From the NCBI RefSeq assembly GCF_004362745.1, contig NZ_SNXY01000006.1, positions 62,001 to 126,000 of the forward strand: 64,000 nt of DNA. The letters are read 5' to 3'. This DNA comes from Oharaeibacter diazotrophicus. Its GTDB lineage: Bacteria > Pseudomonadota > Alphaproteobacteria > Rhizobiales > Pleomorphomonadaceae. The notes below the pieces were generated by a model. The model worked only from the letters and a program-made list of their open reading frames with translations, did not search any database and was not told the origin of the DNA. Positions 1 to 64,000 of the stretch are shown in pieces. How positions within the stretch are numbered: position 1 is the first letter of the stretch; the number at the start of each line of letters is the position of its first letter. The translations under genes were made by a program, and so were the position numbers.

Positions 1-232
1 TCGGGTCGGTCATCTTCTCCAGCGTCACCGGCACCGTGAAGCGGCCGTGGACGCGCAGGATCACCATCTCCTGCGGATGGATCGGGCCGTCGTGGTCGAC
101 CTCGACCCAGAGCTTCACGCCATCGCGCGGATCGGTCGCCGCGGAAGCCGGTGCCAGCGCCGCCGCCAGGGCGACGAGGACGACGACGAGCGCGCCGAGG
201 AGCCTCGAAACCACGCGAACGGATTTGCGCAC
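1..232 (-). CDS. BatD-like oxygen-tolerance protein, 3' end outside window
   Basis: This is the N-terminal 77 codons of a BatD-type protein, an exported membrane-anchored partner of the von Willebrand proteins encoded upstream. From GTG 232 the product starts with a Lys/Arg-containing n-region, a Val/Leu/Ala core and an Ala-x-Ala-like end near residue 31, which is a good Sec signal peptide. The mature part begins with the family's typical first strands (VKLWVEVDHDGPIHPQEMV, then an Arg-rich strand ending VPVTLEKM). It is last in the operon and reads out of the window, so C-terminal repeats and membrane anchor are not visible. The start is uncertain. The frame stays open upstream to ATG 586/GTG 583 at the batC stop, but that would bury the signal peptide behind 118 low-complexity residues. 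I prefer GTG 232 although its ribosome binding site is weak. Confidence 0.8.
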   Translation of the reverse strand, partial: MRKSVRVVSRLLGALVVVLVALAAALAPASAATDPRDGVKLWVEVDHDGPIHPQEMVILRVHGRFTVPVTLEKMTDP

Positions 233-582
233 CGTCTCTGCGCAACGCGGATTTCGATTGGGCGCCAAGAGGTTGGCCGCGGTCGCGGACTCGGTTTCGC
301 AGCCCGGCGCGATCCCGTGCCCGAGGCGGGCCGCGTCCGTCCGGATCGCCAGCGCGGACGCGGACTTGGCGGGTCGGGCGGAATCGCGCTCGCAGCCGCC
401 GCCGCGCCGCTCGACCGACGTCTCGGCGGCATGGCGATCCCGCCGCCGCGCCAACGACTTCGCCGCCGCTGTGGACTCGACGCCGCAGCGGCTTCGCGCG
501 CCGTCTCGGCAGGCGGCGGAATCGCCGTCGCAACGGCTTGCGACCGTGTCGCCGCGCCGGCCGGCAAGTACGCCCGTCGTCA
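233..582 (-). other. 350-bp stretch between batC and the preferred batD start; open in the batD frame
   Basis: This stretch separates the batC stop from the preferred batD start in an operon whose other junctions overlap or nearly touch. It is in frame with batD and has no stop codon. ATG 586 and GTG 583 sit exactly on the batC stop, with GGAGGCGAGGA just ahead. If translated it would encode a 118-residue Arg/Ala/Gly/Ser segment with several cysteines and no recognisable domain. Motifs of the type GCGATTCCGCC recur in it, giving a repetitive look. I see no other gene, tRNA or clear terminator here. Confidence 0.5.
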
Positions 583-1443
583 CCATTCCTCGCCTCCGGT
601 GCGCGCGGCGGTGCCCTCGCGCAGACGCCGTTCGTGCTCGATCGCGATGCGCAGTTTCAGGAACCGGCCGGGGTCGTCGGGGATGGCGGCGAGCCACTGC
701 AGCGTCGCCTGCCGGGTCTCGTCGACGCCGGGTTCGGCGGCCTTGCGCCCCGGCGGCGGGGCCTCGCTCTCGGCGACGTCGGTGGCGCCGCCGCCACGGC
801 CGGCCCGTCCGGCGGCGTCGGTGGCCGAGCCCTTGGTCGAGCCCGCGCCGCCGGCGCTGTCGTCGTCGCGCGCCGCGCCCTTGCGGCCGACCTTGGAACT
901 GCCCTCCGCCGAGGTGGTCGATCCCGCCTCGCGGTTGCCGACCATGCCGTCGCCGAGGGCCGACTGCACACCGCTGTCGTCGGCGGTGTCGGTGTCGTCG
1001 GCGCCGGCATCGTGCTCGATGCGGGAGCCCGAGTTGGCGAGCCCGGCGCGGTCGCCGCCGTCCGCCGGCTTCGCCCGTGCCGCCGCGCGGGCAGCTTCGA
1101 CGACGGAACGGTTGGCCTTGGCGTCGGCGTCGTCGGGGTCGCGCAAGAGGGCGAGGTCGTAGGCGCGGACGGCGCCGTCGAGGTCGCCGAGGGCGGCGAG
1201 GGCGTTGCCGAGGTTGTAGGCGGCCTCGACGCTGCCGCTCTGCCGCAGCGCAGCCGCCGCCTCGTCCGGCCGGCCGGCGCGGAGCAGCGCGACGCCGCGC
1301 CAAGCCGGATCGTCGAACACCGCGGCGGCCGCGCCGGGCAGGCCGGCGACGAGGAGCAGCCGGCCGGTGTGGAAGCTGCCGGCGGCGGCGAGCGCGGCGG
1401 CGCCGATGGCCGCGGCGGCGAGGAGGGCGGCGACCGTCCTCAC
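580..1443 (-). CDS. BatC-like TPR protein of the aerotolerance operon
   Basis: A 287-residue tetratricopeptide protein. GTG 1443 is preceded by CCGGAGG and overlaps the batB stop as GTGA. An N-terminal hydrophobic segment (about residues 2–20) should export or anchor it. A TPR block follows near residues 45–105, with the pattern AAYNLGNALAALGDLDGA. The C-terminal half is low-complexity, rich in Gly, Asp, Ser and Lys, and ends with a short conserved-looking segment (TLQWLAAIPDDPGRFLKL). BatC proteins are thought to scaffold the Bat complex in the inner membrane or periplasm. The specific biochemical role is not known from the sequence. Position between batB and batD fits the usual gene order. 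Confidence 0.85.
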   Translation of the reverse strand: MRTVAALLAAAAIGAAALAAAGSFHTGRLLLVAGLPGAAAAVFDDPAWRGVALLRAGRPDEAAAALRQSGSVEAAYNLGNALAALGDLDGAVRAYDLALLRDPDDADAKANRSVVEAARAAARAKPADGGDRAGLANSGSRIEHDAGADDTDTADDSGVQSALGDGMVGNREAGSTTSAEGSSKVGRKGAARDDDSAGGAGSTKGSATDAAGRAGRGGGATDVAESEAPPPGRKAAEPGVDETRQATLQWLAAIPDDPGRFLKLRIAIEHERRLREGTAARTGGEEW

Positions 1444-2372
1444 GCCCGCCTCCGGAATGCCGCGACGAGCAGCAGCAGGCCGGCGAGCACCAGCAGCGGT
1501 CGGCCGAGGTCGAACCAGCCGAGCGGCACGAAGTCGCTCGCCGCGAGCCGCGACGCCGCCGCCGCGCCGACGACGGCGGCGACCGGTGCGGGATCGGCGG
1601 CGTCGGCGGTCGTGCCGCCGCCGGCGGCGGCCAGACGGGTCGCGGCGGCGCGGCCGTCGGGGGCGGGGCCGCCGCCCGGGGCCGTGCCCGGAGTCGTCAC
1701 GGCGTGGACGCGATGGCCGGCGGCGGCGAGCTTGGCCGCGGCGGCGATCGCCGCGTCGCCGATGCCGCCGCCGTCGCCGATCAGCACCACGTCGCCGGCC
1801 GGGATGCCCGCCGCCGCCAGCCGCTCGCCGGCGAGGGCGAGCGCGCGCGCCGGGTCGCTGCCGCCGTCGGGCACGATGTCGGGGCCGAGCGCGGCGATCA
1901 ACTGCCCGAGGGCGGCGCTGTCGGCGGTGAAGCTCTCGGCGAGATAGGCGTCGCCGGCGTAGACCACCAGCGCGGTCTGGCGGGCGCCCGCGGCGGCGGC
2001 GAGCGCCTGCGCGGCGAAGCGGCCCTCGGCGAGGCCGCCGCCGGCGGTGGTCGAGCGCGACACGTCGACCGCCAGCACCATGCCGTCGAGGTTGCGCCAC
2101 GCCTCCGTGCCCGGCCGCCGCACCGCCGGCCCGGCCAGTGCCACCGCGACGATCGCGAGTGCGGCGAGCAGGGCGTCGACCCGCCTACCGCCGCCGTCGT
2201 CGCCGGAGACCGCGCCGAGGCTCGTCAGCGCCGAGAACAGCGGGGCGTCGATCGCGCGGCGCCAGTCGCCGAGGCCGCCGCGCGGGCGCAGCAGCAGGCC
2301 GGCCGCCGCCAGCGCCGGCAACAGCAGCAGCGCCGCCGGGCGCAGGAGGGCGACGTCGCCGATCGCGATCAC
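1440..2372 (-). CDS. BatB-like von Willebrand factor A membrane protein
   Basis: This 310-residue product starts at GTG 2372, which overlaps the batA stop as GTGA. Two hydrophobic segments lie near residues 9–28 and 66–82. A VWA domain begins around residue 97 and carries an intact metal-ion-dependent adhesion motif, DVSRS (103–107). A C-terminal membrane span follows (about 288–306). Compared with batA the region around the MIDAS is more divergent, but the DxSxS residues are kept, so metal-dependent ligand binding is possible. It is translationally coupled to both neighbours, which suggests fixed stoichiometry with the other VWA protein and the TPR protein. Function is inferred from the family, whose members support oxygen or stress tolerance. 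Confidence 0.85.
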   Translation of the reverse strand: MIAIGDVALLRPAALLLLPALAAAGLLLRPRGGLGDWRRAIDAPLFSALTSLGAVSGDDGGGRRVDALLAALAIVAVALAGPAVRRPGTEAWRNLDGMVLAVDVSRSTTAGGGLAEGRFAAQALAAAAGARQTALVVYAGDAYLAESFTADSAALGQLIAALGPDIVPDGGSDPARALALAGERLAAAGIPAGDVVLIGDGGGIGDAAIAAAAKLAAAGHRVHAVTTPGTAPGGGPAPDGRAAATRLAAAGGGTTADAADPAPVAAVVGAAAASRLAASDFVPLGWFDLGRPLLVLAGLLLLVAAFRRRA

Positions 2373-3340
2373 GGCCGCCTCCGGTCGAACACGAGCAGCG
2401 CGCAGCCGGCCGCCAGCGCCGCCGCCGCCGCGAGCGGCCACAGCGGCTCGGCCACCACCACCGGCGGCGCGTCGGTCGGAGCGGTCTCCAGCGTCTCGAT
2501 GGCGTCGGCGACGGCGCGCAGGTCCTCGGTGTCGCGGACGCGGAAGGCCTTGCCGCCGCTCGCCGCCGCGATCGCCTCCAGTGTTTTCGTGTCGACGAGG
2601 CTCGCGACGCCGGCCGAGCCGTCGAGCTCCTCGGTGGTGCCGAGCGCGATGGTGTGGACGCGGATGCCGAGTTCGCGCGCCAGCGCCGCCGCCGCGGCCG
2701 GCGCGACCGCGCCCGCGGTGGCGGTGCCGTCGGAGAGCAGCACCACGACCCGGCTCGGCGACGCCGAGTCCTTCAGCCGTTTCACCGCGAGGCCGAGGCC
2801 GTCGCCGATCGCGGTGGAGCGTCCGAGCACGCCGATCTCGGCCTCGGCGAGGGCGGCGTCGACGGCGGCGAGGTCGAAGGTCGGCACCGCCGCCACCTCG
2901 GCCTGATCGGCGAACAGCACGAGGCCGACGCGGTCGCCGGCGCGCCGGCGCACGAAGTCGCGCGCCACCGCCTTCACCGCCTCGATCCGGCGCACCGGCC
3001 GGCCGTCGAGCACGAAATCCTTCTGCTCCATGCTGCCGGAGAGGTCGAGCACCAGCACGATCTCGCGGCCGGAGGCCGGAACCGCCGCCGACGGCAGCAC
3101 CCGCTGCGGTCCGGCGAGCGCCAGCACCAGGAACAGCCACGCCGTCCAGGCGAGCGCGAGCCGGATCCGCCGTCCACCGGTCGCCGCGGAGACGGCACCG
3201 GCCGCGCCGAGCCGCGCCGCCACCGCCGCCGGCACCCTGACGCTGCCGCGCGGCGGCCGGCGCGGCGGCATCAGCCGGCTCGCCAGCAGCGGCAGCGGCA
3301 GGGCGGCGAGCGCCAGCGGCGTCGCGAACAGCGCGTTCAT
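2369..3340 (-). CDS. BatA-like von Willebrand factor A membrane protein
   Basis: A 323-residue protein with the classic BatA layout: two N-terminal membrane spans (about 3–20 and 61–78), a VWA domain from about residue 93 and a C-terminal span near 300–318. The MIDAS is intact: DLSGS at 99–103, a Thr in the GRSTAIGDGL loop and the SDGTATAG loop. This is the best-conserved VWA protein of the operon. ATG 3340 overlaps the stop of the preceding gene (ATGA), and its own stop overlaps batB (GTGA). In the family the VWA protein works with a MoxR AAA+ ATPase, encoded at the head of this operon, which probably remodels it. Confidence 0.93.
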   Translation of the reverse strand: MNALFATPLALAALPLPLLASRLMPPRRPPRGSVRVPAAVAARLGAAGAVSAATGGRRIRLALAWTAWLFLVLALAGPQRVLPSAAVPASGREIVLVLDLSGSMEQKDFVLDGRPVRRIEAVKAVARDFVRRRAGDRVGLVLFADQAEVAAVPTFDLAAVDAALAEAEIGVLGRSTAIGDGLGLAVKRLKDSASPSRVVVLLSDGTATAGAVAPAAAAALARELGIRVHTIALGTTEELDGSAGVASLVDTKTLEAIAAASGGKAFRVRDTEDLRAVADAIETLETAPTDAPPVVVAEPLWPLAAAAALAAGCALLVFDRRRP

Positions 3341-3768
3341 CGCCCGATCACCCGGAGCGCCGCCGCGCTGCCGCGCCGGGCCGCCGCCTCGTCGGCCGGG
3401 GCGTAGAGCCCGTCGGCCAGCGCGGCCAGTCCCTCCGCGACGTCGGGCGAGCCGCGGAAGTCGGCCACGAAGGCCGTCAGGGTCGCGCCGGGCGCGAGCC
3501 GTCCGCGCGCCACCAGATGGTCGCGCAGGACCGTCGCGACCGCCGAGATGCGCTCGTCCGGCGGCAGCGCCGCCGCCGCGCGCACCCGCGCCGCAGCGGC
3601 GGCTGCCGGCGAGCGCCCACGGGCGAGGAGCAGCGCCAGCCCGACCAGCGCCAGCGCCGCGACGATGCCGACCGCCACGGCGAAGCCGAGATCGTCGGCG
3701 GCGACGGCGGTCGAGACCGCCGGCAGGTGCGGCGGCCGGAGGCCGGCGAGGGCGGGCGCGTCAGCCAT
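3337..3768 (-). CDS. DUF4381-like single-span membrane protein
   Basis: A 143-residue protein with one membrane span near residues 28–50 and a C-terminal Ala/Leu-rich helical domain (PPDERISAVATVLRDHLVAR and on). Size, topology and position between DUF58 and batA match the DUF4381 proteins of moxR/bat operons. ATG 3768 lies inside the end of the DUF58 gene (8-bp overlap) and the stop overlaps batA. No catalytic motif is visible. Known biology gives only an accessory membrane role in the VWA/MoxR complex. Confidence 0.8.
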   Translation of the reverse strand: MADAPALAGLRPPHLPAVSTAVAADDLGFAVAVGIVAALALVGLALLLARGRSPAAAAAARVRAAAALPPDERISAVATVLRDHLVARGRLAPGATLTAFVADFRGSPDVAEGLAALADGLYAPADEAAARRGSAAALRVIGR

Positions 3769-4672
3769 GGAGCGCCTCGACCGCGGCGAGTTGGGCCGCC
3801 GGCGGCTCCTCGGTCCGCACCACCGCCGAGCGGACGCCGAGGCCGGCGAGCCGCGCCGCGGTCGCCTCCGCGCCGCCGACGCCGCGCTCCGCGCCGCGCA
3901 CCGCGCCGAGCCCGCGCCGGCCGTCGGCGGTGACGAAGGGGTAGACGCCCGCCGGTGCGGTGCGCTCGAAGGCGTCGGAGATCACCGCGGCGGCGACGTC
4001 GACCCGCACCAGCGCCTCGGCGATCGCCGCCGCGAAGCCCGTGTCCGCCCCCTCGAAGACGTCGTCGAAGCCGGAGGCGAGCACCAGCGTGCCGCCGCTC
4101 GGGATCGAGCGCGCCGCCGCGGCGAGCTGCGGGCCGATCGCCGGGGCGTCGTGGCCGGCGCCGGCCAGCGCCTGCCGATGCGCCTGGACGAGGCCGCCGA
4201 CCACCGCGATCATCGCGCGTTCGCCGACCGCCGGGCGCACGTGCACCGGCTCGCCGCCGGCGAGTGCCAACAGTCCGACGCGGCCGCCCTCGGCGGCGAC
4301 CCACCAGCCGGCCAGCGCCAGGATCTCGGCCGCCGCCACCGACATCAGCGCGCGGCGGGTGCCGAACAGCATCGCCGGCCGGAAGTCGGCGACCAGCAGC
4401 GTGGTGCGCTCGCGCTCGTCGCGGAAGGTGCGCACGTGCGGCTCGCCGGTGCGGGCGGTGGCGTTGCGGTCGACGTGGCGGGGATCGTCGCCGTGGCTCC
4501 ACAGGCGGACGTCGTCGGTCTCGCTGCCGCGGCCGCGCCGCCGCGTCACGAAGGGCCCCGGCCGCGACGACGTGCGCCGCACGCGCCGGCGCCGCGCCTC
4601 CGCCGCCAGGAAGCGCAGGCGGATCAGGGAGTCGGGGTCGACGACGGCGCCGGGGTCGGCGGGAATGCCCAT
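3761..4672 (-). CDS. DUF58 (VWA-like) protein with altered MIDAS
   Basis: This 303-residue soluble protein carries the DUF58 signature near residues 60–88, read here as GDDPRHVDRNATARTGEPHV followed by RTFRDERE. In DUF58 proteins the next strand normally opens a VWA-like fold with DxSxS. Here the equivalent stretch is DFRPA (about 96–100), so both serines are missing and metal binding at this site is doubtful. It lies 20 bp downstream of moxR and overlaps the DUF4381-like gene. MoxR–DUF58 pairs are conserved and the DUF58 protein is assumed to be the client of, or adaptor for, the ATPase. The N-terminal 50 residues are Arg-rich. Confidence 0.88.
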   Translation of the reverse strand: MGIPADPGAVVDPDSLIRLRFLAAEARRRRVRRTSSRPGPFVTRRRGRGSETDDVRLWSHGDDPRHVDRNATARTGEPHVRTFRDERERTTLLVADFRPAMLFGTRRALMSVAAAEILALAGWWVAAEGGRVGLLALAGGEPVHVRPAVGERAMIAVVGGLVQAHRQALAGAGHDAPAIGPQLAAAARSIPSGGTLVLASGFDDVFEGADTGFAAAIAEALVRVDVAAAVISDAFERTAPAGVYPFVTADGRRGLGAVRGAERGVGGAEATAARLAGLGVRSAVVRTEEPPAAQLAAVEALHG

Positions 4673-4692
4673 GGGCGGCCTCGGTCAGGGCG

Positions 4693-5685
4693 TCAGAGCG
4701 GGGCGATGCGGTCGAGGATGCGGGCGACGATGGCGCGGGCGTGGTCGCCCTCGGCGGTGGCGCGCCACGTCGGGATCAGGCGGTGGGCGAGCGCGTCGGC
4801 CGCCTGGCTGCGCACGTCCTCGGGCGTGGCGTAGTCGCGGCCGGCGAGCCAGGCGCGCGCCTTGGCGGCGGCGGCGAGCGCCAGCGTGCCGCGCGGGCTG
4901 ACCGGGTGCTCGATCGCGGCGCGCACGTCCTCGCCGGCGCCGCCGTCGCGGGTGGCGGTGACGAGGCGGACGATGTGGTCCTTGAGCGCCGGGGCGAGAT
5001 GGGTCCGCGCTGCCGCCGCCCGCGCCGCGCGCACCTCGGCCATCGAGAGCCGCGGTCCCGGCGCGGCCGGCTCGGCCACGGTCTCGCGCTCGACGAGGTC
5101 GAGGATGGCGCGCTCCTCGGCCGGGCCGGGCATCTCGACCAGCACGTGGAACAGGAAGCGGTCGAGCTGCGCCTCGGGCAGCGGGAAGGTGCCCTCGTGT
5201 TCGATCGGGTTCTGCGTCGCCACCACCATGAACGGGTCGGGCAGGGCATGGGTGGCGCCGCCGGCGGTGACCTGCCGCTCGGCCATCGCCTCGAGCAGGG
5301 CCGACTGCACCTTCGGCGGCGCCCGGTTGATCTCGTCGACCAGCACCAGCGAGTGGAACACCGGCCCGGCCACGAACTCGAAGGCGCCGCGGTCGGGGCG
5401 CCAGACCGGCGTGCCGGTGAGGTCGGCGGGCATCAGGTCGGGCGTGCACTGGATGCGGGCGAAGCTGGAATCGAGGCCGTCGGCGAGCTGCTTCACCGCC
5501 CGCGTCTTGGCGAGGCCGGGCGCGCCCTCCACCAGCACGTGGCCGCCGCAGAGGAGGGCGGTCATCAGCCGCTCGACCAGCGGCGTCCGCCCGATCAGCG
5601 CCGCCTGCAGGCGCTCGGTCAGCGCCGCGACCCGCGCGCGCAGGTCGTCGGCCGCGCCGGTGGCGGCGTCCTCGCCCATCTTCAT
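4693..5685 (-). CDS. MoxR-family AAA+ ATPase
   Basis: A 330-residue MoxR ATPase, first gene of the bat operon. Walker A is GAPGLAKT (54–61), Walker B is LVLVDEIN (113–120), and the sensor-1 strand reads VVATQNPIEHEGTFPLPEAQ, the strongest MoxR hallmark. The C-terminal lid follows. ATG 5685 was chosen because CCGGGAGGAGACGGC stands immediately before it; an in-frame codon at 5739 would add 18 residues without a ribosome binding site. MoxR proteins act as chaperone-like remodelers of VWA-domain proteins, and three VWA-type genes follow here, so the operon supplies both motor and clients. Confidence 0.95.
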   Translation of the reverse strand: MKMGEDAATGAADDLRARVAALTERLQAALIGRTPLVERLMTALLCGGHVLVEGAPGLAKTRAVKQLADGLDSSFARIQCTPDLMPADLTGTPVWRPDRGAFEFVAGPVFHSLVLVDEINRAPPKVQSALLEAMAERQVTAGGATHALPDPFMVVATQNPIEHEGTFPLPEAQLDRFLFHVLVEMPGPAEERAILDLVERETVAEPAAPGPRLSMAEVRAARAAAARTHLAPALKDHIVRLVTATRDGGAGEDVRAAIEHPVSPRGTLALAAAAKARAWLAGRDYATPEDVRSQAADALAHRLIPTWRATAEGDHARAIVARILDRIAPL

Positions 5686-5887
5686 GCCGTCTCCTCCCGG
5701 TGCCCGCGTTCGGCGCGCGCTGTCCGGTCCCGCCTCCACCCGGGAAGAAGTCTATGCCGGAGCACGCGACGGGCTCAACCGGCCACCGCGGTCGGCCGTC
5801 GTGACATCTCGCCCCGGGGGGGATCGCCCGGAACCATGCCGGTGCGGATCCGTTGACCCACTGGCAACGAAATCAAGGAGAAGCGCG

Positions 5888-6064
5888 ATGCCGACCGAAC
5901 TACCGACGCCGAAGCCTATCAATCCGGGCACCGAGAAGGAGCCCGAGAACCCCGGCGACGCCGCCATCGAGGAGCACCTGAAGGGCGAGCCGCAGAGCGA
6001 CATTCCGAGCCCGCTGCCCGACCTCGTTCCCGAGCTGATTCCCGGCGTGCCAACCGTGCGCTGA
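5888..6064 (+). CDS. Small Pro/Glu-rich protein of unknown function
   Basis: A 58-codon gene starting at ATG 5888 behind an excellent AAGGAG site (7 bases away). The product is acidic and Pro-rich (MPTELPTPKPINPGTEKEPE at the start; DIPSPLPDLVPELIPGVP near the end), with no signal peptide, membrane span or cysteine. It looks intrinsically disordered with one possible amphipathic turn (AAIEEHLKG). It stands alone, convergent with the DeoR gene (3-bp gap) and divergent from moxR. I do not recognise a family. The strong ribosome binding site and biased composition argue that it is real. Confidence 0.6.
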   Translation: MPTELPTPKPINPGTEKEPENPGDAAIEEHLKGEPQSDIPSPLPDLVPELIPGVPTVR

Positions 6065-6067
6065 CGC

Positions 6068-6820
6068 TCACGCGGCCAGGATCTGGACGCCGGCGCGCGC
6101 CGCCGCGGCCGCGAACTCCTCCGGCGGATCCAACGCGACGACGGTCGTCGTGGCCTCGAACGGCGCGATCCGCCACGGCGACACCGCCGCGATCTTCTCG
6201 GCCGAGGCGAGCACCACGCAGTCGGCCGAGGCCGCAATCATCGCCCGCTTGATCCGGGCTTCCTCGTAGTCGCCGGTGGTGAGCCCGTGCTCCGGGTGGA
6301 TGCCGGTGACCCCGAGGAACACCGTGTCGGCCCGCACCTCCGCGATCGCCGCCGCGGCGGCGGCCCCGACCGCGACGACCGAATGCCGGAACAGCCGGCC
6401 GCCGACCAGCACCACCTCGATTCCCGGCTTGTCGAGGAGCTCGAGCGCGACGCTCGGCGCATGGGTCACCACGGTCGCGGCGAGATCGGGCGGAAGGTGC
6501 CGGGCGAGCCGGCCCGCGGTGGTGCCGCCGTCGACGAACACCACCGACCCCGGCCGTACCAGCGCCGCCGCCGCCCGGCCGATCCGGTCCTTGGCGTCGG
6601 TGGCGATCGACTGCCGCGCGGCGAAATCCGCCAGCGCCGGCGAAGCGGGCAGCGCGCCGCCGTGGACCCGCTGCAGCAGTCCCTCCGCCGCCATTTCGCG
6701 CAGGTCGCGCCGGATCGTGTCCACCGACAGCCCGAATCGCTCCGCCGCCACCTTGGCGACGACCTGACCCTCGCGGGCCAGCGTCTCTAGGATCAGGGCG
6801 CGGCGTTGGCTGGCGAGCAT
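6068..6820 (-). CDS. DeoR/GlpR-family transcriptional regulator
   Basis: This 250-residue regulator has an N-terminal DeoR winged helix (about 6–60; recognition helix within LSVDTIRRDLREMAAEG) and a C-terminal DeoR sensor domain with the sugar-phosphate-binding loop FVDGGTTAGRLARHL (95–109). ATG 6820 gives the standard DeoR N-terminus (MLASQRRALILETL); longer in-frame starts up to 6925 would add a non-homologous tail that overlaps the operator region. DeoR proteins usually repress sugar or polyol genes and respond to a phosphorylated intermediate. Here it diverges from nudK, whose promoter region holds matching repeats. The effector cannot be named. Confidence 0.9.
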   Translation of the reverse strand: MLASQRRALILETLAREGQVVAKVAAERFGLSVDTIRRDLREMAAEGLLQRVHGGALPASPALADFAARQSIATDAKDRIGRAAAALVRPGSVVFVDGGTTAGRLARHLPPDLAATVVTHAPSVALELLDKPGIEVVLVGGRLFRHSVVAVGAAAAAAIAEVRADTVFLGVTGIHPEHGLTTGDYEEARIKRAMIAASADCVVLASAEKIAAVSPWRIAPFEATTTVVALDPPEEFAAAAARAGVQILAA

Positions 6821-6833
6821 GACGAGAGCCTTC

Positions 6834-6915
6834 ACGAAAATTCTTGTCTCTGCACGAAATATCCCGTATCCGTGCCCTGAAGGCAAGCAAGAACGGCAAT
6901 TTCGTTCTCGTTCGT
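6834..6915. promoter_or_regulatory. Repeated ACGAAA/TTTCGT half-sites between deoR-type gene and nudK
   Basis: The divergent intergenic region has ACGAAAA at 6834–6840, ACGAAAT at 6854–6860 (20 bp later, the same helix face), the inverted ATTTCGT at 6899–6905 and a further TTCGT at 6911–6915. GlpR/DeoR-type operators are often built from TTTCG-like half-sites, so these are good candidates for autoregulation and control of nudK. This is inference from repeats only. Confidence 0.45.
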
Positions 6916-6942
6916 GCGATTTCATGAAGTGTGAGGTGTGCG

Positions 6943-7533
6943 ATGACGGTGGCCGACCGGGTCCGGGTTCACGACGTCCGGGTGCTCTCCGACGACTGGT
7001 ACGTCCTCCGGAAGACCGTCTTCGACTTCCGCCGCGCCGACGGCGTCTGGCAGCGTCAGTCGCGCGAGACCTACGACCGCGGCAACGGCGCGGTCATCCT
7101 GCTCTACGACCTCGACCGCCGCACCGTGGTGCTGACCCGGCAGTTCCGCTACCCGGCCTTCGTCAACGGCTGGGACGACCTCCTGATCGAGGCGCCGGCC
7201 GGCCTGCTCGACGCCGCTTCGCCGGAGGAGCGCATCCGCGCCGAGGCCGAGGAGGAGACCGGCTTCCGGGTGCGGGCGCCGGTGAAGGTCTACGAGGCCT
7301 TCACGAGTCCCGGGTCGGTGACCGAGCGGCTGCACTTCTTCGTCGCGCCCTACGAGCCGGCCGACCGGGTCTCGGACGGCGGCGGCGTCGCCGCGGAGGG
7401 CGAGGACATCGAGATGATGGAAGTCGGCTTCGACGAGGCGATGGCGATGGTCGCCGACGGCCGCATCGCCGACGCCAAGACGATCATGCTGCTGCAGCAC
7501 GCCGCGCTGGCGATCTTCCCGCACGCGGGCTGA
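6943..7533 (+). CDS. nudK: NudK-type Nudix hydrolase (GDP-mannose/nucleotide-sugar pyrophosphatase)
   Basis: A 196-residue Nudix protein that follows E. coli NudK nearly end to end: the early ETYDRGNGAVILLYD stretch, the VVLTRQFRYPAFVNG strand, the Nudix helix (GLLDAASPEERIRAEAEEET then GF), SPGSVTERLHFF, and the DAKTIMLLQ C-terminus. The EAEEE core should bind Mg2+, although the first Glu of the usual Nudix box aligns with Ser here. The enzyme hydrolyses GDP-mannose and related sugar nucleotides to sugar phosphate plus NMP. ATG 6943 has GAGG upstream; GTG 6931 is an alternative start. It diverges from the DeoR regulator, which suggests control by a sugar phosphate. Confidence 0.85.
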   Translation: MTVADRVRVHDVRVLSDDWYVLRKTVFDFRRADGVWQRQSRETYDRGNGAVILLYDLDRRTVVLTRQFRYPAFVNGWDDLLIEAPAGLLDAASPEERIRAEAEEETGFRVRAPVKVYEAFTSPGSVTERLHFFVAPYEPADRVSDGGGVAAEGEDIEMMEVGFDEAMAMVADGRIADAKTIMLLQHAALAIFPHAG

Positions 7534-7603
7534 CCGGTGGGGCGCCCGCGGCCTGCCGGTCCACCACGAACTCGCCAAGGTGCCGGCGGCCCGACGGCCG
7601 CCC

Positions 7604-8302
7604 TCAGCGCTGCTTGGCGAACTGCTCGTTGAAGGAGTAACCGGCGCCGCGGACGGTGCGGATCGGGTCCTTCGAGGTGCCGCGGTTTATCGACTTGCGC
7701 AGCCGGCCGATGTGGACGTCGACGGTGCGCTCGTCGACGTAGACGTCGTGGCCCCAGACGCCGTCGAGCAGCTGTTCGCGGGTGAAGACCCGGCCGGGCG
7801 CCCGCATCAGGAATTCCAGCAGCTTGAACTCGGTCGGGCCGAGATGGATCTCGCGGCTGCTGCGGCGGACCCGGCGGGTCTCGCGGTCGAGTTCGATGTC
7901 GCCGGAGACCAGCACCGACGTCAGCGTCTCGGGCTTGGCCCGGCGCAGGAGCGCCTTCACGCGCGCCACCAGCTCGGGCACCGAGAAGGGCTTGACGATG
8001 TAGTCGTCGGCGCCGGTCGCGAGGCCGCGCACGCGCTCGGATTCCTCGCCGCGCGCGGTCAGCATGATGACCGGCGTGCGCTGGGTCTCCGGGCGCTGGC
8101 GCAGCCGCCGGCACAGCTCGATGCCCGAGAGGCCGGGCAGCATCCAGTCGAGGATGACGATGTCCGGCACGATCTCGCGCAACCGGATCTCGGCTTCGTC
8201 GCCGCGGAAGCTCTGCTCGACCTCGAAGCCCTCGGCCTCGAGATTGTAGCGCAGGAGCAGGCTGACCGGCTCCTCGTCCTCGATGATCAGGACCTTGGTC
8301 AT
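7604..8302 (-). CDS. phoB: Phosphate regulon response regulator PhoB
   Basis: A 232-residue OmpR-class regulator. The receiver domain has the acidic pair near 9–10, phospho-acceptor D52 (VILDWMLPGLSG) and K104. The C-terminal winged helix ends RTVRGAGYSFNEQF, as in PhoB. It is the last gene of pstSCAB–phoU–phoB, 18 bp after phoU. Under phosphate limitation phospho-PhoB activates Pho-box promoters, including the one proposed upstream of pstS. The sensor kinase gene phoR is not adjacent; in many relatives it lies elsewhere or upstream of pst. Confidence 0.97.
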   Translation of the reverse strand: MTKVLIIEDEEPVSLLLRYNLEAEGFEVEQSFRGDEAEIRLREIVPDIVILDWMLPGLSGIELCRRLRQRPETQRTPVIMLTARGEESERVRGLATGADDYIVKPFSVPELVARVKALLRRAKPETLTSVLVSGDIELDRETRRVRRSSREIHLGPTEFKLLEFLMRAPGRVFTREQLLDGVWGHDVYVDERTVDVHIGRLRKSINRGTSKDPIRTVRGAGYSFNEQFAKQR

Positions 8303-8320
8303 GGATCGCCCCGCGCCGGC

Positions 8321-9028
8321 TCAGGCCGGCGTCACGGTTTCGATGGCGCTGAGGTCGGCCTTCGGGCGTTCCTCGCCGTAGGGCGCGCCGGTCAGCGCAT
8401 AGTGCACGGTTTCGGCGATGTTGGTGGCGTGGTCGCCGATGCGCTCCAGGTTCTTGGCACAGAACAGCAGATGGGCGCACTGCGAGATGTTGCGCGGATC
8501 CTCCATCATGTAGGTCAGGAGCTCGCGGAAGATCGAGGTGTAGAGCGCGTCGATCTCGGTGTCGCGCAGGCGCACCGCGCGGGCGGCGGCGTCGTCGCGC
8601 TGGGTGAAGGCGTCGAGCACGGCCTTCATCTGCTCGAGCACGATGTCGGAGAGGTGCTCGACACCGACCCACAGGCTCTTGTGCAGGCCGGCGCCGTTGA
8701 TGGCGGCGACGCGCTTGGCGATGTTCTTGGCGAGGTCGCCGACGCGTTCGAGGTCGATCGAGATGCGCAGGGCGGCGACGATCTCGCGCAGGTCCGAGGC
8801 CATCGGCTGGCGGCGCGCGATCAGGAGGACGGCCTCCTCCTCGATGCGGCGCTGAAGTTCGTCGAGGCGGCGGTCGGCGTCGACGACGCGCTGGGCCTGG
8901 AACTGGTCCAGCCGGGCGAGGGCGGCGACGGAATCGGCGACCAGCCGCTCGGCGATGCCGCCCATCTCGGCGACGTGGCCGGCGAGATCGCGCAATTCCT
9001 GGTCGAAGGCGGTGACGGTGTGCTCCAT
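8321..9028 (-). CDS. phoU: Phosphate signalling protein PhoU
   Basis: This 235-residue all-helical PhoU has the two repeats expected, each with its metal-cluster motif: DLREIVAALRISIDLERVGD in the first half and NLERIGDHATNIAETV in the second. PhoU couples the phosphate status of the PstSCAB transporter to the PhoR/PhoB pair and keeps the regulon off in high phosphate. ATG 9028 is preceded by CGGGAGGG. The gene lies 38 bp after pstB and 18 bp before phoB. Confidence 0.96.
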   Translation of the reverse strand: MEHTVTAFDQELRDLAGHVAEMGGIAERLVADSVAALARLDQFQAQRVVDADRRLDELQRRIEEEAVLLIARRQPMASDLREIVAALRISIDLERVGDLAKNIAKRVAAINGAGLHKSLWVGVEHLSDIVLEQMKAVLDAFTQRDDAAARAVRLRDTEIDALYTSIFRELLTYMMEDPRNISQCAHLLFCAKNLERIGDHATNIAETVHYALTGAPYGEERPKADLSAIETVTPA

Positions 9029-9066
9029 GGAACCCTCCCGAAGCGTGCCTGGCGTTGCGGCGCGGC

Positions 9067-9888
9067 TCAGCCGAAGCGGCCGGTGATGTAGTCCTGGGTC
9101 CGCTTCTCGATCGGGTTGGTGAAGATGTGATCGGTCGGACCCTCCTCGACGAGCACGCCGAGGTGGAAGAAGGCGGTGCGCTGCGACACGCGGGCCGCCT
9201 GCTGCATCGAGTGGGTCACGATGATGATCGTGAAGTTGGTGCGCAGCTCGTCGATCAGTTCCTCGACCTTGGCGGTCGCGATCGGGTCGAGCGCCGAGCA
9301 CGGCTCGTCCATCAGGATCACCTCGGGCGACACCGCGATGGCGCGGGCGATGCAGAGGCGCTGCTGCTGACCGCCGGAGAGGCCGGTGCCCGGCTCGTGC
9401 AGGCGGTCCTTGACCTCGTTGAACAGCGAGGCCTTCTTCAGCGAGGTCACCACGATCTCCTCGAGGTCCGCCTTGGAGCGGGCGAGACCGTGGATCTTCG
9501 GGCCGTAGGCGACGTTCTCGAAGATCGACTTCGGGAACGGGTTCGGCTTCTGGAACACCATGCCGACGCGGGCGCGCAGCTCGACCACGTCGAGATCCGG
9601 GTCGTAGATGTCCTTGTTGTCGATGGCGATCCGGCCCTCGACGCGGCATCCGGCGATGGTGTCGTTCATCCGGTTGATGCAGCGCAGGAAGGTCGACTTG
9701 CCGCAGCCCGACGGGCCGATGAACGCGGTGACCGCGCGCTCGGGTATGTCGATCGAGACGCCGTGCAGCGCCTGCTTCTGGCCGTAGAAGACCTTGACGG
9801 TGTCAGCCTTGACCTTGACCGGACGCGCCACGGCGTCGGGCGTGCGGATGGTCTGGTGCTTGGGCGCTTCGGCGAGGACGGCGGTCAT
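9067..9888 (-). CDS. pstB: Phosphate ABC transporter ATP-binding protein PstB
   Basis: A 273-residue ABC ATPase with Walker [10 protein letters not shown] (58–66), signature LSGGQQQR (170–177), Walker B ILMDEP (191–196) and the switch His in IIVTHSMQQ. The PstB-specific stretch [15 protein letters not shown] and the [16 protein letters not shown]-loop region identify the phosphate branch. It energises uptake through PstC/PstA. ATG 9888 follows GGAGG; longer in-frame starts would run into pstA. The first 25 residues ([20 protein letters not shown]) are a short extension seen in alphaproteobacterial PstB. Confidence 0.97.
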
Positions 9889-9923
9889 CGGAAATCCTCC
9901 GGACGATACGGGGGGGCGGCGGG

Positions 9924-11246
9924 TCACCAGCGGCGCTCGAAGGCGCGGCGCAGGACCACGGCGGCGGCGTTCATGACGAACAGGAAGGCGAGCAGGATCA
10001 TGATGGCGGCCGAGGTGCGCTCCACGAAGGCGCGCTCGGGCTCGGTCGCCCACATGTAGATCTGGGTCGGCAGCGCGGTCGCCGGCTCGAGCGGCGAGGT
10101 CGGGACGTCGGCCACGAAGGCCTTCATGCCGATCATCAGCAGCGGCGCCGTCTCGCCGAGGGCGTGCGCGAGGCCGATGATGGTGCCGGTCAGGATGCCC
10201 GGCATGGCGAGCGGCAGCACGTGGTGGAAGATGGTCTGCATCTTCGAGGCGCCGACGCCGAGACCGGCCTCGCGGATCGACGGCGGCACCGCCTTCAGCG
10301 CGGCGCGGGTGGCGATGATGATCGTCGGCAGGGTCGACAGCGTCAGCACCAAGCCGCCGACCAGCGCCGCCGAGCGGGGCAGGTGGGCGAAGTTGATGAA
10401 CACCGACAGGCCGAGGATGCCGTAGACGATCGAGGGCACCGCCGCGAGGTTGTTGATGTTGACCTCGATCAGGTCGGTCAGCCGGTTCTTCGGCGCGAAT
10501 TCCTCGAGGTAGATCGAGGCGGCGACGCCGATCGGCAGCGACAGCACCAGCACCACCAGCATCATCCAGAACGAGCCGACGATGGCGACGCCGACACCGG
10601 CGACCTCGGGACGGGTCGAGTTGCCGAAAGTGAACAGGCCGGTGTTGAAGGCCTTGTGGACGTGGCCGTCGGCCTGGAGTTCCTGGAGCACCTTGATCTG
10701 GGCGTCCTTGACGACGCGCTGCTCCTCGGGGACGTCGGCGCTGATCGCGCCCTTCACGAAGGCGTCGATGTTGCCGTCGGCGTAGAACTCGACGTCGCGT
10801 TTCTGGCCGATCAGCGACGGGTCCTCCGCGATGGTCCGGCGCAGCAGCGGCACCGAGCCCTTGGAGAACAGGTCGAGGGCGTCGTAGAGGCCATCCTCGT
10901 CGTCCGGGTCGAGCGAGAGCGTCGTGATCACCGCGTTCTGCATCAGCGTGTCGAAGCGGAAGGCGTCGCCCGACATGATGCCCGCGGCCGTCCGATCCCC
11001 GTTCGGGGCGATGATCGCCGGGTCGAAGTCGACCGTCAGCGTGATCCGGGTCTGCTGGAAGGCGGTGTAGCCCTTCGAGACGATCGAGGCGAACAGCGCC
11101 ACCAGGAACACGAGGCCGATGGTGATCGCCGCGATGCCGAAGGCGCGGAACCGGCGTTCGGCGGCGTAGCGACGCTTCAGGCCGATGTCGCGGCCGGCGA
11201 TCGAACGCATCGCCGGCGCGGGCTGGGAGAGGGCCGCGTCGCTCAT
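9924..11246 (-). CDS. pstA: Phosphate ABC transporter permease PstA with N-terminal DUF3333-like region
   Basis: A 440-residue permease. After a cytoplasmic start and one membrane span (about 36–56) there is a large extracytoplasmic insert of about 170 residues, as in the DUF3333-containing PstA proteins of alphaproteobacteria. The standard five-span permease core follows, with the EAA-type loop [20 protein letters not shown] and the TSAAIMILL end. Enteric PstA is about 300 residues, so the extra length is the insert. ATG 11246 overlaps the pstC stop (ATGA). It forms the phosphate channel with PstC. Confidence 0.95.
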
Positions 11247-12703
11247 TCGTACTGCTCCCGGTACTTGCGGACGATGTGGAGGGCGATGATGTTGAGGCCG
11301 AGCGTCACGGTGAACAGCGTGATGCCGAGGGCGAAGGCCACCAGCGTCTGCGGGCTGGTGAACTCGAGGTCGCCGGTCAGCTGGTTCACGATCTTGACCG
11401 TGATCGTGGTCATCTCCTCGAACGGGTTGGCGCTGATCCGCGCCGCCACGCCCGCCGCCAGCACCACGATCATGGTCTCGCCGATGGCGCGGGAAGCCGC
11501 CAGCAGGATGGCGCCGACGATGCCCGGCAGGGCGGCCGGCAGCACCACGCGCTTGATCGTCTCCGACTTGGTGGCGCCGAGGCCGAGCGAGCCGTCGCGC
11601 AGCGCCCGCGGCACGGCGGTGATGATGTCGTCGGACAGCGAGGAGACGTAGGGGATGATCATGATCCCCATCACGAGGCCGGCGGTGACGACGTTGTTGC
11701 CGGACTGGCCGAGCCCGAGCGGGATCGCCAGGAAGTCGCGGATCGCCGGGCCGACGGTGACGAGGGCGAAGAAGCCGTAGACGATCGTCGGGATGCCCGC
11801 GAGGATCTCGAGCAGCGGCTTGGCGACGCTGCGCACCGTCGAGGAGGCGTATTCGGCCATGTAGATGGCGGCGAACAGGCCGATCGGGACCGCGACCAGC
11901 AGAGCGAGCGCCGAGATGTAGAGCGTGCCCCAGGCGAGCGGCAGCAGGCCGAACTGGCCCTGGCTGCCGCCGGAGCCGGCCGCGGCGAAGCGCGGATCCC
12001 ACACGGTGCCGAAGAAGAAGCTCGCCGGCGAGACCTGGCTGAAGAAGTGCAGCGCCTCGAACAGCATCGAGGCGACGATGCCGATCGTCGTCAGGATCGC
12101 CACCGAGGACGCGGCGATCAGCACGCCGAGGATCACCGTCTCCACCGATCCGCGGGCGCGCAGGCGCGGCCGGATCTTCAGGAAGGCGAACACGAAGCCG
12201 AAGCCGGCGAGCGCGATCACGGCGGTCTCGAGGATCACGCCGAGCGTGCCGTCGACCGAATTGCGCGTCTGCGCCGCGGCGATCATGTAGGGCGGCACGT
12301 CGGAGGCGAGCGCGATGCCCTTGGAGGCGAACAGCGGCCGGGCGGCGACGAGGCCGAGCTTGAGGTTGTCGAGCTCCTCGGTGCTCAGCACCTTCAGCCC
12401 GCGCGACACCTCCTCGATGACGCCCATCGTCAGCGACAGGTTGGCGCCGTCGGCGGTGGCGGCCTCCGGCAGCTGCTGGCGCACGGCGGTGTCGACGATG
12501 ATCGGCCGGACGATCGCCAGCACCACGAGCAGCACGACCGCGGGCAGCGCGGTCCAGATCGCGAGATAGCTGCCGTAGTAGGCCGGCCTGGAATGGGGCG
12601 GCGTACCCGAGGATTTCGCGAGCGTGCCGACGCGGATGCGGCCGGCGACGAGGCCGATCGCCGCGAGCGCCGCGACGACGACGAGGAGCCAGAACGAGCC
12701 CAT
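11243..12703 (-). CDS. pstC: Phosphate ABC transporter permease PstC
   Basis: A 486-residue permease with an N-terminal membrane span, a second hydrophobic segment near 50–70, a periplasmic region, and then the transport core with the EAA loop [20 protein letters not shown] and the terminal [18 protein letters not shown]. Like PstA it is longer than the enteric protein because of an extracytoplasmic domain, so the two inserts may interact in the periplasm. ATG 12703 is followed by a typical membrane start ([19 protein letters not shown]). It overlaps pstA by 4 bp and lies 118 bp after pstS, with a hairpin between. Confidence 0.95.
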
Positions 12704-12720
12704 GGAACCCCCGAGTTCGT

Positions 12721-12750
12721 GAAAACCGCGCCCGGCTCGCCGGGCGCGGT
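12721..12750 (-). terminator. Hairpin with T-run between pstS and pstC
   Basis: On the minus strand an 11-bp perfect stem (ACCGCGCCCGG / CCGGGCGCGGT) with loop CGAG is followed by TTTTC. This is intrinsic-terminator geometry placed after pstS and before pstC. It probably acts as a partial terminator or 3'-end stabiliser, so the binding protein is made in excess over the membrane complex, as in many ABC operons. Confidence 0.75.
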
Positions 12751-12821
12751 GATGGTGCGGACCGACCGGACGGCCGGAGGATCGCGGAGCCCGGACGGAA
12801 CCGGCCTCCGCGACGACGGCG

Positions 12822-13856
12822 TCAGAGCGTCTTGCCGGCCTGGAAGTCGGCGAGGAACTGCTTGCGCTCGGTCTTCGGCGCCGGGACGAGGCCCTTGGCG
12901 GCCGACGGCGAACGCGGGCCGATCATCTGGTCGGCCAGGAAGTACTCGACGTATTCCTTGAGGCCGGGGATGACGCCGAGGTGCGCCTTCTTGACGTAGA
13001 AGTACAGCGGACGCGACACCGGGTACTCGCCCTTGGCGATCGACTCGGTGGTCGGGACGACGCCCTCGAAGGTCGCGACCTTCAGCTTGTCCTTGTTGTT
13101 CTCGTAGAAGGCGAGGCCGAACACGCCGATGCCGGTCTTGTTCGAGTCGATGCGCGACAGCGTCTCGTTGTACTCGCCGTCGATGTCGACCGCCTTGCCG
13201 TCCTTGCGGACCTTGGCGCAGGCCTTGGCCGCGTCGTCCTTGGACAGGCCCGAGGCGATGAAGGCGTCGAGCGCGCCGGTGGCCTTGCAGCCGGCCTGCA
13301 GGACCTTGGTCTCGAAGACCTCGCGGGTGCCGTGCTTCTCACCCGGGATGTAGGCCGCGATCTCCCACTCGGGGAACGAGGCGTTGACGTCCGACCACTT
13401 GGTGTTCGGGTTGTCGACCAGCTTGCCGTCGACGACGACCTGGGCGGCGAGGGCGAGGAAGACGTCCTTCGGGGTGAAGGCGAAGTCGGGGCCCTTGGCG
13501 TCCGAGGCGAAGACGATGCCGTCGTAGCCGAACTTCACTTCCTGGATCTCGGAGACGCCGTTCGCCTTGCAGTTGGCGACTTCCTCGTCCTTGATCTTGC
13601 GCGAGGCGTTGGCGATGTCGATGGTGTCCTCGCCGGCGCCCTTGCAGAATTCCTTGAGGCCGGCACCCGAGCCGCCGCCCTCGACGATCGGGGTCTTGAA
13701 GGACGGGTTGGCCTCGCCGAACGACTCGGCGACGATGGTGGCGTAGGGCAGCACGGTCGACGAACCGGCGATCTTGATCTGGTCGCGGGCCTCGGCGGCG
13801 GAGCCGGCGGCGAGGGCGGCGAGGAGCGCCAGGGCGCTGGTGGTGGCGAGCTTCAA
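12822..13856 (-). CDS. pstS: Periplasmic phosphate-binding protein PstS
   Basis: This 344-residue binding protein captures phosphate in the periplasm for PstCAB. TTG 13856 is chosen because AGGGAGAG stands just upstream and the product then opens with a textbook signal peptide (MKLATTSALALLAALAAGSA then AEA). ATG 13886 would add ten residues and lacks a ribosome binding site. The phosphate pocket strand AGSSTVLPYA lies at 30–39, with EGGGSGAGLKEFC and ANASRKIK downstream; GTREVFETKVLQ is also kept. First gene of the pst operon, about 90 bp downstream of the Pho boxes. Confidence 0.95.
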   Translation of the reverse strand: MKLATTSALALLAALAAGSAAEARDQIKIAGSSTVLPYATIVAESFGEANPSFKTPIVEGGGSGAGLKEFCKGAGEDTIDIANASRKIKDEEVANCKANGVSEIQEVKFGYDGIVFASDAKGPDFAFTPKDVFLALAAQVVVDGKLVDNPNTKWSDVNASFPEWEIAAYIPGEKHGTREVFETKVLQAGCKATGALDAFIASGLSKDDAAKACAKVRKDGKAVDIDGEYNETLSRIDSNKTGIGVFGLAFYENNKDKLKVATFEGVVPTTESIAKGEYPVSRPLYFYVKKAHLGVIPGLKEYVEYFLADQMIGPRSPSAAKGLVPAPKTERKQFLADFQAGKTL

Positions 13857-13942
13857 GGGGACTCTCCCTGTCTGGAACGGCGTCATCGAGGGGCGCCCGC
13901 GGCGCCGGCCCGTTCTTGCAAGGCCGTTGGTAGGCCCCGTGC

Positions 13943-13982
13943 CCGACACTTGGATGACGTTTCCATTACAGTTTGATGACGG
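13943..13982 (-). promoter_or_regulatory. Tandem Pho boxes upstream of pstS
   Basis: Reading the minus strand there are four head-to-tail 11-bp units: CCGTCATCAAA, CTGTAATGGAA, ACGTCATCCAA and the partial GTGTCGG. This matches the Pho-box scheme of two 7-bp CTGTCAT-like repeats separated by 4 bp, here arranged as two consecutive boxes. They lie about 90 bp before the pstS start, suitable for PhoB-dependent activation of the whole operon. Confidence 0.8.
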
Positions 13983-14079
13983 CCCCGCGCCTTGGCGGCG
14001 CGCGCGAAAACGGCCTTCGCCGCACTGCGGCAGGCTGCCGCGGACGGGGCTTTCGTGACGGTTCGTGACAGTGAGCCGG

Positions 14080-14110
14080 AAAACGAAAAACCCGGCGCGG
14101 CGGCCGGGTT
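14080..14110 (-). terminator. Intrinsic terminator downstream of tRNA-Val
   Basis: On the minus strand an 8-bp stem (AACCCGGC / GCCGGGTT) with a 6-nt loop is followed by TTTCG and further T residues. It lies 23 bp after the tRNA 3' end and closes that transcription unit before the pst promoter region. Confidence 0.85.
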
Positions 14111-14132
14111 CTCGGAAGGCGGGACCGAGGGA

Positions 14133-14207
14133 TGGTGGGCGGCACAGGGATCGAACCTGTGACCCTTCGCGTGTGAAGCGAATGCTCTCCCGCTGAGCTA
14201 GCCGCCC
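14133..14207 (-). tRNA. tRNA-Val (anticodon CAC)
   Basis: The minus strand folds as a canonical tRNA: acceptor stem GGGCGGC/GCCGCCC, D arm CTAGCTCAGCGGGAGAGC, anticodon stem TTCGC/GCGAA enclosing TTCACAC with anticodon CAC, a T arm with GGTTCGATCCC, and encoded CCA at 14133–14135. It reads GUG valine codons, which are abundant in this GC-rich genome. No integration scar is visible beside it. Confidence 0.97.
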
Positions 14208-14309
14208 CAACCGTCCGGTCGTGGCGCGGTATAGAGGCGGTCGGGATCCAAGTCAAGGCGGTCGGGAGTTTCGATCGCAGGGCCGCCCGTGCGGCCTCCG
14301 CCGGGCGCG

Positions 14310-15329
14310 CTACTCGCCCCTCGACAGACCCGTGATGGCTCCCGCGGCGACCATCTCCTCGGCCGTGACGAAATAGAGCTCGTCCGGCCCGAAGCCGTCC
14401 GCCTCGGCCAGGACATCGTCCGGTACTCCGTGTCCGCGCAGGTAGGCCGTCGCCTGCTCGATGGTCGCCGCCCCCACGTACGCCGCGATCTCCGAGGAGA
14501 GTTCGACCGCGGAATAGCCGCGGTGGAACCCGAACACGGCGTCCGGATCCGCGAGCGTCCGGCGTGCCCCGACGGCGAGGAGCACGCAGGCGCTCAGGCA
14601 ATGGTCGCGCACGGTCACGGGGACACCGCTCGCCTCGAGGAACGCGGCCGCGTCCAGCGCCTGCTCGAGCAGCCCGCCCGGGCTGGTCAGTTCGATCGCG
14701 GCGGGCGGCGTGGCGCGCTCGACGGCCGCCCTTAGGTCGGCGGCGAAGTGCGGCCCGATCTGACCGTCCACGACGATCGTCCCGTCCTTGCGCGTGAAGA
14801 TGGTTGCGTCGGGCTCGGCTTCCATCGCGACCCGGACGGCGTAGAAGTCTCGGCCGGCCAGGACCCACGTCGCGGCGTGGGCAAGTTCCACCACGGCGAA
14901 GAGTCCGGCGACGACGACGACGGCACCATGCCCTCCGGCGCGCCGGCGCCAGAGATACGGAAGGACGGCGACGCCTGCCGCTGCGGCGAGCGCGGACGCG
15001 ACCGCCATCGCGGGAACGGCGAGCGCGTAGGTCAAGTGCGCGCGCAGGGCCGTCAGCGCCTCGTCGGCACGGACCTGGAGCAGGACGGAGGCGACGAGCG
15101 GTACCGGCACGAACATCCAGGGTACCCAGGACCGCACCCGAAGCCTCGCGTCGGGTGGCCCCTTCGGCTCCCGGCCGAAGACCTCCGTGGCCGGGCGCCA
15201 TTGCGGCATGCCCCTGGTCCACAGCAGCGTGTCGGCGCCGATCGTTCCGGCGGCCAACTCGCGCCGGACGGCTTCCGCCGTCAGCCTGTCCCGGACGCCG
15301 TCCGCCCTGTGCACGTGCCAGTCGGTCAT
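14310..15329 (-). CDS. GYF_2–transmembrane–periplasmic ClpP/crotonase-like protein (COG3904-like)
   Basis: A 339-residue membrane protein in three parts. Residues 1–50 form a GYF_2 domain (DWHVHRADGVRDRLT to TLLWTRGMPQWRPATEV). Three membrane spans follow (about 70–87, 100–126, 136–156). Residues 160–335 form an extracytoplasmic domain with a ClpP/crotonase look: TSPGG (215–219), CLSAC (244–248, candidate nucleophile S246) and GFHRG (candidate H269). Those three motifs are the hallmark of COG3904-type predicted periplasmic proteins. It may be a periplasmic serine hydrolase or a catalytically modified relative. ATG 15329 overlaps the upstream gene's stop (ATGA), so the two are coupled. Confidence 0.75.
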   Translation of the reverse strand: MTDWHVHRADGVRDRLTAEAVRRELAAGTIGADTLLWTRGMPQWRPATEVFGREPKGPPDARLRVRSWVPWMFVPVPLVASVLLQVRADEALTALRAHLTYALAVPAMAVASALAAAAGVAVLPYLWRRRAGGHGAVVVVAGLFAVVELAHAATWVLAGRDFYAVRVAMEAEPDATIFTRKDGTIVVDGQIGPHFAADLRAAVERATPPAAIELTSPGGLLEQALDAAAFLEASGVPVTVRDHCLSACVLLAVGARRTLADPDAVFGFHRGYSAVELSSEIAAYVGAATIEQATAYLRGHGVPDDVLAEADGFGPDELYFVTAEEMVAAGAITGLSRGE

Positions 15330-16180
15330 GAAAGTTTGAAGTACAGCGCGGTGAAGTACGACGCGGCAAAGATGACGATCCCGAGCGTCGTCAGGATGCG
15401 GCCCTTGCCGGCCGGCCGATAGAGCACGACGAATCGTCCCTCGTCCCACACCGTCGTCCGCGCCTTCACAAGTCGCCTCCACGCGATCAGGTTGAGCAGG
15501 ATCGTGACCAAGGGAATCCCGAATCCGAGGCCGCGGACCCAGATGTCGAGTTCGCGCCGCCATGCCGCGACCGCACCGAGCGGGCGCAGATCGCGATCGA
15601 GGACACGCACGCCGAAGAGGAACTTGCCGAGCGTCGTGCCCGCCGTACCCATCAGCAGCCCGTTCAGGGCGCCGACCAGAACGGTGACGCCGACGGGCTC
15701 CAGAAGGCGCGGAACAATCGTGGAGAGCGTCGATTGGGCGGAGAGCCAAGCCAGGGCGCGCTCCGTCGACTGCGGCGCCAGCAGGAATCCGACGTAGCCG
15801 AACAGCGCCGAAGCGAGATAGAAGTTCACGGTGGTGTCGATGAAGCGGGCGCCGAAGCGCCGCCGCGGTCGCACCGGTTCGGGCGCCCAGCCGTCGACCA
15901 CGGTCGGACCCGCCGACCCGGCGGGCTGACCGCTTCGCGCCTCGGCCGCTTCGTTCGGGGTTCTCGCCGCATTCGGTTGCCCGTCCGGCAATGGTGGCGG
16001 TTCGTCGTCGGCCAACGCGCCGAAGGCATCGGAGAGCGCGGTCCAGGTCTCGCCGTCGCTTCGTCGGACGGGTGTGGATTCGTGGATCGTGCGCTCGGCT
16101 TCGAGTTCCGCGAGCCGCTGCCGCGAGACGGGGCCGACGGTCGTCTCGCCGTCACGATAATACCAGCCCGCACCGTCCAT
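15326..16180 (-). CDS. GYF_2–RDD family membrane protein
   Basis: This 284-residue protein starts with a GYF_2 domain (WYYRDGETTVGPVS, residues 6–19, through about 55). A Pro/Ala-rich linker follows, then an RDD domain from about 107 (RRFGARFIDTTV; later GTTLGKFLFGVRVLD), with four or so membrane spans. RDD proteins are small inner-membrane proteins, some linked to ion transport, but function is generally unknown. GYF_2 domains are thought to bind proline-rich or partner peptides on the cytoplasmic side. Its partner gene directly downstream has the same N-terminal domain, so both proteins probably meet a common ligand. Confidence 0.82.
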   Translation of the reverse strand: MDGAGWYYRDGETTVGPVSRQRLAELEAERTIHESTPVRRSDGETWTALSDAFGALADDEPPPLPDGQPNAARTPNEAAEARSGQPAGSAGPTVVDGWAPEPVRPRRRFGARFIDTTVNFYLASALFGYVGFLLAPQSTERALAWLSAQSTLSTIVPRLLEPVGVTVLVGALNGLLMGTAGTTLGKFLFGVRVLDRDLRPLGAVAAWRRELDIWVRGLGFGIPLVTILLNLIAWRRLVKARTTVWDEGRFVVLYRPAGKGRILTTLGIVIFAASYFTALYFKLS

Positions 16181-16300
16181 GAAGCCACCCCCGGCCGTCG
16201 TGCCGATGCACGATACCCGGTGCCCGTATGTCGGGAAAGTCTCTTGTTTCGGTTGGTCCCGTGCAATCGACGGTGAAGGCCGTCCTCGCGACTTCCCGCC

Positions 16301-17014
16301 TCACACCACGTCCGGCGCCTTGCCCGTGAGGCGCTTCGACCAGTCCTCGACGGCGCCGGCGTCGAGGCGGCGCAGCAACGTGCGCTTCCAGCTGTCGGCG
16401 AGTTCGGGTAGGGCGGCGAGGTCGGCGAGGGCGGGGCGGTCGATCGTGCGGTTCCAGAGCACGCCCTGGGCGCGCGAGAGCGACCAGTCGGGGTGCGGCC
16501 GGTCGACGAGCGCGATGGTGTCGCCGACGGCGATCCGGCCGCCCTCGAGCACGCGGTAGTACCAGCCGGTCCGTCCGGTCTTCTGCACGGCGTGCGACAT
16601 GTCGGTGCGGCCGTGGAACAGGTTGAGCTTGAAGCAGGGCTGGCGGCCCTGGCTGACCTGGAGCAGCACGGCGCCGATCCGCACGACGTCGCCGACGTGG
16701 ACGTCGGCCTCGGTGACGCCGGTCGAGGAGAGGTTCTCGCCGAAGGCGCCGGCGGCGGCCAGCCGGTCCGGGTCGCCGTGGCCCTCGGCGAGCCAGGTGG
16801 CGTAGTGGTCGCGCGCGTAGTGAAGCAGCGCCTTGTCCAGCCCGCCGTGGACGGAGCGGTCGGCCTGGGCGTCGATCGTCAGGCCCTCCGGCCCGACCTC
16901 GGCGGCGGCGCCCTCGACCGGGGTCTTGCCCATGGCCGAGGGCGTCCTGCCATCGGCGAGCAGGGCAGGGGCGCCAGCGAGCAGGGCGTCGAGGCGGACG
17001 GCGAAGGCGGTCAT
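16301..17014 (-). CDS. MOSC domain protein, YiiM-like
   Basis: A 237-residue MOSC domain protein with the YiiM extension. Diagnostic stretches are DRSVHGGLDKALLHYARDHY, AFGENLSSTG, and QGRQPCFKLN, which carries the conserved MOSC cysteine. A C-terminal three-helix region follows (about 175–225). YiiM-type proteins take part in reduction of N-hydroxylated base analogues with the molybdenum cofactor. It is monocistronic, separated by about 100 bp on each side, and no molybdenum cofactor biosynthesis genes are nearby. Confidence 0.88.
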   Translation of the reverse strand: MTAFAVRLDALLAGAPALLADGRTPSAMGKTPVEGAAAEVGPEGLTIDAQADRSVHGGLDKALLHYARDHYATWLAEGHGDPDRLAAAGAFGENLSSTGVTEADVHVGDVVRIGAVLLQVSQGRQPCFKLNLFHGRTDMSHAVQKTGRTGWYYRVLEGGRIAVGDTIALVDRPHPDWSLSRAQGVLWNRTIDRPALADLAALPELADSWKRTLLRRLDAGAVEDWSKRLTGKAPDVV

Positions 17015-17120
17015 CGGGCGAACTCCGCGTGGAAAGGAGCGATCGGCGGCGTCGGCGCGGGCGCGGCCGCCATCGGGGTCGGGCGAGGTTAGGGCCTCCG
17101 CGAAAGTCCCGCCACCCGCT

Positions 17121-17801
17121 TCACCGCCCGGTCACCGCGCCCATCACCGCGGTGATGGCGGCGTCGAGGTGGTCGTAGTGGTCGATCACCGCGTCGGGGC
17201 CGAGGGCGGCGACGTCCTCGGTGTAGCCGAACGAGACCGCGATCACCGGAACGCCGGCGCCGCGCGCGGCGGCGACGTCGGCGTCGCTGTCGCCGATCAT
17301 GACCGATCGGGCCGGGTCGCCGCCGGCGGCGGCGATGGTGCCGACGAGATGGTCCGGGTGCGGCTTGCGCACCGGCAGGCTGTCGCCGCCGAGCACCGCG
17401 TCGAAGCGGTCGGCGAGGCCGAGGGCGGCGAGCAGCGGTACGGCGAGCGCCGCGCGCTTGTTGGTGCAGACGGCGAAGCGGTGGCCGGCGGCGGCGAGCC
17501 GGTCGAGGGCGGCGTGGAGCCCGGGATAGGGCGTCGTGTGCGCGCCCGGCCGTTCGGCGTAGACCGCGAGGAAGCGCGCCGTCATCGCCTCCAGCCGCTC
17601 GACCGCGACGGTCCGGCCGGAGATCCGCAGGCCCTCGACGATCAGCGCCCGCGCGCCGTGGCCGAAATTGTAGCGCACCGCCTCGCGCGCCAACGCCGGC
17701 AGACCCTCCTCGGCCAGCACGACGTTGAGGGCGCCGAGAAGGTCCGGCGCGGTGTCGAGCAGGGTGCCGTCGAGGTCGAACACGACGAGGGGGGCGGTCA
17801 T
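17121..17801 (-). CDS. gph: Phosphoglycolate phosphatase-type HAD hydrolase
   Basis: A 226-residue HAD-family phosphatase. Motif I is FDLDGTLLDTAPDL (8–21), motif II the CTNKR strand, motif III the Lys in RKPHPDHL, and motif IV IGDSDADVAAAR. The cap is of the Gph kind (TPYPGLHAALDRLAAAG). It clears 2-phosphoglycolate from the oxygenase reaction of Rubisco or from DNA repair. ATG 17801 has GGAG six bases upstream. It diverges from rpiA, with which it shares a 170-bp promoter region. Confidence 0.88.
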   Translation of the reverse strand: MTAPLVVFDLDGTLLDTAPDLLGALNVVLAEEGLPALAREAVRYNFGHGARALIVEGLRISGRTVAVERLEAMTARFLAVYAERPGAHTTPYPGLHAALDRLAAAGHRFAVCTNKRAALAVPLLAALGLADRFDAVLGGDSLPVRKPHPDHLVGTIAAAGGDPARSVMIGDSDADVAAARGAGVPVIAVSFGYTEDVAALGPDAVIDHYDHLDAAITAVMGAVTGR

Positions 17802-17970
17802 GGCGGCTCCGGTCACGGCCCCCGGGATGCGGCTGCGGTCGGGGCGGAAGTCCCCCGGATAGGGCCGTTCGCGGCGCCGGGCAAGGCCGGCCGAACCGGC
17901 CGCGCTTGACCGCGGGATTCCCTGTGATAATGACCCGCCGACGCCACGACCGCCGCGAACCGGAGCCGCC

Positions 17971-18675
17971 ATGTCCGCCGACGCCATGAAGAGGGCCGCC
18001 GCCGCCGCGGCGCTGGACTTCGTCGAGCCCGGCATGCGCCTCGGCCTCGGCACCGGCTCCACCGCGGCCTGGTTCGTGCGCCTGCTCGCCGAGAAGGTCA
18101 CCGCCGGCCTCGACGTCGTCGGCGTGCCGACCTCCGAGGCCACCGCGACGCTCGCCCGCGAAGTCGGCGTGCCGCTGACCAGCCTCGACGCGGTCGCCGG
18201 CCTCGACCTCACCGTCGACGGCGCCGACGAATTCGACCCGGACTTCAACCTGATCAAGGGCGGCGGCGGTGCGCTGCTGCGCGAGAAGATCGTGGCGGCG
18301 GACAGCCGCCGCATGGTCGTCATCACCGACGAGAGCAAGGCGGTCGCGCGCCTCGGCGCCTTCCCGCTGCCGATCGAGGTGACGAGCTTCGGCGCGGTCG
18401 CGACCCTGCGCGCCATCGCCGAGGCGGCCCGCCGGACCGGCCACGCCGGGGCATTGACCTTCCGCGCCGCGCCCGGCGGCGGTCGTTTCACGACCGACCA
18501 GGGCAATGCCATCGTCGACGCATCATTTCGCCAGATTTCGGACCCACAAGCCCTCGCCGACGCGCTGGTGCGCATTCCGGGCGTCGTCGAACACGGATTG
18601 TTCATCGGCTACGCCTCCACGGTGATCGTGGCCGGCCGCGACGGCATCCGCCGCCTCGACAAGCCCGCGAACTGA
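17971..18675 (+). CDS. rpiA: Ribose-5-phosphate isomerase A
   Basis: A 234-residue RpiA interconverting ribose 5-phosphate and ribulose 5-phosphate. All signature loops are present: GTGST (27–31), DGADEFD (83–89) and [11 protein letters not shown] (96–106, catalytic Glu in the last part), then [18 protein letters not shown] 17971 is preceded by GGAGCCGCC. The gene leads into a DUF2059 gene 20 bp later and then gor, an order common in rhizobial chromosomes. Confidence 0.97.
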
Positions 18676-18695
18676 CCTCTTTCCGGAGATCCCAG

Positions 18696-19202
18696 ATGTA
18701 TCGGACCTCGTCCCGCCTCCGCCGCACGGCCGGTGTGCTGATCACCCTGGCCCTGCTCGCCGGCCCCGCGGCGGCCGAGGACTACGCCGCCTCGCACATC
18801 GCGGCGGCGCGCGAGGCGATCGCGGCGGCCCACGCCTCCGAGCAGTTCGACGCCATCCTGCCGGTGCTGGCCGACCAGGCCAAGGCGCTGTTCCAGCGGT
18901 CCAACCCGGCGCTGGTCCAGGAGATCGATTCGGTCGTCAACGACGTCGCCCTGTCGCTCGCTTCGCGCCGGCCCGAGCTGGAGCGCGAGCTGGAGCGGGT
19001 CTGGGCCGCCCGCTTCACCGAGGAGGAACTCAAGGCGATCACCGCCTTCTACGAGTCCCCGGTCGGCAAGAAGTTCGGCGAGAACATGCCGCTGGTGATT
19101 CAGGACTCGATGCGCTCCGCCGGCATCTGGCGCGACGCCATCTCGACCGAGCTGGTCACCAAGTCGCGCGACGAGCTGATCAAGCGCGGCCACCAGTTCT
19201 GA
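18696..19202 (+). CDS. DUF2059 periplasmic protein
   Basis: A 168-residue secreted protein: signal peptide to about residue 27 (LITLALLAGPAAA) and a helical DUF2059 domain with the FTEEELKAITAFYESPVGKK signature. DUF2059 proteins are widespread and uncharacterised, often encoded beside gor or rpiA. The ribosome binding site CCGGAG precedes ATG 18696. It probably shares a transcript with rpiA; a strong hairpin follows the stop. Confidence 0.9.
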   Translation: MYRTSSRLRRTAGVLITLALLAGPAAAEDYAASHIAAAREAIAAAHASEQFDAILPVLADQAKALFQRSNPALVQEIDSVVNDVALSLASRRPELERELERVWAARFTEEELKAITAFYESPVGKKFGENMPLVIQDSMRSAGIWRDAISTELVTKSRDELIKRGHQF

Positions 19203-19231
19203 ACGCCCGTCGCCGGGCATCGACGACATCG

Positions 19232-19260
19232 CGGCCGCCCCTCCGGGCGGCCGTTCGCGT
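19232..19260 (+). terminator. Hairpin after the rpiA–DUF2059 unit
   Basis: A 9-bp stem (CGGCCGCCC / GGGCGGCCG) with loop CTCC is followed by TTCGCGTTTCG. There is no strict T-run but the position, 30 bp after the DUF2059 stop and 100 bp before gor, suits a terminator. Confidence 0.55.
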
Positions 19261-19357
19261 TTCGCGCGGGCGTGATCGGCGGTGAACGGAAGCTGTTGTC
19301 CATCCGCCGCCGTTTCGCGCTAAGAACGGGCTCAGGTTCACCGCGGAGCCCTTCGAG

Positions 19358-20728
19358 ATGGAATCCTTCGACTACGACCTCTTCGTCATCGGCGCCGGCT
19401 CGGGCGGCGTGCGCGCCGCGCGCATCGCGGCCGGCTACGGCGCGAAGGTCGCGGCCGCCGAGGAGTTCCGCGTCGGCGGCACCTGTGTCATCCGCGGCTG
19501 CGTGCCGAAGAAGCTGCTGGTCTACGCCTCCCGCTTCGCCTCGGCCTTCGAGGACGCCGCCGGCTTCGGCTGGGACGTCGGCGACACCCGATTCGACTGG
19601 CCGCGCCTGATCGCCGCCAAGGACCGCGAACTCGACCGCCTCGAGGGCGCCTATTGCGGCAACCTCGAGCGTGCCGGCGTCGAGATCCTGCGCACCCGCG
19701 CCACCCTCGCCGGCCCGAATGCCGTCGCGTTGGCCGACGGACGCACCGTCTCCGCCCGCCACGTGCTCGTCGCCACCGGCGCCCGGCCCTTCCTGCCCGA
19801 CGGCGTGCCCGGCATCGAGCACGCGATCACCTCCAACGAGGTGTTCGACCTGCCGGCGCTGCCCGAGCGCGCGGTCGTGGTCGGCGGCGGCTACATCGCC
19901 GTCGAGTTCGCCGGCATCTTCGCCGGGCTCGGCGTCGAGACCACCCTGGTCTACCGCGGCGACCACGTGTTGCGCGGCTTCGACGTCGAGCTCGCCGGCC
20001 GCCTCGCCGCCGCCATGGAGAAGCGTGGCGTCCGTATCCTGACCCGCACCGAGGTGACCGCGATCGAGAGGACCGCCGACGGTCTGCGCCTCGCGCTCAC
20101 CGGCGGCGGCACGCTCGACGCCGGCCTCGCGCTCTACGCCACCGGCCGCGTGCCCAACACCGCCGGCCTCGGCCTCGAGGCCGCCGGCGTCGAACTCGAC
20201 GCCCTCGGCGCCGTCCGCGTCGACGCCCGCTCGGGCACGTCGGTGCCGTCGGTCCACGCCGTCGGCGACGTCACCAACCGCGTCAACCTCACGCCGGTGG
20301 CGATCCGAGAGGGCCACGCCTTCGCCGACACCGTGTTCGGCGGCCGCGAGGTGATCGCCGACCACGGCCTGATCCCGACCGCGGTGTTCTCGACGCCCGA
20401 ACTCGGCACCGTCGGCCTCACCGAGGAGCAGGCGCTGCGCCACCATGCGGCGGTCGACGTCTACAAGGCCGAGTTCCGCCCGATGGCCAACGTGCTCGCC
20501 GGCCGCGACGAGCGCATGTTCATGAAGATCCTGGTCGACGCCGCCTCCGACCGCGTGCTCGGCGTCCACCTGATCGGCGACGGCGCCGGCGAGATGATCC
20601 AGCTGCTCGGCATCCCGATGGTGATGGGCGCCACCAAGCGCGACTTCGACCGCACCATGGCGGTCCACCCGACCGCCGCCGAGGAACTCGTCACCATGCG
20701 CAGCCCGAGCGTCCGGCATCGGCGCTGA
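19358..20728 (+). CDS. gor: Glutathione-disulfide reductase
   Basis: A 456-residue flavoprotein disulfide reductase. The FAD fold is IGAGSGGVRAARIAA (11–25) and the redox-active pair is C43/C48 in GGTCVIRGCVPKK, the glutathione reductase form. NAD(P)H binding is at VVVGGGYIAVEFAGIF; the C-terminal catalytic stretch reads VHPTAAEELV. It keeps glutathione reduced using NADPH. ATG 19358 follows GCGGAG. Single gene after a hairpin. Confidence 0.95.
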   Translation: MESFDYDLFVIGAGSGGVRAARIAAGYGAKVAAAEEFRVGGTCVIRGCVPKKLLVYASRFASAFEDAAGFGWDVGDTRFDWPRLIAAKDRELDRLEGAYCGNLERAGVEILRTRATLAGPNAVALADGRTVSARHVLVATGARPFLPDGVPGIEHAITSNEVFDLPALPERAVVVGGGYIAVEFAGIFAGLGVETTLVYRGDHVLRGFDVELAGRLAAAMEKRGVRILTRTEVTAIERTADGLRLALTGGGTLDAGLALYATGRVPNTAGLGLEAAGVELDALGAVRVDARSGTSVPSVHAVGDVTNRVNLTPVAIREGHAFADTVFGGREVIADHGLIPTAVFSTPELGTVGLTEEQALRHHAAVDVYKAEFRPMANVLAGRDERMFMKILVDAASDRVLGVHLIGDGAGEMIQLLGIPMVMGATKRDFDRTMAVHPTAAEELVTMRSPSVRHRR

Positions 20729-20816
20729 AGCGGGGAGGTCGGACAGGCGGGCGCGTTTACGGCTCGTTCATCCCCGCTGGCCATAACGGGTCTTCGACCA
20801 CGGCCGGAGCGCCCCC

Positions 20817-21992
20817 GTGATCACCAAGCTGGTCCTCCTGCGGGCGCTGCTGGCGGCAGGCGCCGTCGGGTTCCGTTCCGACCGGCCGACCTTTTCCGTG
20901 TGCGTCTCGTCCGACTTCGACGACGACGCCCTGTGGGACCGCTGGTCCGCACTCGAAGCTGCCGGCTGCGCCACCGCCTTCCAGTCCCGCGCCTTCGTCG
21001 AGCCGCTGACGCGCCGCCTCGCTCCCGCCCTCGGGGCGGAACCCTTCGTCGTCGAGGTCGCCGACGGCGACGGTCCGATGCTGGCCGCCGCCTTCGTGCG
21101 CCGCCGGATCGGCGATCTCAGGGTCGTCGAGTTCGCCGACCTCGGCTATGCCGACTACGCCGCGCCGATCTTCCGTCGCGGCCTGAACCTCGACCCCGCC
21201 GCCGCGGCGGCGATCGAGGCCGCCGTCCGCAAGGCGCTGCCGCCGCACGACGCCCTGTTCCTGCGCAAGATGCCGGACCGGGTCGACGGCGAACCCAATC
21301 CCTTCGCCCTCCTGGCCGGCGCGCGTCCGGTCGGAACCGGGCCGCGCGTCGTCAACCTCGGTGCCGCGGACGTTCGCGACCTCGGCGTCGTCAGGCACAT
21401 GCGCACCAACCTGCGCCGGCTCGAACGCCGCGGCGGAACGATCCGCTGCCTGACCACGCGTGCCGAGGCCCTCGCGGCCCTCGACCGGTTGTTCGCGCTA
21501 CGCGAGGTCCGGTCGGCGGCGCTGGGCGAGGTCAGTTCCTTCGCCCGACCCGAGGTGCGCACCTTCTACCGCGCGGTGGTCGGGACCGGCGTCGAGACCG
21601 GATTCGCGCCCGTCTACGAGGTCGACTTCGAGGGTGAGATCCTTGCCGTGCTCCAGGGCTTCGCCCACCGCGGCCGGTTCAACGTCACGCTGGTGGCCTT
21701 CGATGTCGCCAGTCGTGCGGCCAAGACCTACTCCCCCGGCCTCGTCACCTTCGTCCAGGCGCTCCTCGATCACGCGGGCGCCGGCGGCGCATGCTTCGAC
21801 CTCGGGCCGGGCGAGCACGCCTACAAGGAGCGCTTCGGCGGCACGATCGTCGAGCACGTCGAACTGCTGCGCGCCGGTGGCGCCGGCGGCGTCGTGCCGG
21901 TGGTGCTGGAGACGGCCCGACGCGAGGCGCGCGCCTTCCTGCGCGACCGGCCTGTGCTGCGCGACGGCGTGCGCCGCCTGCGCGGGCGCTGA
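20817..21992 (+). CDS. GNAT-fold acyltransferase, CelD/BcsL-like
   Basis: A 391-residue protein resembling the CelD/BcsL-like acetyltransferases (Acetyltransf_6 type). The GNAT-like part lies in the second half: LRRLERRGGTIRC, EVDFEGEILAVLQGFAHRGR, TYSPGLVTFVQALLDHA and FDLGPGEHAYKERFGG. The last of these is very typical of the family. Such enzymes decorate polysaccharides or transfer acyl groups in envelope biosynthesis. No cellulose or exopolysaccharide genes are nearby, so the substrate is unknown. GTG 20817 has GGAG upstream, but the first 25 residues are non-homologous and a later start is possible. Confidence 0.78.
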   Translation: MITKLVLLRALLAAGAVGFRSDRPTFSVCVSSDFDDDALWDRWSALEAAGCATAFQSRAFVEPLTRRLAPALGAEPFVVEVADGDGPMLAAAFVRRRIGDLRVVEFADLGYADYAAPIFRRGLNLDPAAAAAIEAAVRKALPPHDALFLRKMPDRVDGEPNPFALLAGARPVGTGPRVVNLGAADVRDLGVVRHMRTNLRRLERRGGTIRCLTTRAEALAALDRLFALREVRSAALGEVSSFARPEVRTFYRAVVGTGVETGFAPVYEVDFEGEILAVLQGFAHRGRFNVTLVAFDVASRAAKTYSPGLVTFVQALLDHAGAGGACFDLGPGEHAYKERFGGTIVEHVELLRAGGAGGVVPVVLETARREARAFLRDRPVLRDGVRRLRGR

Positions 21993-22089
21993 AGCGACGC
22001 CGCGGTGGACGATCGCGCCGGCGTGCTTTGACGACGACGCGGCGAGGGGTCATATGCGGGGTCCCCGTCACGCGAAGGTCCGGGCCGCC

Positions 22090-22524
22090 ATGCCGCTCCA
22101 CATCATCAAGCTCTGCGTCGGCGCCGAGAGTGTCGAGGACCTCGACCAGTGGATCCGGCTGCGCCTGCTCGACCTCGCCGCCGCCGGCCTCGAGCCGGAG
22201 CAGACCCATACCACCCGCATGTACCCGAAGCGCGCCGCCGAGATCGTCGGCGAGGGCTCGCTCTACTGGGTGATCAAGGGCGTGGTGCAGGTGCGCCAGC
22301 GCATCGTCGACATCCGTCCGGCCAAGGGTGCGGACGGCATCGAACGCTGCGACATCGTGCTCGACCCCGAGCTGGTGCGCACCGAACCGCGCGCACACCG
22401 CCCGTTCCAGGGCTGGCGCTACCTCGCCGACAAGGACGTCCCGCCGGACCTGCGCCGGATCACCGGCGCCGAGGACATGCACCCGGAGATGCGCCGCGCC
22501 CTCGCCGAACTGGCGCTGATCTGA
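22090..22524 (+). CDS. DUF1489 family protein
   Basis: A 144-residue protein matching DUF1489, a family restricted mainly to alphaproteobacteria. It shows the typical MPLHIIKLCVG start, HTTRMYPKRAAEI, GSLYWVIKGVVQVRQRI and the C-terminal FQGWRYLADKDVPPDL. No signal peptide or membrane span. Function unknown; the WVIKG strand and basic surface might suggest nucleic acid binding but that is speculation. ATG 22090 is in a single-gene unit between the acyltransferase and aroG. Confidence 0.9.
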   Translation: MPLHIIKLCVGAESVEDLDQWIRLRLLDLAAAGLEPEQTHTTRMYPKRAAEIVGEGSLYWVIKGVVQVRQRIVDIRPAKGADGIERCDIVLDPELVRTEPRAHRPFQGWRYLADKDVPPDLRRITGAEDMHPEMRRALAELALI

Positions 22525-22693
22525 GCAGCCGCGACCGCCCGCCGCATTTTTCCGCGCCAGCGCACGGCGCGTGCGCGATCTCGTGTATGGCGCGGAACGG
22601 GGGCGCCGTGTATAACCGCGCACCCGATCCATCGGGAGCATCGCAAGGGGAAGAACAACCTCACGCGCCGCAAGTCGTCGAAAGAGCAGGAAC

Positions 22694-24079
22694 ATGACCA
22701 CCGCCTGGAAGCCCGACAGCTGGAGAGCCAAGCCCGTCCAGCAGGTCCCCGAGTATCCCGATCCGGCCGAACTCGCCGCCGTCGAAGGACGTCTGGCGAC
22801 CTATCCGCCGCTGGTCTTCGCGGGCGAGGCGCGCAAGCTGAAGAAGCAGCTCGCCAAGGTGGCGGCCGGCGAGGCGTTTCTGCTCCAGGGCGGCGACTGC
22901 GCCGAGAGCTTCGCCGAGCACGGCGCGGACAACATCCGCGACTTCTTCCGCGTCTTCCTGCAGATGGCGGTCGTGCTGACCTACGCCGCGGCGCAGCCGG
23001 TGGTGAAGGTCGGCCGCATCGCCGGCCAGTTCGCCAAGCCGCGCTCCAAGCCGACCGAGACCGTCGGCGGCGTGACGCTGCCGGCCTACCGCGGCGACAT
23101 CGTCAACGGCACCGAGTTCACCGCCGAGTCGCGCATCCCCGATCCGCAGCGCCAGGAGATGGCCTACCGGCAGTCGGCGGCGACGCTGAACCTCCTGCGC
23201 GCCTTCGCCCAGGGCGGCTACGCGAACCTCGACAACGTGCACCAGTGGATGCTCGGCTTCGTCAAGGGCTCGCCGCAGAGCCACCGCTATGCCCAGCTGG
23301 CCGACCGGATCACCGAGTCGCTCGCCTTCATGCGCGCCTGCGGCATCCATCCGGACACCGTGCCGGACATGCGCACGACCGACTTCTACACCAGCCACGA
23401 GGCGCTGCTGCTCGGCTACGAGCAGGCGCTGACCCGGGTCGATTCGACCACCGGCGACTGGTACGCGACGTCGGGCCACATGATCTGGATCGGCGACCGC
23501 ACCCGCCAGCCGGACCACGCCCACGTCGAGTACTGCCGCGGCATCAACAACCCGATCGGCCTCAAGTGCGGCCCGTCGCTGCAGCCGGACGAGCTGATCC
23601 GCCTGATCGATCTCCTCAACCCGGAGAACGAGCCGGGCCGGCTGACGCTGATCGCCCGCTTCGGCGCCGACAAGGTGTTCGAGCACCTGCCGGGTCTCGT
23701 CCGCGCGGTCAAGCGCGAGGGCCGGTCGGTGGTGTGGTCCTGCGACCCGATGCACGGCAACACCATCACCGTGAACGAGTACAAGACCCGCCCGTTCGAC
23801 CGCATCCTGCGCGAGGTCGAGGCCTTCTTCGCGGTTCACCGCGCCGAGGGCACCCACGCCGGCGGCATCCACGTCGAGATGACCGGGCGCGACGTCACCG
23901 AGTGCACCGGCGGCGCCGTGGCGATCTCGGCCGAGAACCTGTCGGACCGCTACCACACGCACTGCGACCCGCGGCTCAACGCCGATCAGGCGCTCGAACT
24001 GGCCTTCCTGGTCGCCGAGAACCTGAAGAAGGAGCGCGACGGCCGCGAGCCGGTCCGCTTCGCCATCGCCGGCGAGTGA
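22694..24079 (+). CDS. aroG: Class II 3-deoxy-7-phosphoheptulonate synthase
   Basis: A 461-residue class II (plant-type) DAHP synthase, catalysing the first step of the shikimate pathway from phosphoenolpyruvate and erythrose 4-phosphate. Landmarks: [10 protein letters not shown] start, [11 protein letters not shown] (63–73, metal-binding Cys), [37 protein letters not shown] and the [15 protein letters not shown] stretch. Full length with no regulatory truncation. ATG 22694 is preceded by AGCAGG. A clear terminator follows, so it is monocistronic. Confidence 0.96.
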
Positions 24080-24121
24080 TCCCGGCGGCGGCAGCGACCG
24101 CCGCACCGATGTCGACCGCGA

Positions 24122-24157
24122 GAGGCGTCCCCCGAAAGGGGGGCGCCTCCGTCATTT
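24122..24157 (+). terminator. Intrinsic terminator after aroG
   Basis: A perfect 12-bp stem (GAGGCGTCCCCC with GGGGGGCGCCTC, one G·T pair) capped by a GAAA tetraloop begins 43 bp after the aroG stop, followed by CGTCATTTTGG. Strong intrinsic terminator geometry. Confidence 0.85.
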
Positions 24158-24350
24158 TGGACGGAACTCGCCATTTTCGGCCGACAAATGCGGGTGACAA
24201 TTATCATTCGCCTTATGTGTCATCTGGACTTTTATGTGATTCTTTCCGACTACTCTGCTACCTGGGGACGGTGAGGCTCCATCGCGCTCCGCAGCGCGAC
24301 GGCGATCGGCTCGCACGGCGAGGCCGGGCGCCCGACAGCGAGGTCGAGGT

Positions 24351-24884
24351 ATGACGACGAGCGTCTTTGTCGCGCTGGACCAGCTCCGCGTCGCGGTGGT
24401 CGACGACAACGCCTATTTCCGCCGGCTCGTCCGAACCATGCTGACCGGCCTCGGCGTCCGGCAGGTCGTCGAGGCGGCCACGGTCGAGGAGGGCTGGCAG
24501 GTCGCGACCCAGCAGACCCCCGACGTCCTCCTGGTCGACTGGAACCTCTCGGGGCAGGAGGGCGGCACGCTGCTCGACCGCATCCGCACCCACCACGACC
24601 TCGGCGTCGCCACCATGGCCGTGGTCTTCGTCAGCGCCCACACCGACAAGCGCCACGTCCTCGCCGCCGCCCGGCTCGGCGCCAACGACTTCATCGTCAA
24701 GCCGCTGTCGCCGCGGGTGCTCTACGAGCGCCTGAAGCGGCTTTCCACCAACCGCATCGAATACGTCCGCGTCGGCGGACGCCTCGTGCCGGGCCGCAGC
24801 GCGCCGGGCCGTGCCCCCGCCCAGCCGACCGCCGACCGGCGCCGCAAGGCCGGCGGCGGCGATCCGGGCGTCGTGTTCCTGTGA
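24351..24884 (+). CDS. Single-domain response regulator (CheY-like) with C-terminal tail
   Basis: A 177-residue protein with one receiver domain (about 12–132): acidic pair D18/D19, phospho-acceptor D63 (LLVDWNLSGQEGG), Ser in FVSAH and K117 (ANDFIVKPLS). The C-terminal 45 residues are Arg/Pro/Ala-rich and disordered, with no DNA-binding domain. Output must be by protein contact. No kinase is adjacent. An AT-richer upstream region (24170–24260) stands out and may hold its promoter. The partner cannot be named. Confidence 0.88.
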   Translation: MTTSVFVALDQLRVAVVDDNAYFRRLVRTMLTGLGVRQVVEAATVEEGWQVATQQTPDVLLVDWNLSGQEGGTLLDRIRTHHDLGVATMAVVFVSAHTDKRHVLAAARLGANDFIVKPLSPRVLYERLKRLSTNRIEYVRVGGRLVPGRSAPGRAPAQPTADRRRKAGGGDPGVVFL

Positions 24885-24931
24885 AGGCGCCGACCGTTGC
24901 CGCCGGTCCGGCGACGGTCTAAACGGGTGGC

Positions 24932-26614
24932 ATGACCGCACCCGCTCCCATCGCCGACACCCTCCGGCTCGCCCTCGCGCAGCTCGATCCCGTCATGGGC
25001 GACGTCGACGGCAACCTCGCCCGCGCCCGCGCCGCCCGCGCCGAGGCCGCGGCGGCCGGGGCCGATCTCGTCGTCTTCTCCGAGCTGTTCGTCTGCGGCT
25101 ACCTGCCGGAGGACCTCGTCCTCAAGCCGGCGCTGCAGCGGGCCTGCCGTGCCGCCGTCGAGGCGCTTGCCGCCGACACCGCCGACGGCGGCCCGGGCGT
25201 GCTGATCGGCACGCCCTGGGCCGAGGGCGGCCGACTGCACAACGCCGTCGTCCTGCTCGACGCCGGCCGCGTCGAGGCGGTGCGCTTCAAGGTCGACCTG
25301 CCCAACTACGGCGTCTTCGACGAGAAGCGCGTCTTCGCGCCCGGCCCGATGCCCGGCCCGGCGGTGTTCCGCGGTGTCCGCCTCGGCCTGCCGATCTGCG
25401 AGGATATCTGGGGCCCGGACGTCGTCGAGTGCCTGTCCGAGACCGGCACCGAGATCCTGGTGGTGGTCAACGGCTCGCCCTACCGCCGCACCGTCCACGA
25501 CGAGCGGCTCCAGGTCGCCGTCGCCCGGGTCGTCGAGAGCGGCCTGCCGCTCGTCTACGTCAACCAGGTCGGCGGCCAGGACGAGCTCGTATTCGACGGC
25601 GCCTCCTTCGGGCTCTCGGCCGACCGCTCGCTCGCCTTCCGCATGGCCGACTTCCGCGAGGAGATCCGCCTCGTCGAGTGCCGGCGCCACGCCGACGGTG
25701 CCTGGGACCTCGTCGCCGAAACCGTTGCGGCGGCGCCCGAGCCGCTGGAGGCGATCTGGCGCGCCTGCGTGCTCGGCCTTGCCGACTACGTCGACAAGAA
25801 CCGCTTCCCCGGCGTGGTCCTCGGCCTCTCCGGCGGCATCGACAGCGCGGTGGTCGCGGCCATGGCGGTCGACGCGCTCGGCGCCGAGCGGGTGCGCTGC
25901 CTGATGCTGCCCTACCGCTACACCTCGATGGACAGCCTCGAGGACGCCGCCGCCTGCGCCGCCGCCCTCGGCGTCTCCTACGACGTCGTTCCGATCGCCG
26001 ATCCGGTCGAGGGCTTCCTGCAAGCGCTCGGGCCGCTGTTCGAGGGCCGGGCGGCCGACATCACCGAGGAGAACCTGCAGTCGCGCGCCCGCGGCACCAT
26101 CCTGATGGCGGTGTCGAACAAGTTCGGGCCGATGGTGCTGACCACCGGCAACAAGTCCGAGATGTCGGTCGGCTACGCCACGCTCTACGGCGACATGAAC
26201 GGCGGCTTCAATCCGATCAAGGACATCTACAAGACCGAGGTCTACCGCCTCGCCGCCTGGCGCAACGCCCACCGCCTCGCCGACCTTAAGGGCCCCGGCG
26301 GCGTCGTGATCCCGGAGCGGATCATCACCAAGGCGCCGACCGCGGAACTGCGCGAAAACCAGACCGACCAGGACTCGCTGCCGCCCTACGACGTGCTCGA
26401 CGGCATCCTCGAATGCCTCGTCGAGCACGAGATGCCGCTCGCCGACGTGGTCGCGCGCGGTTTCGACCCCGCGACCGTGCGCCGGATCGAGCACCTGCTC
26501 TACATCGCCGAGTACAAGCGCCGGCAGGCGGCGCCGGGCGTCAAGATCACCACCCGCAATTTCGGCCGCGACCGTCGCTACCCGATCACCAACCGCTTCC
26601 GCGACCGCACCTGA
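24932..26614 (+). CDS. nadE: Glutamine-dependent NAD+ synthetase
   Basis: A 560-residue two-domain enzyme. The N-terminal nitrilase-like glutaminase has the triad E51 (FSELFVCGYLPEDL), K120 (KVDLPNYGVFDEKRVF) and C156 (GLPICEDIWGP). The C-terminal synthetase has the ATP pyrophosphatase loop SGGIDSA (300–306) and TTGNKSEMSVGYATLYGDM. It amidates nicotinate adenine dinucleotide to NAD+ with ammonia channelled from glutamine. ATG 24932 was chosen from CGGGTGGC upstream. The gene is convergent with the next one, only 18 bp apart. Confidence 0.96.
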   Translation: MTAPAPIADTLRLALAQLDPVMGDVDGNLARARAARAEAAAAGADLVVFSELFVCGYLPEDLVLKPALQRACRAAVEALAADTADGGPGVLIGTPWAEGGRLHNAVVLLDAGRVEAVRFKVDLPNYGVFDEKRVFAPGPMPGPAVFRGVRLGLPICEDIWGPDVVECLSETGTEILVVVNGSPYRRTVHDERLQVAVARVVESGLPLVYVNQVGGQDELVFDGASFGLSADRSLAFRMADFREEIRLVECRRHADGAWDLVAETVAAAPEPLEAIWRACVLGLADYVDKNRFPGVVLGLSGGIDSAVVAAMAVDALGAERVRCLMLPYRYTSMDSLEDAAACAAALGVSYDVVPIADPVEGFLQALGPLFEGRAADITEENLQSRARGTILMAVSNKFGPMVLTTGNKSEMSVGYATLYGDMNGGFNPIKDIYKTEVYRLAAWRNAHRLADLKGPGGVVIPERIITKAPTAELRENQTDQDSLPPYDVLDGILECLVEHEMPLADVVARGFDPATVRRIEHLLYIAEYKRRQAAPGVKITTRNFGRDRRYPITNRFRDRT

Positions 26615-26632
26615 ACCGGTCCCGCGCGCCGT

Positions 26633-27310
26633 TCACGGCGTCGCGGTCGCCGGCGGGGCGAGCGGCGCGGCGGCGGTGTCGGCGCCGTCCTCGGCCGGGG
26701 CGGGCACCGTCGAGGCGTCGGCGTCCGGGATCTGCCAGTCCTCCGGCCGTGTCTCCGTCGCCGCGTCGGGCCGCGGCGTCGGCAGGACGTCGGGCGACAG
26801 CGCCGCCGGGATCACGCGCGGGCGACGGTCGGGCAGCGGCACCGCGCCCGGAACGGCGGTGCGCACCATCACGGTCGACGGCCGCGCGGGCCTCGCCGGC
26901 TTCACGCTCGCGCGGCGCGGCGTCGTCGCGGGAGGCGTGCAGGCGGCCGCGCGCATCTGTGCCAGGATCTCCTTGCGCCGTGTGCTCGCCGCGCCGGCGC
27001 TGCGGGCGGCCATGGCTTCCAGCGAGTCGAGGTTGGCGCGCATCCTGAGAATGGTGTCGAGCAGCACGAGGCAGCCGCCGCGGGACTGGAAGTCGCAGCC
27101 GGCGCGCTCGGACTCGGCGATCGCCCGTTCCAGCGCCTCGCGCTGGCGCGCCGCCGAGGCGCGGTAGCGCTTGGCGCCGTAGCCGCCGGCGTCGAGCCGG
27201 CCGAGTTCGCGGCCGAAGCCCGAGCACAGGCCCGCCGGGCCGGCCGCCTCCGCGGCGGGCGCGGCGAACAGCGGTGCGACGAGGGCGACGACGAGGAGGG
27301 CTCTACGCAT
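26633..27310 (-). CDS. Secreted Pro/Ala-rich protein of unknown function
   Basis: A 225-residue exported protein: signal peptide MRRALLVVALVAPLFAAPAA ending near residue 22, a helical region (about 24–105) with four cysteines (LCSGFG, GCDFQSRGGCLVL, AAC) that could form disulfides, and a long Pro/Ala/Thr-rich C-terminal half. The helical part reads like a coiled coil (RASAARQREALERAIAESER). No family recognised with confidence. Monocistronic, divergent from creA. Confidence 0.75.
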   Translation of the reverse strand: MRRALLVVALVAPLFAAPAAEAAGPAGLCSGFGRELGRLDAGGYGAKRYRASAARQREALERAIAESERAGCDFQSRGGCLVLLDTILRMRANLDSLEAMAARSAGAASTRRKEILAQMRAAACTPPATTPRRASVKPARPARPSTVMVRTAVPGAVPLPDRRPRVIPAALSPDVLPTPRPDAATETRPEDWQIPDADASTVPAPAEDGADTAAAPLAPPATATP

Positions 27311-27417
27311 GGGACGGGGGCCTCGGGCGCGACGGGAACGGACGGGGCTGACCGGGCCGACCATTGACCGCGCCCCCTCGAGGACGAGTTACACCACGCC
27401 GGCGCCGCGGTCGAATC

Positions 27418-27438
27418 ACGGCATCTGGTAAATGCCGT
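27418..27438. promoter_or_regulatory. Perfect dyad ACGGCAT-N7-ATGCCGT upstream of creA
   Basis: A perfect 7-bp inverted repeat with a 7-bp spacer lies about 95 bp before the creA start in the 222-bp divergent region. It has the size of a dimeric repressor operator and is too short and lacks a T-run for a terminator. The binding protein is unknown. Confidence 0.4.
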
Positions 27439-27532
27439 ATGAGTGCGGCGAGCGCCGCCCCTTTCCGATCGGACCCGCCGTGCCTACGTGAGCCTCGCGG
27501 CAGCGACGCCGCCCGTTCCGAGAGGTCGAGAG

Positions 27533-28048
27533 TTGAAATCCTTCGCCCGTGCCGCCGTCACCGCCTTCGCCCTCGCGCTCGGGGCCGCGAGCGCGGCCGC
27601 CGCCGAGGATCCGGACCTGATCTTCAAGCGCTCCACCGTGTGGAAGCTGCTGACGCCGGACCACAAGCTCGCCGTCTACGCGATCGACGATCCCGTGGTC
27701 GACGGCGTTGCCTGCCATTTCACCGTGCCTGAGAAGGGCGGCGTCGAGGGCATGCTCGGGCTCGCCGAGGAGACCTCCGACATCTCGCTCGCCTGCCGCC
27801 AGATCGGCCCGATCGCCTTCAAGGACAAGTTCGAGCAGGGATCGGACATGTACCGCGAGCGCCGTTCGCTGTTCTTCAAGAAGATGCAGATCGTCCGTGG
27901 CTGCGACGTCAAGCGCAACGTGCTGGTCTATCTGGTCTATTCCGACAAGCTGATCGAGGGCAGCCCGAAGAATTCCACCTCCACCGTGCCGATCATGCCC
28001 TGGGGCGACGCCCCCGCCCCGAAGTGCGCCGACTATCTCGACGACTGA
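27533..28048 (+). CDS. creA: CreA family periplasmic protein
   Basis: A 171-residue CreA-like protein. TTG 27533 behind GAGAGG gives a proper signal peptide (MKSFARAAVTAFALALGAAS then AAAAEDP); longer frames lack one. The CreA domain shows DPLVDGVACH-like spacing (DPVVDGVACHFTVPEKGG), SDISLACRQIGPI, and RSLFFKKMQIVRGCD. The function of CreA is unknown. The gene has a long upstream region containing a dyad and a strong hairpin downstream. Confidence 0.9.
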   Translation: MKSFARAAVTAFALALGAASAAAAEDPDLIFKRSTVWKLLTPDHKLAVYAIDDPVVDGVACHFTVPEKGGVEGMLGLAEETSDISLACRQIGPIAFKDKFEQGSDMYRERRSLFFKKMQIVRGCDVKRNVLVYLVYSDKLIEGSPKNSTSTVPIMPWGDAPAPKCADYLDD

Positions 28049-28055
28049 TACCTCT

Positions 28056-28096
28056 CCCGTGACGTCCCGACTTGTCGGGATCTCACGGGGTTTCGG
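28056..28096 (+). terminator. Two-tier hairpin after creA
   Basis: A lower stem CCCGTGA/TCACGGG and an upper stem TCCCGAC/GTCGGGA with a 2-nt loop are separated by a 2×2 internal loop, then GTTTCGG follows. It starts 8 bp after the creA stop and probably terminates that transcript. Confidence 0.7.
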
Positions 28097-28107
28097 CCAT
28101 GCGGCCG

Positions 28108-28164
28108 GCGTCCGGTCGGACGCTCCTCGCCCGCAACGTTCCGACCATGGGGCGGAACGTTGCG
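28108..28164. repeat. Two further perfect palindromes between creA and the hydrolase gene
   Basis: GCGTCCG-GT-CGGACGC (28108–28123) is followed by a 12-bp inverted repeat, CGCAACGTTCCG with CGGAACGTTGCG (28132–28164), around a 9-nt loop. With the creA hairpin this makes three palindromes in 163 bp between two convergent genes. They could be minus-strand or bidirectional terminators, or a REP-like element. No T-runs are seen. Confidence 0.6.
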
Positions 28165-28211
28165 CACTCGGTACGTCCCCGGCGCGAGCCAAGGCGCCGA
28201 CGGTCTCGCCT

Positions 28212-29090
28212 TCAGGGCCGCGGCTTCGCGGCGTCGATCTCCGCCAGCAGCCGGTCGAGCCCGCCGGCAAGCCACGCGGGATCGACCTCGTGGCCGCGGT
28301 CGTGGATGCAGACGGCGATCGGACCGCGGGCGCAGCCCGGCGTTTCGTCGCAGACGACGCCGGCGATGGTGACCCGCCGCGGCGGCTCGGCGGCGCAGCC
28401 GGCCTTCTCGCGCGCGATCGCGAGGCTGGCGAAGGCGTCGCCCTGATGCCAGCGGTTGCCGATCGCCCGTCCCGCCAGCGGAAAGGTGCGGTCGGCCGTG
28501 CCGTGGAAGTGGACGATCGGCGGTGGCGTCGCGGCACAGTCGGCCGGCGTCGGCAGCGGGTTCCAGAACACGCCGGAGAAGGTGACGGCGCCGGCGACCC
28601 GGTCGCCGGAATGGCAGACCGTGTACCATGCCATCGAGGCGCCCTGGGAGAAGCCGCCGACGATGGTGCGGTCCGGGCCGATGCCGAAGCGTTCGTCGAG
28701 GTCGGCCAGGATCTGGCGCACGTAGGCGGTCTCGTCGCGGTAGCGGCCGGGGGCGTTCTCGTGGCTCCACGTGCCGTAGAGTCCGTCGGGCGCGACGAAG
28801 GCGAGGCCGCGGTCGAGCGCGACCCTGACCAGCGCCGTCTTGCGCATCTCCTCCCGCGCCGACGCCATGTAGCCGTGGAAGAACACCAGAGCCCCGCGCG
28901 GCGCGGCGCCCTCCGGCAGGGCGATCCGGTAGTCGCCGAGCGGCAGCCGGCAGGGCACGTCGCCGCCGCAGGCGAGGTCCGCCGCGGCGACGCTCGGCGC
29001 GAGCAGCGCCATCGATGCCGCGAACGCCGCGCCGGCGACGCGGAGAGCAATCGTCGAACGGATCCGGTCCGGACGGGTCGTCTGCGGCAT
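28212..29090 (-). CDS. Secreted alpha/beta hydrolase, PHB depolymerase/feruloyl-esterase-like
   Basis: A 292-residue exported alpha/beta hydrolase of the LpqC/poly(3-hydroxybutyrate) depolymerase type. The signal peptide ends near residue 36. Oxyanion strand VFFHGYMASAREEM, nucleophile S148 in GGFSQGAS, acid D200 in HGTADRTFP and H267 in HDRGHEVDP form the triad. Several cysteines (41, 47, 159, 185, 232, 247, 253, 261) suggest disulfides. It is the last gene of the sigma-factor operon, starting 3 bp after the opgC stop. The substrate, polyester or ester-linked carbohydrate, is not determined. Confidence 0.85.
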   Translation of the reverse strand: MPQTTRPDRIRSTIALRVAGAAFAASMALLAPSVAAADLACGGDVPCRLPLGDYRIALPEGAAPRGALVFFHGYMASAREEMRKTALVRVALDRGLAFVAPDGLYGTWSHENAPGRYRDETAYVRQILADLDERFGIGPDRTIVGGFSQGASMAWYTVCHSGDRVAGAVTFSGVFWNPLPTPADCAATPPPIVHFHGTADRTFPLAGRAIGNRWHQGDAFASLAIAREKAGCAAEPPRRVTIAGVVCDETPGCARGPIAVCIHDRGHEVDPAWLAGGLDRLLAEIDAAKPRP

Positions 29091-29093
29091 CGG

Positions 29094-30248
29094 TCAACCT
29101 TTCCAGGGTGCGGACTTGAACCAGCCGGCCACGTGGGCGACGGCGGTGAGCACGGCGAAGCCGAGGAGATTGGCCGCGGCGGTGGCGATCGGCCCGCGGC
29201 CGAGGTGGTCGAGCAGGATGCCGAGCGCCTGTGCCACCACCATGCCGGCGACGAACACGGCGAGCGACTGCTGCCCCACCCGCCGCACCACGCCGGCGCC
29301 CCGGCCGGCGAGCAGCCGGCTCGTCGGCGGCACCAGCGCCCAGGCGAGCCAGGCGACGGCGAGGAAGTGCACGAGCCGCAGCGCGCCGAAGTCGGTCTTG
29401 CGGGTCAGCGGTTCGATCGCGGCGGCGGCGGCGGCGAAGGTCGGCGACGCCTGGAGCACGGCGTACCACGCGAACGGCACCGACAGCACCACCACCGCCA
29501 CCGCCGCCGCCACCAGGGCCGGCCGCGGCGCCGGCGGCCGCAACAGGCCGCGGCGAATCGAGAAGCCGAGGAAGAACAGCAACTGCCAGCCGAACGGATC
29601 GAAGAACCAGGGCCGGTCCGACCACGGCTCGGCCGGCAGGTCGAGCAGCCCGAACTGGGCGAGCAGCCAGAGCTGGAACGACACCGCCAGCGGCACGTGC
29701 GGATCGATCCGCTCCAGCGCCAGCATCGCCGGCATCATCGCCAGCATGACGAGGTACATCGGCAGGATGTCGAAGTAGTTCGGCACGTAGGTCAGCGTCA
29801 GGAACCGCGCCGCGAGCCCGGCCGGGTCGGCCGCGAAGCGCTGCAGGTTCAGCGTCGCCACGTAGCTCTGGCCGCTCGGCGTCGTGCCGGCGGCACCTAG
29901 AAGGGCGAGCACGGCGACGAAGACGCAGACGTGCGCCCAGTAGACCTGCCAGATCCGCTGCGCCACCCGGGCGACGCCGAGGCGGAAGCCGGCGCGGTCG
30001 AAGGTCGAGCCGAAGGCGATCGCCGAGGCGATGCCGGACAGGAACACGAAGATCTCGGTGGCGTCGGAGAAGCCGAAGCGCGCCGGGATCCACAGCGTCC
30101 ACTGGTTCTCCGGGATGTGGGCGACCAGGATGATGTACATCCCGACGCCGCGGAAGAAGTCGAGCCGCGGGTCGCGCACGCGGCCCGCCCGAACGGGCGG
30201 CAGCGGGACGGCGCCCGCGGCGAGATCAGAACGCACCGTCGTATTCAT
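29094..30248 (-). CDS. opgC: OpgC-type membrane acyltransferase
   Basis: A 384-residue polytopic protein of the OpgC family, which adds succinyl groups to periplasmic glucans. The N-terminal signature RDPRLDFFRGVGMYIILVAH and FSDATEIFVFLSGIASAIAF is diagnostic, as are YVPNYFDILPMYLVML and RPWFFDPFGWQLLFFLGF. About ten membrane spans. ATG 30248 lies 23 bp inside the end of the TPP-enzyme gene. No glucan synthase (ndvB or opgH) is in the window. Its place in an ECF-sigma operon suggests envelope-stress control of glucan modification. Confidence 0.9.
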   Translation of the reverse strand: MNTTVRSDLAAGAVPLPPVRAGRVRDPRLDFFRGVGMYIILVAHIPENQWTLWIPARFGFSDATEIFVFLSGIASAIAFGSTFDRAGFRLGVARVAQRIWQVYWAHVCVFVAVLALLGAAGTTPSGQSYVATLNLQRFAADPAGLAARFLTLTYVPNYFDILPMYLVMLAMMPAMLALERIDPHVPLAVSFQLWLLAQFGLLDLPAEPWSDRPWFFDPFGWQLLFFLGFSIRRGLLRPPAPRPALVAAAVAVVVLSVPFAWYAVLQASPTFAAAAAAIEPLTRKTDFGALRLVHFLAVAWLAWALVPPTSRLLAGRGAGVVRRVGQQSLAVFVAGMVVAQALGILLDHLGRGPIATAAANLLGFAVLTAVAHVAGWFKSAPWKG

Positions 30249-31863
30249 CGGCGTCGAACCGGCAGGCGAGGAGGGAGAAGCGGTCGCGGACCCTGGCGTC
30301 GTCGAGTTCGCGGGCGAGCGCCGCGGCGTCGGTGACGGTGGCGCCGTGGCCGCCGAAGGCGCGGGCGAGCGCGGCGAAGTCGGTCGGGCCGATGTCGACG
30401 CCGGCACGGGCGAGGCCGGCGGCCTTCTGCTTCAGAGCGATCAGGGCGAGGGATTCGTCCTGGAACACCACCACGGTCAGCGGCAGGCCGCAGTCGCGCA
30501 GGGTGGCGAGTTCGCCGAGGCCCATTTCGAGCCCACCGTCGCCCATCACCGCCACGACCCGACGCTCGGGCGCGGCGATCTTGGCGCCGATGGCGGTCGG
30601 CAGCGCCGTCGCCATGGTGCAGAAGCCGGCCGACTGCAGCAGCGTCACGGGTCTCCGTGCCGTCCAGAGCTGCGACAGCAGGATGCGGTGCGCGCCGCTG
30701 TCGACGGTGACGACGTCGCCGTCGCCGACGTGGGCGCGCAGCGTCGCGACGATGGCGTGCGGCCCGAACCGGTCGGGGCCTGCGAAGCGGGCCGCGAGAC
30801 GGGCGCGGAGCGCCTCGACCTCGCCGCGCGGCCAACCCTGATGGCCCCCGATCGTCGCGACCAGCGCGGCGGCGGTCGCGGCCACCGGCGCCTCGAGGCG
30901 CAGCGCGGCGCGGTGCATGCCGTGGTCGAAGCGGTGCGGCGCGATTTCGACGGTGCGGGCGGGGTCAAAGGCGTCGAGCCAGCCGACCCGCATCTCGATC
31001 GGGTCGTAGCCGATGAGGATGACGAGGTCGGCGGCGCGGACCGCCTCCATCAGGATCGCGTCGGCGGCCGGCGACAGGCCGGCGGCGCCGAGCGCCAGCG
31101 GGTGGTCCTCCGGAATCGCGCCCTTGGCCTTGTAGGTGGTGACCACCGCCGCCCCGATCGCCTCGGCGAGGGTGGCGACGGCGCCGCCGCCGTGGTCGAG
31201 CGCGGCGGCGAAGCCGGCGACGATCAGCGGCCGGCGCGCGGTCGCAATCCGGTCGGCGATCCGGCCGACGGCGGGGTCGCCCGCCCGCGGCGAGAGGTGG
31301 AGTACCGCGGTCGGGCCGGGCGCGGCGGTATCGGCGGGGCGGTCGACCACGGTCGCGGCGACGCCCGGCGAGAGGTCGAGGTGGACGGGACCGGCCGGTC
31401 CGTCGAGCGCGGCGGCGAGGGCGCGCGCCACGGTGGCGCCGGCACCCTCGGCCTCGATCTCGACGCTCGTCTTGACGAGCGGGGCCAACAGTGCGCGATG
31501 GTCGATCACCTGATGGGTGAAGCGGCCGCGGATGGTGCGGTCGACGACGCCCGACAGCACCACCAGCGGTACGCGCTCCTGCGCGGCGTCGGCGATGCCG
31601 TCGACGGCGTTGGCGAGGCCCGGGCCGATCGTGGTGACGAGGAGGGCGGGCCGCCCGGTTGCAGCCCAGGCGCCCGCCGCCATCGCGGCGGCGGCGGTCT
31701 CGTGGCGGGCGAGCGTGAAGTCGATCCCGGCGCGCCCGAGCGCGTCGACGATTTCGACCACCTCGCCGCCGGGCATGCCGAAGACGTGGCGGACGCCGTG
31801 CGCCGCCAGCGTACGGGCGACGACGTCCGCCACCCGCGTCCGCGCCGGATCGGCCGCGGTCAT
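30226..31863 (-). CDS. Thiamine-pyrophosphate-dependent enzyme, acetolactate-synthase-like
   Basis: A 545-residue enzyme with the three-domain POX/AHAS layout. The Pyr domain carries the catalytic Glu E55 in the RHETAAAAMA stretch. A central domain with an FAD/NAD-like fold follows, then the PP domain with GDGGLEMGLGELATL (441–455). The cofactor-binding GDG motif normally ends about 27 residues later in Asn-Asn; here it reads FQDESLALI, so the second Mg2+ ligand is replaced. No small regulatory subunit is adjacent, so valine biosynthesis is unlikely. Candidates are a decarboxylase or oxo-acid lyase. Coupled to the upstream membrane protein by ATGA at 31860–31863. Confidence 0.82.
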   Translation of the reverse strand: MTAADPARTRVADVVARTLAAHGVRHVFGMPGGEVVEIVDALGRAGIDFTLARHETAAAAMAAGAWAATGRPALLVTTIGPGLANAVDGIADAAQERVPLVVLSGVVDRTIRGRFTHQVIDHRALLAPLVKTSVEIEAEGAGATVARALAAALDGPAGPVHLDLSPGVAATVVDRPADTAAPGPTAVLHLSPRAGDPAVGRIADRIATARRPLIVAGFAAALDHGGGAVATLAEAIGAAVVTTYKAKGAIPEDHPLALGAAGLSPAADAILMEAVRAADLVILIGYDPIEMRVGWLDAFDPARTVEIAPHRFDHGMHRAALRLEAPVAATAAALVATIGGHQGWPRGEVEALRARLAARFAGPDRFGPHAIVATLRAHVGDGDVVTVDSGAHRILLSQLWTARRPVTLLQSAGFCTMATALPTAIGAKIAAPERRVVAVMGDGGLEMGLGELATLRDCGLPLTVVVFQDESLALIALKQKAAGLARAGVDIGPTDFAALARAFGGHGATVTDAAALARELDDARVRDRFSLLACRFDADEYDGAF

Positions 31864-32351
31864 CGGCCGGCCTCGCGCCATGCGACGACCAGCGCGACGG
31901 TGACGCCGAAGATCAGGTGTCCGGCGAGCGAGGCCCACGCGAGCGGTACGAAGCCGAGGAAGGGCGGCAGCCCGGCGATCAGGTGGGCCATCACGTAGAG
32001 CGCGAAGACCCAGAGGCCGATGCCGAAGCCGAGGCCGGTCGGCAGCAACGGCAGCGTCGGGAGCAGCAGCCGCTGCAGCGGCCGGGCGACAAAGAGATAG
32101 CCGATCGGATAGGCGACCACGCCGACCAGGGCGTGGACGACCTCGGCCGCGAAGCGGCTCTGCCAGCCGAACACCGACTGCACCAACGCGGCCGGCTCCA
32201 GCGGCCCGCCGACCAGCATCGGGGTGATCAGGCGCGCCCACCCCTCCCAGAGCAGGTCGGCGGCGAGGCCGGCGAGGAGGATGGTGCGCCAGAGGCGGCC
32301 GTCGAGGGCGGGGAAGAGCGGCACGTGGCGGGGCATGTCCATGGACGACAT
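31860..32351 (-). CDS. Small four-span membrane protein of unknown function
   Basis: A 163-residue inner-membrane protein with four predicted spans (about 22–38, 73–92, 107–130, 137–157) and few charges. The segments DLLWEGWARLITPML and AAEVVHALVGVVAYPIGYLF look conserved, and overall layout recalls DUF2938-like proteins, but I cannot assign it. ATG 32351 has AGGAGATC upstream, and its stop overlaps the TPP-enzyme start. Coupling suggests a membrane partner for that enzyme or a transporter for its product. Confidence 0.7.
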   Translation of the reverse strand: MSSMDMPRHVPLFPALDGRLWRTILLAGLAADLLWEGWARLITPMLVGGPLEPAALVQSVFGWQSRFAAEVVHALVGVVAYPIGYLFVARPLQRLLLPTLPLLPTGLGFGIGLWVFALYVMAHLIAGLPPFLGFVPLAWASLAGHLIFGVTVALVVAWREAGR

Positions 32352-32403
32352 GGATCGGATCTCCTGGCGAGGAACGGGCGATGAGAAGACGAGGACCGGC
32401 CGC

Positions 32404-33747
32404 TCAGGCGAGCGGGCGGTGCGGACGGTCGGCGCGGGCGCGGCGGTCGACCGCCGCGATCAGGTGATCCTCCGCCTTGAGGCGGTGGCGGGTGCGGTGG
32501 ATCGCGGTCCGCGCGCTCTCGTCGCCGCGCCGGCCGGCGATCTCGGCGAGATGGAGCACGAAGAGGTCGCGCTGGGCGTTGCTGCCGCCGATGCGCGGCA
32601 GGTCGACCGCGAGGCGATCGAGCGCGCCGGTGCCGCGGCCGTCGGCGAGGCCGGCGATCACGCGGGCGACCGGCAGGCCGACGTCGCGGGCGACCCGGGC
32701 CTGATCGCCGGTGCCGGCGGCGCGAGCCTCCATGGCCGCGACGAGATCGGCGACGCCGACGGAGTCGCCGAGCGCGGCGAGCGCCACCAGCGTGTGCAGC
32801 ATCGCGAACACCAGCGTCGAGTCGGTACGGCGACGGCGGGCGATCTCGGCGAGGTCGGCCCAGCGCTCGCCGACGTCGACGCCGGAGCGGTCGAGCCGCC
32901 ACAACAGCGAGACGGCGTTGGCCATGTCGCGGAAGTCGTCGGTCGGCTGCGGCCGGACCTCGTCGTCGTAGAGCGCCAGCACGGCGTCGTGCTCGCCGCG
33001 TTCGAGCCGCAACAGGGCGACGTGCCAGGCCATGTGGAACGAGAAATTGTTGCAGCGCGACCAGTGCGGCCGGCCGGCTTCGAGCCAGTCGATGCCCTTC
33101 TGCGTCTCGCCGCGCATCTCGAACACGTGGCCGACGGCGTGCAGGCCCCAGGCGTCCTCGGGCTGCAGCGCTACGGCGCGGCGGCCGTAGTGCTCTGCGG
33201 CCTCGTAGGCGCCGTGCTCCTCGAGCGCGAAGGCGTGGCAGCCGAGCAGGAAGCCGGCGGCCGGGTTGGCGGCGTCCCAGGCCGGCAGCATCCGCTCGGA
33301 GGCGGCGAGCATGCCGGCGGCGTCGCCCGCCATGAAGCGGAGCGCGTGCCCGATCTTGAACGGCAGGAACACCGCCGGACGGTCGGCGAAGCCGCGGTCG
33401 AGCACGTCGATGGCGGCGCGGAAGCTGCCGCCGACGGCGGCGCGGAGGGCCGCGACCAGGACACGCTCGTCGGCGGTGCCGCCGTCGCGCGCCCCGAGCG
33501 CCCGCTCGGCTTCGGCGGCGGCCGCGGCGGCGGGGAACTCGAGCTCCTCGCGGGCGAGGATCAGGTTGGCGAAGCCCTTGAGGACGTGGGCGGCGACGTC
33601 GTCGGGATCGGCCGACAGCGTACGGGCCAGCGCGGCGCCGACACTGGGGCGGTGGGCGCCGAGGCCGTGCACGGCCTCGGCGAAGGCCGAGCGCGCCGCG
33701 GCGTCGGTGGTGGAGGTGTCGAGGCCGTAGTGGTCGGTCGTCATCAC
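32404..33747 (-). CDS. TTC38-like tetratricopeptide protein
   Basis: A 447-residue soluble helical-repeat protein. The order of segments (AAHVLKGFANLILA, VFLPFKIGHALRFMAGD, GFLLGCHAFALEEHG, AWGLHAVGHVFEMRG, HMAWHVALLRLERG) is that of the TTC38 family, conserved from bacteria to humans and of unknown biochemical role. GTG 33747 overlaps the anti-sigma stop as GTGA, with ATG 33744 one codon later. Position directly after the anti-sigma gene makes it part of the stress operon. Confidence 0.88.
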   Translation of the reverse strand: MMTTDHYGLDTSTTDAAARSAFAEAVHGLGAHRPSVGAALARTLSADPDDVAAHVLKGFANLILAREELEFPAAAAAAEAERALGARDGGTADERVLVAALRAAVGGSFRAAIDVLDRGFADRPAVFLPFKIGHALRFMAGDAAGMLAASERMLPAWDAANPAAGFLLGCHAFALEEHGAYEAAEHYGRRAVALQPEDAWGLHAVGHVFEMRGETQKGIDWLEAGRPHWSRCNNFSFHMAWHVALLRLERGEHDAVLALYDDEVRPQPTDDFRDMANAVSLLWRLDRSGVDVGERWADLAEIARRRRTDSTLVFAMLHTLVALAALGDSVGVADLVAAMEARAAGTGDQARVARDVGLPVARVIAGLADGRGTGALDRLAVDLPRIGGSNAQRDLFVLHLAEIAGRRGDESARTAIHRTRHRLKAEDHLIAAVDRRARADRPHRPLA

Positions 33748-33995
33748 GGGGCGCCCTTGCCGGTGTCGGTGGAGGGACCGTCACCGAGACCGAGCCGCGT
33801 CACCACGGCGTCGGGCGCTTCCGTGCGGAAGCTCGCGGCGGCGATGCGTCGGGTGAGACGCAGGCCGCGCACGTATGTCCGGCAGTTCGAGCACATGGCG
33901 ATGTGCAGCGCCACGCCGAGACGGTCGCCCACGGGACCGTCGCGGTCCACGTAGTCGTTCGCCTTCTCGGGAATGTCGCGGCACTTGATCGTCAC
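33744..33995 (-). CDS. Small zinc-finger anti-sigma factor
   Basis: An 83-residue protein with the zinc anti-sigma pattern H31-x3-C35-x2-C38 (LHIAMCSNCRTYVRGL) and no membrane span, so a soluble anti-sigma factor. Redox or metal state at the HCC site could control release of the sigma factor, as in the ChrR/RsrA class, though the C-terminal part is short and disordered and has no separate sensor domain. It lies 82 bp downstream of the ECF sigma gene. Confidence 0.85.
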   Translation of the reverse strand: MTIKCRDIPEKANDYVDRDGPVGDRLGVALHIAMCSNCRTYVRGLRLTRRIAAASFRTEAPDAVVTRLGLGDGPSTDTGKGAP

Positions 33996-34077
33996 GTCGC
34001 GTCCTCGGCTCTGTCGGACCGGTGCGGTTCCGCCGATGGGACGCCGCAGGGACCGCGGACGTTACTATGCCTGGACT

Positions 34078-34764
34078 TCACGCTTTCGCGAGCGCGGAAT
34101 TCCTTTCCGTCGCGGCGAGATCCTCGAGAAAGCCGCGCAGCTTGGCGCGGGCGCGGTGGAGCAGCACGCGCTGGTTCTCGGGCGTGATCTCGAGCAGGCT
34201 GCAGGTCTCGTCGGCGTCGCGGCCCTCGACGTCGCGCATGATCAGGACGGCGCGCTGGTTCGGCGGCAGCGTCTCGATGCGCGCGCGCACGCTCCGCCAC
34301 AGCTCGCGGCCCATCACGATTCGTTCCGGGCTGAGACCGTCGAGCGGTATCGGCGGGTCGGCCCAGTGCCCGTCGGGCGCGAAGCGAGCGGGATCGACCA
34401 ACGCGCCGTCGTCGCCGCCGCTCTCCCTGTCCTCGTCGAGCTGGACGAAGTGGCGCTGCTTGCGCAGGTGCGAGCGCGCCTTGTTCATCAGGATGGCGAT
34501 GATCCAGGTCGACAGCGCGGCGCGGCCGTCGAAGCCGTCGATTCCGGCCATCACGGCGATCCAGGTGTCCTGCGCCACGTCCTCGGCGACGCCGGCGTCC
34601 TTCACGACGGTCCGCGCCAGCGAGACCAGCGCGGCGTGGTGCCGCCGGACGAGGTCCGTCACGGCCGCCGGGTCCTTGGCCTTGAGCCGGCCGAGGAAGA
34701 TCCGGTCCGCCGCGATGCGGATGCCGAAGCCGGCCGCGGCGATCCAGAACGAGATCGAAGCCAT
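34078..34764 (-). CDS. ECF-type RNA polymerase sigma factor
   Basis: A 228-residue ECF sigma factor. Region 2 covers about 28–95 (DPAAVTDLVRRHHAALVSLA, then GVAEDVAQDTWIAVMAGIDG and LSTWIIAILMNKARSHLRKQ). A 45-residue linker follows, then region 4 at about 150–215 (ETLPPNQRAVLIMRDVEGRD). ATG 34764 adds a hydrophobic 20-residue N-terminus (ASISFWIAAAGFGIRIA) ahead of the usual start; no later start codon exists in that stretch. It heads the operon with its anti-sigma factor. I could not pick out a convincing autoregulated promoter by eye. Confidence 0.92.
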   Translation of the reverse strand: MASISFWIAAAGFGIRIAADRIFLGRLKAKDPAAVTDLVRRHHAALVSLARTVVKDAGVAEDVAQDTWIAVMAGIDGFDGRAALSTWIIAILMNKARSHLRKQRHFVQLDEDRESGGDDGALVDPARFAPDGHWADPPIPLDGLSPERIVMGRELWRSVRARIETLPPNQRAVLIMRDVEGRDADETCSLLEITPENQRVLLHRARAKLRGFLEDLAATERNSALAKA

Positions 34765-34962
34765 CGCGCACCCTGTCGCGTCTCTCGCCCGTGCACCGGC
34801 ACGGCCCGACGGCCGGCGCCGAGACCCGGCACCGACCGGCCGGCCCCCGCCGGCGGACGCTCTTCCCACCACACCCTGGCTAGCACGGCGCGTGCCGGGG
34901 CTGAACCGACATCGACGCGATCCTGCGGCCCGGCGCCTTCACGCCGTAGTGAAACGGATGGC

Positions 34963-36288
34963 TCACGCGGGCAGCTTCACCTCCGCGGCGAAACCGTCGG
35001 GGCGGCCGGGGGCGGGCGAGCGGAGGGCGAGGGTGGTGCCGGCGCCGCGGGCGACGGCGTCGACGATGGCGAGGCCGAGGCCGGTGCCGTCGGCGCCGGT
35101 GGCGCCACGCTCGAACGGGCGCGACAGCCGGGCGAGCACGTCGGCGGGCACGACCGCGCCGCCGTTGACCACCGCGAGCCGGCCGTCCGGATCGAGCCGA
35201 ACCGAGACGGTCTCGCGCGCGTCGCCGTGCTTCAGCGCGTTCTCGACGAGGTTGCGGACGAGGATCGACAGGGCGTCGGGATCCATGCGCGTCGACACCG
35301 CCCCGTCCGGCAGGGCGAGCGCCAGCCGCCCGGCGGCGTCCGGTGCGCGGGCGACGTCGGCGCAGACGAGGCGGACGATCGGGCCGGCGTCGTAGGGCGC
35401 CTCGGCGAGCAGGCGGCCGCCCTCGGCGCGGGCGAGCTGCATCAGCTTCTCGGCGAGCCGCGCCAGCGTCTTCAGCGTCGCCTCGATGGTGCGTGCGCGT
35501 TCGGCCGTGCGTGAATCGCGCGTCTCGGCGAGGAGGCGCTGGGTCTGGGCGAGGGCGGAGGCGATCGGGGTCCGGAGCTCGTGGGCGCTGTTGGCGGTGA
35601 AGCTGCGCTCGGCCTCGAGGGTGCGGCGGAGCCGGTCGAGCAGATGATTCACCGCCGCGGCGATCGGCTCGATCTCGGACGGCATCGGTCCGGCGGCGAG
35701 CGGGGTCATGTCGCCGGCACCACGGGTCTCGATGGCGGCGCAGAGCCGGCGGATCGGCCGCATCCCGGCCCGCACCGCCAGCCAGACGCCGGCGAAGGAC
35801 AGCGGCACCAGGAGCGCGATCGGCAGCGCCAGCGCCTCGGCGGCGTGGTTCACCGCGGCGCGGCGGACGGCGATCGGTTCGGCGAGCAGGATGGTCAGCG
35901 AGCCCTTCAGCGCCGCCTCGGCGTAGATTCGGTGCGTCGCGGTGGTGGAGAAGCCCGCGGGCACGGAGGCCGGAAAGATCGCGGGATCGGCGTCGTGCGA
36001 GGCGAGCACGATCGTGCCGGCCTCGTCGCGCACCACGTAGGTCAGCAGCTCGTGGTGCGGCCGGACCGGGGCGACGCGTTGCAGGTCGGTCGGCTCGCGG
36101 TCGATGATCTCCATCACCGCCAGCGGCAGGATGCGCTGGGCGGTCTCCTGGATCGCGCTGTCGAACACCTCGCCCATCTCGTGGCGCATCACCGCGTAGG
36201 CAGCGGCCGACGCCGCCAGCCAGACCAGCGCGAGCCCGATCGAGAGCGCCGCGGCCAGCCGCGCCTGCAGGCTCCGCGGCGCCGTCAC
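34963..36288 (-). CDS. Membrane sensor histidine kinase, QseC/TctE-like
   Basis: A 441-residue kinase: membrane span 13–33, periplasmic sensor about 34–150, second span about 153–172, HAMP, dimerisation helix with phospho-acceptor H236 in SFTANSAHELRTPIASA, and an ATPase domain with VRNLVENALKHGD and GADGTGLGLAIVDAV. Layout and sensor size fit the QseC/TctE group. GTG 36288 overlaps the regulator's stop (GTGA). With its regulator it diverges from the PepSY/DUF2271/ApbE cluster, the likely target. Confidence 0.92.
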   Translation of the reverse strand: MTAPRSLQARLAAALSIGLALVWLAASAAAYAVMRHEMGEVFDSAIQETAQRILPLAVMEIIDREPTDLQRVAPVRPHHELLTYVVRDEAGTIVLASHDADPAIFPASVPAGFSTTATHRIYAEAALKGSLTILLAEPIAVRRAAVNHAAEALALPIALLVPLSFAGVWLAVRAGMRPIRRLCAAIETRGAGDMTPLAAGPMPSEIEPIAAAVNHLLDRLRRTLEAERSFTANSAHELRTPIASALAQTQRLLAETRDSRTAERARTIEATLKTLARLAEKLMQLARAEGGRLLAEAPYDAGPIVRLVCADVARAPDAAGRLALALPDGAVSTRMDPDALSILVRNLVENALKHGDARETVSVRLDPDGRLAVVNGGAVVPADVLARLSRPFERGATGADGTGLGLAIVDAVARGAGTTLALRSPAPGRPDGFAAEVKLPA

Positions 36289-36944
36289 GGTACCCCCAGC
36301 CGGTAGCCGAGGCCGCGCACGGTCTCGATCGCCGTCGGCCCGAGCTTCTTGCGCAGGCGGCTGACGTGGACCTCGATCGTGTTGCTGTCGACCTCGCGGT
36401 CGAAGGCGTAGAGCCGTTCCTCGAGCTGACCCTTGGAGAGGATCGTGCCCGGCCTCTGCACGAGGCCCTCGAACAGCGCCCATTCGCGCGCCGTCAGCGC
36501 CACCGGCCGGCCGGCGCGGCGGACCGCCTTGGCGGCAAGGTCGACCTGGAGGTCGCCGACGGAGACCAGCGGGTTCGGGTTGCCGTGGTAGCGCCGCGAC
36601 ACCGCCGAGAGCCGCGCGCCGAGTTCGTGCAGGTCGAAGGGCTTGACGAGATAGTCGTCGGCGCCGGCGTTGAGCCCGGCGATGCGGTCGGAGATCTGGT
36701 CCATGGCGGTGAGCACGATCACCGGCGTGACGTCGCCGGCCGCCCGGAGCGCCTTCAGGAAGTCGAGGCCGCGGCCGTCGGGCAGCATCAGGTCGAGCAG
36801 CACGAGCTCGTAGGGCGCGGCGGCCATGTGGTCGCGGGCGTCGGCGAGCCGCGTCACCCAGTCGACCGAATGGCCGTCGTCGGCGATCTGGTCGCGCACC
36901 GCCGAGCCGAGCCCGCGGTCGTCCTCGATCAACAGCACCCGCAC
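36285..36944 (-). CDS. OmpR-family response regulator, QseB/TctD-like
   Basis: A 219-residue regulator with receiver domain (D8/D9, phospho-acceptor D51 in LLDLMLPDGRG, K101 in YLVKPFDL) and a winged-helix domain ending IETVRGLGYRLG. GTG 36944 has AAGGGGG upstream. It is encoded first in the pair and shares a 139-bp divergent promoter region with the PepSY gene. That region holds inverted repeats such as GAAGCTGA with TCAGCTTC (near 36990–37040) that may be binding sites. Confidence 0.93.
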   Translation of the reverse strand: MRVLLIEDDRGLGSAVRDQIADDGHSVDWVTRLADARDHMAAAPYELVLLDLMLPDGRGLDFLKALRAAGDVTPVIVLTAMDQISDRIAGLNAGADDYLVKPFDLHELGARLSAVSRRYHGNPNPLVSVGDLQVDLAAKAVRRAGRPVALTAREWALFEGLVQRPGTILSKGQLEERLYAFDREVDSNTIEVHVSRLRKKLGPTAIETVRGLGYRLGVP

Positions 36945-37083
36945 GCCGAGCCCCCTTGTCCCTCGACTTCTTCTGCCCGTCGGACCTGACGGGAAGCTGA
37001 AGCCGATCCTGCACCGTCTTCAGGCCGCCGTCAGCTTCGGGGCCGAGCGTATGCGGCGTGGAACGAGCCGGGGAGTGCCCGAG

Positions 37084-37584
37084 ATGAAGACGAGAACCTG
37101 GATCGCGGCGATGGCCGTGGTCGTGTCCGGCGCCGGCGCGGCGCTCGCCGACGACGACGGCTGCGAGGCCCGCGTCGGCGACTGGCAGCCGCGCAGCGCC
37201 GTGGTGAAGATGGCCGAACAGCGCGGCTGGACCGTCCAGCGCATCAAGACCGACGACGGCTGCTACGAGATCGTCTGCACCGATCGCGAAGGCCGCAGCT
37301 TCGAGGCCATCGTCGATCCGGCGACGCTCGAGGTGATCGCGACCGAGAGCCGCCGCGGCGGCCACGACCGCCACGGCGACGGCCGGGACGCCCGCGGCCA
37401 CGGCGACGACGACCACCGCCGGAGCGCCGAATCCGGCCGCCGCGGTCACGACGACGAGGACGACGAGGACGACGACGAGGGCGGCCGCCGCACCCCGCCG
37501 GCCGGTCCGAGCGACCCGAACGCGCCCGTGCCGGACAACGGCCTCTTCAACGGCAAGCTCCGCCCCAAGGTCCAGGTGCAGTGA
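37084..37584 (+). CDS. Periplasmic PepSY-domain protein with His/Asp-rich tail
   Basis: A 166-residue exported protein: signal peptide MKTRTWIAAMAVVVSGAGAA ending at about 22, one PepSY-type domain (about 35–90; VVKMAEQRGWTVQRIKTDDG, FEAIVDPATLEVI) with cysteines at 27, 60 and 65, then a strongly charged tail of His, Asp, Arg and Gly (about 92–145) that could bind divalent metal, and a short Pro-rich end. First gene of the flavin cluster and divergent from the two-component pair. Small PepSY proteins accompany PepSY_TM reductases and are often under QseBC-like control. Confidence 0.82.
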   Translation: MKTRTWIAAMAVVVSGAGAALADDDGCEARVGDWQPRSAVVKMAEQRGWTVQRIKTDDGCYEIVCTDREGRSFEAIVDPATLEVIATESRRGGHDRHGDGRDARGHGDDDHRRSAESGRRGHDDEDDEDDDEGGRRTPPAGPSDPNAPVPDNGLFNGKLRPKVQVQ

Positions 37585-37619
37585 GCACCGGCCGCAACGA
37601 AGATCCGAGGACGACCTTG

Positions 37620-38090
37620 ATGAAGATCACCACCACCGCCCTCGCGGCCGCGACGGCGCTCGCCGTTCCCGGCCTCGCCGAGGCCCGCGAGATCACCTTC
37701 GAGACCACGCTGAAGAACTACGGCGGCGACGGCGCCTACGTGGTGATCTACGTCGTCGACGCTTCGGGCGCCTACAAGGGCACGCTGTGGATGGCCGGCG
37801 GCAAGGCCAAGTACTACCGCCACCTCTCCGACTGGGAGGCCGCCTCCGGCGGGGCCCGCGCCGAGATCGACGGCATCACCGGCGCCAGCGTCGGCGCCGG
37901 CCGCACCCTGAAGATCACCGCCGACCTCGCCGACGCGCTGATCGACGGCGGCTTCGAGATCCGCGTCGACACCGCCGTCGAGGACATGCGCGACAACCCT
38001 TCCGACGTCGTCGCGCCGCTGACCTCCGCCGGCAACGGCAAGCCGGTGGCCGGCCGCGGCTACGTCGAGAGCTTCACCTACAGCTTCTGA
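37620..38090 (+). CDS. DUF2271 periplasmic protein, probable covalent-FMN carrier
   Basis: A 156-residue exported protein; the signal peptide MKITTTALAAATALAVPGLA ends near residue 22. The DUF2271 core includes NYGGDGAYVVIYVVDASGAY, TLWMAGGKAKYYRHLSDW and RVDTAVEDMR. Residues 84–90 read DGITGAS, resembling the D-x-x-(S/T)-G-A-(T/S) target on which ApbE enzymes attach FMN by phosphoester to the last Thr or Ser; here that would be S90. ATG 37620 follows CGAGG. It sits 35 bp after the PepSY gene and 9 bp before the reductase gene, with apbE also in the unit, so it is the natural substrate. Confidence 0.8.
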   Translation: MKITTTALAAATALAVPGLAEAREITFETTLKNYGGDGAYVVIYVVDASGAYKGTLWMAGGKAKYYRHLSDWEAASGGARAEIDGITGASVGAGRTLKITADLADALIDGGFEIRVDTAVEDMRDNPSDVVAPLTSAGNGKPVAGRGYVESFTYSF

Positions 38091-38099
38091 ACCGGACGC

Positions 38100-40316
38100 A
38101 TGCCCATGTTCCGCAAGATCCACTCGATCCCCGGCCTCGCCGCCGCGCTGCTCGTCGCCGTCACGGCGGCGACGGGGGCGGTGCTGTCGGTCCAGCCGGC
38201 GCTGCAGCGCCTCGAGGCCACCGTGCCCGCCCGTGGCGAGGTCACCGTGGCGGCGCTGGCCGAACGGGTGCAGGCCGCGCTGCCGGGCGTCGAGTCGATC
38301 GAGCGCAAGCCCTCGGGCCTGATCGTCGCCACCTGGTTCGACCCGGACAGGCCGGGCATGGCGACGATCGATCCGCGGACCGGTGCGGTCACCGGCGCCT
38401 ACGAGCCGTCGGGCACCGTGCGCTGGATCACCAACCTGCATCGCAAGCTGCTCGCCGACGACACCGGCCGCGCCGTGGTCGGCTTCGGTGCCGCGGCCAT
38501 GCTGCTGCTGACGCTGTCCGGCACCGCGATGCTGGCCCAGCGCCTCGGCGGCTGGCGCCGGCTGTTCGGTCCGATTCGCGGCTCGGCGAGTGGCCGCCTC
38601 CACGCCGAACTCGGCCGTGCCGCGGTCGCCGGGCTGGTGCTGTCGGCGGCCACCGGTCTCCTCCTGTCGGCGACCACCTTCGAGTTCCTGCCCGACGGCG
38701 CCCCCGCCGAGGCGGCGCCCGCCGAGGCCTCCGGCGGTCCGGCCCTGCCGGTCGGCGAACTCGGCGCCCTGAAGGCGGTCGACCTCGCGGATCTGCGCAA
38801 GCTCGCCTTCCCCGATCCGGGCGATCCCACCGACGTCGTCACCCTGACCACCGCCTCGGGCGAGGCCACTGTCGACCCGGCCACCGGCGCCGTCCTGACC
38901 GCGGCCGAGAACGACGCCTGGCAGACCGCGTCGCAATGGATCTACGCCCTGCACACCGGCGAGGGCCTGTGGTGGCTGGCGCTGGTGCTCGGTGCGAGTT
39001 CGGCCGTCGTCCCGGTCCTCACCGGCACCGGCCTCGTGATCTGGGTCGCCCGTCGCCGCGCCCGGCCGCGGATCGCCCACGACGCCGGCGCCCAGTCTGC
39101 CGACACCGTGATCCTGGTCGGCAGCGAGGGCAATTCGACCTGGGGATTCGCCGCCACGCTGCACGCCGCGCTGACCGCCGCCGGCCATCGCGTCCACACG
39201 AGGGCGATGAACGACGTCGCCGTCTTCCGCCACGCCCGTCGCGTCGTCGTGCTGACGGCCACCTACGGCGACGGCGAGGCGCCCGCGTCGGCGCGGCGCT
39301 TCGCGGAGCGCTTGGCGCGGCTGCCGGCCGCCCCGGCGCCCGCCTTCGCGGTGCTCGGCTTCGGCGACCGCGGCTTCGCGCACTACTGCGGCTTCGCCGA
39401 GACCGTCGACGCGGCGCTCGCCGCGACCGGCATGGCACGCCTGCTCGACCTCGGCCGGATCGACCGCCAGTCGGCCCAGGCCTTCTCCCAATGGGGCGCC
39501 GACCTCGGCGCCGCGCTCGGGATCGAGCTTGCGCTCGCCCACGTCCCGTCGCGGCCCCGGACGTCGCGGCTGCGTCTCGTCGCGCGCGAGGACTACGGCC
39601 TCGCCGTCGACGCGCCGACCGCGGTGCTGCGCTTCGCGCCGGCCGAGCCGGGTCCGTCGCTGCACGCCCGCCTGTTCGGGGCGCGCCTGCCGAGCTTCGA
39701 GGCCGGTGACCTCGTCGGCGTGCTGGCGCCGGGCAGCGACGTCGCGCGCTTCTATTCGCTCGCCTCGGCGACGCGGGACGGCGTGCTCGAGATCTGCGTC
39801 CGCCGCCACCCCGGCGGGCTCTGCTCGGGCTTCCTGAACGATCTTCCCGTCGGCGGCGAGATCGACGCCTTCGTGCGCGCCAACCCCGGCTTCCGCCCGG
39901 CGCCCGGCTCCGCGCCGGTGATCCTGGTCGGCGCCGGCACCGGCATCGGCCCGCTCGCGGGCTTCATCCGCCACAACGACCACCGCCGGCCGATGCACCT
40001 CTGGTTCGGCGCCCGCAACCCGGCCTCCGACTTCCTCTACCGCCAGGACCTCGACCGCTGGCTGGCCGAGCGCCGCCTCACCGGGCTCCACACCGCCTTC
40101 TCCCGTGTCGCCACGCGCACCCACGTCCAGGACCGCCTCGAGGCCGACGCCGAGACCGTGCGGACGCTGGTGGCGAAGGGCGCGCAGGTCATGGTCTGCG
40201 GCGGTCGCGACATGGCGGCGGGTGTCGCCGAGGTGATCGGTGCGGCGCTGCGCCCGCTCGGGCTCACCGTCGAGGCGCTGAAACGGGAGGGACGCTATGT
40301 CGAGGACGTCTACTGA
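38100..40316 (+). CDS. PepSY_TM–flavodoxin–ferredoxin-reductase fusion (membrane NADPH oxidoreductase)
   Basis: A 738-residue fusion. Residues 1–320 form a PepSY_TM unit with four spans (12–32, 122–146, 172–192, 292–317) and histidines H114, H168 and H285 near membrane faces that could ligate heme. Residues 336–480 form a flavodoxin domain (VGSEGNSTWGFA as FMN loop; TATYGDGEAP; GFGDRGFAHYC). Residues 490–738 form a sulfite-reductase/P450-reductase-like module: RFYSLAS for FAD (550–556), GAGTGIGPLAGF (611–622) and CGGRDM for NADPH. Electrons would pass NADPH to FAD to FMN to the membrane part. It precedes apbE with a 20-bp overlap. Confidence 0.9.
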   Translation: MPMFRKIHSIPGLAAALLVAVTAATGAVLSVQPALQRLEATVPARGEVTVAALAERVQAALPGVESIERKPSGLIVATWFDPDRPGMATIDPRTGAVTGAYEPSGTVRWITNLHRKLLADDTGRAVVGFGAAAMLLLTLSGTAMLAQRLGGWRRLFGPIRGSASGRLHAELGRAAVAGLVLSAATGLLLSATTFEFLPDGAPAEAAPAEASGGPALPVGELGALKAVDLADLRKLAFPDPGDPTDVVTLTTASGEATVDPATGAVLTAAENDAWQTASQWIYALHTGEGLWWLALVLGASSAVVPVLTGTGLVIWVARRRARPRIAHDAGAQSADTVILVGSEGNSTWGFAATLHAALTAAGHRVHTRAMNDVAVFRHARRVVVLTATYGDGEAPASARRFAERLARLPAAPAPAFAVLGFGDRGFAHYCGFAETVDAALAATGMARLLDLGRIDRQSAQAFSQWGADLGAALGIELALAHVPSRPRTSRLRLVAREDYGLAVDAPTAVLRFAPAEPGPSLHARLFGARLPSFEAGDLVGVLAPGSDVARFYSLASATRDGVLEICVRRHPGGLCSGFLNDLPVGGEIDAFVRANPGFRPAPGSAPVILVGAGTGIGPLAGFIRHNDHRRPMHLWFGARNPASDFLYRQDLDRWLAERRLTGLHTAFSRVATRTHVQDRLEADAETVRTLVAKGAQVMVCGGRDMAAGVAEVIGAALRPLGLTVEALKREGRYVEDVY

Positions 40317-41334
40317 AGCGGCCTGCGGCCTTCGCCGGGTCGCGCTCGACGGCCCGACCATGGGCAGCCGCTGGACCGCGGTCTGGCACGACGACGGCGC
40401 GGTCGACGCCATGGCGGTCGGCCGCGCGCTGGCGGCCGCGGTCGGCGCGGTCGACGACGCGATGTCGACCTGGAAGCCGGAGTCCGACCTGATGCGGCTG
40501 AACCGTGCCGCGGTCGGGCCGTGGCATCCGGTGCCGGCGAGCCTCGCCGTCGTGCTCGACACCGCGCTCGCGATCCGCCGTGCCAGCGCCGGCGCCTTCG
40601 ACGTCGGCGTCGGCCGCCTCGTCGCCGACTGGGGCTTCGGCGCCCACGCCGGCAAGGCGGACGGCCTCCCCGCCGCGCCCGGCGGTCTCGACGTTGCGAC
40701 CCTCGAGGTCGACGTCGCCGGCGCGCGCGTCCGCAAGCTCGCCCCGACGGCGCTCGATCTCTCAGGCATCGCCAAGGGCTTCGGCGTCGACGAACTCGCC
40801 CGCGTCCTCGACGCGGCCGGCATCGAGAACCACCTCGTCGGGATCGACGGCGAGATGCGCGCCCGCGGCCGCAAGCCCGACGGCGCGCCGTGGGCGATCG
40901 CCGTCGAGCGGCCGGAGCCGGGCGTGCGCGCCGTCCACGGCGTCGTCGCGCTCGAGGACGTCGCGGTCGCCACCTCCGGCGACTACCGCCACTTCCGCGG
41001 CGAGGGGGCCGACCGGATCTCCCACACCGTCGACCCGCGCAGCAGCCGTCCGGTGCGGAACGCCGTCGCCTCGGTGACGGTGCTGGCGTCGACAGCGATG
41101 GTCGCCGACGCCGCCGCCACCGCGATCACCGTGCTCGGTTCCGACGAGGGTCTCGCCTTCGCCGGCCGTCTAGGTCTCGACGCGCTCGTCCTCCTGCGGC
41201 GGCCCGACGGCACGCTCGAGGAGCGCGCCGGCGGGCGCTTCGCCGCTCAGGCGGACGTCGCCGCCTCCGCAGGCGAGGCGTCCTCGGTGGGTGGCGTCTC
41301 GTCGGGCGCCTCGATCCGGAACCACGCCACGTAG
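40297..41334 (+). CDS. apbE: FAD:protein FMN transferase ApbE
   Basis: A 345-residue ApbE with all family motifs: TMGSRW (21–26), DLSGIAKGFGVDEL (154–167), SGDYRHF (227–233) and HTVDPRSSRPV. It hydrolyses FAD and attaches FMN to a Thr or Ser of exported redox proteins, presumably the DUF2271 protein here. ATG 40297 has GGGAGGG upstream, so the start is firm, yet there is no signal peptide or lipobox. That is unusual because most ApbE proteins work in the periplasm. The last 30 or so residues (after RFAAQ) are not family-like and lie antisense to the RND gene end (88-bp overlap). Confidence 0.93.
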   Translation: MSRTSTEAACGLRRVALDGPTMGSRWTAVWHDDGAVDAMAVGRALAAAVGAVDDAMSTWKPESDLMRLNRAAVGPWHPVPASLAVVLDTALAIRRASAGAFDVGVGRLVADWGFGAHAGKADGLPAAPGGLDVATLEVDVAGARVRKLAPTALDLSGIAKGFGVDELARVLDAAGIENHLVGIDGEMRARGRKPDGAPWAIAVERPEPGVRAVHGVVALEDVAVATSGDYRHFRGEGADRISHTVDPRSSRPVRNAVASVTVLASTAMVADAAATAITVLGSDEGLAFAGRLGLDALVLLRRPDGTLEERAGGRFAAQADVAASAGEASSVGGVSSGASIRNHAT

Positions 41335-44300
41335 AGCGCGGGCAGGAACAGCAGCGTCAGCACGGTGCCGACGATGATGCCGCCCATCATCGCGTAGGCC
41401 ATCGGGCCCCAGAAGATCTCGCGCGAGATCGGGATCAGCGCGAGGCTGGCGGCCGCGGCGGTCAGCATGATCGGCCGCATCCGGTGCTCGGTCGCCTCGC
41501 GCACCGCGTGCCAGGCTTCCATGCCCTCGGCGAGCAGGGTCTCGATCTGGTCGACCAGGATCACCGAGTTGCGGATCAGGATGCCGATCAGCGCGAGGAT
41601 TCCGAGGATGGCGACGAAGCCCATCGGCGCCCCGCTCGGCAGCAGGGCCGCGACCACGCCGATCAGCGCCAGCGGCGCCACCGCGAACACCAGGACGAGC
41701 CGACTGAAGCTCTGCAGCTGGATCATCAGGATGGTCGCCATCACGAACAGCATCAGCGGCGCCACCGCGACGATCGGGCCCTGGCTCTTGGCGCTCTGCT
41801 CGACCGTGCCGGCGACTTCGACGTGGTATCCGGCCGGCAGGCTCGCCCGGAAGGCGTCGACCGCGCCGGACAGCCGCTCGACCACGGTGGCGGGCTGGAG
41901 GTTGTCCGAGATCGCGGCGCGCACGGTCACCGTCGGCACCCGAGAGCGCGTCCACACCACCGGTTGCTCGACCTCGTAGTGGAAGGTCGCGACGGCGGCG
42001 AGCGGCACCGAGCGGCCGTCGCCGGTCGGCAGCTGGAGGTTCGACAGGCCCTCGATCGAGCCGCGCTCGGCCGCCACCGCCCGGCCGACCACGTCGATCA
42101 GGTAGACGTCGTCGCGCAGCTGGGTCGCCGTGGTGCCGCCGACGATGCCGTTCAGCGTCGAGGCGATCGTCTCCGAGGAGATGCCGAGCTGGCGCGCCCG
42201 GTCCTGCAGGACGTCGACCTTCACGACCCGCGCCGGCTCGTTCCAGTCGAAGGTGACGACGCCGAGATGCGGGCTGGTCGCCATCACGTTGCCGAGGGCG
42301 AGCGCGAATTCGCGCACCTTGTCGATGTCCGGTCCGCCGACGCGGTAGGCGACCGGCCGGCCGACGGGCGGGCCGATGTCGAGCAGCTTCACGTAGGCGT
42401 CGGTGTTGGGGAAGGTCTTCGCGAGATAGTCCGAGAGCTGCGCCCGCAGCCGGTCGCGGGCCGCGATGTCCTTCGTGACGATCACGGTCTGGCCGAAGGC
42501 GGGGCTCGCCGGCTGGACGTCGAAGCTCAGCACGAAGCGCACGGCGCCCTGGCCGACGTAGCTCGACCAGCGTTCGACGTCCGGATTGGCGTCGAGCTGC
42601 TCCTTCTCGAAGCGGGCGATCTGGTCCGAGGTCTCGGCGATCGAGGCGTTCTGCGGCAGGTTCCAGTCGACGATCAGCTCGGTGCGGTCGGAGGAGGGGA
42701 AGAACTGCTGCTGGACGAACTGCATGGCGTAGACGGACACCGCGAACACCGCGAGCGTCGCACCGATCGTGACCCAGCGCCAACGCATGCACCACCCGAG
42801 CATCGCCGAGAACACGCGCCCGAACACGCCCTTCGAGCCGTGGTGCTGCTTCATCGTCTTCGGCAGGATGGCGACGCCGAGCAGCGGCGTGAACAGCACC
42901 GCCACCACCCAGGACAGCACCAGCGACGTCGCGATCACCACGAACAGCGTGAAGGTGAATTCGCCGGCGGCGCTGTTGTTGAGGCCGACCGGGATGAAGC
43001 CGGCGACCGTCACCAGCGTGCCCGTCAGCATTGGGAAGGCGGTGGAGGTGTAGACGTAGGTCGCCGCCTTCCGGAGGCTGTCGCCGGCCTCGAGCCGCGC
43101 CACCATCATCTCGACCGCGATCATCGCGTCGTCGACGAGGAGGCCGAGCGCGATGATCAGCGCGCCAAGCGAGATCCGCTGCAGCGATATGCCGGCGTAT
43201 TCCATCACCACGAAGGTCATGGCGAGCACCAGCGGAATCGCCACCGCCACGACGAGACCGGCGCGGAGGCCCAGGCTGACGAAGCTGACCGCGAGCACGA
43301 TCGCCACCGCCTCGAACAGCGCCTTGGTGAAGCCGGACACCGCCTCCTCGACCACCTTGGGCTGGTCGGAGACGAGGTGCACGCCGATGCCGACCGGGAG
43401 CTCGGCCTCGATGCGGTTCATCTCCTCCTGCAGCGCCTCGCCGAACACGAGCAGGTTGGCGCCGGCCTTCATGCCGACCGCGAGGCCGATCGCCGGCTCG
43501 CCGTCGAAGCGGAACAGGGAGGACGGCGGATCGGCGTAGCCGCGGGTGATGGTGGCGACGTCGGTGAGGCGGAAGAAGCGGTCGTTCACGCGCAGGTTGA
43601 TGTCGCGCAGGCTCTGCTCCGAGGTGAACTGGCCGCCGACGCGCACGGCGACGCGCTGCGGTCCGGCCTCGACCACGCCCGAGGGCGCCACGGCGTTCTG
43701 CGCCTGCAGCGTGTCGACCACCGTCTGCTGGGTGATGCCGTAGGCGGCGAGTTGGCGCGGCGAGAACTCGAGATAGATCACCTCGTCCTCGGCGCCGATC
43801 AGGTCGACCTTGCCGACGTTCGGCACCGTCAGGATCTTCGAGCGGGCGTCCTCGACGTAGTCGCGCAGCTCGCGCTTGCCGAAGCCGTCCGAGGTGAAGG
43901 CGTAGATGTTGCCGTAGACGTCGCCGAAATCGTCGTTGAAGCCGATCCCGGTCACCCCGCTCGGCATCTCGCCGCGGATGTCGCCGACCATGTTGCGGAC
44001 GCGGACCCAGACGTCGGCAACCTCTTTCGCCCTGGTGGTGTCGCGCAGGTCGACGAAGATCGTGGTGCGCCCCGGCACGGTCATGCTGCGGGTGCGGTCG
44101 AGCTGCGGCAGTTCCTCGAGCTTCTTCTCGATGCGCTCGGTGACCTGCTTCATCGTCTCCTCGACGGTGGCGCCGGGCCACGCCGCCGAGATCACCATCG
44201 TCTTGATGGTGAAGGCCGGATCCTCCTCGCGGCCGAGATTCATGTAGGAGAACAGGCCAGCCACCGAGAAGACCAGCATGAAGTACCAGAGCAGGGACCG

Positions 44301-44339
44301 GTGGTTCAGCGCCCACTCGGAGAGGTTGAACTTCTTCAT
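41247..44339 (-). CDS. RND efflux permease, TriC-like
   Basis: A 1030-residue RND pump with two sets of membrane spans and large periplasmic loops. The start (MKKFNLSEWALNHRSLLWYF then MNLGREEDPAFTIKTMVIS) and the preceding pair of adaptors resemble TriC of the TriABC pump rather than AcrB. Proton-relay aspartates are in LLVDDAMIAVEMM. ATG 44339 overlaps the adaptor stop (ATGA). No outer membrane TolC partner is encoded here, as for triABC. The C-terminus overlaps the convergent apbE by 88 bp. Regulation is probably by the TetR protein at the head of the operon. Substrates are unknown; detergents and triclosan are known for relatives. Confidence 0.92.
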   Translation of the reverse strand: MKKFNLSEWALNHRSLLWYFMLVFSVAGLFSYMNLGREEDPAFTIKTMVISAAWPGATVEETMKQVTERIEKKLEELPQLDRTRSMTVPGRTTIFVDLRDTTRAKEVADVWVRVRNMVGDIRGEMPSGVTGIGFNDDFGDVYGNIYAFTSDGFGKRELRDYVEDARSKILTVPNVGKVDLIGAEDEVIYLEFSPRQLAAYGITQQTVVDTLQAQNAVAPSGVVEAGPQRVAVRVGGQFTSEQSLRDINLRVNDRFFRLTDVATITRGYADPPSSLFRFDGEPAIGLAVGMKAGANLLVFGEALQEEMNRIEAELPVGIGVHLVSDQPKVVEEAVSGFTKALFEAVAIVLAVSFVSLGLRAGLVVAVAIPLVLAMTFVVMEYAGISLQRISLGALIIALGLLVDDAMIAVEMMVARLEAGDSLRKAATYVYTSTAFPMLTGTLVTVAGFIPVGLNNSAAGEFTFTLFVVIATSLVLSWVVAVLFTPLLGVAILPKTMKQHHGSKGVFGRVFSAMLGWCMRWRWVTIGATLAVFAVSVYAMQFVQQQFFPSSDRTELIVDWNLPQNASIAETSDQIARFEKEQLDANPDVERWSSYVGQGAVRFVLSFDVQPASPAFGQTVIVTKDIAARDRLRAQLSDYLAKTFPNTDAYVKLLDIGPPVGRPVAYRVGGPDIDKVREFALALGNVMATSPHLGVVTFDWNEPARVVKVDVLQDRARQLGISSETIASTLNGIVGGTTATQLRDDVYLIDVVGRAVAAERGSIEGLSNLQLPTGDGRSVPLAAVATFHYEVEQPVVWTRSRVPTVTVRAAISDNLQPATVVERLSGAVDAFRASLPAGYHVEVAGTVEQSAKSQGPIVAVAPLMLFVMATILMIQLQSFSRLVLVFAVAPLALIGVVAALLPSGAPMGFVAILGILALIGILIRNSVILVDQIETLLAEGMEAWHAVREATEHRMRPIMLTAAAASLALIPISREIFWGPMAYAMMGGIIVGTVLTLLFLPALYVAWFRIEAPDETPPTEDASPAEAATSA

Positions 44340-45403
44340 CGTACCGCTCCGTCGATCCTGACGCGCTGCCCTTCGGCGAGGCTGTTCACGCCGGCCGTCA
44401 CCACCCGCTCGCCCTCGGCGAGACCGTCGAGCACGACCCATTGGCCGTCCGGCGCCGGCCGCACCGTCACCGGCCGCGTCGCCACGCTGGCGCCGTCGGC
44501 CGACACCACCCAGACGCGCCGCGCCCCGTCGGCCCCGAACACCGCCGCCTGCGGCAGCGCCAGGAAGCCGGCGTCGTCGCCGGGCAGCGCCACGGTCACG
44601 ATCGAACCGAGCCGGAACCGATCGTCGGGGCTGTCGAGCGCGATCTTGACGCGCCGCGTCCGCGTCACCGGATCGGCCAGCGGCGCGATCTCGCGAACGG
44701 CGCCTGCCGCCACGATCGCCGGGGCGAGTTGGAGGCGCACCTGCAGCGCCGTGCCGAGCGCGAGGCGCCCGGCCATGGCGTCCGGCAGGTCGACGACGGC
44801 GTCGCGCCGGTCGGGGCTCGCCACCGTCACCACCGACTGGCCGGCGGCGACGACCTGTCCGGGCTCGGCCGACACCGCGGTGACGACGCCGTCGAACTCG
44901 GCGACCAGGCTGGCGTAGCCGAGCTGTTCGCGCGCCTTGGCGAGCGCGGCCATCGCCTGGGTCGCCGCCGAACGCGCCGCCTCCAGCGCCTGGACGGCGT
45001 TGTCGAGGTCGGCCTGGGTCGCCGTGTTGCTCTGCCGGAGCGCGCGCTGGCGCGCCTCGACGCCGACGGCGTTGGCGAGCGTGGCGTTGGCGCCGGTGGC
45101 CGCGGCCTCGGCGGAATCGACCGCCTGCTGCAGCACGGTGGTCTCGAGGGCGGCGAGCCGCTCGCCCTTGCGCACGAGGTCGCCGACGTCGACGTCGCGG
45201 GCGACCATGCGGCCGAGGATGCGGAAGCTGTAGTCGGTGCTGACCCTGGGATCGACGACGCCGGTGAACACCGGCGCCTGATCGCGGAACGGGCGGATCT
45301 CTACGGACTTGACGGGCCGCGGCGGCGCCTCTGCGGCCGGTTCGTCCGGTTGGCAGGCGGCGAGCGGCAGGGCGAGTCCCGCGGCGAGGAGGAGGCGGAT
45401 CAT
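44336..45403 (-). CDS. RND membrane-fusion lipoprotein, second adaptor
   Basis: A 355-residue periplasmic adaptor with a lipobox (LPLAAC, C17), a biotinyl-lipoyl hybrid motif around FSFRILGRMVARDVDVGDLV, a short helical hairpin (VDSAEAAATGANATLANA to ARSAATQAMAALAKA) and a beta-barrel/membrane-proximal part. It bridges the pump to the outer membrane channel. Coupled by 4-bp overlaps to the upstream adaptor and the downstream pump gene. Confidence 0.9.
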   Translation of the reverse strand: MIRLLLAAGLALPLAACQPDEPAAEAPPRPVKSVEIRPFRDQAPVFTGVVDPRVSTDYSFRILGRMVARDVDVGDLVRKGERLAALETTVLQQAVDSAEAAATGANATLANAVGVEARQRALRQSNTATQADLDNAVQALEAARSAATQAMAALAKAREQLGYASLVAEFDGVVTAVSAEPGQVVAAGQSVVTVASPDRRDAVVDLPDAMAGRLALGTALQVRLQLAPAIVAAGAVREIAPLADPVTRTRRVKIALDSPDDRFRLGSIVTVALPGDDAGFLALPQAAVFGADGARRVWVVSADGASVATRPVTVRPAPDGQWVVLDGLAEGERVVTAGVNSLAEGQRVRIDGAVR

Positions 45404-46497
45404 CGGGACGCGGTCTCCTCTGCGACGGTGACGGCCTCGCCGGGCCGGAGCAGCGTGGTGCCGCCGACGACCACCCGGTCGCCGGCCGCGAGGCCGCCGT
45501 CGACGACGACGGCGTCGGTCCGGTAGGAGCCGACCACCACCGGCCGGGGCGTCACCACGCCGCTCGCCGGATCGAATACCCACACCGCGGGCTTGCCGCC
45601 GGCGGTCGTCAGCGCGGCGGGCGGTACCACGACGACGTCGGCGCGGGCGACGGTGCCGGTGCCGCTGACCGCGGCGCCGAGGGTCATCGCCGCCGGTGCG
45701 TCGTCGAGACCGATCTTGACGCGCACCGTACCGGTGCCGGCGTCGACGCTCGGCGCGATCTGGCGCACCCGGCCGCTGGTCGCGACCGAGGGATCGCTCA
45801 CCAAGGCCACCGCGATCGTCGCCGGTTCGCCGGCGGTCTGGTCGAGCAGCAGGCCCTCGTAGATGTCGAACAGGGCGTCGCGCGGGCCGTCCCAGGCGAT
45901 CGTGAACACGGTCGCCGCCGCCTGCGCGGTCTCGCCGACGTCGAGCAGCCGCTGGGTGACGACGCCGTCGGCGTCGGCGGCGAGATCGGTGTAGGTCAGC
46001 GACTCCTCGGCGCTGGCGAGCTGCGCCCGCGCGGACTCGGCCCCGGCCACCGCGACCTTCAGCGTCCGATCGGCCTGTTCGAAGTCGCGGCGCGTGGTGA
46101 AGCCCTGGTCGAGCAGCGCCTTCGAGCGGTCGAAGGCAGCCTTCGCCTGCCGGACCTGCGCGTCCGCGGCGTCGACGCCCGCCCGGGCCGACTGCACGTC
46201 GGCGGTCTGGGTCTCGACGTCGAGCCTCGCCAGCACCTGCCCCTTGCGGACGCGGTCACCGACGTCGACCAGCCGCTCGACGATCCGTCCGCTGGTGCGG
46301 AAGGAGAGGGCGGTCTCGGTGCGGGCCGCGATCGTACCGGTCAGCGTCACGGTCCGGTCGAGCCGGGTCGGCACGACCTCGACCACCTGGACCGCCGGCC
46401 GACGCGGCCCCGGGCCGGACGACTCCGGCTGGCAGGCCGCCAAGAGGGGAACGAGTGCGGCCGTGGTGAGGCCGAGGAGGAATGGTCGCCTTGTCAC
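45400..46497 (-). CDS. RND membrane-fusion lipoprotein, first adaptor
   Basis: A 365-residue adaptor lipoprotein (LAAC lipobox, C22; GTG 46497). The lipoyl half-motif ALSFRTSGRIVERLVDVGDR, a hairpin helix pair (VDAADAQVRQAKAAFDRSKA) and AADADGVVTQRLLDVGET follow the usual order. Sequence differs clearly from the second adaptor, so this is a two-adaptor pump as in TriA/TriB and not a recent duplication. It heads the operon and faces the TetR gene across a 134-bp region. Confidence 0.9.
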   Translation of the reverse strand: MTRRPFLLGLTTAALVPLLAACQPESSGPGPRRPAVQVVEVVPTRLDRTVTLTGTIAARTETALSFRTSGRIVERLVDVGDRVRKGQVLARLDVETQTADVQSARAGVDAADAQVRQAKAAFDRSKALLDQGFTTRRDFEQADRTLKVAVAGAESARAQLASAEESLTYTDLAADADGVVTQRLLDVGETAQAAATVFTIAWDGPRDALFDIYEGLLLDQTAGEPATIAVALVSDPSVATSGRVRQIAPSVDAGTGTVRVKIGLDDAPAAMTLGAAVSGTGTVARADVVVVPPAALTTAGGKPAVWVFDPASGVVTPRPVVVGSYRTDAVVVDGGLAAGDRVVVGGTTLLRPGEAVTVAEETASR

Positions 46498-46595
46498 GGT
46501 TCGCCTCGAAGCTCCGGGTTTCCGCGAATGTCCAATCTTACGTCGGAGTGCCTAACGAACCGACGACCGAGTTGCGAAACCAGTGGGTTTCCGTA

Positions 46596-46628
46596 TTGAC
46601 AGGAAACGGATCGGTTTCCAAATGTCAA
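46596..46628. promoter_or_regulatory. Divergent promoter/operator between the RND operon and tetR
   Basis: A plus-strand TTGACA (46596–46601) and a minus-strand TTGACA (read from 46628 to 46623) flank the dyad GGAAAC-N6-GTTTCC (46602–46619). A further GTTTCC lies at 46588–46593. The dyad fits a TetR dimer and would occlude both -35 elements. On the plus strand a -10 placed 16–17 bp on (around 46618–46624) puts the transcription start within a few bases of the tetR ATG. Confidence 0.65.
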
Positions 46629-46631
46629 GCC

Positions 46632-47387
46632 ATGACGACCCGACCGCCATCACGACTTCCGGAGCGCCGTCCCGCCGGCCGTCCGCCGACGCTGCCGGAC
46701 GACGAGCGTCGTGCGCGCATCCACGCCGCAGCCGAGACGCTCTTCGTCGAAAAGGGCTACGCCGCCACCAGCATGGACGACGTCGCCCGCGCCTGCGGCA
46801 TGTCGAAGAAGACGATCTACCGCCTGTTCGACCACAAGCAGTCGCTGTTCGCCGCCATCGTCGACGAGGCGATCGACGGCCTGCCCGCGCACGATCTCGG
46901 CGAGGACGCCTCCCGGCTCGACGGCGCGGCGCTGCTCGGCCGCGTCCTCCTCGACCTCGCGACCATGCTGCTGCACCCCCGTCGCATGGCGATCGCCCGC
47001 CTCGTCGTCGCGGAGGGGCCGCAGGCGCCGGAACTCGCCGAGAGTCTCGAGGCGCGCGGGATCGTCCGCGCCGACGCCGTGCTCGCCGACGCCCTGGCCG
47101 CGCTCCACCGGCGCGGGTTGATCGCCGGTCCCGTCGACGACGAGCTCCGCGACATCCTGCTCGGCGCCGTCGTCGGTGACCTCGCCTTCATGGTGATGGC
47201 CGGGCTCGCCGCGCCGCCTGCGGCGGACGTCCTCGAGGCCCGTGTCGCCCGCGTCCTCGCGCTGGTGGGACCTGCGCTGTTCGGTCGATCCCGGACGCGG
47301 GCCGGGGGGGCCGTCAGGTGGCGAGTTCGGGCAAGTCGCGGAAGAGCTCCAGCGCCTCCGGGTTCGCCAGCGCCTCGCGGTTCTTGA
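46632..47387 (+). CDS. TetR-family repressor of the RND pump
   Basis: A 251-residue TetR regulator. After a Pro/Arg-rich start the HTH lies at about 27–73 ([40 protein letters not shown]), followed by a helical ligand domain of the TetR_C type. ATG 46632 lacks a ribosome binding site, but the promoter geometry suggests a leaderless transcript. Divergent placement next to the two-adaptor pump points to local repression relieved by pump substrates. The last 30 residues are Arg/Pro-rich and antisense to the 3' end of the acetoacetyl-CoA synthetase gene (74-bp overlap), so a stop may have been lost. Confidence 0.9.
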
Positions 47388-49275
47388 CGGTGCGGCCGGC
47401 GACGACGTCGCGCACGGCGAGTTCGGTGATCTTGCCGGACTTGGTCCGCGGGATGTCGGCGACGGCGACGATCTTCGCCGGCACGTGCCGCGGCGAGGCG
47501 CCGGCGCGGATCCGCTCGCGGATGCGGCGGTCGAGCGCGGCGTCCAGCGTCGCGCCGGGCGCGAGCCGCACGAACAGGATGACGCGGACGTCGCCGGCGA
47601 AGTCCTGGCCGATCGCCAGCGCTTCGACCACCTCGGGGATCTGCTCGACCTCGGCGTAGATCTCCGCGGTGCCGATCCGCACGCCGCCCGGGTTCAGCGT
47701 CGCGTCGGAGCGGCCGTGGATCACCAGCCCGCCGTGCGCCGTCGTCTCGGCGAAGTCGCCGTGGCACCAGACGCCCGGGAAGCGCTCGAAATAGGCGGCG
47801 CGGTATTTCGCGCCGTCCGGATCGTTCCAGAAGCCGAGCGGCATCGTCGGGAATGGCTTGACGCAGACCAGTTCGCCCTTCTCGCCGACCGGGGCGCGCC
47901 GGCCGTCGTCCGTCCACACCTCGACGGCCATGCCGAGGCCGGGGCCTTGGATCTCGCCCTTGAAGACCGGGCGGGTCGGGTCGCCGAGCACGAAGCTGGA
48001 GACGATGTCGGTGCCCCCCGAGATCGAGGCGAGGTGCAGGTCCGTCTTGATGTCGCGGTACACGAAGTCGAAGCTCTCCGGGGCGAGCGGCGACCCGGTC
48101 GAGGCGAGCGCCCGGACGGTGCCGAGCCGGAAGCGCTCGCGCGGCACCAGGCCGGACTTCTTCACCGCGTCGATGTACTTGGCCGAGGTGCCGAACAGGG
48201 TCGTGCCCTCGGCGTCGGCATAGTCGAACAGCACCTCGGGGCCGGGGTGGAACGGCGAGCCGTCGTAGAGCAGCAGCGTCGCCCCGCGCGACAGCGCGGA
48301 GACCAGCCAGTTCCACATCATCCAGCCGAGGGTGGTGAAGTAGAACACCCGGTCGCCCGGCCGGGTGTCGGCGTGCAGGGCGTGTTCCTTGAGATGCTGC
48401 AGCAGCACGCCGCCGGCGCGGTGGACGATGCACTTCGGCACGCCCGTCGTGCCGGAGGAGTAGAGGATGTAGAGCGGGTGGTCGAACGGCAGCCGCTCGA
48501 ATTTCGGCCGTCTCGCCTCGAAAGGCGCCAGGAAGGCCGGGAGGGTGGTCGCCCGGGGCAGGCCGGTGGCGAGCGTTTCGGCCTCGCCCAGGATGTCGAG
48601 CACGACGACCGTTCGCGCGGAGGGCAACTGCGGCACGATCTCGCCGAGCTTGTCGCCGATCGGGCAGCGCTTGCCGGCGTACCAGTAACCGTCGACCGTG
48701 AAGAGCACCTTCGGCTCGATCTGGCCGAAGCGGTCGAGCACGCCGCGCGGGCCGAAGTCCGGCGACGCGGACGACCAGACAGCGCCGATGGAGCTGGCGG
48801 CGAGCATGGCCGCGACGGCTTCGGGCACGTTCGGCAGGAGGCCCGCGACCCTGTCGCCGACGCCGACGCCGGCCGCGACGAGCGCCTGCTGAAGCCGCGA
48901 CACGAGCGCGGCGAGGTCGCCCCACGACAGGCGTCCCGTCGCCTTGTCCTCGGCGCGGAACACGACGGCGTCGTCTTCGGGCGCGCCCGGCCGGGCGAGC
49001 AGATTCTCGGCGAAGTTCAGCGTGGCGTCCGGGAAGAATCGGGCGCCGGGCATCCGGTCGCCGTCGACGAGACGGCGTTCGCCCTTGTCGCCGACCACGC
49101 CGCAGAAGTCCCAGACCGCTTCCCAGAACGCGGCCGGCTCGGCGATCGACCACGCGTGCAGCGCGACGCCGTCGGAAAGCGGGATCCCGAACCGCTCCGC
49201 GCAGAAGCCGCGGAACGCCGTCATCGCCGTCGCGGCCGCCCGTTCCGGCGAGGGGCTCCAGAGCAGTTCCGCCAT
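47314..49275 (-). CDS. aacS: Acetoacetyl-CoA synthetase
   Basis: A 653-residue adenylate-forming ligase that activates acetoacetate to acetoacetyl-CoA, feeding polyhydroxybutyrate or ketone metabolism. Landmarks: [11 protein letters not shown] start, [32 protein letters not shown], the P-loop [10 protein letters not shown] (272–281), [12 protein letters not shown], and the C-terminal Lys in [17 protein letters not shown] 49275 follows GGGAGAAC. Monocistronic. A secreted PHB-depolymerase-like gene lies 20 kb away. Confidence 0.94.
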
Positions 49276-49366
49276 GTTCTCCCGTCCCGTCCCGCTGCCG
49301 CGCCTCGCCCGGCGCGGCCCAGCATGGCCTTGCCGGGTGTCGCAGGGCAAGCGCCGCCGGCCGATT

Positions 49367-51721
49367 TCACGCCTCGCCGCGCCAGCCGAGCAGGCGCATG
49401 GCGTTGGCGGTCACGATCACCGTGGCGCCGGTGTCGGCGAGGATCGCCGGCCAGAGGCCGGTGACGCCGGCGACGGTCGTGACCAGGAACACCGCCTTCA
49501 GGCCGAGGGCGATCGTGATGTTCTGTCGGATGTTGGCCATGGTCGCCCGCGACAGCCGGATCATCGCGGCGACGTCGCCGACCCGGCCGTGAAGAACCGC
49601 GGCGTCGGCGGTCTCGAGCGCGACGTCGGTGCCACCGCCCATGGCGATGCCGACGTCGGCGGCGGCGAGCGCCGGCGCGTCGTTGATGCCGTCGCCGACC
49701 TTGCCGACCCGCCTCCCGCCGGCCTGGAGTTCGCGGACGATGCGCTGCTTGTCGGCGGGCAGCAGTTCGGCGCGGTGGTCGATCCCGAGCGTCGCCGCCA
49801 CCGCCGCGGCGGTGCGGGCGTTGTCGCCGGTCAGCATCACCGGCGCGACGCCGGCCGCCTTCAGCGCGTCGAGCCCGCGGCGGGCGTCGGCGCGCGGCTC
49901 GTCGCGCATGGCGATCCAGCCGGCGACCCGGCCGTCGCGGACCACTACCGCGACCGACTTGCCCTCGCCGCCGCGGGCCGCGAAGGCGTCGCGCTCGGCC
50001 GCGCCGACGACGCCGATGGCTTCCGCCGCGGCCGGCGAGATCAACTGGACCTCGACGCCGTCCACCGTCCCGCGGACGCCCTTGCCGGGCAGGGCGGCGA
50101 CCGCGCCGGCGGCGGGGACGGCGATGCCGTCGGCGGCGGCACGGGCGAGGATCGCGACCGCGAGCGGGTGGCTCGACCCGGCCTCGAGTGCGGCGGCGAG
50201 CGCGAGCACGTCCGGCACCCTGGCGTCGCCGACCGCCGCGACGTCGGTCACCACCGGCCGGCCCTCGGTCAGAGTGCCGGTCTTGTCGAGCGCGACCGTG
50301 GTCAGGCGCCCGACCTGTTCCAGCACCGCACCGCCCTTCATCAAGAGGCCGCGGCGGGCGCCGGCGGCGAGTCCGGCCGCGATCGCGGCCGGCGTCGAGA
50401 TCACAAGCGCGCAGGGGCAGCCGATCAGCAGGATGGCCAAGCCCTTGTAGACCCAGGCGTTCCAGTCGCCGCCAGCGACCAGCGGCGGCAGCACCGCCAC
50501 CGCCGTCGCCACCGCGACGACACCCGGCGTGTACCAACGCGCGAACCGGTCGATGAAGCGCTCGGTCGGCGCCTTGGCCTCCTGCGCCTCCTCGACCAGA
50601 CGGACCACGCGGGCGATGGTGTTGTCCGCGGCGGCCGCGGTGACGCGGACGCGCAGGAGGCCCTCGCCGTTGATCGTGCCGGCGAAGACGGGATCGCCGA
50701 CGGTCTTGGCCTTCGGCACGCTCTCGCCGGTCACCGGGGCCTCGTCGACCGCGCTCGCCCCCTCGACGATCGCGCCGTCGGCGGCGATCCGGTCGCCGGG
50801 CCGGACCGCGATCACCGCGCCGACGGCGAGATCGGCCGCCGGCACCTCGACGAGTGCGCCGTCGCGCTCGAGCCGTGCCGTCGCCGGCACCAGGGCCGCG
50901 AGGCCGCGGATCGACGCCCGCGCCCGTGCCGCCGCGACGCCCTCCAGCACCTCGCCGACCAGGAACAGGAACACCACCGCCGCCGCCTCCTCGGCGGCGC
51001 CGATGACGACGGCACCGACCGCGGCGATCGTCATCAGCATCTCGATCGAGAAGGGTGAGCCGTAGCGGGCGGCGACGACCGCCCGCCGCGCGATCGGCAC
51101 CAGTCCGACCGCAAGCGCCGCCAGGAACGCCCACGGTCCGACCGCCGGGGCGAGGTGGCCGAGGGCGTAGGCGAGCGCGAGGGCGGCACCGCAGGCGATC
51201 GCCAGCCGCGCCTTGGCCGACGCCCACCACGGGCCGTCCGAGGGGCCGTGGTCGTGGCCGTGGAGGCCGGCGGCGACAGTGGGCGAGGGGGGGGACGGGG
51301 TGTGATGGGTGTGGCTATGGGCTTGGCGTGGCGCGTGATTTTCGTGTCGGCCACCATGGTCATGGTCATGGTCATGGTCATGGGCGTGGCGGTGCCCGTG
51401 ATCGTTTCCGGCACCGTGGTGGTGATCGTGCCCGTGGTCGTGCCCGGCGCAGCAGCCTTCGGCCGCCGGCGCCGCCGGCCGGGTCGCGGCGGGGCGCGCG
51501 GCCACCGGCATCACCGGATAGCCGAGGCGGGTGATCGTGGCGGCGAGGCCGTCGAGGTCGGCATCGCCGGCGTGGGTCACGGTCATCGACGCGGCCGTGA
51601 CCGAGACGGTGACATCCTCGACGCCGCCGAAGCGGCGGGCGGCGGTCTCCACCTTCAGGGCGCAGCCGGCGCAGTCCATGCCCTCGACTCGGAAGCGCGT
51701 CTTCGTGGTCGGTGCGGTCAT
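49367..51721 (-). CDS. P1B-type Zn/Cd/Pb-exporting ATPase
   Basis: A 784-residue heavy-metal ATPase of the ZntA/CadA type. One N-terminal HMA domain has GMDCAGC (14–20), then CC (90–91). A long His/Asp/Gly-rich linker (about 94–158) follows, unusually large and probably metal-buffering. Core motifs: TGES (331–334), CPC (435–437) in the membrane metal site, DKTGT (479–483, phosphorylated Asp), HP in SSHPLAVAI and [13 protein letters not shown] 51721 is preceded by AAGGA. It diverges from a ZntR-like MerR regulator whose promoter has the long spacer typical of that control. Confidence 0.94.
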
Positions 51722-51751
51722 GTCCGGGGTCCTTGCGGTTCGCATGGAGCG

Positions 51752-51782
51752 ACCCTAGATCCTCCAGCGACTAGAGGAGCAA
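51752..51782 (-). promoter_or_regulatory. MerR-type promoter of the P1B ATPase gene
   Basis: On the minus strand TTGCTC (51782–51777) and TAGGGT (51757–51752) are separated by 19 bp that hold the near-perfect dyad CCTCTAG-TCG-CTGGAGG. An over-long spacer with a central dyad is the hallmark of promoters activated by MerR-family metal sensors. The ATPase start is 30 bp downstream. Confidence 0.75.
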
Positions 51783-51790
51783 GACCGAAA

Positions 51791-52243
51791 ATGACAGGCC
51801 CGGTTCCGATCGGCGAGGCCGCACGCGTGAGCGGGGTGAAGGTGCCGACCATCCGCTACTACGAGGAGGTCGGGCTCCTGCCCGAGCCCCCGCGCACGGA
51901 GGGCAATCGCCGGCTCTACGGCGACAAGCATTTGAAAAGGCTGGCGTTCATCCGCCACGCCCGCGAGCTCGGCTTCGAGGTCGACGCGATCCGCACGCTG
52001 CTCGACCTCCAGGACGATCCCGGCCAGTCCTGTTCGCCGGCCGATTCGATCGCGAGGGTCCGGCTCCGCGACGTCGAGGCCAGGATCGCGCGGCTGACCG
52101 CGCTGAAGGCCGAACTCGAACGGATGATCGCCGGTTGCTGTGCCGGCACGGTGGCGGATTGCCGGGTGATCGAGGCGCTCGCCGGCGACCACCCGCATCC
52201 CGCAGGTCCGGGTCAGGCCTCGTCGGCGCTGTCCTTCAAATAG
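51791..52243 (+). CDS. MerR-family metal sensor, ZntR/CadR/PbrR-like
   Basis: A 150-residue MerR regulator. The winged helix begins PIGEAARVSGVKVPTIRYYE (about 6–25) and the dimerisation helix spans about 84–114. Metal ligands C81, C116/C117 and C124 (the GCCAGTVADCRVIEAL loop) match the ZntR/PbrR arrangement, indicating Zn, Cd or Pb sensing. It diverges from the ATPase gene and overlaps the convergent DUF3297 gene by 31 bp. ATG 51791 has GGAG about 11 bases ahead. Confidence 0.92.
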   Translation: MTGPVPIGEAARVSGVKVPTIRYYEEVGLLPEPPRTEGNRRLYGDKHLKRLAFIRHARELGFEVDAIRTLLDLQDDPGQSCSPADSIARVRLRDVEARIARLTALKAELERMIAGCCAGTVADCRVIEALAGDHPHPAGPGQASSALSFK

Positions 52244-52461
52244 GGCTCGACCCGGCCTTTCAGCTTCAGCGTCAAGGGGTTGCCGCGGCGGTCGCGGGCG
52301 GTGCCAGCGGCGACGCGGATCCAGCCCTCGCTGACGCAGTATTCCTCGACGTTGGTCTTCTCGGTGCCGTTGAAGCGGATGCCGACGCCGCGCTGCAACA
52401 GCTCGGAATCGTGGAACGGGCTCGACGGATCGGAGGAGAGACGGTCGGGAAGCTCGGCCAT
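52213..52461 (-). CDS. DUF3297 family small protein
   Basis: An 82-residue protein matching DUF3297: DRLSSDPSSPFHDSELLQRG, VGIRFNGTEKTNVEEYCVSE and KLKGRVEPYLKD. Members are small and glutathione-synthase-annotated in places, but the real function is unknown. ATG 52461 was chosen over the open upstream frame because it gives the family start (MAELPDRLSS). Its 3' end overlaps the MerR gene. Confidence 0.88.
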   Translation of the reverse strand: MAELPDRLSSDPSSPFHDSELLQRGVGIRFNGTEKTNVEEYCVSEGWIRVAAGTARDRRGNPLTLKLKGRVEPYLKDSADEA

Positions 52462-52568
52462 GGGGCCCTCGCGCGGTTGGGGACGGGTGGACGGATCGGC
52501 GATCCCTTTAGCCGTCGCCGCCGCCATTGCCAACCATTCGTCAACCGACCGACAACCGATCGCCAACA

Positions 52569-52607
52569 CGGGGCGGGCCGCGGCGTCGTCCGCCGCGGCC
52601 CGCCCCG
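52569..52607 (-). terminator. Very stable 17-bp hairpin downstream of mmsA
   Basis: A perfect 17-bp GC stem (arms 52569–52585 and 52591–52607) with a 5-nt loop starts 24 bp after the mmsA stop on the minus strand, followed by GTGTTGGCG. No T-run is seen, so termination may be factor-assisted, or the hairpin may protect the mmsA mRNA 3' end. Confidence 0.6.
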
Positions 52608-52630
52608 GTCGCCGGTCCGGTCGACCCGTA

Positions 52631-54130
<1,500 letters not shown>

Positions 54131-54260
54131 CGCCGCTCTCCCGCTTCGGCGCGCCCTGCCGGCGGCCGTGATGGCGAGCGTTGTCGCGCTTCATTCGGTG
54201 CACAGCAACGTGCTATTCTGCGGATCAATTGTGCGTGGATCGTAGAACGAGGCACCGGCG

Positions 54261-55145
54261 ATGGACTGGAACAACCTCGCCGTCTTCCTGGCGGTCGCCC
54301 GCGAGGGACAGGTGCTCGGCGCCGCGCGCCGGCTCGGCCTCAACCATGCCACCGTCGCCCGCCGCCTGGACGCGCTGGAGACGGATCTCGGCGCCCCGCT
54401 GTTCGACCGCGGTCCCGCCGGCTCGGTGCTGACCGAGGCCGGCGAGCGGCTGCTGCCCTATGCCGAGCGCATCGAGACGGAGGCGCTGAACGCCGCCTCG
54501 GCCCTGACTCGCGACGCGGCGGCGGTGGCCGGCACCGTCCGCGTCGGCGCGCCGGACGGCCTCGGCACGCTGGTGCTCGCCCGCATCCTCGGCGAGCTCG
54601 CCCGCGACCACCCGGACCTCGTGGTCGAACTGGTGCCGCTGCCCAGGGTGTTCTCGCTGTCGCGCCGCGAGGCCGACGTCGCCATCGCCCTCGACGCGCC
54701 GGCCGAGGGCCGGGCGGTGGTGGCGCGCCTGACCGACTACACGCTGTCGGTCTACGCGGCGGGGTCCTATCTCGGCGCCGCCGGCACGCCGGCCGGGCTC
54801 GACGACCTTTCCGGCCACGTCGTCGTCACCGGCGTCGACGACTTCGTCTACACCGCCGCTCTCGACTACGGCGCGACGCTCGGCAGCCGCGCCCGCCGGC
54901 AGTTCCGCTGCGCCGGCGTGGTCGGTCAGCTGGAAGCGGTCCGTGCCGGCGCCGGCATCGGCATCCTCCACGACTTCGCCGCCGCCGACCACCCGGACCT
55001 CGTCCGCGTGCTGCCCGAGGTGCAGTTCCGCCGCAGCTACTTCCTGCTCACCCACCCCGACACCCACGACCTCCGCCGCGTCGCGGTGGTCCGCCGCTTC
55101 CTCACCGAGCGCATCCGGGCGGAGCGGGGGCGGTTCCTGCGGTGA
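54261..55145 (+). CDS. LysR-family regulator divergent from mmsA
   Basis: A 294-residue LysR protein: winged helix (about 4–62; VLGAARRLGLNHATVARRLD) and a substrate-binding domain from about 90. Divergence from mmsA over a 130-bp intergenic region suggests control of it. The intergenic sequence contains the A/T-rich stretch 54190–54240 with possible T-N11-A sites. No ligand can be named. ATG 54261 follows GAGGCACCGGCG. Confidence 0.9.
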   Translation: MDWNNLAVFLAVAREGQVLGAARRLGLNHATVARRLDALETDLGAPLFDRGPAGSVLTEAGERLLPYAERIETEALNAASALTRDAAAVAGTVRVGAPDGLGTLVLARILGELARDHPDLVVELVPLPRVFSLSRREADVAIALDAPAEGRAVVARLTDYTLSVYAAGSYLGAAGTPAGLDDLSGHVVVTGVDDFVYTAALDYGATLGSRARRQFRCAGVVGQLEAVRAGAGIGILHDFAAADHPDLVRVLPEVQFRRSYFLLTHPDTHDLRRVAVVRRFLTERIRAERGRFLR

Positions 55146-55149
55146 GGGT

Positions 55150-56097
55150 TCATTTCGCGGCCTGCGTCGACGCCTCCAGTCGCGTCAGCTGGTCCGGCAG
55201 CAGCCGTTCGGAGAAGCCGGCGACGAAACTCCAGACCAGGAGCTTGGCGAAGTCGAAGGTCGGGAGATTGTAACCGAGGTCCTTGAAGACGAAGGCCAGC
55301 TTCTCAGGCGCGGTGGGGAAGAGTTCGCCGCCGATCAGCTTCGAGACGACGAGGAGGTAGAGGATCGCAGCCGCGATGGATCCGATGAACAATCTTACCG
55401 TGATCGCCCAGGCGGCGAAGTCCTGCTCGATGAGGTCGTAGTCGAGGGTCGCGGCCTTGGCCTGGAACGAGGCGATCCGGGAAAAGAAGGCTCCGAGCGC
55501 TCCGAAGTAGATCACGGCCGGTATGTGCCAGGTGGCGACGCCTTTGTCCTCGACGCACATGAAGGCGACGACGACCACGATCAGGATCGCCAACAGGACG
55601 GCTCCGAAATTGTTCATGCGCTTGGCGGCGATCCGGCGCATCCTCCGATCGAGGCCGCGCTTGATATAGCGGAAGTGGAGGTCGTCGAGTAGCGAAAGGT
55701 AGACGGCGCGCCGGCCGTCCGGCGTCGTGTCCGCGAGGTAGGCCTTCTTCAATTCCTCGTGCGACGTGACGCCGAGCTTCGCCGCTTCGACGAAGCGCTT
55801 CGTGGCTTCCGAGGTGACGAGCTTGTCCGGAATGTAGCGCCCGAGCCGCTGCTCGGCCTCGTAGAGACGTTCCCAGGTCCGTTCCGGCGACTTGCCGCCG
55901 TCGGCGGCCCTGTCGGCGATCAGCGCGTCGATCTTGCCGTCTTTGGGAAGGCCGTTCCTGTTCTTGGACGCATCGGAGGAATTGTGCGCGTCGTTGAGAA
56001 CGGAGAGCTGGATCCGGTAGGCCTCCCAGAGGGCCAACTGGTTGTCCTGCGCGGTCACGCGGGACGAAGATAACGTGAACCATTTCAGCAGATCCAT
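55150..56097 (-). CDS. Membrane protein with GFSERLLP motif, unknown function
   Basis: A 315-residue protein. The first 160 residues are soluble, charged and helical. Then come four likely membrane spans (about 164–182, 190–206, 232–252, 284–297). Conserved-looking motifs are GALGAFFSRIASFQ (199–212) and FVAGFSERLLPDQLTRLE (291–308); the latter occurs in various bacterial membrane proteins of unknown role. Codon choice is slightly more A/T-tolerant than in neighbours. ATG 56097 has GGGAGGG upstream. It is monocistronic, with the lysozyme gene 70 bp upstream on the same strand. I do not recognise a family. Confidence 0.75.
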   Translation of the reverse strand: MDLLKWFTLSSSRVTAQDNQLALWEAYRIQLSVLNDAHNSSDASKNRNGLPKDGKIDALIADRAADGGKSPERTWERLYEAEQRLGRYIPDKLVTSEATKRFVEAAKLGVTSHEELKKAYLADTTPDGRRAVYLSLLDDLHFRYIKRGLDRRMRRIAAKRMNNFGAVLLAILIVVVVAFMCVEDKGVATWHIPAVIYFGALGAFFSRIASFQAKAATLDYDLIEQDFAAWAITVRLFIGSIAAAILYLLVVSKLIGGELFPTAPEKLAFVFKDLGYNLPTFDFAKLLVWSFVAGFSERLLPDQLTRLEASTQAAK

Positions 56098-56167
56098 GAC
56101 GTCCCTCCCACGTCTTGCCGCCGTCGCTCGAATGCCCCGACCGGCCCCCGCCGATCGCCCCGGCCGC

Positions 56168-56698
56168 TCATATCACCCCGTCCGCGAGCACCACCTCCCG
56201 CCCGGCGCTCCACTGCACCCGTCCCTCCGCGTCGGCGGGGTAGACCGTGGCGCGGCCGCCGTTCGAGTAGAGGCCCTCGCGGAAGAGGCGCTGTTCCTTC
56301 TGGCGGCGCGGCACGATCTCGGGCGGCTTGCGCCAGTTCATGAAGAGGTCGGCGGCGCGGGCGCGGTCGCCGGCGTTGAGGGCGTCGACGAGTTCGGCAC
56401 GGCCGATGCCGCCGGTGTTGAAATGGAACGAGACGAGGGCGTCGAATTCGGTGGCGCTCACCGGCACGGTCACGGCGGCGCGGACGTCGGCCTCGTAGCG
56501 GGCGACGTCGTGGCGGAACAGGGCGCTGACGGCGGCGAGGCTCATCGGCGCCGTCACCGTCGCCGGGTCGGGCGGCCCGGCGGCCGCGGTGTGGCCGACC
56601 CCGACGGTCCAGATCCCCTTGCTGTCGCGGTAGCGCGTCAGCACGATCGCCTCGTGGCCGATCAGCTCGCGCAACCCGGCGTCCGACATCACGCGCAT
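56168..56698 (-). CDS. T4-type lysozyme (glycoside hydrolase family 24)
   Basis: A 176-residue muramidase. Catalytic triad candidates E16, D25 and T31 (HEAIVLTRYRDSKGIWTVGV) have exactly the Glu-9-Asp-6-Thr spacing of phage T4 lysozyme. FDALVSFHFNTGG and NWRKPPEIVPRRQKEQRLF follow the family. ATG 56698 has GGGGGGAG upstream; no signal peptide, so it would need a holin or act after lysis. No holin, spanin, terminase or other phage gene is adjacent, so it is a lone or domesticated endolysin. Confidence 0.9.
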   Translation of the reverse strand: MRVMSDAGLRELIGHEAIVLTRYRDSKGIWTVGVGHTAAAGPPDPATVTAPMSLAAVSALFRHDVARYEADVRAAVTVPVSATEFDALVSFHFNTGGIGRAELVDALNAGDRARAADLFMNWRKPPEIVPRRQKEQRLFREGLYSNGGRATVYPADAEGRVQWSAGREVVLADGVI

Positions 56699-56907
56699 CG
56701 GCCGTCTCCCCCCGAAGGCCCGGCACGGCTCCGAGACTGTGTACGTCGAGCATCGCACGCTTTCCGCGTGCAATCAACGGTCGCGACGGCCCCTCGCTTT
56801 TGCGGCTTCCCGGCGGGGGCGCTCCCGTGCCACCTTGCCGATCCCCCGCCGGCGCAGCCGTCGCCGGCCCGTCCCCTTCCGGAACAGCGGCCCCGAGTTT
56901 TCCACCG

Positions 56908-57966
56908 ATGACCGATCTCGTCCCCGTCTTCGACGGCCACAACGACGTCCTCCTCCGTCTCTGCGGCCGGCGCGCCCCCGCCGGCGAGATCGCCTTCCTC
57001 GACGGCACCGCCGATGGCCAGCTCGACCTGCCGCGCGCCCGTGCCGGCGGCTTCGTCGGCGGCTTCTTCGCGATCTTCCCGCCGTCGCCGGCCTCGCTCG
57101 ACTTCACCGCCTTCGAGACGCCCGACGGCCTCGACGTGCCGCTGCCCGAGCCGCTGGCGATCGGCGAGGCGCGCGTCTCGACGCTGGCGATGGTGTCGCT
57201 GATGCTGCGGATCGAGCGCGAGTCGGCCGGGCGGGTCCGGATCTGCCGCGACGGCGCGGCGCTGCGCACGGCCATCGCCGACGGCGCGCTCGCCGTGATC
57301 CTGCACGTGGAGGGCGCCGAGGCGATCGACCCGGACCTCGCCATGCTCGACGTGCTGCACGCCGCCGGACTGCGCTCGCTCGGGCCGGTGTGGAGCCGGC
57401 CGAACATCTTCGGCCACGGCGTGCCGTTCCGCTTTCCCTCCTCGCCCGACACCGGCCCCGGCCTCACCGACGCCGGCAAGCGGCTGGTGCGCGCCTGCAA
57501 CCGCTTGAAGATCCTGGTCGATCTCAGCCACATGAACGAGAAGGGCTTCTGGGACGTCGCCGCGCTCTCCGACGCGCCGCTGGTCGCGACCCATTCCAAC
57601 GTGCACGCCGTGACGCCGACCGCGCGCAACCTGACCGACCGCCAGCTCGACGCCATCGCCGAACGCCGCGGCGTCGTCGGGCTCAACTTCGCGACGTCCT
57701 TCCTGCGCGGCGACGGCCGGATGTCGACCGCGACCTCGCTCGACTGGATGCTCCGTCACCTCGACGCGCTGCTGGCGCGGCTCGGCGAGCACGGCGTCGC
57801 CTTCGGCTCCGACTTCGACGGCGCCGAGGTGCCGGAAGCGATCGGCACCGTCGCCGGCCTGCCGGTGCTGATCGAGGCCATGCGCGCCCACGGCTACGGC
57901 GAGACGCTGATCCGCCGGATCGCCTGCGACAATTGGCTGGACGTCGTCGCCCGCACGATCGGGTGA
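56908..57966 (+). CDS. Membrane dipeptidase family (M19) metallohydrolase
   Basis: A 352-residue M19 dipeptidase with both zinc sites: H11 and D13 in DGHNDVL, the bridging Glu in HVEGAEAI, His in THSNVHA, and the Asp of GSDFDGA. DLSHMNEKGFWDVAA and GVVGLNFATSFL are typical. The family cleaves dipeptides, including some with D-residues. No signal peptide, so cytoplasmic. The convergent neighbour is a D-amino-acid-dehydrogenase-like oxidoreductase 7 bp away, suggesting linked dipeptide and D-amino acid catabolism. Confidence 0.93.
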   Translation: MTDLVPVFDGHNDVLLRLCGRRAPAGEIAFLDGTADGQLDLPRARAGGFVGGFFAIFPPSPASLDFTAFETPDGLDVPLPEPLAIGEARVSTLAMVSLMLRIERESAGRVRICRDGAALRTAIADGALAVILHVEGAEAIDPDLAMLDVLHAAGLRSLGPVWSRPNIFGHGVPFRFPSSPDTGPGLTDAGKRLVRACNRLKILVDLSHMNEKGFWDVAALSDAPLVATHSNVHAVTPTARNLTDRQLDAIAERRGVVGLNFATSFLRGDGRMSTATSLDWMLRHLDALLARLGEHGVAFGSDFDGAEVPEAIGTVAGLPVLIEAMRAHGYGETLIRRIACDNWLDVVARTIG

Positions 57967-57973
57967 GGCGCCT

Positions 57974-59218
57974 TCAGCGCCCGAACCGGGACGGCGCGTA
58001 GGGGGCGGGGTCGACCACCGTCGGCCCGCCGGTCATCATCTCCGCGAGCAGGCGGCCGGTGACCGGTCCGAGGGTGAAGCCGTGGTGGGCGTGGCCGAAG
58101 GCGAACCACAGCCCGGCGTGGCGCGGCGCCTCGCCGATCACCGGCCGCATGTCGGGCAGGGCGGGGCGGCGGCCGAGCCAGGGCGTCGCGTCGACCCGGG
58201 CGCCGAGGCCGACGACCTCGCGGGCGCGCGGCTCGCAGCGCTCGAGCTGGCGGTAATCCGGCGGAGCGTCGCGGTCGGCGAACTCGACGCCGGTGGTCAG
58301 GCGGATGCCGCGCGTCATCGGCGCCAGCACGTAGCCGACGTCGGCGTCGAGCACCGGGCGGACGAGGCCGGGCGCGGCGGCCGGGGCGTAGTGCATGTGG
58401 TAGCCGCGCTTGACGGCGAGCGGGAAGCGATAGCCGAGCGCGGCGAAGACGTCGTTCGACCACGGCCCGAGCGCCACCACAGCGGCGCCGGCGAGGCCCG
58501 GACCGTCGTCGGTCTCGAACCGGACATCGCCGCGCCCGACGGCGAGGCTGCGGGCGTCGCCGCGGGAAAAGCGGCCGCCGCGGGCGAGGAACAGGTCGGC
58601 GTAGGCGCGCGTCGCCGCGGCCGGATCCGGCACGCTGACCGGGTCGCGCCAGTGGATGCCGCCGACGAAGGCGTCCTTCAGCTGCGGTTCGGCCGCCTTC
58701 AAGGCGGCGGGATCCATGACGTCGAAGGCGAGGCCGTGGCGCTCGAGCGCGCGCGCCTCGGCGACGGCGTCCGCGAGGCTCGCCGGCGAGCGGTAGCCCT
58801 CGATCCAGCCGGTCCGCCGCATGGTCGGGAGCGTGCCGGCGTCGGCGGCGAGGGCGTCGTGCTCGGCGACCGAACGCTCGATCAGCGGCAGCATCGCCGC
58901 GGCGGCCTCGGCGAGGCGGGCCGGGGCGGAGTGGCGCCAGTAGGAGAACAGCCAGCCGCCGATCTTCGGCAGGAAGGCCGGGTCGTAGCGCCCGTCGATC
59001 CGGCGGCCGAGGGCGTAGCCGACCAGCGCGGCCGGATCGCGCGGGAAGGCGTAGGGGATCACGCTCGACCGCTCGATCAGCCCGGCGTTGCCGGAGCTGG
59101 TCTCGGCGGCGACGCCGGTGCGGTCGACGAGGAGCACACTGCGGCCGCGCGCCTGGAGATGCAGCGCGGCCGAGACGCCGACGATGCCCGCGCCGAAGAC
59201 GACGACGTCCGTTGTCAT
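57974..59218 (-). CDS. FAD-dependent oxidoreductase, D-amino-acid-dehydrogenase-like (DadA)
   Basis: A 414-residue DAO-fold flavoprotein: dinucleotide fold VVVFGAGIVGVSAALHLQAR (5–24), the TSSGNAGLIERSSVIPYAFP loop of DadA-like proteins, and the C-terminal FAD stretch WFAFGHAHHGFTLGPVTGR. It probably oxidatively deaminates D-amino acids and passes electrons to the respiratory chain. ATG 59218 gives the canonical start. Divergent from the SGNH hydrolase gene, convergent with the dipeptidase. Confidence 0.87.
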   Translation of the reverse strand: MTTDVVVFGAGIVGVSAALHLQARGRSVLLVDRTGVAAETSSGNAGLIERSSVIPYAFPRDPAALVGYALGRRIDGRYDPAFLPKIGGWLFSYWRHSAPARLAEAAAAMLPLIERSVAEHDALAADAGTLPTMRRTGWIEGYRSPASLADAVAEARALERHGLAFDVMDPAALKAAEPQLKDAFVGGIHWRDPVSVPDPAAATRAYADLFLARGGRFSRGDARSLAVGRGDVRFETDDGPGLAGAAVVALGPWSNDVFAALGYRFPLAVKRGYHMHYAPAAAPGLVRPVLDADVGYVLAPMTRGIRLTTGVEFADRDAPPDYRQLERCEPRAREVVGLGARVDATPWLGRRPALPDMRPVIGEAPRHAGLWFAFGHAHHGFTLGPVTGRLLAEMMTGGPTVVDPAPYAPSRFGR

Positions 59219-59371
59219 GTGCGAGTGTCCGGATGGGCCGGGCCGGACGGCGCGGCGGTGGCGGGTATCGGTCCGCCATACACCGCGGCGGGGCGCCGCG
59301 GAACGGGAAAACGTGCTAGGGCGGGATCGGAGCGCCGCGAGGACGGCGCCCGCCGGAGGAGACGCGCGACC

Positions 59372-60007
59372 ATGGCCGACCCGAAGACGATCCTCGCCTA
59401 TGGCGACAGCAACACCTGGGGCTGCGTGCCGATGAACGGTCCGGACGACGGCCGCCGCTTCCCGATCGAGGTGCGCTGGCCGACGGTCGCCGCCGCCCGG
59501 CTGGGGCCCGGCTTCGCGATCGCCGCCGAGGGCCTCAACGGCCGCACCACCTGCCTCGACGATCCGATCGAGGGCCGTCACAAGAACGGCGAGACCTTCT
59601 TCCCGGTGGCGCTCGAGACCCACGCCCCGCTCGCCGGCGTGGTGATCGTCCTCGGCACCAACGACCTCAAGGCCCGCTTCGGCCTGCCCGCCAGCGACAT
59701 CGCCGCCGGCGCCGGCCGGCTGGTGGCGATCGCGAAGGCGTACGGCGTTCCGAAGATCCTGCTGGTCGCGCCGGCGCCGCTGACGACACTCGGCTGGCTC
59801 GCCGAGATGTTCGCGGGCGGCGAGGAGACGTCGCGCGGGTTCGCCGCCGCCTACGCCGCGGTCGCCGCCCGACACGGCGTCGACTTCCTCGACGCCGGCG
59901 CGGTGGTGGCGTCGAGCCCGGTCGACGGCATCCACCTCGACGCCGAGGCGCAAGTCGCGCTCGGGCGGGCGATCGGCGACAAGCTCGCCGCCATGGTCGC
60001 GGCCTGA
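59372..60007 (+). CDS. SGNH-family esterase
   Basis: A 211-residue SGNH/GDSL hydrolase without signal peptide. Block I AYGDSNTWG (nucleophile S13), block II Gly in EGLNGRTT, block III VLGTNDLK and block V DGIHLDAEA (Asp/His) are all present. The RWPTVAAARLGPGF region resembles arylesterase/acetylxylan-esterase-like members. ATG 59372 follows GGAGGAGACGCGCGACC. Substrate unknown. Confidence 0.9.
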   Translation: MADPKTILAYGDSNTWGCVPMNGPDDGRRFPIEVRWPTVAAARLGPGFAIAAEGLNGRTTCLDDPIEGRHKNGETFFPVALETHAPLAGVVIVLGTNDLKARFGLPASDIAAGAGRLVAIAKAYGVPKILLVAPAPLTTLGWLAEMFAGGEETSRGFAAAYAAVAARHGVDFLDAGAVVASSPVDGIHLDAEAQVALGRAIGDKLAAMVAA

Positions 60008-60092
60008 GCCGTTAGGCGAACGGTTACGGCGTTTCGCTTAGATTGATCCCACGATGGGGCCCCCGCGCGCCCCGCCAGGAGCGAGATCGCCC

Positions 60093-60938
60093 GTGAACGC
60101 AATCGAACCCCTCCGATCCGTCGTCGCCGTCTCGGCGGCGCGGCCCGACCTCGTCGAGAAGGTCATGGGCCGCGGCGCCGACGCCATCCTGCTCGACCTC
60201 GAGGGCGAGGCGACCTCCGACCTGCACCGCGCCGCCGTCGCCGCGCTGCCCGACGTCGTGCAGATGCTGAAGGGCCGCGAGACCGTCGTGCTGGTCCGCC
60301 TGACTCCCGGCCTCGAGGCGACCAACGAACTGAGGATGTTCACCGACCTCGCGATCGACGCCTGGGTGCTACCGCGGGCGGAGGATCCGCAGCAGATCCA
60401 GACGCTCGCCTCGATCGTCCGCGCCGCCCGCCGTCCGAGCGACGCCGGCCTCGTGCCGCTGATCCAGACCGCGCGCGGCGTCGTCGCCGCCGCGACGCTC
60501 GGCGGCTGCGACATGCGCGTGATGGCGCTCGCCTTCGACGGCGACGCCTTCGCCGAGGACCTCGGCATCGCGCCCGAACCGGTCGGGCTCGCCATGCCGG
60601 GTCAGCAGGTGGTGCTCGGCGCCCGCGCCGCCGGCCGCTGCGCCCTCGGCCTGCCCGGCGCGGTGCGCGGCGGCGACGCCAGCGAGCGCTTCCGCTCGCT
60701 CTGCATCCACGGCCGCGCGCTCGGCTTCTCGGGCGTGCTCTGCTCGGCCCTGGCGCAGGCGCCGGTGGCGAACAAGGTGTTCCGCTCCAGCGAGGACGAG
60801 ATCGCCTGGGCCGACGGCATCGACGAACAGCTCGCCGCCCGCGTCTCCGGCCACTCGCCGCGCGACCGTGACGGCCGCCTGATCGACCGCTCCGTGGTAG
60901 ACCGCGCGCGGCTGGTCTCGCTCAGGGCGCGCTCGTGA
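60093..60938 (+). CDS. HpcH/HpaI aldolase–citrate lyase beta-like protein
   Basis: A 281-residue CitE-like protein: LLDLEGEATSDLHRAAV (metal-binding Glu), VLVRLTPGLEATNELRMF, DAWVLPRAED, LIQTARGVV and LAFDGDAFAEDLGI. Several positions differ from CitE/Mcl lyases; for example the usual Arg in the VNRIN/VRVN strand is part of VLVRLTP, so the substrate, probably an acyl-CoA, is not assigned. GTG 60093 is the start with AGGAG 12 bases upstream. It is coupled to a SelW-like gene by GTGA overlap. Confidence 0.82.
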   Translation: MNAIEPLRSVVAVSAARPDLVEKVMGRGADAILLDLEGEATSDLHRAAVAALPDVVQMLKGRETVVLVRLTPGLEATNELRMFTDLAIDAWVLPRAEDPQQIQTLASIVRAARRPSDAGLVPLIQTARGVVAAATLGGCDMRVMALAFDGDAFAEDLGIAPEPVGLAMPGQQVVLGARAAGRCALGLPGAVRGGDASERFRSLCIHGRALGFSGVLCSALAQAPVANKVFRSSEDEIAWADGIDEQLAARVSGHSPRDRDGRLIDRSVVDRARLVSLRARS

Positions 60939-61258
60939 CCGCCAGCGACGACGCGGCGGCGCCGCGGCCGCGGGTGGCGATCACCTATTGCCGGCAGTGC
61001 AACTGGCTGCTGCGCGCCGGCTGGATGGCGCAGGAACTGCTGTCGACCTTCGGCGAGGAACTCGGGGAGGTCGCGCTGCGTCCGGCCACCGGCGGCGCCT
61101 TCTGGATCGAGGTCGACGGCGAACTCGTCTGGGAGCGCGTGCGCGACGGCGGCTTCCCGGACGTCAAGGCCCTGAAGCAGCGCGTGCGCGACGCCATCGC
61201 CCCGGACCGCGACCTCGGCCACGTCGACCGGCCGCAGAGAACGGACCCGGGCGCCTGA
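60935..61258 (+). CDS. SelT/SelW/SelH (Rdx) family selenoprotein-W homologue
   Basis: A 107-residue thioredoxin-like Rdx protein. The CxxC motif is C19-RQ-C22 (ITYCRQCNWLLRAGWMAQEL), with Cys in place of selenocysteine, then TFGEELGEVALRPATGGAFW and FPDVKALKQRVRD. The family is thought to act in glutathione- or thioredoxin-linked redox reactions. GTG 60935 overlaps the CitE-like stop (GTGA), so both are translated together. Confidence 0.9.
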   Translation: MTASDDAAAPRPRVAITYCRQCNWLLRAGWMAQELLSTFGEELGEVALRPATGGAFWIEVDGELVWERVRDGGFPDVKALKQRVRDAIAPDRDLGHVDRPQRTDPGA

Positions 61259-61270
61259 CGGATTCCGCGG

Positions 61271-62041
61271 TCAGCCGCCCGCCGGAGCGGCCTCGGGCGG
61301 AAAGCGGATCTCGAAGGCGGCGCCGGCACCGGGCGCGGATTCCACCGCCATCCGCCAGCCGTGGCGCTCGACGATCGCCTTGCAGATCGACAGGCCGAGG
61401 CCCGAGCCGGTGTAGGCGCTGCGCGGGTTGAGGCGGCGGAACGGCTCGAAGATCGCGCTGCCTGCGGTCTGCTCGAAACCGATGCCGCGATCGCGCACGG
61501 TGAGCACGACGCCGCCGTCGTCGGCGCGGCGCGAGCGGATCTCGACATAGGGCTCGGTGCCGGGCGTGAAGAACTTCAGGCTGTTGGACACGAGGTTCAG
61601 GACGAGGTGGTAGAGTTGCAGCCGGTCGGCCCGCACGGTCGCCGGCTCGATCGAGACCGACAGGATCGCGCTGGTCTCCACCACCGTTCCCGACACCGCC
61701 GACAGCACCTCGTCGACGATCCGCTTCAGTTCGACCGGCTCGCGGTGGACCTCGCCGCGGGCGCTGCGCGAATAGGCCAGCACGTCCTTGACGAGTTGCT
61801 GCACCTGCCGGGCCGAGCGGCGCAGCACGTCGAGGGCGTAGGCGGCGTCGTCGGCGTCGTCGGTGGCGAGCGCCTGTTCCAGGAGGTCGGTGAAGGCGCC
61901 GATCTTGCGCAGGGGTTCCTGGAGATCGTGGAACGCGGTCACCGTGAAATCGCGCAAACGATCGTTCTCCGCGGCGAGCTCGGCGAGCCGACGGTTCAGC
62001 GCGGGCAGGTCGGTCTCGTTCGATCCATCCCCCAGCGCCAT
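61271..62041 (-). CDS. Soluble histidine kinase
   Basis: A 256-residue kinase without sensor or membrane span. A short coiled coil (LPALNRRLAELAAENDRL) leads into the dimerisation helix with phospho-acceptor H38 (FTVTAFHDLQEPLRKIGAF), then an ATPase domain: LVLNLVSNSLKF, VRDRGIGFEQ, SGLGLSICKAIVERHG. This HDLQEPLR form is typical of bacteriophytochrome-type and HWE-unrelated kinases. Input must come by protein interaction. ATG 62041 has GGGGGAGGAC upstream. No response regulator nearby. Confidence 0.9.
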   Translation of the reverse strand: MALGDGSNETDLPALNRRLAELAAENDRLRDFTVTAFHDLQEPLRKIGAFTDLLEQALATDDADDAAYALDVLRRSARQVQQLVKDVLAYSRSARGEVHREPVELKRIVDEVLSAVSGTVVETSAILSVSIEPATVRADRLQLYHLVLNLVSNSLKFFTPGTEPYVEIRSRRADDGGVVLTVRDRGIGFEQTAGSAIFEPFRRLNPRSAYTGSGLGLSICKAIVERHGWRMAVESAPGAGAAFEIRFPPEAAPAGG

Positions 62042-62161
62042 GTCCTCCCCCCGTCGGGATCCCCTGCGGTGATCAAATTAAGGCACTGCTATGTATTCGA
62101 CCAGATGCGCGTCAATGCTGAGTTCACCATGAAAATGACACGCGCTGAAGCCCGCCGGTGC

Positions 62162-62497
62162 TCACCATCCCGTGTCTTTTGTGTCCGTCGTCGAATCGTC
62201 GTCGCCGAGGGGGCGTCGGACCCCCCAGCCGGCGAGCGCGGCCGCGAGGTCCTCGCGCACGAAATGGCGGGCGGCGTCGCGGTCGTAGCCCTCGTCGAGC
62301 AGGCTGTCGTAGTCGGTGAAGACGTGGCGGGCGTAGGCGACGAGCGAGAGCCAGGCGGCGGTCTCGGGCTTGGCGCGGGCGAGGCCGGCACTGTCGACGG
62401 CGTGGTCGGCGACCACGGAGAACTCGTGCGCGGGCAGACCAGGCGCCAGGCGGCGCAGCGCCGTCTCGATCGCCGCGCGCGTCGCCAGGACGGTCAG
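62162..62497 (-). CDS. DUF2293 protein with apparent CTG start
   Basis: A DUF2293 protein of about 111 residues: ALRRLAPGLPAHEFSVVADH, WLSLVAYARHVFTDYDSLLD and ARHFVREDLAAALAGWG. The frame has no ATG, GTG or TTG before the family region within reasonable distance. CTG 62497 overlaps the stop of the upstream gene as CTGA, exactly like the ATGA/GTGA junctions elsewhere in the window, so I propose it as start. An internal GTG in EFSVV would remove a conserved helix. Confidence 0.7.
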   Translation of the reverse strand: MTVLATRAAIETALRRLAPGLPAHEFSVVADHAVDSAGLARAKPETAAWLSLVAYARHVFTDYDSLLDEGYDRDAARHFVREDLAAALAGWGVRRPLGDDDSTTDTKDTGW

Positions 62498-62694
62498 CCC
62501 CCGAATTCGCCGCCGACCGCGACCATCGCCGCCAGCAAGAGCACCGCGCCGCTGGCGAAGGCCCAGGCGAGGACCTCGAGCTTCTGCTTGTCGTCGTGGA
62601 AGGTCGGGCCGTTCGGCAGGACGCTGCGCACCGTCGCGGCACCGGTGGCCGCGAGCACGACGACGCAGAACAGGAAGGGCAGGGCGTCGGGCAT
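62494..62694 (-). CDS. Small two-span membrane protein
   Basis: A 66-residue protein with two membrane spans (about 5–22 and 44–62) joined by a polar loop (NGPTFHDDKQKLEVL). ATG 62694 is used; a longer in-frame start at 62814 would overlap the cyclase gene. The stop overlaps the DUF2293 frame (CTGA). Not assigned to a family. Its gene directly follows the cyclase gene on the same strand (71-bp gap). Confidence 0.6.
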   Translation of the reverse strand: MPDALPFLFCVVVLAATGAATVRSVLPNGPTFHDDKQKLEVLAWAFASGAVLLLAAMVAVGGEFGG

Positions 62695-62765
62695 GGTCGG
62701 GCACCACTCGTCGAACGTTTCGGACCGGACCGTTGAATGGGCGATTTGCGGCGTGAGCGCAAGTC

Positions 62766-64000
62766 CTACCCGCCATGCGTCGCCTCCGCCACCCCCGAAC
62801 GGGTGACAGCCCACACCGCCTCCGGCTCGCTCCGGCCGCGCGGGACCACGCTGTCGACGGCCGTGAAGGCGAAGCGCTCGCCGAGGGCCGCACGGGTGGC
62901 GTCGCCGACCAGGATCGGAACGTCGTAGCGCCGGGTCAGCGTCTGCAGGCGGGCGGCGGTGTTCACGGTGTCGCCGAGCGCGGTGTAGTCGAAGCGTGCC
63001 GACGAGCCCATGTTGCCGACCACAGCCTCGCCGGTGTTGACGCCGACGCCGACCGCGAGCGGACCGATCGGCCGCCCGGTACCGTCGGGCTCGCGCTCGA
63101 TCGCCGCCGACAGCCGCGCCACCGCCTCGACCATGGCGAGCGCCGCCTCGACCGCGCGGCCGGCGTGGTCGGGCTCCTCCAGCGGGGCGTTCCAGAATGC
63201 CATGACGCAGTCGCCCATGTACTTGTCGATGGTGCCGCCGCGCTTCAGGATCTCGTCGGAGAGCGGATCGAGCACCCGGTTGACGAGCTGCGTCAGCCGT
63301 TCCGGCTCGTCCTTGAGCCGCTCGGCGATGCCGGTGAAGCCGCGCAGGTCGCAGAAGAGCACCGTCAGCTCGCGCCGCTCGCCGCCGAGCCGGAGCGCCG
63401 CCGGCTCGGCGGCGAGCCGCTCGACCAGTTCCGGCGCGAGATACTGGCGGAAGGCGCGGACGATGTCGCGCCTGAGGCGGCGCTCGGCGGCGAAGTCGGC
63501 GATGCCCTGGACGGTCAGCACCGTCGTGAAGGCGAGGGCGGGGCAGACCGGCGACACCCAGACGTGGCGGAACGCCAGCAGCAGCCCCGCGCCGGCCACC
63601 ATGGCCGCGGTGAAGGCGGCGCCGCCGACGATCGCCGCCGGATGGGTGCCGCCCCTGACCGAGAGGCCGGCGAGGAGCGCGGCGAGGGCGGTGAGGACGA
63701 CGCCGAGGCTCGCCGGCGTGGCGGTGATCGCGCGGTCGAGGCGGAGCGTGTCGAGGATCGCCGCCTGGACCTCGACGCCGGGCACGAGGCGGCCGGTGCG
63801 CGGCGTGAACGGGGTCGCGAAGGCGTCGGTGCCCGACGCCTTGACGTCCGGCACCGCCTGGAGGCTGAGCCCGACCAGCACGATGGCGTCGCGGAAGGTG
63901 CCGGGCGGCAGCGTGCCGGCCGGGTCGAGCGCCTGATAGTAGGACACGGTGCGGTAGGTCCGCGCCGGACCGACCGGGGCGATCAGGTCGCCGGGCGCGG
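62766..64000 (-). CDS. CHASE2-domain class III adenylate/guanylate cyclase, 5' end outside window
   Basis: The C-terminal 411 codons of a membrane cyclase. The visible part begins in the end of an extracytoplasmic CHASE2 domain (FRDAIVLVGLSLQAVPDVKA; VPGVEVQAAILDTLRLDRAI). Three membrane spans follow, then a class III catalytic domain: metal Asp in LTVLFCDLRGFTGIAERL, DKYMGDCVMAFWNAPLEEPD with the second Asp, and GVNTGEAVVGNMGSSARFDY plus ALGDTVNTAARLQ. Substrate-specifying Lys (DKYMGD) and Asp (FDYTALGD) favour ATP. It makes cAMP in response to an unknown periplasmic signal. The 5' end is cut. Confidence 0.93.
   Translation of the reverse strand, partial: APGDLIAPVGPARTYRTVSYYQALDPAGTLPPGTFRDAIVLVGLSLQAVPDVKASGTDAFATPFTPRTGRLVPGVEVQAAILDTLRLDRAITATPASLGVVLTALAALLAGLSVRGGTHPAAIVGGAAFTAAMVAGAGLLLAFRHVWVSPVCPALAFTTVLTVQGIADFAAERRLRRDIVRAFRQYLAPELVERLAAEPAALRLGGERRELTVLFCDLRGFTGIAERLKDEPERLTQLVNRVLDPLSDEILKRGGTIDKYMGDCVMAFWNAPLEEPDHAGRAVEAALAMVEAVARLSAAIEREPDGTGRPIGPLAVGVGVNTGEAVVGNMGSSARFDYTALGDTVNTAARLQTLTRRYDVPILVGDATRAALGERFAFTAVDSVVPRGRSEPEAVWAVTRSGVAEATHGG

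Follow-up and report, generated by a model that had tools for sequence, protein, structure and literature searches.

What holds together a sigma factor, a zinc-binding anti-sigma factor, a TPR protein, a membrane protein, a ThDP-dependent enzyme, an OpgC-family acyltransferase and a hydrolase? The seven genes, here called SIG, ZF, TPR, MEM, TPP, OpgC and HYD, occupy 28212-34764 of the window (the whole 64-kb stretch of Oharaeibacter diazotrophicus DNA that was analysed) and all lie on the minus strand, with intergenic spacings of 82, -1, 52, -4, -29 and 3 bp from SIG to HYD. All seven were recovered by a purpose-written codon-usage gene caller, which places the OpgC start later, at 30179. The first-pass annotation of this DNA had linked them into one operon for a stress response that remodels periplasmic glucans; the linked genes are indeed present, the coordinates are right and the domains match.

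SIG (34078..34764, 228 aa) is an ECF-type sigma factor: Sigma70_r2 (61.4 bits) and Sigma70_r4_2 (48.3 bits) both score above their Pfam cut-offs, and the Pfam search returned Sigma70_r2, Sigma70_r4_2 and Sigma70_r4 only, with regions 1 and 3 absent. It is 43-57% identical to 14 SIG genes clustered from related loci. ZF (33744..33995, 83 aa), a short zinc-binding anti-sigma factor, scores 53.7 bits against NCBIfam NF052368 (cut-off 50) and 18.8 bits against Pfam zf-HC2, below the cut-off of 22.2. Its sequence contains HIAMCSNC, which fits HxxxCxxC, the motif of zinc anti-sigma domains.

A predicted composite ECF-type promoter on the minus strand precedes the six genes from ZF to HYD. Its upstream part is the dyad TCGCGAAAGCGTGA (34078..34091), which overlaps the last SIG codons and the stop; after a spacing of 12 bp follows GTAACGT-N16-GTC (34040..34065; -35 at about 34065-34059, -10 at about 34042-34040), within the 82-bp gap between SIG and ZF. 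Given this position, ZF to HYD can be transcribed independently of SIG. The identical 14-mer dyad, again 12 bp from the -35 element, is found at L149:6106 and in locus L034 of the related genome G002, without overlapping SIG coding sequence, and in L034 SIG stands in the opposite orientation. The promoter lying between these two genes in the window, and the divergent SIG of L034, lead us to reject a simple seven-gene operon as the sole unit. Separate promoters were what the first-pass annotation had set against its own operon, and the promoter found here comes close to that; co-regulation survives, with SIG separable and the other six genes having an ECF-type promoter of their own.

GTAACGT-N16-GTC has a single match in the 64-kb window and four in the window's own 5-Mb genome, G000, against none for the reversed control. 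A second G000 copy, 1.1 Mb distant, precedes a CoA-transferase gene, with identical dyad, spacing and -35; two of the four matches (L150 and L151) adjoin unrelated genes, are without the dyad and look like chance. Across loci, the promoter occupies the matching position in 10 of 15 SIG/ZF loci, in 0 of 11 ECF16 loci and in 0 of 55 others. Over 205 kb from ten SIG-type loci the motif has 18 sites, while 298 permuted motifs gave a maximum of 11 and a mean of 1.9. Of these sites, 10 are upstream of the ZF/TPR unit and 6 upstream of an SDR/Rieske-ferric-reductase operon, and the remaining two precede a YHS gene and a thioredoxin-like gene, respectively. In six other genomes, single-genome counts do not separate the motif from the control (below the reversed control in the five rhizobial ones, 3 versus 2 in G002); hence, the case rests on where the motif sits from locus to locus and on the permutation test. 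For the SDR/Rieske operon, the second target in rhizobia, neither G000 nor G002 contains a good match, and it is therefore not claimed for the window. Two other motifs were discarded: an early version, TAACGTC-N15-CGTC, was wrongly spaced and matched nothing but an unrelated site, and a GTAACGC variant gave matches in G000 and G002 that were not above the reversed control. The predicted ECF-type promoter is conserved before ZF, as would suit autoregulation, and we regard the proposed regulation as well supported at the level of sequence.

The first-pass annotation had also called for a comparison of gene order in related genomes, and synteny was found across 80 related loci, mostly from Rhizobiales, Rhodobacterales and Rhodospirillales-type genomes. 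Near the TPR gene, OpgC is present in 60 of these loci, TPP in 52, MEM in 40, HYD in 36 and a CoA-transferase in 29; TPP, MEM, HYD and the CoA-transferase are each absent from many, partly through short contigs. Of the 50 loci with 6 kb on both sides, 43 have OpgC close to the TPR gene, and in all 8 genomes, among 60 relatives, with the best TPR homologues OpgC lies within 3 kb. The OpgC start overlaps the TPP stop in all 17 listed loci, and in 7 of them by the same 29 bp that the start at 30254 gives in the window. YeeE, DUF302 and rhodanese genes neighbour some module loci and could hint at sulfur chemistry. The gene classes look unrelated and several partners are missing in some loci, which would suit a chance local operon without functional unity. 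Synteny is nevertheless kept where the TPR proteins share only 38-70% identity with that of the window, and the composite promoter also stands before the distant CoA-transferase gene. Since the synteny and the promoter data both contradict it, we consider a chance assembly highly improbable.

The switch itself is less constant. The SIG family is carried by 13 of the 80 loci, and tblastn found a ZF homologue in 14 of 16 non-ECF16 loci searched. Other related loci carry ECF16/NrsF genes of the SigF-NrsF type, with TGTAAC-type promoters beside the module. Of 8 SIG-type genomes 7 lack NrsF, and all 10 other genomes examined have it; a profile search for the NrsF anti-sigma (PF06532) did not find it in the window's genome. 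The two promoter motifs have a -35 GTAAC core in common, whereas the median identity between ECF16 and the window's SIG is 26.5% and a small zinc-finger anti-sigma replaces NrsF. SigF/NrsF governs the copper-stress regulon of Caulobacter, and the SigF targets listed in the part of that paper available include no OpgC or TPP gene (PMC8224329). Judged from sequence, the SIG/ZF pair is not core to the module, other lineages using ECF16/NrsF, and the gene set under an ECF switch is a conserved module, not one simple operon. Two unrelated stress switches thus appear wired to a shared gene set. The proposal of a stress-controlled envelope-glucan module retains its conserved synteny and its OpgG/OpgH partners in Rhodobacterales-type loci, and loses the SIG/ZF pair as a core element.

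What, then, do the shared genes encode? The TPR-superhelix protein (32404..33744) has no Pfam TPR family above cut-off, the best being TPR_17 at 16.8 bits against 24.4. Its AlphaFold2 model (pLDDT 96.1) aligns with the Rap protein 4gyo over 319 residues (VIA-align Z 17.6, rmsd 4.7), and comparison with the PDB returned generic TPR folds only, from which no function follows. The protein may be TTC38-like/StaR-like, TTC38-like being the label of the first-pass annotation, and that family is not known to have an assigned function. A literature search tied human TTC38 only to unnamed metabolites and gave nothing useful for StaR. The TPR superhelix is common ground; what sets the window's family apart is its invariant His and Glu residues, which suggest catalysis. 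H202, H206, H237, H241, E175 and E176 are invariant in 60 of 60 TPR sequences, and in 20 of 20 loci when distant paralogues are included. Its HxxxH and HxxWH motifs are thus invariant, and it is probably a metalloenzyme.

TPP (30226..31863) is a ThDP-dependent enzyme of the acetolactate synthase/2-hydroxyacyl-CoA lyase superfamily, with all three domains (TPP_enzyme N, M and C) above cut-off. Its profile is nearest to catabolic acetolactate synthases, and its best solved-structure matches are catabolic acetolactate synthase, 2-hydroxyacyl-CoA lyase and oxalyl-CoA decarboxylase, which belong to the superfamily of these three domains. Unlike the catabolic acetolactate synthases, it falls well below the cut-offs of the NCBIfam acetolactate synthase equivalogs listed (best 318 bits, cut-off 509) and carries an FQD stretch. 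E55 is invariant in 27 sequences; D469, which lies in the FQD after GDG, where N is usual, is also invariant. MEM (31860..32351), a membrane protein of 163 aa, has no Pfam match; its model (pLDDT 95.2) consists of four long helices, and the search of the PDB gave no fold match at E<=0.001, an absence that says nothing on fold novelty. HYD (28212..29090) is a secreted alpha/beta hydrolase/esterase (Abhydrolase_2 53.1 bits, cut-off 23) with an N-terminal hydrophobic segment, read by eye. Its Ser-Asp-His triad (S148, D200, H267) and five Cys are invariant in 21 sequences. Its nearest solved relatives are feruloyl esterases and a PHB depolymerase family esterase, and it scores 58.3 bits against NF050058 (PHB depolymerase), where the cut-off is 150.

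The CoA-transferase gene under the distant promoter (L149) is the best G000 match to the module's CoA-transferase (63%) and has its relatives within this cluster in rhizobia. Its best solved matches are an unnamed CaiB/BaiF protein and a formyl-CoA transferase, then succinate-hydroxymethylglutarate CoA-transferases. The TPP-CoA-transferase pair recurs among loci, and a paralogous pair stands together elsewhere in G000 (C6:860775-863699). Such pairing, together with acyl-CoA dehydrogenase-like genes (by eye) near distant TPR paralogues (L052 and L043) and the YeeE, DUF302 and rhodanese neighbours, would fit a stress-induced catabolic or detoxification route of ThDP lyase and CoA-transferase, joined by an acyl-CoA dehydrogenase in some relatives, with OpgC a hitchhiker. 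OpgC is, however, the most constant partner of all, with a start fixed over the TPP stop, and we hold this route to be unlikely.

OpgC (29094..30254, start 30254 or 30179) is a membrane acyltransferase whose match to PF10129 (334.7 bits, cut-off 21.4) covers residues 1-357 of 358, that is, its full length. Does it act on osmoregulated periplasmic glucans? The window's genome encodes MdoG/OpgG (642.8 bits) with an opgH-like gene adjacent. In marine lineages OpgG and OpgH come after OpgC; counted over loci, OpgC stands directly before OpgG in 10 and OpgG before OpgH in 13. An OpgC_C family membrane protein is likewise found in the opgGIH-opgC operon of Rhodobacter sphaeroides, an operon that differs from the window in the ECF switch and in the TPR, TPP, MEM, hydrolase and CoA-transferase partners seen here. 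None of the motif matches across G000 falls at opgG-opgH, which leaves the glucan backbone outside the co-regulated set. The module might instead make and export another acylated product, be it a lipid, a small molecule or a different glycan of the envelope, with OpgC here a paralogue that leaves osmoregulated periplasmic glucans alone: among 60 relatives, 31 carry PF10129, often with no TPR gene; the window's genome has two further full-length OpgC paralogues, three in all; OpgC does not adjoin OpgG/OpgH in the Rhizobiales loci listed; and the hydrolase is similar to feruloyl esterases and PHB depolymerases. Against this, in Rhodobacterales-type loci OpgG and OpgH come after an OpgC of the same subfamily, and the available part of PMC9558356 describes OpgC proteins succinylating periplasmic glucans of several bacteria. 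We therefore weigh this other product as a serious contender, if a rather doubtful one. "Glucan succinyltransferase" and "acetolactate synthase", as the first-pass annotation put them, are borne out at the level of family, and are best read as family labels only.

The reading we lean towards, as the best explanation of the locus as a whole, is an ECF-controlled envelope acylation in which a dicarboxylyl-CoA is made inside the cell and OpgC loads periplasmic glucans. Stress, probably thiol oxidation or copper, would release the sigma factor from its zinc-finger anti-sigma; the copper link would be by analogy with ECF16. The freed sigma factor would then drive transcription of the module, of the CoA-transferase and of its own anti-sigma. 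A dicarboxylyl-CoA, for example succinyl-CoA or a relative, would come from the ThDP enzyme together with the family III CoA-transferase, with the TPR protein probably serving as a metal-dependent enzyme in the same route. OpgC would pass the acyl group through the inner membrane to the periplasmic glucans that the genome's own opgG-opgH produce, rendering these more anionic, and the secreted hydrolase would trim esters. It is the chemistry of the module and its inducer that we infer. More tentatively, the genes may form an undescribed stress-inducible pathway in which a ThDP enzyme, a dicarboxylate CoA-transferase and the TPR protein as a metalloenzyme make a special acyl-CoA, with OpgC-loaded glucans serving as an inducible anionic buffer for metal or oxidant; evolution would have rewired this pathway between two unrelated ECF switches. 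Our search of the literature on OpgC together with ECF/anti-sigma factors, acetolactate synthase or TPR proteins found no description of this gene set, and the accessible part of an S. meliloti ECF study gave no match for acetolactate, glucan or TPR (PMC6180224).

Taken together, many soil and marine bacteria have in common a gene set by which acid groups seem to be added to sugar polymers of the envelope; with two unrelated stress switches wired to it, this points to an envelope-protection pathway that has not been described. If the envelope acylation proposed here is true, the decoration of periplasmic glucans would take on a stress-inducible role and have a dedicated supply of acyl-CoA, and a widespread TPR-fold family would gain a function, with catalysis suggested by its invariant histidines. 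In the sister genomes G002 and G001 of the window's family, two unrelated sigma/anti-sigma pairs would control the same gene set, which makes the replacement of one regulator by another directly testable.

The seven minus-strand genes that the first-pass annotation placed at 28212-34764 were all found in the window, encoding a sigma factor (SIG), an 83-residue zinc-finger anti-sigma (ZF), a TPR-like protein (TPR), a membrane protein (MEM), a ThDP enzyme (TPP), an OpgC-family acyltransferase and a secreted hydrolase (HYD). From SIG to HYD, the intergenic distances are 82, -1, 52, -4, -29 and 3 bp, and the 29-bp overlap between the TPP stop and the OpgC start was found again in 7 of the 17 loci listed. 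A CreA gene (27533-28048, plus strand) lies downstream of the module and a minus-strand HK/RR pair upstream. Adjoining the module, 36285-40316 holds a two-component pair, a PepSY_2 protein, a DUF2271 protein and a PepSY_TM-flavodoxin reductase, and looks like a separate redox- or metal-linked cluster; 49367-52243 carries a heavy-metal P-type ATPase with an HMA domain, adjoined by a divergent MerR regulator.

TPR homologues occur in 20 of 60 related genomes. In all eight genomes with the best homologues (G000, the window's own, plus G002, G001, G020, G059, G047, G036 and G035), an OpgC_C gene lies within 3 kb of TPR; none was found within 10 kb in the remaining 12 TPR-bearing genomes of the 60, nor was any OpgC match found in 13 more distant TPR loci fetched (L041-L053). 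Scanning named genomes yielded 80 loci, with partners assigned by gene calling and clustering. Of these loci, 60 contain OpgC and 52 TPP; 40 have MEM, 36 HYD, 29 a family III CoA-transferase, 15 OpgG and 14 OpgH. Where at least 6 kb is available on both sides (n=50), OpgC is found in 43 loci and TPP in 39, and 33 have three or four of OpgC, TPP, MEM and HYD. Record titles among the 80 include Rhizobium, Sinorhizobium, Hyphomicrobium, Alsobacter, Paracoccus, Amaricoccus, Roseovarius, Kiloniella and Inquilinus.

Some individual loci deserve mention. An Aliirhizobium plasmid module (L078) has two adjacent calls each of TPR, HYD and OpgC, which are duplicated or broken genes. L068 and L111 come from a record titled Mycobacterium sp. 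KBS0706, which carries the module with a TPR sharing 70% identity with that of the window, and from an Anaerolineae MAG with a TPR at 45%; both labels look wrong or mis-binned. An acyl-CoA dehydrogenase-like gene adjoins distant, OpgC-less TPR paralogues in L052 and L043, the former also having a TPP enzyme. A YeeE/YedE sulfur-transport gene lies near TPR in L111, L112, L120, L121, L123-L125 and L127; other copies have DUF302 and rhodanese genes nearby.

The module genes are very probably under shared regulation. Between the end of SIG and the beginning of ZF is the motif GTAACGT-N15/16-GTC, whose single match in the window is at 34065-34040. The motif precedes the TPR unit in 10/15 SIG/ZF loci, 0/11 ECF16 loci and 0/55 others. 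Widened to GTAACG[TC], it has 18 sites in the 205 kb of ten SIG-type loci, against a mean of 1.9 and a maximum of 11 for 298 permuted motifs. Ten of these sites lie 5' of the ZF/TPR unit, six 5' of an SDR/Rieske-ferric-reductase operon, one 5' of a YHS gene and one 5' of a thioredoxin-like gene; those loci have none elsewhere. The SDR/small proteins/Rieske-ferric reductase operon has its own ECF motif near 17-20 kb in L056, L059, L060, L064, L065 and L067, and is divergent from TPR in L057.

The whole G000 genome has four motif matches, versus none for the reversed control. Of the three outside the module, one is ~45 bp 5' of a CoA-transferase gene (C6:1216201), whose product is G000's best match (63%) to the CoA-transferase 3' of OpgC in rhizobia and is near formyl-CoA and succinate-hydroxymethylglutarate CoA-transferases. 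The 14-bp dyad TCGCGAAAGCGTGA is common to both G000 promoters, as are a 12-bp spacer, GTAACGTCCGC and GGCGTCCCA. In the window the dyad overlies the final SIG codons; it also occurs in L149 (the CoA-transferase locus) and L034 (the module in G002), neither with SIG upstream, so it is an independent cis element. It was not seen at the rhizobial Rieske-operon motif sites. Divergent from the CoA-transferase, L149:4251-5893 encodes a SCO1/SenC protein along with two small proteins that have no Pfam family but have signal peptides by eye; relatives of these two small proteins are found on the flanks of the module in the Hyphomicrobium loci L036 and L082-L084.

Where the window-type SIG is missing, loci frequently carry an ECF16-type sigma with NrsF (PF06532, 184.7 bits); where BLAST aligns them, SIG and ECF16 proteins have a median identity of 26.5%. 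NrsF was not found in 7 of 8 SIG-type genomes examined and is present in 10/10 non-SIG-type genomes, these being hand-chosen. In ECF16/NrsF-type loci, TGTAAC-type sites similar to the ones given for RpoE7 of S. meliloti often precede the TPR and sigma genes. TGTAAC-N15/17-CG[TA]A lies 5' of TPR in 6/11 ECF16 loci, 0/15 SIG/ZF loci and 9/55 others; since it also precedes 34/973 other genes, it is weaker evidence by itself than the GTAACGT motif. PMC8224329 places the Caulobacter copper response under SigF/NrsF, the same sigma/anti-sigma type that lies beside module genes in ECF16-type loci. By this likeness, a copper or oxidant input to the module is an evenly balanced proposition.

The TPP protein contains the full set of three ThDP domains with Glu55 invariant, and scores far under every NCBIfam acetolactate synthase cut-off shown. 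HYD has a Ser-Asp-His triad and conserved Cys residues. TPR is predicted as a TPR superhelix (pLDDT 96.1), and its residues H202, H206, H237, H241, E175 and E176 do not vary across 60 sequences and are kept in 20/20 loci, including 30%-identical paralogues; the spacing of two HxxxH pairs on neighbouring helices suggests a putative metal site. MEM gives a confident helical model with no PDB match at E<=0.001.

In L113, L118 and L131, among others, the genes run TPP-(CoA-transferase)-TPR-OpgC-OpgG-OpgH, with MdoG and glycosyltransferase Pfam matches supporting the OpgG/OpgH calls in module loci; thus, this OpgC subfamily is tied to glucan synthesis. The opgG-opgH of the window's genome lie away from the module, with no opgC adjoining. 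The anionic character of OPGs is ascribed to succinyl and methylmalonyl groups in PMC9558356. Among the papers listed by searches of the PMC literature, we found none describing this gene set, and none on OpgC together with ECF and anti-sigma.

The evidence is best read as an envelope-acylation module under ECF control: dicarboxylyl-CoA would be supplied, OpgC would transfer the acyl group to periplasmic glucans, the putative TPR metalloenzyme would act within the acylation route, and HYD may do the trimming. Action on glucans is somewhat favoured; the particular acyl chemistry proposed is doubtful.
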